Origin: Bacteroidales bacterium
GTDB taxonomy: Bacteria; Bacteroidota; Bacteroidia; Bacteroidales; UBA932
Reading direction: 5' to 3'
Length of the DNA stretch: 39,484 bases
Assembly (NCBI GenBank): GCA_028686425.1
Contig: JAQUBZ010000010.1
Location: forward strand, 1-39,484
Shown here: piece after piece, positions 1-39,484 of the stretch
How positions within the stretch are numbered: the first letter of the stretch is position 1
Layout: each line of letters begins with the position of its first letter
The notes under the pieces: generated by a model
The model's database searches: none
Told to the model about the DNA's origin: nothing
What the model saw: only the letters and a program-made list of their open reading frames with translations
Made by a program: the position numbers and the translations under genes

Positions 1-2
1 AT

Positions 3-2096
3 ACCGACGGCAACTATTATTGGACAGTGAAGATTGGTGCAGCAGACCCTGTATGGATGCTCGATAAGGATGGCAACAAGATACGCACCACCGGAGACAA
101 CGGAAAAGATGCCGTTTCACCTCAGGTACGTATCAACTCCGCAACCAATATGTGGGAGATAAGCGTTGACGGAGGTGTTTCATGGGTCAGCACAGGTGTT
201 GCCGCGACAGGTGCCACAGGAGCGGCAGGCGTTTCTCCTCAGGTGCGAATCAACTCTGCTACAAATACATGGGAGATAAGTATCGACGGAGGTGTTTCGT
301 GGACAGGTACAGGCGTTGCAGCGACAGGTGCCACAGGAGCGGCAGGAAAGGATGGAAAAGATGGTTCTTCACCTGTCGTCTCAGTGAAACTTTTCACAGA
401 CGGCAACTATTATTGGACCATCAACGGCGAATGGCTGATTGTCGATGGAAACTTCGTACCTGCAACAGGTCCTCAGGGTCAGCGCGGAGCGACAGGTCCT
501 AAAGGAGATGCCGTATTCGCAGCAAACGGCATCAATAATACCAATGCCGATTATGTAGGATTTACCCTTGCCAACGGCACTAAGATTCAGTTACCCAGAT
601 ACAAGCCGTTCAAGATTGGATTGGATGCCGGCAATGATGCCATTACCCTGTCGGCAGTCGATACGACACTCTCTCTGAAGCTGCCGAGCGGGTTTGTGGA
701 AAGCGACTACAGTTCGATAATGGCAAGAATGATAACAAAAAATACTGAAGATTCAGACATCAAGACCAAGGCAGGTGTCGGACCGGCTTGGGAAGTGACT
801 GTCAACAAGCCTACTTTTACAGCAGCCGGTGTATGCAAAGATGATGCAGCCGTGAACATCAAGCCGATAATTGGTCGGCTTGCAGTCGGCGACAACTCCA
901 TGCTTGAAGTGAGCATCATAGATGCCGACGGAGGCAGTATCACCGCATCCAGAGTGATAACGGCAGGAGAGATAGCAACTTTCAATTCTTCCACTCATAC
1001 CGTAAACGTAATTACGAGGGGAAGCCTGACATCCGCTCTGGTGAACGATGCCGTAAACACAGGCAATACACTTATAATCAACGGATTACTGTCGGGAGAA
1101 TATACAGGAAATGATATAGGTACTTCTGATAATATTACCAGAGATTGGAACGCTTTGAGGAGTTACATACGGGGACGGTCCGCAAATATTGACCTGACAC
1201 TGAATAACGTAGCGAATGTTATAACTCACGCCCTATCTAACTGCCCGAATCTGGCATCGGTATCGGTGCCGAATGCTGTGTCTATCGAAAAGTGGGCTTT
1301 TGAGAATTGTACACAGTTAATCACTGTTGATTTGCCGAATGCTGTGTCTGTCGGAAAGGCTGCTTTTTATAAGTGTGGTCAATTGGCCACTGTTTCGTTG
1401 CCGAAAGCTGTATATATTAAACAGTATTCTTTTAGTGAGTGTTCACAGTTAGCTACTATCTCACTGCCGAATGTTACGTCTGTCGGAATGAGTGCTTTCT
1501 ATAGTTGTACAAAATTAGCCACTGTTTCACTGCCGAATGTTACGTCTATCGAAGATTGTGTTTTCTGTTATTGTTCAAATTTAAAAAATGCTGATTTGCC
1601 GAATGCTACGTCTGTCAAGTATTCCGCTTTTGAGAATTGTACACAGTTAACCACTATTTCATTGCCGAAGGTTACGTCTGTCGGAAATATGGCTTTTAAG
1701 AATTGCACTGCTTTAACCACTATTGATTTACCGAAGGTTACGTCTGTCGGGAATTGGGCTTTCTATGGTTGTACACATTTAACCACTATTGATTTGCCGA
1801 ACGTTGTATCTGTCAATAGTTTGGCTTTTGAGGAATGTACACAGTTAACCACTGTTTCGCTTCCGAAGGTTACGTCTGTCGGAAATATGGCTTTTCAGAA
1901 TTGCTCTGCTTTGACAACGCTCAAACTGGCAGCAGCCGGTGCAATTGATTCATTTGGAGACGATGTATTTTTAGGTGTCACTACCGGTAGTTGTGATTTA
2001 TATATCGGTGCAGCTGAAATTGCAACAGCGGCAGATCTGCCGAATAAAAAGTGGCGCGTCCGTACTTGGAAATCCATCTCACAATATAATCTGTAA
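3..2096 (+). CDS. Surface protein with DUF4988/PL29-type and collagen-like N-terminus and BspA-like LRR domain (5'-truncated)
   Basis: The frame is open to the left edge, so the gene starts outside the window. The GTG at 27 is an internal valine codon inside a TDGNYYWT motif that recurs near base 400, and is not a start. Visible order: GNYYWT...W segments of the DUF4988/PL29-lyase N-terminal type; two 39-residue repeats ending in GATGAAG collagen-like Gly-X-Y text; a linker GPQGQRGATGPKGD; a beta-rich domain of roughly 170 residues; then ten 22-residue leucine-rich repeats of the BspA/LRR_5 type with consensus LPxVTSVGxxAFxxCxxLTT, each with a cysteine at the same column. It ends in a short capping segment, KKWRVRTWKSISQYNL. 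Such proteins are normally exported adhesins or binding proteins, but the signal peptide lies outside the window, so location is inferred. A double-glycine peptide gene follows 68 bases downstream on the same strand and may be cotranscribed. The DUF4988 name is from family recall. Confidence 0.85.
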   Translation, partial: TDGNYYWTVKIGAADPVWMLDKDGNKIRTTGDNGKDAVSPQVRINSATNMWEISVDGGVSWVSTGVAATGATGAAGVSPQVRINSATNTWEISIDGGVSWTGTGVAATGATGAAGKDGKDGSSPVVSVKLFTDGNYYWTINGEWLIVDGNFVPATGPQGQRGATGPKGDAVFAANGINNTNADYVGFTLANGTKIQLPRYKPFKIGLDAGNDAITLSAVDTTLSLKLPSGFVESDYSSIMARMITKNTEDSDIKTKAGVGPAWEVTVNKPTFTAAGVCKDDAAVNIKPIIGRLAVGDNSMLEVSIIDADGGSITASRVITAGEIATFNSSTHTVNVITRGSLTSALVNDAVNTGNTLIINGLLSGEYTGNDIGTSDNITRDWNALRSYIRGRSANIDLTLNNVANVITHALSNCPNLASVSVPNAVSIEKWAFENCTQLITVDLPNAVSVGKAAFYKCGQLATVSLPKAVYIKQYSFSECSQLATISLPNVTSVGMSAFYSCTKLATVSLPNVTSIEDCVFCYCSNLKNADLPNATSVKYSAFENCTQLTTISLPKVTSVGNMAFKNCTALTTIDLPKVTSVGNWAFYGCTHLTTIDLPNVVSVNSLAFEECTQLTTVSLPKVTSVGNMAFQNCSALTTLKLAAAGAIDSFGDDVFLGVTTGSCDLYIGAAEIATAADLPNKKWRVRTWKSISQYNL
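114..347 (+). repeat. Two tandem 117-bp repeats (39 residues each)
   Basis: Copies at 114-230 and 231-347 both encode VSPQVRINSATN...WEIS.DGGVSW...TGVAATGATGAAG. They differ by a few codons only (for example ATG/ACA after the shared AAT). The unit combines a beta-strand module with a short collagen-like run. Degenerate further copies flank it: TDGNYYWT occurs at base 3 and again near base 400. Confidence 0.9.
1266..1925 (+). repeat. Ten 66-bp leucine-rich repeats (BspA type)
   Basis: Ten consecutive units of exactly 22 codons, each starting at LP (VP in the first). Each has an aromatic position before a conserved cysteine and ends in a TTI/TTV beta strand. Units 7 (1662-1727) and 10 (1860-1925) share 33 consecutive identical bases (1665-1697 and 1863-1895), which suggests recent duplication or gene conversion inside the array. 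Confidence 0.9.
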
Positions 2097-2164
2097 CGAA
2101 TAGATTGTCCGAAAATGCTTCGATGGTATAGCATAAACAACAATAGTCTATAATTCAAATAATT

Positions 2165-2320
2165 ATGACAAAACTCAAAGACGGTAAAACGCATCTTGCC
2201 GATGACGAATTGGTCAACGTTACAGGTGGTGACGAGTATGATGATACCTGCAATAGCTATCGTACTTATGAAGCATGTATGGAATCCGGTTCAGCTTCCT
2301 TTTGCCGTTGGGAGGTTTAA
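2165..2320 (+). CDS. Double-glycine leader peptide, putative natural-product or bacteriocin precursor (paralogue 1)
   Basis: A 51-residue reading frame. The leader is MTKLKDGKTHLADDELVNVTGG, where the DDELVNVTGG part is the typical Bacteroidales GG-type leader ending at a double glycine (residues 21-22). The 29-residue core has cysteines at 29, 38 and 47 in the pattern C-N-S-Y-x5-C-x8-C-x-W-E. The same pattern and a very similar leader occur in the peptide at 8790-8975, which is the main support that this short frame is real. No peptidase-type exporter or modification enzyme is nearby. Function is inferred: bacteroidetocin-like bacteriocin, signal or other secreted cysteine peptide. There is no obvious promoter of its own in the 68-base gap, so it is probably cotranscribed with the LRR gene. 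Oddity: after the TAA the same frame continues with KGKCIV and stops at 2351-2353, matching the length and fourth cysteine of the paralogue. Confidence 0.8.
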   Translation: MTKLKDGKTHLADDELVNVTGGDEYDDTCNSYRTYEACMESGSASFCRWEV

Positions 2321-2374
2321 AAAGGTAAGTGCATAGTATCAGGATTTCATTAGATTGAATTTCAAATGTAATCA

Positions 2375-2408
2375 AAAAGCGCCCGATAGTTTATTATCAG
2401 GCGCTTTT
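2375..2408. terminator. Bidirectional intrinsic terminator
   Basis: The stem AAAAGCGCC / GGCGCTTTT closes a loop that can form an extra GATA/TATC pairing. A-rich and T-rich arms give a U-tract on either strand. It lies between the converging peptide gene (2165-2320, plus) and the TonB receptor (ends at 2427, minus). Confidence 0.85.
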
Positions 2409-2426
2409 GTTGTATAGGGTTTATTA

Positions 2427-4646
2427 TCAGAACATCAGGTTGACTTTCACGAAGAAGTTTCTTCCCGGTTCGATGCTGATGCTTCCGCGGTTGGTGGAGA
2501 GGTGATTGGTGTATGCGGTATCGAAGATGTTCTCCACACCTGCAAAGCCCTGTATAGAGCATGTGCGGCTGAGGACGAATCGCTTGGTATAAAGGGCGAA
2601 GTCGAGGCGGACGTATCCGTCGGTGGCGGTTTCTCCCTGTGCTATCTTGTCTTGTCCGGCTGCAGCAATCAGGTTCAGTTCCATACTTCCTGCCTTATCA
2701 AAGGTGTATCTTGCTCCGAAACGCCCGGTAAGAGGTGGAATCAGCGGCAGGTCGGTATTTGACACGATGTCACGGCCGCGAGTGTAATATCCTGATAATG
2801 ACAGTACCAGGTCTGAGATAATATTGTACTCCGCCTTGATATCGGCTCCGTAGAGAAGGGCTTCGCTTACATTTGAATTTATTAATGCGTCAAGAGTCTC
2901 TTTTGAACTGTCTGCAGTCAGCTGATAGATGAATTTGCCTGGATCTTCAACAATCATGTTGTTGATTTTGTTCGTGAATATAGAAGTTTGGAGAGTAAAT
3001 TTGTTTCCCCATACGCGTACTCCGGCATCAACTCCGAGCCCGTCTTCGGGTTTCAGATTCTGATTGCCGAGACGTACGTAGTTGCCGAGGTCTATATATT
3101 TGAAGCGCTCTTCGAGTGACGGTGCTCTGAAAGAGCGTGATGCATTCAGCACCACATCTGCATTCTTGGTAAATTTATAGAGCAATCCGAGATTGGCACT
3201 CCACGATATATCGAAAGTGTTTCCGGCTGGAAATGTAATACGCTGACTTGCAGGTGGTTCGGCAATTGTGCCATTCATGTTGATGTAATCTACATCGTGT
3301 CCCTCTTCGTTATTCATCCATATTCCGTCAATGCGGCCGCCGAGTGTAACGATGAAACGGTTATCAAGGAAACGTGCTTCGTCCTGCATGTATATGCCGC
3401 CTGTAGTAGAGGATGAAGTAGGAATAGGAGTTTCTCCTCTTTCGATGTTGTTGGTCTTGATGATGGTTCCATCCGGTTTTTGTATATTCACAGTGACAAA
3501 CTTCTTCCTGTCGGTAACCAGATTTCTTCTGAAAAAGTCTGCTCCCGCGATGAAGGTATTATTGTCGGATAGATTGAAAACGGTCTGAAGTTGAGCGCTG
3601 TGGGTTTTGTGTATGGAGTTTGGAGAGAGTAGGGTAGGTGTGGTGAGCTGAATGTTTCCGTTTGGCATCACTTTACGTGTTACGGTGTTGGGATGAACTT
3701 CGACATCACGATTGTTGTCTTGGTAGAAATAACTGATTTTCAGAGATGTAAACTTATCCGTAAGGTTCTTGATCTCATAACTTGCATCGACAAGCATTCT
3801 ACCGATCTGTTTGTATGTTGCGTCTGCCGGACCTGGGAATGAAGAGCCTCCGGGGATTCCCACATTGTAGGACCTATTGTTCTGAAAATTAAGTTTAAAG
3901 AGGTGATTCGCAAGTGGTTTGAAGCCGAACTTTGCAGCGATGTTGCCGGTGGTGAACTGGCTGTTCGGAATCTGACCTTCAGGAGTACGGATGTTCCCGG
4001 CCTTTGAGTAAGTTCCGTTTACGCGCAGATACCATTTTGAGGAGCCTGTCCCAAGTGCAAGATTGTTAGAGAAGTAGTTGTTGACAGAGGAGTATCCCGT
4101 ATTGAATTCTCCTGAAAAATAAGGTCTGTCGGCAAATCTGCCCTCCTTGGTAATGATGTTGATGATGCCGCCCATGGCACCTGTGCCGTATAGTGAAGAT
4201 TGTGCACCTTTTATCACTTCGATACGTTCTACGTCATTTACATCTATCATACTCAGGGATGCTGTCAGGTCGGTGGCTGTTTCGACCCTGTCTCCGTCTA
4301 TGAGGGTGATGAGGCGGCTTTCGCCAAATCCCCTTACGTTTACATTGGTGGACCATACTCCGTCACCGCCGAATGCGATTCCGGGTTCTGTGGCAAGTAC
4401 GTTTGAGACTGTCAGGGCCGAATGTTTCCTAAAATTCAGTACAGGGGCAATCACGACAGAAGCGGGTGTTTCAATAACTTTTTTATTAACACGCAAACTT
4501 GTTATAGTACTCTCTTTAAGGGAGCGGATAGTGTCAGCTGCTGCTTTTGGCTCGGAATTGGTGCGGCCGAAAGAGGTGGTGGCGAAAAGCGAAGCGATTA
4601 CTGCAATTGCAAATAATCTTGAGTAGTGTTTAAATGTATTATTCAT
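2427..4646 (-). CDS. TonB-dependent outer-membrane receptor
   Basis: 739 residues. A Sec signal peptide (MNNTFKHYSRLFAIAVIASL...TTSFG) is followed by a plug domain at about residues 55-165, with SNVLATEPGI, VNVRGFGES, LIDGDRV, VERIEVIKGAQSSLYGTGAMGGIINIITK. The rest is a roughly 570-residue barrel ending in FFVKVNLMF with a terminal Phe. It is a short CirA/BtuB-style receptor: it lacks the N-terminal carboxypeptidase-regulatory domain of SusC proteins, and no SusD partner is present. It should bind and import a small ligand (metal chelate, cofactor or similar) using TonB energy. The TM1266-type gene immediately upstream overlaps it by 8 bases, so the two form one operon, divergent from an ABC importer at 5050-7359. 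Together these could carry one ligand across both membranes. The ligand cannot be read from the sequence. Confidence 0.9.
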   Translation of the reverse strand: MNNTFKHYSRLFAIAVIASLFATTSFGRTNSEPKAAADTIRSLKESTITSLRVNKKVIETPASVVIAPVLNFRKHSALTVSNVLATEPGIAFGGDGVWSTNVNVRGFGESRLITLIDGDRVETATDLTASLSMIDVNDVERIEVIKGAQSSLYGTGAMGGIINIITKEGRFADRPYFSGEFNTGYSSVNNYFSNNLALGTGSSKWYLRVNGTYSKAGNIRTPEGQIPNSQFTTGNIAAKFGFKPLANHLFKLNFQNNRSYNVGIPGGSSFPGPADATYKQIGRMLVDASYEIKNLTDKFTSLKISYFYQDNNRDVEVHPNTVTRKVMPNGNIQLTTPTLLSPNSIHKTHSAQLQTVFNLSDNNTFIAGADFFRRNLVTDRKKFVTVNIQKPDGTIIKTNNIERGETPIPTSSSTTGGIYMQDEARFLDNRFIVTLGGRIDGIWMNNEEGHDVDYINMNGTIAEPPASQRITFPAGNTFDISWSANLGLLYKFTKNADVVLNASRSFRAPSLEERFKYIDLGNYVRLGNQNLKPEDGLGVDAGVRVWGNKFTLQTSIFTNKINNMIVEDPGKFIYQLTADSSKETLDALINSNVSEALLYGADIKAEYNIISDLVLSLSGYYTRGRDIVSNTDLPLIPPLTGRFGARYTFDKAGSMELNLIAAAGQDKIAQGETATDGYVRLDFALYTKRFVLSRTCSIQGFAGVENIFDTAYTNHLSTNRGSISIEPGRNFFVKVNLMF

Positions 4647-4893
4647 TTTCTTTGTTCTTTAGAAGGACTGATTTTACCTGAATGCCGGATATACGCCCGA
4701 GTTGACCCGTAAGGGAACCAATTTCATCAGTAGTACCTTCAAGAACAAGCGAAATGATGCTTAGAGTGTTGTTTCTCGGCAAACCTTGTCTGCCTATGAT
4801 AATTTGAGAGTGACGGGAGATGACTTCGTTCATAATCTGAACGTTCTCTTTGTTCTCCACTTCGATTAAGACTGTTCCAATTCTCTTTTCCAT
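4639..4893 (-). CDS. TM1266-type small regulator (iron-only hydrogenase system putative regulator family)
   Basis: 84 residues, MEKRIGTVLIEVENKENV...VKSVLLKNKENE. The pattern RIGTVLIEVENKE, then a SQIIIGRQGLP-type segment and a LTGQLGRISGIQVKS-type helix-strand, matches my recollection of the TM1266/TIGR03959 family. That family has a small ACT/NikR-C-like fold and is often found beside hydrogenase maturation genes. No hydEFG or hydrogenase gene is in this window. The gene is the first of a two-gene operon with the TonB receptor (8-base overlap), so it may sense a metal or cofactor and tune the receptor. The regulatory role is a family label and has not been shown here. Confidence 0.75.
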   Translation of the reverse strand: MEKRIGTVLIEVENKENVQIMNEVISRHSQIIIGRQGLPRNNTLSIISLVLEGTTDEIGSLTGQLGRISGIQVKSVLLKNKENE

Positions 4894-4917
4894 CAGAATA
4901 CTTTCGGATTAGATTGT

Positions 4918-4976
4918 TATTGTTTGTTCCCCGCAGGACCTCGGTTTCAGATATTTCCTGACACCTCAGTTAAAAG
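4918..4976 (-). promoter_or_regulatory. Possible structured 5' leader of the TM1266-TonB operon
   Basis: Reading the minus strand from a TATCTTTG -7 element (5003 down to 4996), the untranslated leader of roughly 95 bases is unusually rich in short complementary words. TCAG can pair with CTGA around AAATAT, and CAGGA can alternatively pair with TCCTG; GAGGTGTCAGGA and CCGAGGTCCTGCGGGG lie close together. The mutually exclusive pairings would suit a regulatory leader. It matches no riboswitch consensus I can recall. Confidence 0.3.
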
Positions 4977-4995
4977 CGGTACTTTATTATCGGTG

Positions 4996-5003
4996 CAAAG
5001 ATA
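4996..5003 (-). promoter_or_regulatory. Bacteroidota -7 element (TATCTTTG) for the TM1266-TonB operon
   Basis: The minus strand reads TATCTTTGCACC, an exact TAnnTTTG. No TTTG is found at the expected 19-base spacing upstream. It faces the divergent importer genes. Confidence 0.45.
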
Positions 5004-5033
5004 TTGTTTTTTCGGATACTTTATATAATTTTA
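5003..5033 (+). promoter_or_regulatory. Weak candidate promoter for the ABC importer operon
   Basis: ATTG (5003-5006), 19 bases, then TAATTTTA (5026-5033). The spacing is right but both boxes deviate from TTTG / TAnnTTTG. The start codon follows 16 bases later. Confidence 0.3.
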
Positions 5034-5049
5034 TGGAAAATTATTTGAG

Positions 5050-6018
5050 ATGAACCGTATCATTATTTCCATATTGCTATTTATACTGTGCGCTTGTGGC
5101 GGACCATCGGGCAGAACCGGCTCCGCGGATGTCGCACAAACTATTCATATTGCTACCCTGAAAGGACCGTCAGCCATGGGGATGATTAAGATGATTGACA
5201 GTCTCTCTTATGCGCCATCTGATAATGATATTTCCATCAAGATATATACCGAGCCGATGCTTGTTCGCAAAGCCATGTTGGATGGAACGGCCGATTTTGC
5301 AGCACTTCCGATGAATATGGCAGCCGTGCTTTATAACAAGGGGCTTGATTACTCTTTAGCTGCCGTACCTGTAAGCGGGTCCCTATATCTTGCAGGAAGC
5401 GATACATCCATAACGAGATGGGAGGATCTCCGCGGACGAAAGGTCCATATTATGGCTAAAGGAATGACTCCTGATGCAATATTCAGGTATCTCCTCGTTC
5501 AAAACGGACTTACCCCTGACGAAGACGTGATACTCGACTATAACTTCCCCACCCACACCGACATGGCAAGTGCTCTCGCTTCGGGACGTGCCACTCTCGG
5601 AGTTATTTCGGAGCCGTATATCAGTATGGTCATGACTAAAAACAGTCTGGTGCATCCGATTATCGACTTAAACCGTGAATGGGCTAAAATACATGGATAT
5701 AATATCACAGAGACGGCTTTTTTAGTAAAAACCGAATTAATTGAAAGTCAGTCTGAACGTGTACAAGCCGTACTTGACGGTTATGCCGCTTCGATTTCGT
5801 GGGTCAATCACAATCAGGACAGCGCTGCGGCCCTGATGGTGAAGTTTCAGATAATTTCGGATACCTCTGCTGCCCGCATATCCATCCCGCAGTCACATTT
5901 AATTTTCAGACGTGCAAGAGATCATAAAGACGAGATAAATGCTTATCTTCGCACTTTATTTGAGATGTCACCAGGATTAATCGGGGGAAAATTACCGGAT
6001 GAAGCGTTTTATCAATAA
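5050..6018 (+). CDS. ABC importer substrate-binding lipoprotein, NMT1/SsuA-like
   Basis: 322 residues. The signal MNRIIISILLFILCAC has a lipobox L-C-A-C with the lipidated cysteine at 16. The mature part has the NMT1/THI5-SsuA type II periplasmic-binding fold signature: an early strand TIHIATLKGPSAMGMIKM, then EPMLVRKAMLDGTADFAALPMNMAAVLYNKG, DLRGRKVHIMAKGMTPDAIFRYLL and SGRATLGVISEPY. The family carries sulfonates, taurine, thiamine precursors and related small anions or aromatics. The ligand here is unresolved. It overlaps the permease gene by 20 bases and heads a three-gene operon. It is divergent from the TonB receptor operon, so a shared ligand is a reasonable inference. Confidence 0.85.
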   Translation: MNRIIISILLFILCACGGPSGRTGSADVAQTIHIATLKGPSAMGMIKMIDSLSYAPSDNDISIKIYTEPMLVRKAMLDGTADFAALPMNMAAVLYNKGLDYSLAAVPVSGSLYLAGSDTSITRWEDLRGRKVHIMAKGMTPDAIFRYLLVQNGLTPDEDVILDYNFPTHTDMASALASGRATLGVISEPYISMVMTKNSLVHPIIDLNREWAKIHGYNITETAFLVKTELIESQSERVQAVLDGYAASISWVNHNQDSAAALMVKFQIISDTSAARISIPQSHLIFRRARDHKDEINAYLRTLFEMSPGLIGGKLPDEAFYQ

Positions 6019-6757
6019 ACAAACAGGATATGGAGCACTTTCTGTGCTTCTGATGATAGCTCTGTGGAAAATGGCTTCTATTCACTATGGTTCGGATTTT
6101 ATCCTTCCAAGTCCTGAAAAGACACTCGCGACCACTTTCAGGCTGCTTGGTGACGTGGCATTTCTCTCAGTGGCGGGGAGCACTGTACTGCGCGGACTTG
6201 CCGGTTTTGCCATAGCGATGGTGCTTGGTATAGGATTAGGGATTCCTGCGGGCATGAGTCAGGGTTTCAGAGCTTTTATGACCCCGTTTTTGGTAGTAAT
6301 CCGCTCAATTCCGGTGGTAGCATTTATTTTGATTGCCCTGATTTGGTTTTCTTCAGATGATGTGCCTGTTTTTATCGCTCTTCTGACCATGTTTCCACTT
6401 ATATGTACCAATGTTATAGAGGGTATTAAAAATGTTGACCACAATCTGATAGAGATGGCTGAATTCTATCATGTCGGACGTGGCAGGATTATCAGAGAAG
6501 TGTATATTCCGGCCATCGCACCTTTTCTGTTCAGTGGGGCTTCAAATGCCATGGGAATAGGGTGGAGGGCCATTATTGTCGGAGAGGTCCTGAGTCAGCC
6601 GCGTTACGGTATCGGCACTGTGATGCATAGCGCGCAGACGTTTCTCAATATTGATGTCCTCATCGCATGGACTCTTATCGCAGTGCTTATAAGTTATATC
6701 TTCGAGCAGATAATCAGAGGATTCGAGCACATTTTGATCAAATGGAGGACAAAGTGA
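5999..6757 (+). CDS. ABC importer inner-membrane permease, SsuC/TauC-like
   Basis: 252 residues with about six hydrophobic helices. Examples are GYGALSVLLMIALWKMA at the N-terminus, GLAGFAIAMVLGIGLGIPAG, FLVVIRSIPVVAFILIALIWF and VLIAWTLIAVLISYIFEQII. The EAA-type coupling loop lies around EMAEFYHVGRGRIIREVYIP, which is where the ATPase docks. Family BPD_transp_1 permeases of this size pair with NMT1-like binding proteins. The start is inside the binding-protein gene (20-base overlap), and its stop TGA shares a base with the ATPase start, indicating translational coupling. Confidence 0.9.
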   Translation: MKRFINKQTGYGALSVLLMIALWKMASIHYGSDFILPSPEKTLATTFRLLGDVAFLSVAGSTVLRGLAGFAIAMVLGIGLGIPAGMSQGFRAFMTPFLVVIRSIPVVAFILIALIWFSSDDVPVFIALLTMFPLICTNVIEGIKNVDHNLIEMAEFYHVGRGRIIREVYIPAIAPFLFSGASNAMGIGWRAIIVGEVLSQPRYGIGTVMHSAQTFLNIDVLIAWTLIAVLISYIFEQIIRGFEHILIKWRTK

Positions 6758-7359
6758 TGAAAAGTGTCGAACATCTATACAAAAGTTATGGCCCTCTGGT
6801 GCTGTTTAAAGACCTCACGATGGCATTTGAAGATGGTCGGATTACAACCATTTTAGGACCATCAGGCTGCGGAAAGACCACTCTTCTGAATATCATCGGA
6901 GGGATTGAAACTCCTGATAGCGGAATACTTACGGGTTTTGACGACTGCCGTTTCTCATATATTTTTCAGGAGCCGCGCCTATTGCCTTGGAAGAGTGTAC
7001 GTGGCAATATCGAATTTGTTGTGAATCGTGCACTGACACCGGCGCAGCGACATGATAAGGTGGAAGAGCTGATGAATCGTGTCGATCTCTCGGCGTTTGC
7101 CGATTATTATCCTTCGCAGTTAAGTGGAGGAATGAGACAGAGAGTCTCCATCGCGCGCTCATTTGCCGTATCCTCTGACGTCATCCTCATGGATGAACCA
7201 TTGAACGGTCTTGATTCGGCACTTAAACGAACCATAATTTCATGGTTCAAACAGCTGTGGAGCTCCGATCCGCGCACCGTAATCTATGTCACGCACGATG
7301 AAGATGAAGCGAGACTGCTTGGAAGCAGCAGAGTTGTAAAGTTGAAATCTTCACTATAA
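6757..7359 (+). CDS. ABC importer ATP-binding protein, SsuB-like
   Basis: 200 residues from the ATG at 6757 (MKSVEHLYKSYG), chosen because it overlaps the permease stop (TGATG) and places the first strand correctly. An ATG at 6742 in frame would add five residues. Walker A GPSGCGKTT, Q-loop FQEPRLLPW, signature LSGGMRQR, Walker B VILMDEP, D-loop and H-loop VTHDEDEA are all intact, so it should hydrolyse ATP to drive import. It is short for SsuB (typically 240-250 residues), lacking a C-terminal extension. Last gene of the importer operon; no clear terminator follows. Confidence 0.9.
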   Translation: MKSVEHLYKSYGPLVLFKDLTMAFEDGRITTILGPSGCGKTTLLNIIGGIETPDSGILTGFDDCRFSYIFQEPRLLPWKSVRGNIEFVVNRALTPAQRHDKVEELMNRVDLSAFADYYPSQLSGGMRQRVSIARSFAVSSDVILMDEPLNGLDSALKRTIISWFKQLWSSDPRTVIYVTHDEDEARLLGSSRVVKLKSSL

Positions 7360-7394
7360 ATCAAAGATAATTAGCTTATTTCAAAATTATTATG

Positions 7395-7425
7395 TAAGTT
7401 TGTGACGGTGTAATCACTATACTTG
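7395..7425 (+). promoter_or_regulatory. Candidate promoter elements before the lipoprotein/peptide genes
   Basis: TAAGTTTG (7395-7402) is an exact -7 match and TATACTTG (7418-7425) a near match. Neither has TTTG at a 19-base distance. One of them probably drives 7449-8975. Confidence 0.35.
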
Positions 7426-7448
7426 CACCTACATATAAATCATCAAAA

Positions 7449-8741
7449 ATGAAAAAAATAATATTTCTATTGTCAACAGCGATGTTGCTGCTGGCTGTCA
7501 GTTGCACAAAAGACATTATTCATCCCCAGAAATGTACTTTGGATGAAATTGCCGGTACTTGGATCTGGACTTTGGAAGATGGTGAATCAGTTCCAAATCC
7601 TAAAATCGAGATAGGTACCATTAAGGCTGACGGAACTGAGGAATATTGGTCTATTGCAGATGACAAGTGGACCAAAACGTTGAATCCTATTTCAATTACC
7701 GAAGACGGCATCCTTCACCTGAGCGATATTGGTGATTGTTATATAGTCAACTTTGACCAACTGACACTGACCATTGAAACCAAAAAAGACAGAGTGAGGT
7801 ACTCTGCCAACAGGGTGATGAATATTACTAATGAACAGGCAGTAGGAACATGGACATGCGATGAATATAAAGTAAGCGAATCAGTAGTTTGTAAAAACTA
7901 TCAACTGATTATCAATGAGGATGGTACATATATTATGTCGTATAATGGAGCTGCTGAATCAATTTCAGGAAAATATGGCTTCTGCAATGATTTCTTTATT
8001 TATCAGAGCAATCGTGCCGGCACTATCCTATTCGTTTTTGGCATGGATGAAACAGGGCTTGTCTGCAAACATCTGACAAAAGCTGAAGACGGAACGCTGG
8101 TCCAAAATACAATGCACAAGAAATCCTATCAGTCGAATCTCGAAACTCAACTCGCCGGCGGATGGATATGGACCAGAGAGAATGATGTACGTGTCCCCAC
8201 CTCCAATATGGAACTATCTTTCTATAATCCTATGATTGGAATACATGATTATCAGACATTTGGTGAAGATGCCGAGCACATTTTGGAGCCATATTATTTA
8301 GATGGAAGAACGATTAGATATCCGGAAGATACGGAAGACCTACCTTATGAGACCATTATGAGCATCGATGACTCGCTGTTAGTAACAAAAGGCTCTGACG
8401 GCATCACCTACAGGGCATCACGTATTTTTATGGAAAATCCTCTTAATGAAAAGATTATAGGGACATGGGATTGCCGTGAGTTTATAGATGGTGATACCAA
8501 CAGGGTGACTCATGTTTTCGATAGGAATGGATTGGTTATCTGCAAAGAGAATGACACCAAGTCTTTTTACGGAACATATAGATTGTATAATAGCTTGTTA
8601 ATTATGCAGTTTAGTGATTCGGATGAAATTGAAACTATTTTATGGATTATCAAAGACAAAAAAATAGAGAACGGTACGATGACATTCAGCAGACTTCTCA
8701 AAGATGGCACATCTATTGAAAATGTACTTGTTAAAAGGTAG
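7449..8741 (+). CDS. Lipoprotein with duplicated lipocalin-like GTW units
   Basis: 430 residues. Signal MKKIIFLLSTAMLLLAVSC with lipobox A-V-S-C, lipidated cysteine at 19. Four units each begin with a glycine-tryptophan strand: IAGTWIWTLEDGESVP (about 34), AVGTWTCDEYKV (about 131), LAGGWIWTRENDVRVP (about 235), IIGTWDCREFIDGD (about 335). Units 1 and 3 share GxWIWTxE followed by VP; units 2 and 4 share GTWxC. The protein therefore looks like an internal duplication of a two-unit lipocalin-like module. Lipocalin-like GTW barrels bind small hydrophobic ligands, but no ligand or partner is evident. The double-glycine peptide gene begins 48 bases after its stop and is probably in the same transcript, so a role in handling or tolerating the peptide is possible but unproven. 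Confidence 0.75.
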   Translation: MKKIIFLLSTAMLLLAVSCTKDIIHPQKCTLDEIAGTWIWTLEDGESVPNPKIEIGTIKADGTEEYWSIADDKWTKTLNPISITEDGILHLSDIGDCYIVNFDQLTLTIETKKDRVRYSANRVMNITNEQAVGTWTCDEYKVSESVVCKNYQLIINEDGTYIMSYNGAAESISGKYGFCNDFFIYQSNRAGTILFVFGMDETGLVCKHLTKAEDGTLVQNTMHKKSYQSNLETQLAGGWIWTRENDVRVPTSNMELSFYNPMIGIHDYQTFGEDAEHILEPYYLDGRTIRYPEDTEDLPYETIMSIDDSLLVTKGSDGITYRASRIFMENPLNEKIIGTWDCREFIDGDTNRVTHVFDRNGLVICKENDTKSFYGTYRLYNSLLIMQFSDSDEIETILWIIKDKKIENGTMTFSRLLKDGTSIENVLVKR

Positions 8742-8789
8742 TTAATCACTTCATACGGCAATGATAATATACAATTAAAACCAATCAAT

Positions 8790-8975
8790 ATGAAACTAAA
8801 AAAATCACACAGCATCAGCGACGATGAATTGACTAATGTCACAGGTGGAGCAGACCCATACGACTCTTTCTGTAATTCGTTTAAGAACGAGGGAGAATGT
8901 AACAGCCACTACTCGGACGGCAGTTGTGTCTGGGAAGATTTTTATAAAGCCGGTTTTGTCTGCATAAAAAAATAG
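8790..8975 (+). CDS. Double-glycine leader peptide, putative natural-product or bacteriocin precursor (paralogue 2)
   Basis: 61 residues. The leader MKLKKSHSISDDELTNVTGG ends in a double glycine at 19-20 and matches the GG-type leader of Bacteroidales peptide precursors (DDELxNVTGG). The 41-residue core has cysteines at 28, 37, 47 and 58: C-N-S-F-x5-C-x9-C-x-W-E by residue count here, or x8 when counted between cysteines as in paralogue 1, followed by a tail ending VCIKK with the fourth cysteine. Four cysteines would allow two disulfides. No radical SAM, lanthionine or peptidase-exporter gene is close by, so export and processing must be supplied from elsewhere. It lies between a lipoprotein gene and a terminator, with an ABC efflux locus converging beyond. 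Bacteriocin, signal or other function is inference. Confidence 0.85.
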   Translation: MKLKKSHSISDDELTNVTGGADPYDSFCNSFKNEGECNSHYSDGSCVWEDFYKAGFVCIKK

Positions 8976-8991
8976 ACATTACTCTTCAATC

Positions 8992-9049
8992 ATAAGAAAA
9001 ACTCTCCAAAAGCTGCAAATAGTGCCATTGGAGAGCTTTCTTATTTTTA
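8992..9049. terminator. Strong bidirectional terminator
   Basis: Long inverted repeat: ATAAGAAA-CTCTCCAA pairs with TTGGAGAG-TTTCTTAT around an 18-base loop, followed by a T-run. It separates the peptide gene from the converging ABC permease gene (stop at 9058). Confidence 0.9.
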
Positions 9050-9057
9050 GAGAGTAT

Positions 9058-11439
9058 CTATTCTGCCTTGATGTTGTCGGCGGGGTTCTCGCGGGCGACT
9101 TTGAGGATGCGATAGGTGATGGTCGCGATGAGGATGGCCAGAAGGACTATGATGCACAGGGCGAATACCGGGATGCCGAGTGATACCTTTTCTGAAAATT
9201 GTTTAAGCCATTCTGTCCCCACTAAGGCGGCCGCTGTAGCTCCGACAATAAGTGAAGGGAGAGCTATTTTCAGAATGTCATATACGAACATCTTGTATAT
9301 CCTCTTGACCTTGGCTCCGTTGACTTTGCGGATGGCAATCTCCCTGCGGCGGCGGACCACCTCGTCGTTGGCATAGCCGATAAGACCGAGAAGTGCCACA
9401 AGGACGGTTACCAGACCTCCTATAAATACAGAATCCCTGAATCTTCGGCTTTCGTTGTATTGGTCGATAATCTCATTTTTATACACTTTGATCTCGTTGA
9501 TACGGTCAGGATAGAGCCTGTCGAGCACTTCCTGTGTCTTTTGAATATTTTCCTTGGAAATGGTATCATACCTGATCAGGATATTGGAAAAGGCATGTCT
9601 GCCTCCGTTGAAAATCAGCGCAGGGTCGCGGCTGTCTTTTTCTGCCAATGAATTGAGCTGCAGGTTGTCAAACACTCCTACAATTGTATATAGCGGATTA
9701 CCGTCTATTACACTGGTGCAACGGAATCTTTTTCCGATGACATTATCGTCCCAGCCGACAGCCGCTTTCATCATTTCAACAAATTTACGCTCTACCATTA
9801 CCTGGCAATTTGTTGTGTCTCCATATTCGGATGTAAATGTAGTTCCTTGTACAATAGGTATTTCCATCGTTTCAAAGAAGTTGGGAGAGGCAAAATACAA
9901 GTTTGTGATATGGTATTGTGTCTCATCTCCAGGCAGTTCGACAAGGTCACCGCTGACTCCCTCAAAGAACAGACATGTAGAGGTGGTCGTGCTCACGACT
10001 CCCGACAGGTTGCGAAGTTCTTTGACAGCAGTTCCTCTCGATTTGAATGAAGTTCCGGAAAGGGAGATATATGCAAGATTGTCAGCATTATAGCCCAAAT
10101 CGTCATTTACGAGGCGGGAGTATTGGCGTCCGATAAGCACCACAAGGCAGATAAGGAAGCCGGCAAGAGCTATCTGGACGGCAAGCAGGGAGCGTTTCCA
10201 TAACTTCTTGTTCTCTTTATAGTTGCGGAATGCCGAACTTACAGGAATGTTGAAATACAAAATGGCGGGTACGATTGTTGTAAGTGCAAGGATTGCAAGA
10301 CATATTCCTCCTAAAATGGAGATGCTTTCAGGGGATACGAGTGCTGTGATGTCACTACCTATCAAATCTGTAATCTTGCTCTGCATAGCCATAACAATGG
10401 CAAACGCCAATATGATGGAGACTATAAGGTGTACCAGACTTTCGGCAAATACCATTTTGAAGATTTCCATCTTTCCGGCCCCATAACATTTGTGTACGGC
10501 CATTTCTTTGCTGCGTGATACCACCTGGCTCACAACTACAAGCAGGTAGTTCATCACGGCGCAGAGCAGAAGTACGAAGGCCAGAAGAGAGAGAATCCAC
10601 GACATACGTTTTACATTTTCAGTACCACTGTAGGTGTCGGTAATCGGTATAATATTGAAGTCCAACTCGATACCTGATGCTTTTAACTCCTCTATTGGCA
10701 GATTCTGCTTGATCATCTTGTCAATGTCTTCTCTGAGAAGGTCACTGTCGGTTCCTTCAGCTATTTTGATAAAAGAGATATATCTGTCGTTGCTCCACAA
10801 TCCTTCGCTGCCGTCATACATATACTTTCCGATGTTGGGGAGTGCAATAATGACATCGATATTTGCAAGTATGGAATTGGCGGGTATATCCCTGTATATT
10901 CCCCCAACAGTCTCCAGATGACCTCCGATAGAAGGGCAGGAAATCTGCGTACCTAACGGACTGCCTCCGAGTTTTTTCGCCATTGATTCGGAAATCATGC
11001 AATACCCCTTCTCCGCAAGCACTTTATGCGGGTCTCCGGATATTATTTTCAGATCAAATACGTCAAAAAAGCAACTATCGGCAAAGCCTAATTTTTCGCA
11101 CCGTACCTTGGTCTTGTCCTCTTTTTCGATGACATCGTCATAAGCTCCGAAAGTATATCTGGTGGCAGTCTCGATGATTGGGCTGTACCGTTTCAGTGTT
11201 GGGGCAACACCTCCTGAAGTCTGTCCGTATTCGCCCCAGACACCATTCATATTCACTTTTTCATTGATACGGTAGATTCTGTCGGAATCACCCCAGAATT
11301 TGTCATAACTCTGCTCGAACCACACCTTTGCTATAAGGATTGAGCCGATGGCAAGTCCGAGAGCAAGGCAGAGTATTCTTACTCCGTTTCTCTGTCCTTT
11401 TTTAGGAAGATTTTTTATCGATTTTAATATGTTGTTCAT
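9058..11439 (-). CDS. FtsX/MacB-type ABC efflux permease
   Basis: 793 residues with eight predicted transmembrane helices. One lies near the N-terminus (LCLALGLAIGSILIAKVWF). A MacB-type periplasmic domain follows to about residue 275, then a three-helix FtsX block (WILSLLAFVLLLCAVMNYLL, a helix near 330 and one near 375). The fifth helix starts the second half (SLLAVQIALAGFLICLVVLI). A second periplasmic domain and a final three-helix FtsX block end at ARENPADNIKAE. This is the duplicated FtsX layout common in Bacteroidota. Such permeases use mechanotransmission to push peptides, lipids or drugs from the periplasm. The cognate ATPase is 26 bases upstream in the same operon. The substrate is unknown; the neighbouring peptide gene and the divergent two-component system suggest an antimicrobial or peptide response. 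No membrane-fusion protein is in the window. Confidence 0.9.
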   Translation of the reverse strand: MNNILKSIKNLPKKGQRNGVRILCLALGLAIGSILIAKVWFEQSYDKFWGDSDRIYRINEKVNMNGVWGEYGQTSGGVAPTLKRYSPIIETATRYTFGAYDDVIEKEDKTKVRCEKLGFADSCFFDVFDLKIISGDPHKVLAEKGYCMISESMAKKLGGSPLGTQISCPSIGGHLETVGGIYRDIPANSILANIDVIIALPNIGKYMYDGSEGLWSNDRYISFIKIAEGTDSDLLREDIDKMIKQNLPIEELKASGIELDFNIIPITDTYSGTENVKRMSWILSLLAFVLLLCAVMNYLLVVVSQVVSRSKEMAVHKCYGAGKMEIFKMVFAESLVHLIVSIILAFAIVMAMQSKITDLIGSDITALVSPESISILGGICLAILALTTIVPAILYFNIPVSSAFRNYKENKKLWKRSLLAVQIALAGFLICLVVLIGRQYSRLVNDDLGYNADNLAYISLSGTSFKSRGTAVKELRNLSGVVSTTTSTCLFFEGVSGDLVELPGDETQYHITNLYFASPNFFETMEIPIVQGTTFTSEYGDTTNCQVMVERKFVEMMKAAVGWDDNVIGKRFRCTSVIDGNPLYTIVGVFDNLQLNSLAEKDSRDPALIFNGGRHAFSNILIRYDTISKENIQKTQEVLDRLYPDRINEIKVYKNEIIDQYNESRRFRDSVFIGGLVTVLVALLGLIGYANDEVVRRRREIAIRKVNGAKVKRIYKMFVYDILKIALPSLIVGATAAALVGTEWLKQFSEKVSLGIPVFALCIIVLLAILIATITYRILKVARENPADNIKAE

Positions 11440-11465
11440 GTTCTGATGATTTTTAGAGGTAATTA

Positions 11466-12146
11466 TTACAATACAAGGTCATTGACAATCCGGCCGTCAA
11501 ACAAGTTGATTACACGGCCGGCGTATGATGAGTCATGCTGACTGTGGGTCACCATGATTACGGTTGTACCTTCGCGGTTCAACTCGCTGAGGAGCTCCAT
11601 CACCTCCTGACCGTTTTTGGAGTCGAGGTTGCCGGTGGGCTCATCGGCAAGGATAAGCTCCGGACGGCTGACAATGGCACGTGCTATCGCAACACGCTGC
11701 TGCTGACCTCCCGACAACTGCTGTGGGAAATGCCCTGCACGATGATTGATGTTCATCCGCTTCAGCATTTCGTCCACCATCTTTTTTCTCTCGGAAGATT
11801 TGATATTGAGATATACCAGCGGAAGCTCGACATTTTCATATACATTCAGGTCGTCGATCAGATTGAAACTCTGAAAGACAAATCCTATCTTTCCCATCCT
11901 GTAGTCTGTCCTTTCGGACTCTCTCAGGCTGCCTACTTTCTTGTCTATCAGTGAATAAGTGCCTGATGTGGGGTTGTCGAGCAGACCGAGAATATTAAGC
12001 AGAGTTGATTTGCCGCACCCTGACGGTCCCATGATGGCAACAAACTCGCCACGATTCACTTCAAAAGAAACATCGTTGAGCGCTATTGTTTCTATTTCTT
12101 CCGTACGGAAGCTCTTTTTTAGATTTTCTACTTTTAAAAATGACAT
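11466..12146 (-). CDS. MacB/LolD-like ABC ATP-binding protein
   Basis: 226 residues. Walker [14 protein letters not shown]-loop [12 protein letters not shown], signature [14 protein letters not shown], Walker [13 protein letters not shown] and H-loop MVTHSQHD are complete. The DEPTGNLD text and size place it in the MacB/LolD/FtsE-like class that partners with FtsX-fold permeases. It is the first gene of the efflux operon. A candidate sigma-54 promoter lies about 40-55 bases upstream of its start, and a sigma-54 activator gene is divergent, so stress-induced expression is likely. No Bacteroidota housekeeping -7 element is obvious in front of it. Confidence 0.92.
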
Positions 12147-12186
12147 TATTGTATGTATTTATTTGTTCTCTTTCTTAAAATAATGG

Positions 12187-12201
12187 ACCAACAATGTGCC
12201 A
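12187..12201 (-). promoter_or_regulatory. Candidate sigma-54 promoter for the ABC efflux operon
   Basis: The minus strand reads TTTTGGCACATTGTTGGTCC. The -24 half TGGCAC is perfect; the -12 half is TGGT where TTGC is expected, so GG-N10-GT in place of GG-N10-GC. Transcription would begin near 12176, about 30 bases before the ATPase start at 12146. The divergent gene encodes a sigma-54 activator, which strengthens the call. Confidence 0.5.
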
Positions 12202-12266
12202 AAATCTCAATACATTGATTATAAATATATTGTGTATTATATGTAAAATATAAAATTGTAAAATAT

Positions 12267-12297
12267 TTTAACACTTTGTAAAAATTCATTACATTTG
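12267..12297 (+). promoter_or_regulatory. Promoter of the response regulator gene
   Basis: TTTA (12267-12270), 19 bases, then TACATTTG (12290-12297), an exact -7 element. The start codon ATG (12302) begins only four bases after the element, so the transcript would be leaderless or nearly so. Confidence 0.55.
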
Positions 12298-12301
12298 CAC
12301 C

Positions 12302-13654
12302 ATGGCAAAACATGGAAAAATATTGGTTGTCGATGACAATCACGGAATATTGGAAGCAGTGGAATTGCTCCTTACTCAATATTTTGAGCAGGTAATCACC
12401 ACTGACAATCCCGAGAAAACAGATGATTTAATCTCAAAATATGGGACGGATGTGGTATTACTCGATATGAATTTCAAGGCCTCGGTCAACACAGGTAACG
12501 AAGGGCTTTACTTTCTCGGCCGTATCAAAGATAAATATCCTGATGTACAGGTTGTTGTATTTACTGCATACGCTGATCTCGATCTTGCTGTCGATGCCCT
12601 CAAGAGAGGTGCCAACGATTTTGTGGTCAAGCCCTGGGACAACGACAAACTTGTGGCTACACTTCAGAGCGCATACAATCTGCGCCAATCCAGAAAGGAG
12701 ATCAAGAAACTCAAGGAGATCAACCAGACACTCTCTTCATCAACGTCTCGGATGTATTGGGGCAACAGCCCTATAATGAACAGGTTGCACGATACTGTCC
12801 GAAAAGTTGCAGCCACTGATGCCAATGTCCTGATTACGGGGGAGAACGGTACAGGTAAGGAAGTTCTTGCGCGGGAGATTCATCTGTTGTCTTCCCGAAG
12901 CAATGAACCTATGGTGACAGTCGATATGGGAGCCGTTGTAGAGACACTTTTCGAGAGTGAATTATTCGGACACGTCAAAGGGGCATTTACCGATGCCAAA
13001 AATGACCGTGCCGGCAAATTTGAAGCAGCTGCGGGGGGTACTCTGTTTTTAGATGAAATAGGAAATCTGCCGATGCATCTGCAGTCAAAGCTGCTGACTG
13101 TCATTCAGAGAGGTGTCGTGACAAGGGTGGGAAGCAATCAGGAGACCGAAATCAATGTCAGACTGATCTGTGCCACAAATAAGGATATTGAGAAGATGGT
13201 TGATGAAGGCATTTTCAGAGAAGACCTTCTCTATAGGATTAATACTATTCACCTATCTCTGCCTGCTTTACGAGACAGGGCAGATGATATTGTCCCATTT
13301 GCAGAGAAATATCTTGAGCATTATTCCCGCAAATATTCAAAGAATATAGAGGGCTTTACGGCCGATGCCAAGCGTGAGATGACCGATTATCCGTGGAACG
13401 GAAATATACGCGAATTGCAGCATACTATCGAAAAAGCGGTTATTCTTTGTGATGACCATCACATAAGCTCTAAAGCTCTGATGTTACGCCCCGTCAAATC
13501 GAGGAAGCAGGAGGTCTTGACTATAGAACAAATGGAGTGCAGAATGATAAAGGACGCCATGGCCGATCACAATGGCAACATGAGTGCAGTTGCAGAGCAA
13601 CTCGGTATTTCGAGACCAACCCTTTATTCTAAAATCAAAAAATACAATTTATAG
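12302..13654 (+). CDS. NtrC-family sigma-54-dependent response regulator
   Basis: 450 residues. Receiver at 1-125 with acidic pocket D11/D12, phosphoacceptor D55 (VVLLDMNF), FTAYAD and K-P-W at the usual lysine. AAA+ domain at about 145-375 with Walker A GENGTGKE, the L1 loop GAFTDA (consensus GAFTGA), Walker [10 protein letters not shown] and R-fingers in the [12 protein letters not shown] region. Fis-type helix-turn-helix at the C-terminus, [20 protein letters not shown]. It should activate sigma-54 polymerase when phosphorylated by the kinase that follows 2 bases downstream. The start is fixed because the first receiver strand begins at residue 6 and an in-frame stop lies just upstream without another ATG. 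The likely target is the divergent ABC efflux operon. Confidence 0.95.
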
Positions 13655-13656
13655 CC

Positions 13657-14847
13657 ATGGGTTATCGCAAAAAATATCGTCTTCAGAAGGAGAATCTCGA
13701 CTATATGTTCAAGGCGCTTGAAAGTGACGATTACTCTTTCAATTTTGTGGATGATGGTTCCGATTTCAACGTCAATCTCAATCGTGTCAAGGAGTTGCTT
13801 TCCAATGCCAAGAAGCGTGCGATAGAGCGCGAGAAGTATTACGAACTGCTGATTAATAATGTAAAGACGGGAGTTATCACTGTGTCCGAAGATGGAAATA
13901 TCCATCAGGCAAATGCCGAGGCGAAAAGGATGTGCGGTCTTGAGATTTTTACCAAAATCAATCAGCTCAGGCGTATAGATGCTGCCATGGCTGATGCGAT
14001 TATGGATGTTCAGCCAGGGCAGACTAAAAATGTGACAATGAGTACAGAGCGCGGAGATATTTCGCTCAATCTTACGGCTGCGGCAATCACTATTGATGGG
14101 CGTAATCTTAAAGTGGTGTCAATCAATGATATAGGTAATGTTCTGGATCAGAAGGAGACAGATTCGTGGATTAAGCTGACAAGAGTTCTCACTCATGAGA
14201 TTATGAATTCGCTTGCTCCGGTGACATCTCTTTCAAAGACTTTGATAAGACTCAATCCAGACAAGGACGGGGATATTGCCCGCGGTCTGAATACTATCTG
14301 TGCCACAAGCAGTTCGCTAATCTCGTTTGTTGAGTCTTACCGAAAGTTTACAAGGCTTCAGTCTCCCTCTAAGAGGGCGTTTGAGGTTAAGCCTCTGATT
14401 GATAAGTGTATTTCATTGATAACTGAGGTTCCGGAATATTCCGGCATCTTGTTTTCAGTTTCAGAGGAGCCTGAAAATATTTTGATATATGCTGACGAAA
14501 ATCTTATGGATCAGGTATTTACCAATCTGCTGAAAAATGCGGCTCAGGCTGTTGCTGATACGCGCCACACCGTTGACGGACGTGAAGCTCAGGTGCTGAA
14601 ACGTGGCCTTGTAGATGTCCTGATAGGGTACGATGCCAAGAAGATGGTGGTTATCACCATTGCAAATAATGGTCCGGACATCCCTTCAGACGTCGCTGAA
14701 AATATCTTCACTCCGTTTTTTACCACCAAACATGATGGAAGCGGCATCGGCCTGAGTATCTCAAGGCAGATACTTAATCTTCATGGCGGTACCCTCAGAC
14801 TTACTCAAAATATTGAAGGAAAAGTGGTCTTCACCATCGTGTTGTAG
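13657..14847 (+). CDS. Soluble NtrB-like sensor histidine kinase
   Basis: 396 residues without any convincing transmembrane helix. There is an N-terminal coil ([20 protein letters not shown]), then a PAS-like region at about 60-165 ([21 protein letters not shown], a typical PAS start). The H-box is [12 protein letters not shown] with phosphorylated His180. HATPase motifs follow: N-box [11 protein letters not shown]1 [10 protein letters not shown]2 [12 protein letters not shown]. It should phosphorylate the response regulator encoded 2 bases upstream. Lacking a membrane sensor, it must sense a cytoplasmic signal or be controlled by a partner, possibly the ABC transporter. The transporter link is an inference from gene order. 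Confidence 0.93.
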
Positions 14848-14941
14848 TCTGTTGCGGTGACGATGTCTTTTTTGCCAATTTTTTGTCCCTTGTAACTAAT
14901 TGATATACAATGAAATTTTAGATTTAAAACCAACTTTTTGG

Positions 14942-14958
14942 CCGAAACGATTTTTCGG
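14942..14958 (+). other. Small hairpin upstream of the 29-codon frame
   Basis: CCGAAA pairs with TTTCGG around a five-base loop, preceded directly by a CCAA/TTGG mini-hairpin at 14931-14942. No clear Bacteroidota promoter is seen between 14848 and 14941. The structures could belong to the leader of the small gene at 14984. Confidence 0.3.
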
Positions 14959-14983
14959 GAGACAATCTTTAAACAAAACCGCC

Positions 14984-15073
14984 ATGAAGAAAATCTATAA
15001 TCTGCTTGCAGTTGCTCCGTTTTATGAACTGAATCGTGCCAACGGATACTCTGTCCGCTGCCAGAAGGAGTAA
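14984..15073 (+). CDS. Possible 29-residue small protein
   Basis: An ATG-started frame of 29 codons and TAA in an otherwise empty 298-base gap. The peptide starts MKKIYNLLAV, contains APFYELNRANG, and ends YSVRCQKE with one cysteine. It has no signal peptide, no double-glycine leader and no strong amino-acid bias that would mark an attenuator. Support for reality: a leader of about 130 bases with hairpins before it, and a clean intrinsic terminator beginning 34 bases after its stop. The composition is also protein-like, with mixed hydrophobic and charged residues. I do not recognise the family. It may be transcribed from the kinase operon or on its own. Chance ORF remains possible. Confidence 0.45.
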   Translation: MKKIYNLLAVAPFYELNRANGYSVRCQKE

Positions 15074-15106
15074 TAGTCTGTAAGCGACACGATTAGACAT
15101 AATAAT

Positions 15107-15138
15107 GGCTGCAATCTGATGCTAAAAAGGTTGCAGCC
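15107..15138 (+). terminator. Intrinsic terminator
   Basis: Perfect 8-base stem GGCTGCAA / TTGCAGCC with a 16-base loop, followed by a T-rich stretch. It closes the transcript carrying the kinase and/or the small frame at 14984. The minus-strand operon ending at 15146 may also use it, although its U-tract in that direction is poor. Confidence 0.8.
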
Positions 15139-15145
15139 GTAATAT

Positions 15146-15661
15146 TTATTTTTTCTCTTCAAATGATACGTTTCCCTGATATGAGATACTGTCTCTCGAG
15201 TTGCAGTTTACTCCGATAGCGGCGGTTCCGTTGTTGTAGATTTGAACTGTTATCTCGAACAGCTCTTTTCCGTTGTTGGCCTTGAAGAAAAATTTGTACT
15301 CTCCATGCTTTGAGAAATCCTGCATGATTGTGGTCTCGTAGTCTTTGAATACGATGGATAAATCTTCATTTCCAAAGAGCGGAGTACGCGATACTCCGAA
15401 ATAGGGAAGTCGGCAGGTGACTTTATTTCCCTTAACAGACAAAGTGTATCCGTCCTGAGATGAGCGTGAAGGATAGTGCATAGGCAATATTCTGTCAACA
15501 ACAATTGTGAAATCTTTATTTGTGACGGAAGTGTCTATTTTTAGAGCAAGTTCACGAGCTTCTGCCGTTCTGGCTGCTTTTCTTTCAGTTGAGGTAACTC
15601 CACAAGAAACAAGCATGAGTGTCATGGCAGAAAAAATGCAGATAATAAATGTTCGTTTCAT
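15146..15661 (-). CDS. DUF4251 lipoprotein
   Basis: 171 residues from the ATG at 15661 (MKRTFIICIFSAMTLMLVSCG). This start gives a perfect lipobox L-V-S-C with cysteine at 20; a longer frame to 15787 would bury it. After a TERKAARTAEARELAL helix, the body shows the DUF4251 pattern known from Bacteroidales: DRILPMHYPSRSSQDGYTLSV, CRLPYFGVSRTP, then YKFFFKANNGKELFEITV and SRDSISYQGNVSF at the end. Function of the family is unknown; it is probably anchored in the envelope. It follows the DUF2207 gene on the same strand: the DUF2207 stop at 15717 lies 55 bases before this start, and a TATCTTTA element sits in the gap. Confidence 0.88.
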   Translation of the reverse strand: MKRTFIICIFSAMTLMLVSCGVTSTERKAARTAEARELALKIDTSVTNKDFTIVVDRILPMHYPSRSSQDGYTLSVKGNKVTCRLPYFGVSRTPLFGNEDLSIVFKDYETTIMQDFSKHGEYKFFFKANNGKELFEITVQIYNNGTAAIGVNCNSRDSISYQGNVSFEEKK

Positions 15662-15685
15662 GATAATTGTTTTTAAAATATGGTG

Positions 15686-15693
15686 TAAAGATA
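15686..15693 (-). promoter_or_regulatory. Possible -7 element of the DUF4251 gene
   Basis: The minus strand reads TATCTTTACACC, one base off TAnnTTTG. No matching TTTG lies 19 bases upstream. It could provide transcription separate from the LemA/DUF2207 operon. Confidence 0.3.
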
Positions 15694-15716
15694 TAAAAAA
15701 TAGTAATCCGACAGCC

Positions 15717-17396
15717 TTATCTGCTCCCTCCACCATGTCCTCCTCCTGAAAATCCTCCGCCACCGCCGAATGATGACAATCCTCCACCTCCCCAGCTCGA
15801 GATAGTACTCCGGGTATTGTATGCAGCCTGGCTTGCAGTTATGGAGTTAGAAAATAAATTACTCATATTCAATGTATTAAGTATATCTATCCCGTTACTT
15901 GGATAAAGTTGCTCAAATTTGATCGGGTCTATCTCTTTCAGCTCTTTTGCAACCTTGTCGGCTATTCCGAACAATGCGCCAAAGATGATGTATTCTCTCC
16001 AAAGTGATACTTCGACAGATTTACGTTCGTTAATCAGTGTGAAATCTTTAAGGAAATTCTTAAATCCGATTGCTTTTCTGGCAAGTTCCTTTCCCTTAGG
16101 ATTGAAATGGCTCTTTTTCCATACAACAATCTCTTTTGTGAATACGGATCCCATATTAACATGAGAGTTTACTCCGTCTATTTTGAGACTGTTTGTCCAT
16201 CCGATGGCATCTTCCTGATTGTTTCTCAACCATTTTTTGAACTCTTTTTCCTGTAAAATGCCATCTTTTCCGCTTGCCGCTTTCATCATATTGTAGAGGC
16301 GCCTCTCCGATTTGGAAACATTTTCAGGGCATTCACCAATGCAGATAACATCTTTTCCTTTCAAATCTTTTTTTATTTCGAGATTCTTATTGTACAACAT
16401 ATCGAGAATAAAGGCTGAAGCTATCGAATTTGGCGGCGATACCATTTTTGAGACTGTAAGAGTGTAATAGGTGGCTAAAAGATCTCCATTGTAAGGCAGT
16501 TCGCGACACCAGTCGAGTTTATCAGGATTTACTCCGTAAATGCTCTTGCGCAATGCCGGACCGGTCTTGTTGCACAGAAACAGTATTATTACAACTATCG
16601 GAAGTACAAATATCAGCAGGACAAACACAATCCCGATCATTACGTCGGAAGCTGTCAGAGGCTCTTCAATTTCATAGTCGCTGCCGCTGATCGCCATTTC
16701 CTCCATTTCGGAAAAATCGCGGTCCTGAATACTTGTCGGGCTGAAAATCCCTTTGTCGAAGCGAGCCATCACAATCATCGAACTGTTGGAGCGGAAAGGC
16801 TCTGTTGTACGTGCGACTATATTTCCGTCCTGAAAAATAATTTCCCCTATATATCCGAAGCCGGCGATGCGGACAGCAGTTGAGTCGAACGGAGTCCCTT
16901 CTTTGGAGATAGTCACCTTTGCATAATCGGGATTTGATGATAGCCCTGTCGATATAAATTGGTAGTTGAATGCGTCATAGTCGTTGAGCGATTTGACAAA
17001 GTTTGTAAGAGTATATGAGACGGTATATACATGGTCTCCATAACTACCTACACCCCAGCATATTTCATATCCGTCGCTTCCTTTATTGACCATTCCGCAT
17101 CTGCCTGCTTTTTCGCGGATTGACCTGTCAATATCCCAGTCTCCTTCGTTCATGAACTTTTCTGAGGTCTCATCGCTGACACTGAGATTTGAAATCGCTA
17201 TGTCTCCCAGATTGGACCTGACAAGGTACCATTCGGTACCGGAGGCTACTGTAACGTCCCATATTTCAGTTATTTTCGCACTGCCATTGTCAGTAAGGTG
17301 TACAGTTATGTCAATATTGCGAATTGCCGGTGATATTGCAAAAGCAGCAACACCGGCAATTATAGAAAATGCGATTGATAGTAATAATCGTTTCAT
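15717..17396 (-). CDS. DUF2207 membrane protein with glycine-rich tail
   Basis: 559 residues. Signal peptide MKRLLLSIAFSIIAGVAAFA, then an extracytoplasmic DUF2207 domain at about 20-210 starting IRNIDITVHLTDNGSAKITE. A transmembrane helix follows at about 225-250 (IGIVFVLLIFVLPIVVIILF). A cytoplasmic part contains a YYTLTVSKMVSPPNSIASAF segment, and the C-terminus is glycine-rich (GGGGLSSFGGGGGFSGGG). Unlike many DUF2207 proteins, I see no second clear pair of C-terminal helices. Its gene starts on the last base of the LemA stop codon, and LemA plus DUF2207 is a recurrent pair in bacteria. The role of the pair is not firmly known; envelope maintenance is a common suggestion. Confidence 0.85.
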   Translation of the reverse strand: MKRLLLSIAFSIIAGVAAFAISPAIRNIDITVHLTDNGSAKITEIWDVTVASGTEWYLVRSNLGDIAISNLSVSDETSEKFMNEGDWDIDRSIREKAGRCGMVNKGSDGYEICWGVGSYGDHVYTVSYTLTNFVKSLNDYDAFNYQFISTGLSSNPDYAKVTISKEGTPFDSTAVRIAGFGYIGEIIFQDGNIVARTTEPFRSNSSMIVMARFDKGIFSPTSIQDRDFSEMEEMAISGSDYEIEEPLTASDVMIGIVFVLLIFVLPIVVIILFLCNKTGPALRKSIYGVNPDKLDWCRELPYNGDLLATYYTLTVSKMVSPPNSIASAFILDMLYNKNLEIKKDLKGKDVICIGECPENVSKSERRLYNMMKAASGKDGILQEKEFKKWLRNNQEDAIGWTNSLKIDGVNSHVNMGSVFTKEIVVWKKSHFNPKGKELARKAIGFKNFLKDFTLINERKSVEVSLWREYIIFGALFGIADKVAKELKEIDPIKFEQLYPSNGIDILNTLNMSNLFSNSITASQAAYNTRSTISSWGGGGLSSFGGGGGFSGGGHGGGSR

Positions 17397-17947
17397 TATA
17401 TCTTCATTGAAGGCATCTCTGTTTTAGCTTGATTTTCAACGAGATATTCTTTCGTCTTAAACCCGAGCATTGATGCCACGATAGAGCTTGGAATCTGACG
17501 AATCAGTTTATTGTACATAGTAACAGCGTCATTAAATACCATACGGCTCATACGCACCTGATTTTCATACATATTGACACTGTCCATCGCTTGAGAAAAT
17601 ACCGGCTGCGCTTTCAAATCGGGATATTGCTCTGCAACTAATGATATACGTCCCATGGCCTGTGTCAGGAAATTTTCCTGCTGATTGGCTTCACTGACAC
17701 TGCTTGCGGAAGTGATGCTTCTTCTCTGGGCAATGACATCTGTCAAGGTTTTGTATTCGTGTTCCGAATAACCTTTTACCAACTCGGCAAGTGCAGAAAG
17801 GGCATCCCATCTGCTTGATTGCTGAACACCTATCTGGCTTAGCGAGTTTTTACAAATTTCTTCACGGTTGATAATCTGACGCTGCACGCTTATAAACCAA
17901 ATCACCAAAATAGCTATGATAGCTATTACAACTATAATTGTAATCAT
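17396..17947 (-). CDS. lemA: LemA family protein
   Basis: 183 residues. One N-terminal transmembrane anchor (ITIIVVIAIIAILVIWFISV) precedes a long helical domain. Family landmarks are visible: QIGVQQSSRWDALSALAELVKGYSEHE (divergent from the usual RR-D-LIPNLV text), EQYPDLKAQPVFSQAMDSV, and VTMYNKLIRQIPSSIVASMLGFK, which corresponds to the YN..I..FP....A...GF motif. LemA proteins have a helical bundle outside the membrane and unknown biochemical function. First gene of an operon with DUF2207. A TAACTTTG -7 element lies 38-45 bases upstream. Confidence 0.9.
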   Translation of the reverse strand: MITIIVVIAIIAILVIWFISVQRQIINREEICKNSLSQIGVQQSSRWDALSALAELVKGYSEHEYKTLTDVIAQRRSITSASSVSEANQQENFLTQAMGRISLVAEQYPDLKAQPVFSQAMDSVNMYENQVRMSRMVFNDAVTMYNKLIRQIPSSIVASMLGFKTKEYLVENQAKTEMPSMKI

Positions 17948-17984
17948 TTTAAATAGTTTTGTAAGTTAATACTGAATAAAATAC

Positions 17985-17992
17985 CAAAGTTA
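17985..17992 (-). promoter_or_regulatory. Bacteroidota -7 element (TAACTTTG) for the lemA operon
   Basis: The minus strand reads TTAACTTTGG, an exact TAnnTTTG. A TTG lies upstream at a slightly long spacing. It would give a leader of about 35 bases before the lemA start at 17947. Confidence 0.45.
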
Positions 17993-18003
17993 AGCAATTA
18001 TTT

Positions 18004-19197
18004 TTATTTAGCTTCAACTACAGGTGTATCGGTTTTTTTCTTCCCCGGCTTGATGACAAGAAATACTATGAGTGCAGCAGCAACTACCAATAGCGAGATA
18101 GCCAATACGGGGCGATATACAATCCATGCAATGGCAATTACAACAAGACTCCATACGAGACCGAGGATGGTACATACAAGTCCTGTAGCAGCTCCGACAA
18201 GGTTTTTCAGGAAAGGAAGTACGGCAAACAGCATGCTCAGAATGCTGAAAATAGATTTAAGGCCGGCAACGACGATGATAATTCCAACTATGCGGAGCAC
18301 CCATGTCCACAGTTTGTTCTCTTTGTGTGCCTGTTCGTACATGTTTTCGGCACTGACGGTTCCCATCGCCACTTTTGATATTGTTTTTCCGTTTTTGGCA
18401 ATAAACGGCTCAAATGTATTGTTAACCACTTTTGAAAGAATGGATATGGTCTTCGGAGCGGTAACTTGTGTCAGAGTAATTCGGACATCGCCGATGTTTG
18501 GAACTCCGGAATTTCTTCCGAAATATACAGTATTGCCGGAGGCTTGTACTGTAGCGAGGCTGTCTTGCAGTGTGGTTTTCCAATCTTTAATCATTTCAGG
18601 TGTGAGAGATGCGGCAGCCGGTTCTGAACCACTGATGCTCGAAATAATGTACGGAGGGAGAACGTAGGCTCCGAATGAAGCATTGTCTGCATATATATCC
18701 TTCTCTTCAATGGTTGTCAGCACTCTGTTGGATTGTTGATAATCAGGATCATGAAAAGAAGATGAACTTATAGGCTGACCGACCCACTCTTTCTTGTAGG
18801 TGTAAGTTGTGACGGTCTCTGTAGCTCCTCCGATCTTCTCTTTGCTTTTACTTTCGGAGTGTTCTACCCACTGATAGTATTCCACTGTGCGGGAGATTTT
18901 GAAAGCATTAGCTTTTACCCCGAACAAATCGTCCGACAAAGTGTCGAGTGTGGTGGCAACTCCTGTTGCGTGGACCATTTTGCCGTTCATTTCAGGGTTG
19001 ATTGCATCAATTGATTCGAGGTTGACAGATACGCTCTGAGCCTCCTTGATTGCCTTGGCGTTTTTTACCGAATTGCCTTCATTCCACCATAGAAGGACTG
19101 TGCCTCCGATCAGCAAAATAAATCCGAATACGATTCCTTTCAAAGAGCCTGACAATTTGCTGCCATAGCTCTGACGTGTTGTTTCTGTATAAGCCAT
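18004..19197 (-). CDS. TMEM43 family membrane protein
   Basis: 397 residues. One N-terminal transmembrane helix (LKGIVFGFILLIGGTVLLWW) is directly followed by the TMEM43 hallmark NEGNSVKNAKAIKEAQ. An extracytoplasmic domain at about 45-285 contains the typical RTVEYYQWVEHSESKS and TTYTYKKEWV segments. Four closely spaced helices follow at about 300-385, with a short basic tail ending KKKTDTPVVEAK. This topology matches TMEM43, known as LUMA in the animal inner nuclear membrane, whose bacterial homologues have no settled function. It may travel with the LemA/DUF2207 genes (56-base gap). A TACTTTTA-like element upstream could be its own promoter. Confidence 0.9.
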   Translation of the reverse strand: MAYTETTRQSYGSKLSGSLKGIVFGFILLIGGTVLLWWNEGNSVKNAKAIKEAQSVSVNLESIDAINPEMNGKMVHATGVATTLDTLSDDLFGVKANAFKISRTVEYYQWVEHSESKSKEKIGGATETVTTYTYKKEWVGQPISSSSFHDPDYQQSNRVLTTIEEKDIYADNASFGAYVLPPYIISSISGSEPAAASLTPEMIKDWKTTLQDSLATVQASGNTVYFGRNSGVPNIGDVRITLTQVTAPKTISILSKVVNNTFEPFIAKNGKTISKVAMGTVSAENMYEQAHKENKLWTWVLRIVGIIIVVAGLKSIFSILSMLFAVLPFLKNLVGAATGLVCTILGLVWSLVVIAIAWIVYRPVLAISLLVVAAALIVFLVIKPGKKKTDTPVVEAK

Positions 19198-19290
19198 AAT
19201 TTATGATAATTTTAGTTTTGGTTCCGGACGTAAAAGTATATAATAATTACGTTTTAAAGAGAGTACCGTATAGGATTTAAGTAGAAATAC

Positions 19291-20208
19291 TTATTTCATA
19301 TTGCGTGCAGGATGAAATCTTAAAATACTTTCCTGCCATTTTTTGGAGTCTATGTGGGTATAGATTTCAGTGGTAAGGATGCTTTCGTGGCCGAGCATCT
19401 GCTGGACTACGCGCAGATCTGCTCCGTTTTCAACCAAATGTGTAGCAAATGAATGGCGGAATGTGTGGGGAGAGATCTCCTTCGTAATACCTGCTGTTTC
19501 GGCCTGCTGTTTTACGATGTGAAATATCATTTCACGGGTGAGTTTGCTTCCGCGCCTGTTTAGAAACAATATGTCTTCATAATTCTTCTTTACTCCGTTT
19601 CTGTTTCGTACTTCAAGATACATGGCAATGCTCTTGATTGCCGGGTCTCCGATTGGGACAAGTCTCTGTTTGCTGCCCTTGCCCGTAACTCTTATAAATT
19701 GTTCGGCAAGAAACAGATCAGATATTTTTAGATTGGTTAATTCGCTTACTCTCAGGCCACAAGAGTATAAGACTTCAAGAATGGACCTGTTTCGTTGTCC
19801 TTCAGGCTTGGAGAGATCTACCGAATCGAGGATTGATAATACCTCATCCACAGAGAGAACGGTCGGCAGGTACGGCTTGATTTTGGGAGAGTCTATTTTG
19901 TCACATGGACTGTCGGTAATTCTTCCATCAATCTCTAAAAATCTATAAAATGCTTTTATTGAACTAATTATACGCGCTTGTGAGCGTTTTGAGATGTTCC
20001 TTTCAAGGAGAGATGACAGAAAATCCGAAAGGTTGTCTGTTGTTGCATCTTCCGGGGCTGTTACGTCAATACTGCCGAGGTAGTCAAACAATTTGGAACA
20101 GTCTGAAAGATAACTTGATATAGTATTGGCGGAGAGTGACCTTTCCAGCTTGAGATATGATTTGAAGTCGGAAAGAGTGGTTTCGAATGTGTAATTTCTG
20201 TACCGCAT
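19291..20208 (-). CDS. xerD: Site-specific tyrosine recombinase XerD
   Basis: 305 residues, the normal XerD length. N-terminal SAM-like core-binding domain at about 5-95 (YLKLERSLSANTISSYLSDCSKL). Catalytic domain at 110-300 with R153 (SCGLRVSELT), K180 (GKGSKQRLVP), H248/R251 (PHTFRHSFATHL), H274 (LGHESILTTEIY) and nucleophile Y283. All active-site residues are present. It resolves chromosome dimers with XerC at dif. Surrounding genes are chromosomal housekeeping and no attachment-site duplication is seen, so it is not a mobile-element integrase. A divergent -7 element (TACCTTTG) sits just upstream. Confidence 0.93.
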   Translation of the reverse strand: MRYRNYTFETTLSDFKSYLKLERSLSANTISSYLSDCSKLFDYLGSIDVTAPEDATTDNLSDFLSSLLERNISKRSQARIISSIKAFYRFLEIDGRITDSPCDKIDSPKIKPYLPTVLSVDEVLSILDSVDLSKPEGQRNRSILEVLYSCGLRVSELTNLKISDLFLAEQFIRVTGKGSKQRLVPIGDPAIKSIAMYLEVRNRNGVKKNYEDILFLNRRGSKLTREMIFHIVKQQAETAGITKEISPHTFRHSFATHLVENGADLRVVQQMLGHESILTTEIYTHIDSKKWQESILRFHPARNMK

Positions 20209-20215
20209 ATTTACA

Positions 20216-20252
20216 CAAAGGTATGGTTTTTCGCCATTTTTAGCTACATTTG
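20216..20252. promoter_or_regulatory. Divergent -7 elements between xerD and the small barrel gene
   Basis: The minus strand carries TACCTTTG (20223 down to 20216) for xerD, and the plus strand TACATTTG (20245-20252) for the gene at 20285. Both are exact TAnnTTTG; -33 boxes are not convincing for either. Confidence 0.5.
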
Positions 20253-20284
20253 CGCTGAATAAAAATTAAATACTATTTAAAATT

Positions 20285-20767
20285 ATGAAGAAAATCGTTT
20301 TGGCTTTAGCTATTATTTTGGCAAGCACAACAATTATGTCTGCACAGAAAGTGCACAAGTTGAATGACGGTGGCAGTTTCGGCGCAATCGGAGCACACAT
20401 CGGTTATGTCGGAGGTTGGAGTACCACAGTCGGTCTGCATGGTGATTTCGGTGCAAACGAATTCAGAGGAAGACTTGGTCTCGATCTTATGGTAGGCAAT
20501 GATTTCGGTATTGGCGGAAACCTTGCTTTCCACTATCTTTTCGGAATTGTTGACGGATTGAATATCTATCCGATTGCCGGTGTCGATCTCTCTTACAACA
20601 ATTATTGGAGCAGTAATAATATCCATTTCGGACTCGACCTCGGTGCAGGTATCGAATACAATTTTACAAAAGAATGGGCAATTTTTACAGACTGCAAATA
20701 TGACATCACTCTTGCAGGACACGATCTCCCTTACAGAGCATATTTCGGTGTCACAAGGACTTTCTAA
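20285..20767 (+). CDS. Small outer-membrane beta-barrel protein
   Basis: 160 residues. Signal peptide MKKIVLALAIILASTTIMSAQ with cleavage after SAQ. The rest alternates short glycine/aromatic strands (GAIGAHIGYVGGW, GRLGLDLMVGNDFGIGGNLAFHY, GVDLSYNNYW, GLDLGAGIEYNFTKEWAIF) and ends in YRAYFGVTRTF with a terminal Phe, the outer-membrane barrel signature. This fits an eight-stranded OmpW/OmpX-like porin-family barrel. Ligand and role cannot be read. Its stop codon overlaps the converging nth stop (shared CTAA at 20764-20767). A strong -7 element lies 33 bases upstream of the start. Confidence 0.85.
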   Translation: MKKIVLALAIILASTTIMSAQKVHKLNDGGSFGAIGAHIGYVGGWSTTVGLHGDFGANEFRGRLGLDLMVGNDFGIGGNLAFHYLFGIVDGLNIYPIAGVDLSYNNYWSSNNIHFGLDLGAGIEYNFTKEWAIFTDCKYDITLAGHDLPYRAYFGVTRTF

Positions 20768-21408
20768 TTATCTGATTTATTGATATTTTTAGAATAGAAA
20801 TCACAATAAGGTGCGACCCCGCAAAGGTCGCACTTTGGTTTTCCGGCGGTGCAGATGTATCTTCCGTGCAATAACAGCCAGTGATGGGCTTTGGCCCTTT
20901 GTTCGACAGGAATCCCTTTTGTGAGGTCCTGCTCTACTTCAAGTACATTCTTCCCATGGGATAATCCCAATCTCTTGGATACTCTGAATACGTGAGTATC
21001 AACAGCTATTACAGGTTTGTCGTATATGATTGAGGCTACTACATTGGCCGTTTTGCGTCCCACTCCGGGAAGTCGCTGCAACTGTTCTATATCTGACGGT
21101 ATGTCCGAATTAAAGTCGTTTACAAGCATTTGAGCCATTCCGATAAGGTGTTTGGTCTTATTGTTCGGAAAAGAGACCGACTTTATGTAACCATATACCT
21201 CTTCAAATGACGCGGCTGCCAACTCTTCAGGGGTCTTAAATCTCTCAAAAAGGGCAGGGGTGACCATGTTGACCCTTTTGTCTGTGCATTGCGCCGAAAG
21301 TATGACGGCAATGGTCAATTGAAATGCACTGTAAAAACGGAGTTCCGATTGGGCAACAGGCACATTTTGCTCAAACCATCCGAGTATCTCTCTGTATTTT
21401 TTATTCAT
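20764..21408 (-). CDS. nth: Endonuclease III (DNA glycosylase/AP lyase)
   Basis: 214 residues from the ATG at 21408 (MNKKYREIL), which overlaps the ftsE stop by ATGA. A longer frame to 21438 runs into ftsE and lacks family sequence. Helix-hairpin-helix LPGVGRKTANVV carries catalytic K119; the general acid/base D137 lies in VIAVDTHVFRV; the [4Fe-4S] cluster ligands are C-x6-C-x2-C-x5-C in YICTAGKPKCDLCGVAPYC. It excises oxidised pyrimidines and nicks the resulting site in base excision repair. All key residues are intact. Confidence 0.96.
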   Translation of the reverse strand: MNKKYREILGWFEQNVPVAQSELRFYSAFQLTIAVILSAQCTDKRVNMVTPALFERFKTPEELAAASFEEVYGYIKSVSFPNNKTKHLIGMAQMLVNDFNSDIPSDIEQLQRLPGVGRKTANVVASIIYDKPVIAVDTHVFRVSKRLGLSHGKNVLEVEQDLTKGIPVEQRAKAHHWLLLHGRYICTAGKPKCDLCGVAPYCDFYSKNINKSDN

Positions 21409-22100
21409 ATCTCGTATTCGTCTTCCAATTCGCGGCATTCATTGTTTTCACAAATCAGGACACGTGCCGGATAGCGCCTGATAATGTTGTAGTTATGCGT
21501 TACCATCAAGATGGCTGTTTCTTTATATTTATTGATGTCTCTGAGCAGTCTCATGATTCCGTTGGCTGTTTCGGCGTCAAGATTGCCTGTGGGTTCGTCG
21601 GCAAGAATCAACTTCGGATCATTCAACAAGGCTCTTGCAATTGCTATTCTCTGCTGTTCTCCTCCTGAGAGCTGATGAGGCATTTTGTGGGCTTTCTGGG
21701 TCATATCTACCTCGTGCAGTACGTCATTGATACGTTCTCTGATCTTCTCTATGTTGTTCCACCCCGTAGCGCGAAGGACAAACACCAGATTGTCCTCGAT
21801 ATTTCTGTCCATCAACAGCTGAAAATCTTGAAAAACCACCCCGATTTCCCTTCTTAGGTACGGAATTTGCTTTTTTTTCAGCTTGAGAAGGTCGAATTTG
21901 TCAACTTGTGCAATCCCGTTTCTGACAGGATTCTCACCGATAATTGTGCGTATGATGGAAGTCTTGCCGGAACCTACCTTGCCGGTCAGATAGACAAATT
22001 CACCTTCACAGATGGTTAGCGACAATGACGAAATGACAAGCAGACTTCCGTTAGAGATGTCGGCAGATTCAAAATGGATGATGGGGGTGTTATTACTCAT
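21405..22100 (-). CDS. ftsE: Cell-division ATP-binding protein FtsE
   Basis: 231 residues. Walker [15 protein letters not shown]-loop [12 protein letters not shown], signature [14 protein letters not shown], Walker [14 protein letters not shown]-loop [16 protein letters not shown]. The QDFQLL and YNIIRRYP segments are typical of FtsE rather than LolD or MacB. With FtsX it regulates septal peptidoglycan hydrolases at the division site. No ftsX gene is adjacent here, which is common in Bacteroidota. It is translationally coupled to nth (4-base overlap). It is divergent from the TPR gene at 22177. Confidence 0.88.
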
Positions 22101-22140
22101 TGTTTATTTATTAATAAGATACAAATTTACAATTTATTCA

Positions 22141-22148
22141 TATTTTTG
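22141..22148 (+). promoter_or_regulatory. Bacteroidota -7 element (TATTTTTG) for the TPR-barrel operon
   Basis: Exact TAnnTTTG followed by CA, 28 bases before the ATG at 22177. No matching TTTG at 19-base spacing. It lies in the FtsE/TPR divergent gap. Confidence 0.45.
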
Positions 22149-22176
22149 CATAATAAAACATTTAAGGGTCTGTAAT

Positions 22177-25100
22177 ATGATACACAAAGGTATAAAACCA
22201 CATCGGAATCTGCTTTTATTTTTTCTTCTTTTTTGTCTCTCTTTCAATATGCTGTATTCACAGATTGCCGAGGATAAATTTACAGACCGATTGGAGTCTG
22301 CCCGCAAATTGTTTAACAGTGGCACTTATTATGCCGCAGAACAGGCATTTAATGAGCTGAGCGAGAGCATAGATGATATCCATTCCTTTAAAAAATCAGA
22401 AATAGAAGCATATAAAGTGTTGTGTGCCATAGCTTTGGACAGAGTGAATATTGACGGACTCGTCAAAGTGTTTGAGACCAATTATCCCGCCGCCCCCGAA
22501 CTTGCCATTGTCAAATTTACCCTTGCTACCCATTTTTTCGATAAAGGAGATTACACCAATGCACTGACGGTATTCAAGACATTGCAGCCGGAGCATCTAT
22601 ATCGAAGCCAGGAGTCTGAATTTTTGTTCAAGTATTCATATTGCAATATGAGAGTGGGTAATTATAAAGAATCGACTTCCGGATTTAAGACAATCATCGA
22701 TTCCGAATTTTCTCAATATACCTATCCTTCAATCTATTACCTCGGATATGTCTATTATCTCGATAAGAATTTCAAAGAGGCTTATCCGCTGTTTGAGAGG
22801 GCTTTGAAAGATTCGCGATTTACATTGATGTCGTCGTATTATGCGGTAGAGTCCAAATTTATGCTCAAAGATTATGATTATGTGATAGAGCACGGCCCTT
22901 CCATTTACGACAGTCTTGAAAGAGATTTGCAGACATACCTTGCCAGAATTGTCTCTGAAGCTTATTTTGCGAAAAATCTCCCGGACATGGCCCAGAAATA
23001 TTTTGATCAATACACCAAGTCGGGAGCACAGCTCTCACGCAAGGACCATTATTATTCAGGAATCCTCTCATATACCCTTAAATCGTATCTTTCGGCCATT
23101 GCCTCATTTGAACATGTATTGGGAATCAACGATACACTCAGTCAGAATGCCTACTATTATACGGCCAACAGCTATCTGATGACCAAAAACAAGATAGCCG
23201 CCATGTCCGCATTCAAGATTGCCTCCGAGAACGATTTTGATCCTGTCATCAAAGAGGATGCAATGTTCAACTTTGCCAAATTGTCATTTGACGTAAATTC
23301 CGATATATCTCAATTTCAGCGCTATCTCGAACTATATCCCAAGAGTGGCAAAGACGATGTAATCAACAATTACATGGCTGCGGCCTTTTTGCTGAGAAAA
23401 GATTACGGTTCCGCCGTAACTGCACTTTCCAAGATCAAGAACCTTTCATCCGAGTCTTCTTCCAATCTTCAGAAAGCGGCCTTTTTCAGGGCGATGCAGT
23501 TGATAGAAAATAAGGGGTATCGTTCAGCCATACCTATGCTTGAACTTTCGATTGGCAACGGATTGAACAATGAACCATTGAATAACCTCGCCAAATATTG
23601 GCTTGCAGAGTGCAACTATCGTAACGACAAATTTATGCAGGCTGCCTCAATTAATTCACTTCTTGTTGCAGATCAGGCCTTTGCACGCTCCAAAGAGTAC
23701 CCGAATGCGATTTATAACCTTGCATATTGCTATTTTAAAAGTGAAAATTTCGAGAAATCGCAAGAGTGGTTTGACAAATACCTTGAAGGTCCGTTTTCCG
23801 ACAAGAGATTTGAAAAAGATGCGCGTGTACGCCTCGGAGACTCATATTTTATGCAGAAACAATATGAAGAGGCCGCTCCTGTGTATGAAGAGGTGTTTAC
23901 CAGATATTATACGTCTGACGATATATATCCCGCTTTTCAGAGTGCCGTATCTTACGGTCTGCTCGGAAATGATACCAAAAAGATTTCCATACTCAAAAGG
24001 GTAGTCAAGAATAACAAAGATGCCACCCTGTATCCAAAAGCCCTTTTTGAGCTTGGCCGGACATACGTTCAAAAAGGAGATGACGACAACGCTTCGGAAT
24101 GTTTCTACACACTTCTCGGACGAAAAGCCGACAGTACATATTTCTCAAAGTCCCTGCTTGAGCTTGCCATGATAAACTCCAATAACGGTAAGTATGACAA
24201 GGCGATTGAACTCTATAAAGAGATAATAGAGGATATTCCATACGCCGCTGAGGTCCAGGATGCCATTTCAGGGATGGAGAGCATCTATCAGACATTGAAT
24301 CGTCCCGAAGATTTCCTCTCATATTTAGATGAACTCGGACTTTCAAGTATAAAGACGGCCGATGAAAAGGAACTGATGAGATTTAATGCCGCCGAGCAGA
24401 TATACCTTTCCGGCAATTATCCGGCCGCAATGAATTCGCTGCAGTCGTTTATTTCGGCATATCCTGCGGGGGCAAAAAGTGCTCAGGCCTATTTATATCT
24501 TGCGGAGTCACTCAAGGCTACGGGGAGGAAAGAGGCGGCAGCAGATGCCTACATGCAGGTTATGAAGATGGGGGAGGGATCCCTTGCTGAAAATGCCACA
24601 AACAATTATGCCAAAATATCATACGATCTCGAACACTACTCAAGAGCGATAGATGCTTATCAGACATTGTCTTATATAGCCAAAACCGATGAGATGAAAA
24701 ATATTGCATTTGCAGGAAGGATGCGCTCGTATTATGGGAATAAGCAGTATTCAAATGCTCTTAAAGATGCACAGCGGATTGTCAATTCGTCAGGAATTTC
24801 GGATGAAGATATAAGAGAAGCCAAATACATCATGGCCAAATCCTACTTAGTGTTGGGAGACAGAGACCTCGCCAAGCCTGTATTTGAAGATCTTGCATCG
24901 GACTATAATGATGCTATAGGCGCTGAAAGTGCTTATATTCTGATTCTTGATGCGTATGATGCAGGGGATTTCCCGAATGTCGAAAAGAGAGTATATGCAT
25001 TTTCCGATGCAGGGACAAGACAGGTATATTGGCTTGCCAAGAGTTTCATCGTATTGGGAGACTCGTTTGCAGACAGGGAAGAGTGGGAACAGGCCAAGGC

Positions 25101-25212
25101 CACTTTTGAAAGCGTGTTGAAAGGTTATAAATCATCATCTGACGGAGATGACGTATATGATCAGGTCAAGATGAGAATCAATAGAATAAAATCTTTAGAA
25201 AAAGCTAAATAG
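22177..25212 (+). CDS. Large secreted TPR-repeat protein
   Basis: 1011 residues from the ATG at 22177 (MIHKGIKPHRNLLLFFLLFCLSFNMLYSQ). This gives a clean Sec signal peptide; the frame continues 5' into the divergent ftsE gene, but that extension is antisense. The mature protein is almost entirely tetratricopeptide-like helical pairs, for example AFNELSESI, YKESTSGFKTII, NFKEAYPLFERAL, NFEKSQEWFDKYL, QYEEAAPVYEEVF, KYDKAIELYKEII and EWEQAKATFESVLKGYK. Repeats of about 34 residues recur up to the C-terminus. It is probably periplasmic and a scaffold for assembly of an outer-membrane complex. The next gene, a plug-less barrel, starts 1 base after its stop, so the two products likely work together. 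Precise function is not known to me. Confidence 0.85.
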   Translation: MIHKGIKPHRNLLLFFLLFCLSFNMLYSQIAEDKFTDRLESARKLFNSGTYYAAEQAFNELSESIDDIHSFKKSEIEAYKVLCAIALDRVNIDGLVKVFETNYPAAPELAIVKFTLATHFFDKGDYTNALTVFKTLQPEHLYRSQESEFLFKYSYCNMRVGNYKESTSGFKTIIDSEFSQYTYPSIYYLGYVYYLDKNFKEAYPLFERALKDSRFTLMSSYYAVESKFMLKDYDYVIEHGPSIYDSLERDLQTYLARIVSEAYFAKNLPDMAQKYFDQYTKSGAQLSRKDHYYSGILSYTLKSYLSAIASFEHVLGINDTLSQNAYYYTANSYLMTKNKIAAMSAFKIASENDFDPVIKEDAMFNFAKLSFDVNSDISQFQRYLELYPKSGKDDVINNYMAAAFLLRKDYGSAVTALSKIKNLSSESSSNLQKAAFFRAMQLIENKGYRSAIPMLELSIGNGLNNEPLNNLAKYWLAECNYRNDKFMQAASINSLLVADQAFARSKEYPNAIYNLAYCYFKSENFEKSQEWFDKYLEGPFSDKRFEKDARVRLGDSYFMQKQYEEAAPVYEEVFTRYYTSDDIYPAFQSAVSYGLLGNDTKKISILKRVVKNNKDATLYPKALFELGRTYVQKGDDDNASECFYTLLGRKADSTYFSKSLLELAMINSNNGKYDKAIELYKEIIEDIPYAAEVQDAISGMESIYQTLNRPEDFLSYLDELGLSSIKTADEKELMRFNAAEQIYLSGNYPAAMNSLQSFISAYPAGAKSAQAYLYLAESLKATGRKEAAADAYMQVMKMGEGSLAENATNNYAKISYDLEHYSRAIDAYQTLSYIAKTDEMKNIAFAGRMRSYYGNKQYSNALKDAQRIVNSSGISDEDIREAKYIMAKSYLVLGDRDLAKPVFEDLASDYNDAIGAESAYILILDAYDAGDFPNVEKRVYAFSDAGTRQVYWLAKSFIVLGDSFADREEWEQAKATFESVLKGYKSSSDGDDVYDQVKMRINRIKSLEKAK

Positions 25213-25213
25213 T

Positions 25214-26917
25214 ATGAAAAAGAATATATTATCGGTGGCATTTTTAATATTGGCGTTCAATGTGAGTTTCTTGAATGCTCAGACTATCGATCCTACGGTT
25301 GAGGTGAGCAGAGATTTTGATGTGAAGATGATGGAGATTCGCAAGCCGGATCTGCCTACGGATGTTGCCGACTCGCTGCAAAGATTCGATATAAGCTTCG
25401 ACTATTCGATTTTTAACAGACCTTATTTGGACTTGTATGAGTTTTCTCCTTATCAGTCGGCTCAACTTAAAGAAATCACTCCACGTAAAAATCCGTTTGT
25501 GTATGCAAGGATAGGAACTCAGTACCCACTGCTCCCATCTGCCGAACTTTATTTGCAGGCTGTCTCCAAAGGGGGATTTTATGCAAGTCTGTATGGGCGT
25601 CACAACTCTTTCTGGGGCAATGTGCCAAGTGCTCAAAACGACTATGAAGTAGCTTCGGACAGGATGAAAAATATAGTCGGAGGCAATATGAAATATGCAT
25701 GGAATACGGGAGAGGTGCTTTTTGATGCCAATTACAATTATGATAGATACAAGTTCGATTATGGAGTACGCTCGGCCGATCATGACAATCGCGAATTGAA
25801 TCTCTCAATGAATCTCAATTCGGCATATCGTGACGATGACAGCATATATTATCGCCTCGGAGTGCTGTACCGCCACTCGGAAAAGTATCTCACAATGCAG
25901 GATACTCTCCCGATTGTCGATACAATAGGGGGTGGTCAATTGAAAGAGAACCTGTTGAAAGTTACAGGCTCCGTGGGAACAACCTTTGACGTCCACAGAG
26001 TGTATATAGACATGGACATTGAGTATGCATCATATTCCGGAACCAAAGACCATACTGCCGGCATTGTGGAATTTTCTCCTATTTACGAATACAAAAAAGG
26101 CAAATTCTTCGGCAAAATAGGGGTTAAATTCGGAAGTATATATGGGATTAATACAGAAGATAATACTCAAGAGGACGATCAACCGAGGGACCATGAATCC
26201 ATATCGAGCAATATATTCCCGGATGTTGACGCCAGACTTGAACTCTCCCCCAAGACTTTGTGGCTTCACGCAGTAGTAGGCGGAGGAAACGAGTTGAACG
26301 CATTTTCATCGTTGACCAATCTGTGTCCGCTGATAGGGCCTAAGTCTCAATTGAACTTTGCATCGAGGCCGCTTGATGCTAAATTCTCATTTGAAACCGT
26401 GATTCGAAGCAGAATAGCATTTAATGCCTATTCTTCCTTTACGGTGTATAGAAATAAGATGATTTTCACTCCCGTCATTAGTGGAGGAGAGCCGTATTCG
26501 ATTGTACCGGAATATTTTAATGTCAACAAATTGACTTTCGGGCTTGAAACTTTCTGGAAATCCAAGGATGTCACCACGGGAGGTGAGTTCAAATATAACA
26601 GATATTCGTCACCGGACAGCCTCTCCACAACCAATCTTCCCAAATTCACGGGGCATGTCTATTTAAGGTATAATTGGCGTGAAAGGATTGTGGCACAGGT
26701 GGATTGCAACTATACAAGCTCTGTGTCGGGAGATAAATACGGTGTTTATTCCGTGCCTGCCATTTGGGACCTTGATGTACATGTCAATTTTGTGCTCAGC
26801 AAAAATCTGGCAGTATTCTGTAAAGGTGGAAACTTGTTAAACAAGCGAAATCAGTACATTCCTCTCTATGTCGAACCGGGCATAAATTTCGGAGGTGGAA
26901 TTTGTGTTAATTTCTGA
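25214..26917 (+). CDS. Plug-less TonB-receptor-like outer-membrane barrel
   Basis: 567 residues. Signal peptide MKKNILSVAFLILAFNVSFLNAQ, followed by a short N-terminal segment and about 500 residues of alternating strands with aromatic girdles (NPFVYARIGTQYPLL, GGFYASLYGRHNSFWG, KYAWNTGEVLFDANYNYDRYKFDYG). It ends in EPGINFGGGICVNF, a receptor-like last strand with terminal Phe. There is no plug domain and no TonB box, so it resembles only the barrel half of a TonB-dependent receptor. It may be a transport pore or an anchor for the TPR protein encoded 1 base upstream. The pair followed by gyrB is an order I recall from other Bacteroidales genomes. Confidence 0.8.
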   Translation: MKKNILSVAFLILAFNVSFLNAQTIDPTVEVSRDFDVKMMEIRKPDLPTDVADSLQRFDISFDYSIFNRPYLDLYEFSPYQSAQLKEITPRKNPFVYARIGTQYPLLPSAELYLQAVSKGGFYASLYGRHNSFWGNVPSAQNDYEVASDRMKNIVGGNMKYAWNTGEVLFDANYNYDRYKFDYGVRSADHDNRELNLSMNLNSAYRDDDSIYYRLGVLYRHSEKYLTMQDTLPIVDTIGGGQLKENLLKVTGSVGTTFDVHRVYIDMDIEYASYSGTKDHTAGIVEFSPIYEYKKGKFFGKIGVKFGSIYGINTEDNTQEDDQPRDHESISSNIFPDVDARLELSPKTLWLHAVVGGGNELNAFSSLTNLCPLIGPKSQLNFASRPLDAKFSFETVIRSRIAFNAYSSFTVYRNKMIFTPVISGGEPYSIVPEYFNVNKLTFGLETFWKSKDVTTGGEFKYNRYSSPDSLSTTNLPKFTGHVYLRYNWRERIVAQVDCNYTSSVSGDKYGVYSVPAIWDLDVHVNFVLSKNLAVFCKGGNLLNKRNQYIPLYVEPGINFGGGICVNF

Positions 26918-26948
26918 TAAAAAAGGGTAATCCTGTCAATATTTTTCT

Positions 26949-28969
<2,021 letters not shown>

Positions 28970-28984
28970 CAATAATTTAGATTT

Positions 28985-30244
28985 ATGGATATTTTTGAAA
29001 GAATAAACAAAGATTCAGGTGGTCCGTTAGGACAATACTGGGAGAAGGCACAAGGCTATTTCATGTTTCCCAAACTGGAAGGGGAAATAGGACCGAGAAT
29101 GAGATTTCAGGGACAGGAAGTCCTTTGTTGGAGCTTAAACAATTATCTTGGGCTGGCCAATCATCCGGCTGTCAGAAAAGTCGATGCAGAGGCTGCCGCC
29201 AAATGGGGTATGGCCTATCCTATGGGATCGAGAATGTTGACCGGACATACTTCGCTTCATGAGAAGCTTGAAAGAGAGCTTGCCGACTTTGAGAAGAAAG
29301 AAGATGCATTTTTGTTCAATTTCGGTTATCAGGGAATCATCTCTACAATTGACGCTTTGCTTACAAGGCACGATGTCATAGTATATGATTCTGAAGCTCA
29401 CGCATGCCTTATTGACGGTTGTCGCCTTCACATGGGTAAGAGGATGGTGTATCCTCATAACGATATTGAAAAGTGCGAAAAGACTATTCAGCGTGCCCTT
29501 AAGCTTTGTGAAGAGACAGGTGGGGGAGTACTGCTTATTACGGAAGGTGTTTACGGAATGACTGGAGCACTCGGAATTCTCGATAAGATTGTAGCTCTAA
29601 AGAAAAAATATCAGTTCAGAATCCTGATTGATGATGCTCACGGATTCGGAGTTATGGGGCCTCACGGACGCGGTACTTCCGAACATTTCGGAGTTATGGA
29701 CGAAATAGACCTGTATATAGGCGCTTATGCCAAATCAATGGCTACTATCGGAGGTTTTGTTGCAGGACCGCGCGGAATTATCAACTATTTGAGATACAAT
29801 CTGCGTTCACAAATATACGCAAAGGCACTTCCTATGCCTATTGTTGAGGGATGCCTGAAACGTCTTGAGATTATCCGCGGACCTGAAGGAGATGAATTGC
29901 GCAAGAAATTGTGGACCATTACAAGGGCTTTGCAGGATGGTTTGCGCAAGAGAGGGTTTGACATCGGAGTTGCAGAAGCCTGTGTTACACCAGTATTCAT
30001 GCAGGGCAATGTAGCTCAGGCGACCAATATTTTAGTCGATTTAAGAAGCAATTACCATATTTTCTGCTCGGCAGTCACTTACCCTGTCGTACCTAAAGGG
30101 GTATTGATGTACCGTATTATTCCAACGGCGGCACACTCGTTGGAAGATGTCGAATACACATTGAACGCATTTTCGGAAATAAAAGAAAAGTTGCAGAAAG
30201 GTGTATATGACGCAGAAGAGATGCAGGATATGTCTGTCAAATAA
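28985..30244 (+). CDS. Alpha-oxoamine synthase, serine palmitoyltransferase / cysteate acyltransferase-like
   Basis: 419 residues, PLP-dependent fold-type I. Visible: NNYLGLANHP, the SRMLTGHTSLHEKLERELADFE substrate segment, IDDAHGFGVMGPHGRG (cofactor aspartate and histidine), and catalytic K250 in GAYAKSMATIGGF. The family condenses an amino acid with an acyl thioester: SPT (serine), KBL (glycine), BioF (alanine) or the cysteate acyltransferase of capnine synthesis. The N-terminus DIFERINKDSGGPLGQYWEKAQGYFMFPKLEGEIGP differs strongly from Bacteroides SPT and KBL as I recall them. It resembles the Cytophagia/Flavobacteria clade, to which I assign the capnine-forming enzyme from memory. An SDR starts on the last base of its stop, as expected for reduction of the 3-keto product. 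Substrate (serine or cysteate) is unresolved. Confidence 0.8.
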   Translation: MDIFERINKDSGGPLGQYWEKAQGYFMFPKLEGEIGPRMRFQGQEVLCWSLNNYLGLANHPAVRKVDAEAAAKWGMAYPMGSRMLTGHTSLHEKLERELADFEKKEDAFLFNFGYQGIISTIDALLTRHDVIVYDSEAHACLIDGCRLHMGKRMVYPHNDIEKCEKTIQRALKLCEETGGGVLLITEGVYGMTGALGILDKIVALKKKYQFRILIDDAHGFGVMGPHGRGTSEHFGVMDEIDLYIGAYAKSMATIGGFVAGPRGIINYLRYNLRSQIYAKALPMPIVEGCLKRLEIIRGPEGDELRKKLWTITRALQDGLRKRGFDIGVAEACVTPVFMQGNVAQATNILVDLRSNYHIFCSAVTYPVVPKGVLMYRIIPTAAHSLEDVEYTLNAFSEIKEKLQKGVYDAEEMQDMSVK

Positions 30245-31068
30245 TGTTTGAGAACAAAATAATAATTATTACAGGAGCCAGTTCCGGAATAGGTCTGGCT
30301 TCTGCAAAATTATTTGCATCGAAAGGGGCCAAACTTGTGTTGGCGGCCCGTTCATTCGACAAGCTGCAGCTATTGGAAAAGGAAATTTTATCGGACAAAA
30401 ACATTCCCGATTCTACCGAAATATTATGTGTCAGAACAGACGTATCGGTTGAGACGGATTGCAGAGACATGGTTGAAGCTGCAATCAGGCGCTTCGGCAA
30501 GATAGATATTCTTATAAACAATGCAGGAGTATCCATGAGGGCAAAATTTATTGACATGGACTTGTCTGTAATAAGGCGTTTGATGGATGTTAATTTCTGG
30601 GGTACAGTCTATTGCACCAAATATGCTCTACCTTACATAATAAAGGAGCACGGCTCGGTGGTAGGGGTTATTTCAACAGCCGGTTATATAGGATTGCCTG
30701 CAAGGACAGGATACTCCTCTTCAAAATATGCCATCAGGGGATTTCTCGATACATTGCGTGTCGAACATCTTAAGGACCATCTTCACGTTCTCGTATTTGC
30801 ACCCGGATTTACGGCTTCCAATGTCAGGAAAGCCGCTTTGACAGCAGATGGTACTCCACAGGGTGAGACTCCCCTCGAAGAGGGCAGGCTGATGTCGGCG
30901 GAAGAGGTGGCTCGAAGGATGGCTAAAGCCATTGAACATCGCAAGACTAAAGTGATTCTTACATCTCTTGCAAAGCTTACACTCCTGTTAAGCAAATATT
31001 TTCCGAGAATAACCGACCGGCTTGAGTACAATTACATGGCTAAAGAGCCCGATTCGCCACTGAAATAG
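30244..31068 (+). CDS. SDR family reductase, likely 3-keto-sphinganine/capnine reductase
   Basis: 274 residues, classical short-chain dehydrogenase. Cofactor motif TGASSGIGLASAK, NNAG (ILINNAGVSMRAKF), catalytic serine in VISTAGY and the YSSSK (Y-x3-K) pair are all present. The C-terminus ends in a hydrophobic/basic segment (KLTLLLSKYFPRITDRLEYNYM), possibly membrane-associating. The Arg in LAARSF favours NADPH. The start codon overlaps the stop of the alpha-oxoamine synthase by one base (TAATG), so the pair is coupled. Reducing the 3-keto long-chain base made by that enzyme is the simplest reading. No other sphingolipid or sulfonolipid genes are in the window. Confidence 0.75.
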   Translation: MFENKIIIITGASSGIGLASAKLFASKGAKLVLAARSFDKLQLLEKEILSDKNIPDSTEILCVRTDVSVETDCRDMVEAAIRRFGKIDILINNAGVSMRAKFIDMDLSVIRRLMDVNFWGTVYCTKYALPYIIKEHGSVVGVISTAGYIGLPARTGYSSSKYAIRGFLDTLRVEHLKDHLHVLVFAPGFTASNVRKAALTADGTPQGETPLEEGRLMSAEEVARRMAKAIEHRKTKVILTSLAKLTLLLSKYFPRITDRLEYNYMAKEPDSPLK

Positions 31069-31073
31069 TATTG

Positions 31074-31904
31074 CTAATATCCAAGGTTGTCGCCATTCAT
31101 GATTTTGGTGAACAGTCCGATGTGCATTCCGAGTGCAAAATCCCAATATTTCCACGAGTGCGTGCCGGGAGAGAGGATTGTTATATGCGGAATTTTCAGT
31201 TCTTTGCATTTCTGCTCAAATTCGATAGTGCTCTTGGCATAATAGTCGTCGTATCCGCATGTGGCAATCATTATCTTGGAATTTCCAACCATCTTGTCAA
31301 GTCTGTGAACGACAGAATAGTCGTTATAAATCTGACTATCAAGAGTATATGGGCCAAGTACTTTTGTTACCTGAGATTCGATCAGTGTGGTGTGGTGTAT
31401 GTTGAGGACACCGCTCATCGAGCCTGCCGCTGCAAATCGGTCGGGATTGTCGATAAATATATTCAAAGCTCCGAGACCACCCATTGAAAGGCCGGTAATA
31501 AATGTTTTTGCCGGGTCGAGTTTGTATTTTTCAGCCATTTGAGGGTATAACTCTTCGTCAAAAAACGTCTTCCACTGCATTTCGGCCTTATTCACGTTGT
31601 CGGCATACCAACTGTTGTAAAATCCATCTGGACAGATAATTCTGAAACCTGTCTCATTACATAGCTTCTGCAAATCGGACTTGTCTCCCCAATTCTTGTA
31701 ATCTCCCGACCATCCGTGAAGTAGAAATAAAGTAGGGAGTGATTCCACGCATTGGTCATGGTTGCATGCAGTGCAATTTTGAGGCGAATAGACACGAATC
31801 GAATCATCGCATTTGAGATTGTCGGAGTGAATGATTATCAGTTCTTGAGCATTGGCACCGAATACAAACAGTGCAAAAAACGTTAATGTGATTAGTTTTT
31901 TCAT
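31074..31904 (-). CDS. Secreted alpha/beta-hydrolase esterase (esterase D-like)
   Basis: 276 residues. Signal peptide MKKLITLTFFALFVFGANAQ. Fold and residues follow the PF00756 esterase family: LFLLHGWSGDYKNWG oxyanion region, nucleophile S140 in TGLSMGGLG, acidic residue in the ATCGYDDYY region (about 219) and His249 in SPGTHSWKYW. An unusual cysteine patch, NCTACNHDQC at about 43-52, could form disulfides in the periplasm. It should hydrolyse carboxylic esters, for example on carbohydrates or acylated compounds. It converges on the SDR gene with five bases between stops and has its own -7 element (TAACTTTG) upstream. Confidence 0.85.
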   Translation of the reverse strand: MKKLITLTFFALFVFGANAQELIIIHSDNLKCDDSIRVYSPQNCTACNHDQCVESLPTLFLLHGWSGDYKNWGDKSDLQKLCNETGFRIICPDGFYNSWYADNVNKAEMQWKTFFDEELYPQMAEKYKLDPAKTFITGLSMGGLGALNIFIDNPDRFAAAGSMSGVLNIHHTTLIESQVTKVLGPYTLDSQIYNDYSVVHRLDKMVGNSKIMIATCGYDDYYAKSTIEFEQKCKELKIPHITILSPGTHSWKYWDFALGMHIGLFTKIMNGDNLGY

Positions 31905-31926
31905 GGTGTATGAGTAAAATTCTTAT

Positions 31927-31942
31927 TATCTTTACAAAGTTA
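31927..31942. promoter_or_regulatory. Abutting divergent -7 elements for the esterase and HD-phosphodiesterase genes
   Basis: The plus strand has TATCTTTA (31927-31934, for the gene at 31955). The minus strand has TAACTTTG (31942 down to 31935, for the esterase at 31904). The two are directly adjacent, so polymerase binding at one should exclude the other. Confidence 0.5.
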
Positions 31943-31954
31943 TAAAAATATAAT

Positions 31955-34009
31955 ATGGAAGATAAAAGGATTTTAAAAAATTACAGAATTTATATTTTAT
32001 TTGCAATTCTTGCAGCAGCGATGATTGTTCTTTACCCTCAGGAGGGCAAATTTCAATACGAATATCAGAAAGGGAGACCTTGGATATATGAAACATTGCT
32101 TTCCCCGATAGACTTTCCAATCCTCAAGACAGACTCTGAAATGTTGAGGGAAAAGGAGGCTAAGGCTTCACAAGTAATTGATTATTACACATATAATAGT
32201 GGGGTGGAGTCTTCTGCCATTTCGGGTTTCAACAAATTGGCAATTTCACGAAATGTCGATGCCGGTATATCTCTCAGTATTACAGAGCATCTAAGCGAAA
32301 TTTATGCGAAAGGGATAGTTTCCTCATTTTCAGAAGATGACATATCCGACAAGGTTATATTGGTCAAAAAGAATAAGAGGGTAGAGGAGGTTCCTGCTGC
32401 TGAGGTATATACTGTTAATTCCACATACAATTTCCTGAAAGAGGACATCGCTTATTCTTTTCCCGGGGTAAATATTGACTCTTTGGATCAGATAATCAAT
32501 TTGAAGTCATTCATCATTCCTAATTTAATATACGATGAAAGTACTTCACAACTACTTCATAAAGAGGCTGTTGATTATATTTCTCCAACTAAGGGGGTGG
32601 TATATGCAGGGCAGTTGATTGTATCGAAAGGGGAGCTTGTGACGGCTGATATTGCACAATTGCTTGACTCTTTTAAAGCCGAATACAAATTGAGTTTCGG
32701 CTATACAGGGTCGCAATTTTCTTTGATTTCGGGGCATGTAGTTATAGTATCGGCTATTGTGGCTTTGCTGTTTATCACAATTCTGTTTGCAAATATTCAG
32801 ATATTTACAAACAGAAGGAAACTGATATTTATTCTGATGCTTTTCCTTATATCCTACTTGTTTACAGTATTTCTGTATGATATTAATCCTCAGCTGCTCT
32901 ACTTGTTTCCTTATGCGACATTCGTGTTATACACCATATCATTTTTCAAGAGTTCGTCGGTATTTCCGATATATCTGATTACATTGCTTCCGGTGATGGT
33001 CATAGCAGATAACGGAGTAGAGTTATTTATGATAAATTCGGTGGCAGGGGCCATCCTTCTTCTGACTTTTTCACGTTTCAGCAGAGGCTGGATGCAGTTT
33101 CTTAATGTGGCATTTGTCTATGCAGGGGTACTTGCCGTGTATATATCCTTCAAATTGTGCACTTCCGTCGATCAATTGGTGTGGCAGAAAATGGATTTTT
33201 TCTACCTCGCAATAAATGCAGTATCTGTCATTGTCCTCTACCCGTTTGTCTATCTCTTTGAGAAAATATTTGCACTTGTCTCATATTCAAGACTTTGGGA
33301 GATGACGGACACTAATAATCCTCTCCTGCAGGAGCTGGCCCATAAGACTCCGGGGACTTTTCAGCACTCCATCCAGGTAGCCAATCTTGCTGAAAATGCA
33401 GCTCGAGAGATAGGTGCGGATTCGATGCTTGTCAGGGTGGGAGCCATGTATCATGACATCGGCAAGATGGACAACCCGATGTGTTTTATTGAAAATCAGG
33501 CTCCCGGAGTGGAATATCATAAGGATTTGTCTCCGATGGAGAGTGCACGCGATATTATCAGGCATGTGGATGACGGTGTCGCCCTTGCCAAGAAATTCAA
33601 TCTGCCGGATGTGGTGATCGATTTCATCAAATCACACCATGGACGCTCGCAGACACTGTATTTTTACAATAAATATTGCAATGAAGGTGGAGACCCTCAG
33701 AACAAGGCACCATTTACTTATGATGGAATACTGCCTGAAACGAAAGAACAGGTGATTCTGATGATGGCCGATGCTGTGGAAGCTGCATCACGTTCATTGA
33801 AGAGCTACACTACAGAGAGCATTTCCACCCTTGTGGACAACATCCTGAGCAGTCGTCTTTCCGACTCTCAGCTTATCAATGCCGACATATCCATCAAAGA
33901 TGTAAACACAGTCAAAGAATCGTTCAAAAAATACATTTCACAGATATACCACTCAAGGATAGTTTATCCCAAACGCAAGATTAATCATAATCGTAATTAT
34001 GAAAAGTAG
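31955..34009 (+). CDS. 7TM-HD family phosphohydrolase, PgpH-like c-di-AMP phosphodiesterase
   Basis: 684 residues. Transmembrane helix at about 10-27, a large extracytoplasmic 7TMR-HD domain (about 30-260), then seven helices (about 265-460). The cytosolic HD domain carries LAHKTPGTFQHSIQVANLAE, the metal-binding H500-D501 of AMYHDIGKMDNP, IIRHVDDGVALAKKFNLPDVVIDFIKSHHG, and DAVEAASRSLKSY near the end. This is the PgpH layout, in which the HD domain hydrolyses cyclic di-AMP. Bacteroidota carrying c-di-AMP usually encode a homologue. The start ATG directly precedes the basic N-terminus. The order with other cyclic-nucleotide genes is not visible here. Confidence 0.92.
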   Translation: MEDKRILKNYRIYILFAILAAAMIVLYPQEGKFQYEYQKGRPWIYETLLSPIDFPILKTDSEMLREKEAKASQVIDYYTYNSGVESSAISGFNKLAISRNVDAGISLSITEHLSEIYAKGIVSSFSEDDISDKVILVKKNKRVEEVPAAEVYTVNSTYNFLKEDIAYSFPGVNIDSLDQIINLKSFIIPNLIYDESTSQLLHKEAVDYISPTKGVVYAGQLIVSKGELVTADIAQLLDSFKAEYKLSFGYTGSQFSLISGHVVIVSAIVALLFITILFANIQIFTNRRKLIFILMLFLISYLFTVFLYDINPQLLYLFPYATFVLYTISFFKSSSVFPIYLITLLPVMVIADNGVELFMINSVAGAILLLTFSRFSRGWMQFLNVAFVYAGVLAVYISFKLCTSVDQLVWQKMDFFYLAINAVSVIVLYPFVYLFEKIFALVSYSRLWEMTDTNNPLLQELAHKTPGTFQHSIQVANLAENAAREIGADSMLVRVGAMYHDIGKMDNPMCFIENQAPGVEYHKDLSPMESARDIIRHVDDGVALAKKFNLPDVVIDFIKSHHGRSQTLYFYNKYCNEGGDPQNKAPFTYDGILPETKEQVILMMADAVEAASRSLKSYTTESISTLVDNILSSRLSDSQLINADISIKDVNTVKESFKKYISQIYHSRIVYPKRKINHNRNYEK

Positions 34010-34020
34010 CCCGTCAAAAT

Positions 34021-34051
34021 TTTGATAATTCAATTATTTTCTATACATTTG
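34021..34051 (+). promoter_or_regulatory. Textbook Bacteroidota promoter for the ferredoxin-like/barrel genes
   Basis: TTTG (34021-34024), exactly 19 bases, then TACATTTG (34044-34051). It directly follows the HD-phosphodiesterase stop, so the two genes downstream have their own transcription. Confidence 0.75.
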
Positions 34052-34084
34052 GCAGACTATGTATTAACCTTAATTGATATTGTT

Positions 34085-34426
34085 ATGAAATCGTCGTTTT
34101 TTATTTTTTTCTTTGCTATCGTAGTGACAGCCTTTTCTTTCTCTTCTGCTGAACATCGAATCGTGAATGATAATGTATTAAATATCATGAAAGAGCAAGA
34201 ATCATCTACTGAGTGTCATAGGCCATATTGTGTTGGTTGTCAGGCATGTGAACCATATGTTGCGGATATAGGTGTGGAGTTTCACGATGTTAATCAGTAT
34301 CAAGGAGTTCCTTGTTTTCATAGATTTGGACATTCAGATAATGTAACTGTTGATGGTGATATGTTGTCCATTTTAAAACAAGCGAGAGACATTTGTCCAT
34401 CAGAAGCAATTATGCTTGATTTATAA
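34085..34426 (+). CDS. Sec-exported ferredoxin-like cysteine protein
   Basis: 113 residues from the ATG at 34085; a TTG-started extension to 34022 lies over the promoter. Residues 1-22 form a signal peptide (KSSFFIFFFAIVVTAFSFSSA, cleavage before EH). The mature part contains YCVGCQAC (C49-x2-C52-x2-C55) and, after 48 residues, ARDICPSEAI with C104-P105. That is the C-x2-C-x2-C...C-P arrangement of single-cluster [4Fe-4S] ferredoxins, with CPSEAI like the CPxxAI ending of such ferredoxins. The C55-C104 gap is longer than in the monocluster ferredoxins I recall, and extra residues C44 (ECHRPYC) and C77 (PCFHRFGH) are present. A secreted Fe-S ferredoxin is unusual, because clusters are normally built in the cytoplasm. 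The cysteines may instead form disulfides. It is 18 bases upstream of an outer-membrane barrel gene. Exact function is unknown. Confidence 0.7.
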   Translation: MKSSFFIFFFAIVVTAFSFSSAEHRIVNDNVLNIMKEQESSTECHRPYCVGCQACEPYVADIGVEFHDVNQYQGVPCFHRFGHSDNVTVDGDMLSILKQARDICPSEAIMLDL

Positions 34427-34444
34427 TGATTTTGATTGGTGCTA

Positions 34445-36772
34445 ATGATTATTCGGTGCAAATCTTTTGTCCTTTTTTGCCTTGTTCTTGTTCCTGTTTG
34501 TCTCTTTGGACAGGGAAGTGACAGAGTAATACAGGTTGGCGGGGTTGTTGTCCTTAATAGTGATTACCCTGTAGGTGATGCAATGGTAACTGTCGTATCG
34601 TCCAATGGGCGTTATTCTTCTCACTCCATGACGGACGCATCAGGTAAGTTTATAATTACAATGGCTCTTCCGATGGATGACATCACAATTGACAATTCTT
34701 TTGATATTACTATACAAAGAGTTGGTATTAAAGAGTTTAATAAGACAATCTCTGTCGGGACAAGAAATATCATCAATCTCGGATTGATTAAAGTAACAGC
34801 TTTGGAGCTTGAGGCTTCGTTTTCTACAGCAGAGTCTCATATCATTTCCACACCGGATGGTTACAAATACGATGTTCTCTCAGATTCTCTTGCTCAATCA
34901 AAAAAAATCAATCACCTTATTACCAAGCTTCCGTTCATGGAACTTGGAATGGATAACATCCCCAGATACTTTGGCGTGACATCCAATATCCTTTATCTTG
35001 TAAATGGCAAACAATCACAAGAACTGAATAATAACAATGTGATGAGACAGCTTAGTGGGTTGAATATCAAGAGTATAGAAATGATACTTAATCCTCCTGC
35101 CGGTTATATTCGTTACGATGCGGTCATAGACGTAAAGACAAATAAATTTTCACTTTTTGATGGAATGTTACTGACACCATCAACTTCCGTTCACGCATCT
35201 TATTCTGATATGTCTGTTTCTCCATCAGTCAATATTGTATCCAATAAGCATAGACTTACATTTGATGTATCAGGTAATTACAGTCATTCATTTCCAATTG
35301 CTCCTCTTTCCGACAGCGTTTCGATAATGAATGATAATGGAAGTATCCTTTCTCGAAGTGTAAAGAATTCATCATCCGTAACTGACGATTATTCAGGTAA
35401 TTTGGCAATTAAATATAAGATTGACAAGACTAATAGTCTATCAACTTATTTTAATATCGCCAATTACTATGTGTGGTCTGATGCAGGTCATTTATTCTTT
35501 GAAAATGGCAGAGAAACATCATCATCTATTTATTCTGAAAATAAAAATCGCTCAATTGCTGCAGGGGCAAACTATACAAATGGTGAATTCGGCGGCAAGT
35601 CATTCGAAGCTACATATGATTTTTCTCACGAATTATCTTCAAACATGCAGAGAACGAGCTTCGGAAATTCATATACTATTCTGACACGCCAAGATATCGG
35701 AGGGAAATCAATGAGACACTCACTTAACCTTAATCAAATGATTCCTCTCAAAAATCGACAATCAATTGCTTTCGGAGCAAATGCCGATCTAAACAAAAAA
35801 TATAACACAATACTTGACTTCGTGTATAATTCGACGACGGAAGTCTGGGAAGACTTACCGGATAATTGCTCTAATAATGAAAATATCCTCATTACAGGAA
35901 ATATCTTCACGACATACACTTTTCGAATCAAGAGATCGTCGTTATCTTTTCAGGGTTATCTCTCGTATTATCACAATGGATATAAAGACAATGACCGGAC
36001 AGTTTCGTACACCAGATTCAACTTTCTTCCGCAGATTAAATACACTTGCATATTTGGAAAAGGTAATATTCTTAATATCAATTATGTGAGGAGTGTTATG
36101 GCACCAGTTCCGAGTATGCTTAATCCGGCAAAAATCAGTATTGATCCGTCTACTAGTTTCGTCGGCAATCCAGAACTTGATCAGGAGATTAAGAACAGAC
36201 TTACTGCTTCCATAAATACAAGAATCAAAAAGCATATGTTTAACATATCTGCTATTGCAGAGTATAATTCCAATATTATTGAACGTATTTCCACAGTTTC
36301 TGAGAATGATATAATTACGATGACCTATCAAAATTTGTCCGATTTGTGGAAATTATCTCTGAGAACCAGTTATAATTATAAGCCTGTCAATAAGATTGAT
36401 ATAAATTTAGTCTTAAATGGCTCTTATCTGATATTTCCACAGCGCACTCTTCTTACATACAATTCATCAGCAATGATTACATATAGAGCATGTGATTATA
36501 TTAGAATAAGATGCGGCATATCATATAGCCCATTGTTTGTCAGATCTCAGAGCTCAAAACTACATAATATGTTGATGTCATCAGTTACTCTTGCCGGAAA
36601 TTCAAAGAATCAAAAATTGAATTATGAGTTGGTGATAACTCCTGCTTTATTAATCAATAAGAATAGGGAAACTCTTACTGTCGATGATAAAATAATATCA
36701 TCAGTATCTCAAATGAGCGGTCTTTCTGCCATATTTAAACTATCTTATACAATAGGAGATATTACAAAATAG
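34445..36772 (+). CDS. Outer-membrane beta-barrel protein with carboxypeptidase-regulatory domain
   Basis: 775 residues from the ATG at 34445; a TTG at 34436 is an alternative start. Signal peptide MIIRCKSFVLFCLVLVPVCLFGQG. A CarboxypepD_reg-like domain at about 30-120 (GVVVLNSDYPVGDAMVTVVS, TDASGKFIITM) is followed by a plug-like domain at about 130-240 (LPFMELGMDNIPRYFG, SNILYLVNGKQSQELN, GLNIKSIEMILNPPAGYIRYDAVIDV). The rest is a roughly 530-residue barrel of the OMP_b-brl_3 type. The last strand, SGLSAIFKLSYTIGDITK, lacks a terminal Phe. Such proteins are TonB-receptor relatives. A two-gene unit with the secreted ferredoxin-like protein is suggested by 18-base spacing and a shared promoter. 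Composition is AT-rich: 21 GC in 60 bases at 35341-35400. Confidence 0.85.
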   Translation: MIIRCKSFVLFCLVLVPVCLFGQGSDRVIQVGGVVVLNSDYPVGDAMVTVVSSNGRYSSHSMTDASGKFIITMALPMDDITIDNSFDITIQRVGIKEFNKTISVGTRNIINLGLIKVTALELEASFSTAESHIISTPDGYKYDVLSDSLAQSKKINHLITKLPFMELGMDNIPRYFGVTSNILYLVNGKQSQELNNNNVMRQLSGLNIKSIEMILNPPAGYIRYDAVIDVKTNKFSLFDGMLLTPSTSVHASYSDMSVSPSVNIVSNKHRLTFDVSGNYSHSFPIAPLSDSVSIMNDNGSILSRSVKNSSSVTDDYSGNLAIKYKIDKTNSLSTYFNIANYYVWSDAGHLFFENGRETSSSIYSENKNRSIAAGANYTNGEFGGKSFEATYDFSHELSSNMQRTSFGNSYTILTRQDIGGKSMRHSLNLNQMIPLKNRQSIAFGANADLNKKYNTILDFVYNSTTEVWEDLPDNCSNNENILITGNIFTTYTFRIKRSSLSFQGYLSYYHNGYKDNDRTVSYTRFNFLPQIKYTCIFGKGNILNINYVRSVMAPVPSMLNPAKISIDPSTSFVGNPELDQEIKNRLTASINTRIKKHMFNISAIAEYNSNIIERISTVSENDIITMTYQNLSDLWKLSLRTSYNYKPVNKIDINLVLNGSYLIFPQRTLLTYNSSAMITYRACDYIRIRCGISYSPLFVRSQSSKLHNMLMSSVTLAGNSKNQKLNYELVITPALLINKNRETLTVDDKIISSVSQMSGLSAIFKLSYTIGDITK

Positions 36773-36794
36773 TTCTATTTTCAGGGGATAATTG

Positions 36795-36825
36795 TTTGCG
36801 CTCTGGTGGTTTTTTGTTATTTTTG
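36795..36825 (+). promoter_or_regulatory. Textbook Bacteroidota promoter for the patatin gene
   Basis: TTTG (36795-36798), exactly 19 bases, then TATTTTTG (36818-36825), 29 bases before the ATG at 36855. Confidence 0.8.
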
Positions 36826-36854
36826 AAAGATATTTTTAGCATGAATCGGATATT

Positions 36855-39317
36855 ATGAAAAACCATTTCTCCACAATCGTACTTGCAGCAGTAATGCTTT
36901 GTTTTGCAGGTACATTAGTTGCATCTGCACAAAACTCGCTTCCCGACTCACTCACCCATAACAGACAGAGGCCCAAGATAGGAATTACATTTGCCGGAGG
37001 TGGCGCAAAAGGGGCGGCTCATATCGGGGTGCTCAAAGTCCTTGAAGAGGTGGGAATACCGATTGACTACATCACCGGAACAAGCATGGGCTCAATCATC
37101 GGCGCTCTCTATTCTCTCGGATATTCGGCCAATCAGATGGATACAATTATAAGCGGAATGGATTGGAGTCTCTATATGTCTGATCGTATGGATCGTAGCG
37201 GAGTCAATTCGGTAGAGAAAGAGAATCAGGGAAAATATCTTTTATCCATACCCTTTAATACGGGCGGGTTGCACGGCGAGCTTGATAATCAAAATCAACG
37301 CGAGAAGAAGCGCTCTTTCAAGAGTTCTCTTCCAGGAGGATTTATTTCGGGAAGCAATATTCTGAATTTGTTTAACTGCCTGAGTGTAGGGTATCAGGAC
37401 TCCATGGATTTCAATGATCTGCCAATTCCTTATGCCTGTGTCGCATCCGATATGACATCCGGACGTCCGGTAGTGCTTCGCAGCGGGCGCTTGCCTGAAG
37501 CAATCCGTTCATCTATGGCTATTCCGGGAGTATTCGCCCCTGTAAAATATAATGATATGGTGTTGGTCGATGGAGGGATGTTCAATAATTTTCCGGTGGA
37601 TGTGTGTGCAGAAATGGGGGCAGATATAATAATAGGTGTGGAAGTGACCAAGGACCCTGTAAATGAGGCTCAATATATCAATTCGCTTCCCGAATTGCTC
37701 GGACGTCTGTTTGCAATTATCACCCAGCAGGGGACTGCTCAAAATAGGGAAAGATGCACGATATACCTGCGCCCGGATATATCGGGGTTCGGTACATTGA
37801 GTTTTGACAGTGAAAGTGTCAAAACCATCATTCAGCGGGGATATGAGGCTGCCGATAAGGATAGAGAGCTGTTTGTGGCTCTCCGCCGTGAACTCGACAA
37901 ATTAGATGCGCCTGCCCGAACCGAGTACAAGCATATTCCGGCTAAAAATATAAGTCCTTTTTCAAGCCAGGTTATCGAGTTGTCGAGTGTTGCATTTGAG
38001 GGAGCAGATCCGCGCGATGCCCGCTGGCTGATGCGCAAGTCAGGATTGGAGAATGCCCGTTTTGTGAATGGAAAGGATTTGGAGAGGGCAATGTCAATCT
38101 GTTACGGTACAAATGCCTTTAAAACAATTAATTATTATCTTACAGAAGGTGAGACTGTGGATGGCAGGTATGACCTTGTAATCAAAACCACTCCTTCCGA
38201 GCCTCATGTCTTCGGACTTGGATTCCGGGTTGATTCACAGGAAGCAGCAGCCATATTGCTGAGATTCGGTCTGAATCAATACAAATTGTCGGGATTCAAA
38301 CAGGATTATACTGCACGCCTGAGTTATAATCCGTGGGTGAATGCAACACTTTCGTATGTACCGAGAGTGTTCCCAAGCATCAATCTTGCATTGAATTTCA
38401 GACGTTCAGAGTCGATTATCACCCTTCTGGGAGACAAGAGCATGAGCGCGGCATTTAATAAATACAACGCTGAATTGTATTTGTCTCAATACCATTTTAG
38501 AAATGTCACTATTGCTTCAGGTGTCAAACTTGATGCCTTCCGCTATTCAAGTTTCATGACAAAAATGGAAGAATCAATACCTGCAGGAAGCAATAATCTG
38601 CTTGAAACGGCAATGTATGCCGGAGGTAATTACCGGCTGACCAAAAGTGATGCTTCAGGATATGACGATACTATTGATGACACTCCCGATATGGGTGAAC
38701 AATACAATACTTCAGCTTTGGGATTGTTTGCCAGATTTAAATACGACAATCTTGACCGCAATTATTTTGCAACCAGAGGAGTCCGATTTTCGACCAATCT
38801 TGATTGGAGATTCAAGGCTTTAGGTCTGACATCCCATTCCGGAAGTGCTCAATTGGGCTTTGAGTCATATATTCCGATAGGAGGAAGGTTTGTGATTGTT
38901 CCACAGTTTTATGGCAGAACCTTATTTGGAACTTACAAATATGCATATTGCAATTTCATGGGAGGTGCCTTTGCGGGACGTTACTACGAACAACAATTAC
39001 CGTTTATCGGTATCAACAAGCCGGAGCTTATGCAGCAGACTGTTGCAATAGCAAGAGCTGATTTCAGGTTGAATATTATAGGAAAACACTATCTTTCCGG
39101 AATTTTCAATTATTGCAGAGAAACTCCCGGATTTGAAGACTATTTCATAACCGAGGCGGCAGCCGATTGGTATGGAGCCGGGCTCGAATACTCATACAAT
39201 TCTATGTTCGGGCCGTTGAGCCTTGACATTCACTGGTCAAATATAGGACGAGATATAGTTGAAAAGCCGTTTTTAAACAGACTTGGAATATATATCAATC
39301 TGGGTTACAACTTCTAA
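36855..39317 (+). CDS. PlpD-like patatin phospholipase with outer-membrane barrel
   Basis: 820 residues. Signal peptide MKNHFSTIVLAAVMLCFAGTLVASAQ. Patatin domain at about 40-350 with glycine-rich oxyanion motif GGGAKGAAHIGVL, nucleophile S77 in GTSMGS and D239 in LVDGGMFNNFPV; both catalytic residues are intact. A POTRA-like region follows at about 375-440 (VIELSSVAFEGADPRDARWL). The C-terminal BamA/Omp85-type barrel runs from about 450 to 820 and ends in LGIYINLGYNF with terminal Phe. This single-chain lipase-POTRA-barrel layout matches type Vd autotransporters such as PlpD, which display a phospholipase A1 at the cell surface. In Bacteroidota the domain may stay attached. No terminator is seen directly after the stop; the downstream GC-rich hairpins may serve. 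Confidence 0.92.
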   Translation: MKNHFSTIVLAAVMLCFAGTLVASAQNSLPDSLTHNRQRPKIGITFAGGGAKGAAHIGVLKVLEEVGIPIDYITGTSMGSIIGALYSLGYSANQMDTIISGMDWSLYMSDRMDRSGVNSVEKENQGKYLLSIPFNTGGLHGELDNQNQREKKRSFKSSLPGGFISGSNILNLFNCLSVGYQDSMDFNDLPIPYACVASDMTSGRPVVLRSGRLPEAIRSSMAIPGVFAPVKYNDMVLVDGGMFNNFPVDVCAEMGADIIIGVEVTKDPVNEAQYINSLPELLGRLFAIITQQGTAQNRERCTIYLRPDISGFGTLSFDSESVKTIIQRGYEAADKDRELFVALRRELDKLDAPARTEYKHIPAKNISPFSSQVIELSSVAFEGADPRDARWLMRKSGLENARFVNGKDLERAMSICYGTNAFKTINYYLTEGETVDGRYDLVIKTTPSEPHVFGLGFRVDSQEAAAILLRFGLNQYKLSGFKQDYTARLSYNPWVNATLSYVPRVFPSINLALNFRRSESIITLLGDKSMSAAFNKYNAELYLSQYHFRNVTIASGVKLDAFRYSSFMTKMEESIPAGSNNLLETAMYAGGNYRLTKSDASGYDDTIDDTPDMGEQYNTSALGLFARFKYDNLDRNYFATRGVRFSTNLDWRFKALGLTSHSGSAQLGFESYIPIGGRFVIVPQFYGRTLFGTYKYAYCNFMGGAFAGRYYEQQLPFIGINKPELMQQTVAIARADFRLNIIGKHYLSGIFNYCRETPGFEDYFITEAAADWYGAGLEYSYNSMFGPLSLDIHWSNIGRDIVEKPFLNRLGIYINLGYNF

Positions 39318-39368
39318 AGCAACCATTATATTAATTCTATCCTAAATATTACAATAATTGCAATGGAC

Positions 39369-39475
39369 CTTCCCGCATCAGAGGACCGCACGGAGGCCGT
39401 GTGTTCAAGAGTAACGCAGAACACGGCAAGGCCGGGAGTGCGTGAACCTTCCCCCCAAGGGGGAATTTAAAGGGG
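39369..39475. other. GC-rich intergenic element with nested hairpins
   Basis: Following an AT-rich spacer, the terminal region contains GGCCGTGTGTTC (39395-39406), which pairs with GAACACGGC (39419-39427) allowing a small bulge. A second hairpin, TTCCCCC / GGGGGAA, lies at 39449-39465, and G-rich words follow. The text CCTTCCCGCA at 39369 echoes the later CCTTCCCCCC. No ORF is seen. It may be a chromosomal intergenic repeat or a structured transcript end; the window stops too soon to tell. Confidence 0.45.
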
Positions 39476-39484
39476 GTCAAAAAA

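Follow-up and report, generated by a model that had tools for sequence, protein, structure and literature searches.

Precursor peptides with a double-glycine (GG) motif and exporters with a C39 peptidase have already been reported as a recurring pair in Bacteroidales (PMC10352776, available text). Nearest in build to the genes described here are the bacteroidetocins, class IIf bacteriocins of Bacteroidetes, for which the available text of Coyne et al. 2019 (PMC6671954) gives GG leaders of 15-16 aa, cores of ~40 aa and, in bacteroidetocins A and B, four cysteines. Their regions encode a C39-peptidase ABC exporter, a TM protein and mostly a thiol oxidoreductase, which, according to the same text, was required for full bacteroidetocin activity in the tested strain. 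The NHLM/NHLP export systems (TIGR03794, TIGR03796 and TIGR03797; Haft et al. 2010, PMC2887384, available text) combine an HlyD-like protein, a peptidase-ABC protein and a further ABC subunit with several precursors per genome and a Gly-Gly cleavage motif. Here we present two GG-leader precursor genes, the family to which they belong, and the operon on another contig by which their products are probably matured.

The window, i.e., the whole stretch of 39,484 nucleotides that was analysed, is contig C36 of a draft assembly of 51 contigs. An earlier note on this DNA had proposed two paralogous genes for cysteine-containing GG-leader peptides, and both were found where it had placed them (P0001 and P0002, Table 1), with leaders ending DDELVNVTGG and DDELTNVTGG, respectively, in agreement with its motif DDELxNVTGG. 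The core spacing that it gave also stands, C-x8-C-x8-C-x-W-E being present in both cores, except that the second gap is exactly 8 residues and not 8-9. P0001 reads MTKLKDGKTHLADDELVNVTGG, then a 29-aa core with C-NSYRTYEA-C-MESGSASF-C-R-W-E, and P0002 reads MKLKKSHSISDDELTNVTGG, then a 41-aa core with C-NSFKNEGE-C-NSHYSDGS-C-V-W-E and a fourth cysteine 11 residues past the third, which P0001 lacks. Both cores are acidic (net charge -5 in P0001 and -3 in P0002). Leader and core motif occur together in two of the 109 window ORFs of 40-95 aa and in none of the 20,873 short ORFs from 150 first-order Markov sequences of window length (leader only in one, core only in three). With P0002 as query, the other window gene was matched at E 2.7e-7.

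Table 1. Features of the window discussed in the text.
Feature	Position	Strand	Description
P0001, GG-leader precursor 1	2165..2320	+	51 aa; leader residues 1-22 ending NVTGG; 29-aa core with 3 Cys, C-x8-C-x8-C-x-W-E-V-stop
P0002, GG-leader precursor 2	8790..8975	+	61 aa; leader residues 1-20 ending NVTGG; 41-aa core with 4 Cys, C-x8-C-x8-C-x-W-x9-C
DUF4988 / BspA-type leucine-rich-repeat gene	27..2096	+	frame reaches contig start; Pfam LRR_5 213.5 bits, DUF4988 45.4 bits
Gene for 430-aa protein	7449..8741	+	lipoprotein-type signal by eye; GH43_C (lipocalin-like) weak, 18.7 vs cut-off 23.4 bits
Terminator-like inverted repeat AAAAGCGCC ... GGCGCTTTT	2375..2408	.	by eye; 3' of P0001, between convergent genes
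Terminator-like inverted repeat CTCTCCAA ... TTGGAGAG, then T-rich	9002..9036	.	by eye; 3' of P0002

The family HMM A2, itself built with P0001, matches P0001 at E 4.8e-19, and the family HMM alignment extends beyond the TAA stop of this gene (window 2165-2340); because of this and the absent fourth cysteine, the sequence suggests that P0001 is perhaps a C-terminally truncated copy. Neither peptide yielded a match above cut-off in Pfam or NCBIfam, nor one at E 1 in PHROGs, and P0002 had no match in the plasmid collection. Regarding TIGR01847 (bacteriocin_sig, cut-off 15.7 bits), P0004, a further member of the family, scored above the cut-off (17.3 bits) and P0002 below it (13.5 bits), whereas P0001 gave no match. 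The AF2 model of P0002 (mean pLDDT 62) predicts a core of a short helix plus a hairpin; it had no match in the PDB at E 0.001, and no fold was assigned. A match to a Paramecium surface antigen (E 0.03) was put down to the spaced cysteines and C-x-W alone.

At least five family members occur in the source genome: P0001 and P0002 in the window, P0004 on contig C3, P0007 on contig C21 and P0008 on contig C9. The HMM A1, made from four sequences, gave five own-genome matches at E < 0.001 (a further two frames, with E values of 0.14 and 0.39, were not counted), and the same five were listed by the HMMs A2 and A3, which were built including them. The DNA leader pattern found only the window pair in this genome, and the protein search added a third member. 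The family core pattern, C-x7-8-C-x4-8-C-x-W-x4-11-C, differs from bacteroidetocins; P0001 lacks its last cysteine, and P0007 and P0011 have extra Cys. Met1, one Asp, one Leu, one Gly, three Cys and the Trp are invariant in an alignment of nine sequences, in which the cores of paralogues diverge strongly. The double-glycine site is found in all nine members, with the variants GA in P0007 and GC in P0003. Regarding the nine members, the cores measure 29-49 aa, the net charge ranges from -9 to +4, and the leaders measure 17-31 aa (22 and 20 aa in the window pair), in contrast to 15-16 aa in bacteroidetocins, to which the family is likened by description and not by sequence (PMC6671954, available text).

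Outside the source genome, the family comprises P0003, a metagenome relative that is 73% identical to P0002 with unchanged core spacing, P0010 in G145, the genome of a second, congeneric species, and two members in G655, whose genus is different but belongs to the same family. The cysteine-peptide family proposed in the earlier note thus has homologues in its own genome, in a second species and in another genus, and the homologue search that the note had called for found the three cysteines and the Trp kept in other species. Judged by its sequences, the family is real but rare. Among 5.8 billion proteins, P0002 as query recovered one other (P0003), the database cluster of P0002 has one member sequence that stands for 10 contigs, and the search with P0004 found only its own 60-aa piece (note that these protein searches reach only relatives with exact 5-residue words in common). 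The P0002 query matched one of 100 relative genomes, its own, and matches were obtained with A1 in five of 398 genomes of the taxonomic family, with A2 in two of 393 genomes of the order and with A3 in two of 40 genomes of the genus. Left out were matches of A1 in G057 and G204 (internal stop), G584 (40-aa frame), and weak matches of A2 in G145 (contig C9, E 0.2) and G655 (contigs C127 and C24). A leader pattern matched 10 of 199 family genomes; at the nine loci outside the source genome, no GG-leader ORF with at least two core cysteines was present. A match of A3 to an Erns glycoprotein in the PDB sequences (E 0.06) was taken as chance.

The A2 matches in G027, a species of another genus within the same family, were kept apart as a separate set of GG peptides (13 at E up to 10), because the inspected ones have the family leader but not the C-x-W core. 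Contigs C106 and C119 of this genome (L060, L065, L074, L079) carry arrays of GG-leader peptides of ELSDEELEKVTGG type on both strands. About 10 different peptides were read, with varied cysteine cores often ending in C-x-C, an unusually large precursor set.

According to the earlier note, the peptides have neither a linked exporter nor a linked modification enzyme. This is true of the surroundings of the window genes, but an exporter and a likely oxidase are encoded on contig C3 (12.6 kb), a separate contig of the draft assembly. The C3 operon runs in a single direction with intergenic gaps of at most 63 bases, in the order mini-HlyD, C39/ABC exporter, second ABC subunit, a 308-aa protein weakly matching GNAT, P0004 and P0005. 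The 64-aa mini-HlyD matches only positions 2-39 of the 421 of NHLM_micro_HlyD (TIGR03794; 22.7 vs 156 bits). The exporter, a C39 peptidase/ABC protein of 713 aa, reaches 911 bits with NHLM_micro_ABC1 (TIGR03796, cut-off 853), and the best model of the second ABC subunit is NHLM_micro_ABC2 (TIGR03797), with 655.6 bits below the cut-off of 709.4. The leader of P0004 ends NDEELQNVTGG, matching the window leaders. The C39 export route proposed in the earlier note is supported, because the genome encodes two C39 exporters (PF03412 twice above cut-off), one of them in an operon with the family member P0004; a genome devoid of such exporters is what the note had named as evidence against secretion.

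A mini-HlyD of 64-65 residues occupies the equivalent operon place in two species (L017 5188-5382, L040 524-721). Neighbours on contig C3 are a GreA/GreB-NUDIX gene and a FlxJ-family methyltransferase gene (L017 2671-3768, minus strand; 608 bits > 560), the latter lying on the opposite strand, upstream of the operon.

P0005 (481 aa) is a fusion of C39-like, VKOR and DsbA-like thioredoxin regions. It has the VKOR fold with the loop cysteine pair and CxxC of VKOR, and its six expected redox cysteines are invariant across ten sequences. In the C39-like domain the catalytic Cys and His seem to be missing, and matches of this region to PCAT1 were of low probability only. Of 7,997 candidates scored in a protein search with P0005, ten other proteins reached E 1e-10. 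Synechococcus VKOR reportedly has a thioredoxin-fold partner fused in the same chain. P0005 is like that enzyme (PDB 3kp9, 4nv5) in its loop cysteine pair and CxxC and in a thioredoxin-fold partner with CxxC. Unlike bacterial VKOR-thioredoxin fusions, however, it has an extra N-terminal C39-like domain, its partner is DsbA-like, and its gene lies beside that of a GG-leader cysteine peptide. The disulfides that the earlier note had expected are thereby backed indirectly, through a VKOR/DsbA-type enzyme encoded in the C3 operon.

Peptides and machinery also coincide across genomes. TIGR03796 scored above cut-off in two of 40 genomes of the genus (at most 21 preselected candidates being scored per genome), and family peptides were found in the same two; the chance of such an overlap is 1 in 780, a figure that has n=2, many incomplete genomes and an A3 that includes P0010. 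In the second of these genomes, G145, the exporter (918 bits with TIGR03796) is a frame with two in-frame stops, the operon has the gene order of C3 except that no precursor separates the GNAT-like gene from the VKOR gene, and the sole precursor, P0010, lies on contig C4, away from the operon. By this gene layout, G145 repeats the trans arrangement of precursor and operon.

Relatives of P0005 were found in 16 of 393 genomes of the order (E 1e-5) and nine of 398 genomes of the family (E 1e-10), own genome counted, with identities of 21-33% except for 49% in G145. Regarding 26 loci of distant relatives in other Bacteroidales (22 genomes; 1.5 kb flanks where the contig permits), a GG-leader ORF with at least two core cysteines was present at eight, two of them from G473, vs none among the 25 controls and 11 among 520 shuffled loci. 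(Note that the control loci are ABC-transporter loci plus earlier pattern or weak HMM matches and not a random sample, and that the count of eight came from a looser leader pattern, picked after a stricter one that had matched the own locus and two of 19 distant VKOR loci, so that its p-value was not planned in advance.) Both CxxC motifs stood in one frame at 17 of the 26 loci, and seven of the eight positives are among these 17, L049 being outside. Since the cores beside the relatives differ, P0005-type enzymes seem, from these neighbourhoods, to go together with cysteine peptides of the GG-leader kind generally. What speaks against a strict link is that no P0005 relative was listed for G655, which has two family peptides, and that the short contig of L041 (a partial sequence, 41% identical to P0005) shows neither an exporter nor a GG peptide.

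The eight GG-leader cysteine peptides are located at L022, L024, L026, L030, L031, L037, L043 and L049, and their cores are by eye mutually unrelated.

The locus resembles bacteroidetocin regions in its short GG-leader cysteine peptides and, on contig C3, in the C39 exporter and oxidoreductase (PMC6671954, available text). It differs in that the exporter is of NHLM type with two ABC subunits, that four of the five precursors lie away from it, and that exporter, TM protein and oxidoreductase are all absent beside the window genes; in the P0004 region, exporter and oxidase are present, whereas no five-TM gene was recognised by eye. With NHLM/NHLP systems, as the available text of PMC2887384 describes them, it shares the gene set, the several precursors per genome and the Gly-Gly motif. 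Unlike these systems, it shows no nitrile-hydratase-like or Nif11-like leader among the NCBIfam matches of P0001, P0002 and P0004; its HlyD-like protein corresponds to the N-terminal part only, in two species; its ABC2 subunit is below the model cut-off; and its partner enzyme is a VKOR fusion and not a cyclodehydratase or LanM. By these feature tests, the peptide family belongs neither to the bacteroidetocins nor to the NHLP precursors. For the mechanism proposed below, the bacteroidetocin study provides the best precedent.

The window genes are most readily read as orphan GG-leader precursors whose products the NHLM-type operon of contig C3 likely trims, exports and supplies with disulfides in trans. 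The C39 domain of the exporter would recognise the leader and cleave after Gly-Gly during export. The C39-like domain of P0005 would hold the leader while VKOR oxidises the DsbA-like domain, passing electrons to quinone, and the DsbA-like domain would then put disulfides into the core, so that the mature peptides would act outside the cell. The leader RELTDEELMEMTGG of CtA, the substrate of the C39 exporter PCAT1, whose structure has been solved with a leader (PDB 6v9z, 7t55-57, 7s5j), aligns gap-free to the family leader over the leader and a few residues, a statistically weak similarity (E 0.09) that lends support to the recognition step. We know of no VKOR partner of CtA.

The mature peptides may serve antagonism or signalling. 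Antagonism of related bacteria, to which we give slightly less than even weight, is favoured over signalling because the bacteroidetocins are nearest in build and the paralogues diverge strongly. Typical pore-forming bacteriocins are not acidic, unlike the window cores, and this acidity counts against a classical cationic pore-former. Signal peptides that share one receptor do not usually show strong divergence of paralogue cores. The signalling reading, in which the orphan peptides would be pheromone-like or quorum signals exported by the same operon and sensed by a receptor elsewhere, is the second and less likely choice; such divergence speaks against it, and no receptor or regulator common to the surroundings of the five copies was recognised by eye in the ORF lists. 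It agrees with the small, acidic window cores, and no immunity-like gene was recognised adjoining the window peptides in the ORF list and Pfam matches. Signals do exist among C39-exported GG peptides (PMC7018657, available text).

It is improbable that the two window genes are relics, decaying or silent, and that only the C3-operon copy works. Relics might be expected to look like P0001, with its lost fourth cysteine and a family HMM running past its stop, but P0002 has four cysteines, the 73% identical relative P0003 and a cluster of 10 contigs, and the leaders of both genes are intact. The expression signals bear on both sides. TAnnTTTG is the -7 promoter box in this bacterial group. A motif scan found none within 150 bases upstream of P0001 and P0002, but equally none for the operon-borne P0004, and the lone copies P0007 and P0008 carry the box at -36 and -31, respectively. 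The leucine-rich-repeat protein gene stops 69 bases upstream of P0001 and the gene of the 430-aa putative lipoprotein 49 bases upstream of P0002; with such gaps read-through into the peptide genes is likely, and they are possibly co-transcribed with their respective upstream genes. A promoter and terminator scan, which allowed loops of 3-8 bases only, stayed at background level and does not list either inverted repeat of Table 1.

A further alternative, that the window peptides are substrates of the exporter on contig C17 while the C3 operon serves its own precursor only, has little probability. Contig C17 does encode a 692-aa C39/ABC exporter together with TolC-like and adaptor-like genes (the latter two by eye); the 66-aa candidate precursor beside it, however, has a different leader, KELNSSELQTRGG, and no cysteine, whereas the leader of the C3 precursor (NDEELQNVTGG) matches those of the window pair and the genus distribution of the peptides tracks the C3-type exporter. 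This second C39/ABC exporter region, with its cysteine-free GG-leader peptide, spans L018 885-6085. Chance reading frames, which the very short ORFs and the lack of Pfam, PHROGs and NCBIfam matches above cut-off might suggest, are ruled out by the random ORFs, by the five paralogues and by the other-species homologues that keep three Cys and the Trp.

The GG leaders, C39 exporters, NHLM cassettes and VKOR fusions of this genome are of known kinds. As far as the open-licence literature was searched, the new elements comprise the core family with its dispersed members, the mini-HlyD, and the association of C39-VKOR-DsbA fusions with GG-leader cysteine peptides. By titles and abstract openings, none of the papers listed from that literature deals with a C39-VKOR-thioredoxin fusion with GG peptides, and the words peptidase, C39 and Bacteroid are all absent from a VKOR phylogeny (PMC4555120).

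Peptide mining in Bacteroidales mainly seeks a precursor adjoining an exporter; because four of the five precursors lie away from theirs, such mining would miss most of this family, and the leader and the C39-VKOR-DsbA enzyme together offer a way to find dispersed precursors. To our knowledge, some Bacteroidales are said to have no general disulfide machinery. It is conceivable, though we put it forward tentatively, that a leader-guided private oxidase, made of a dead C39 domain, VKOR and a DsbA-like domain, bonds the cores during export, and that one hub operon matures dispersed, fast-diverging precursors, as a whole class with several core families. If true, this would explain the secretion of disulfide peptides in bacteria thought to be without a general disulfide pathway, and the leader-guided oxidase would be a portable module for making disulfide-bonded peptides.
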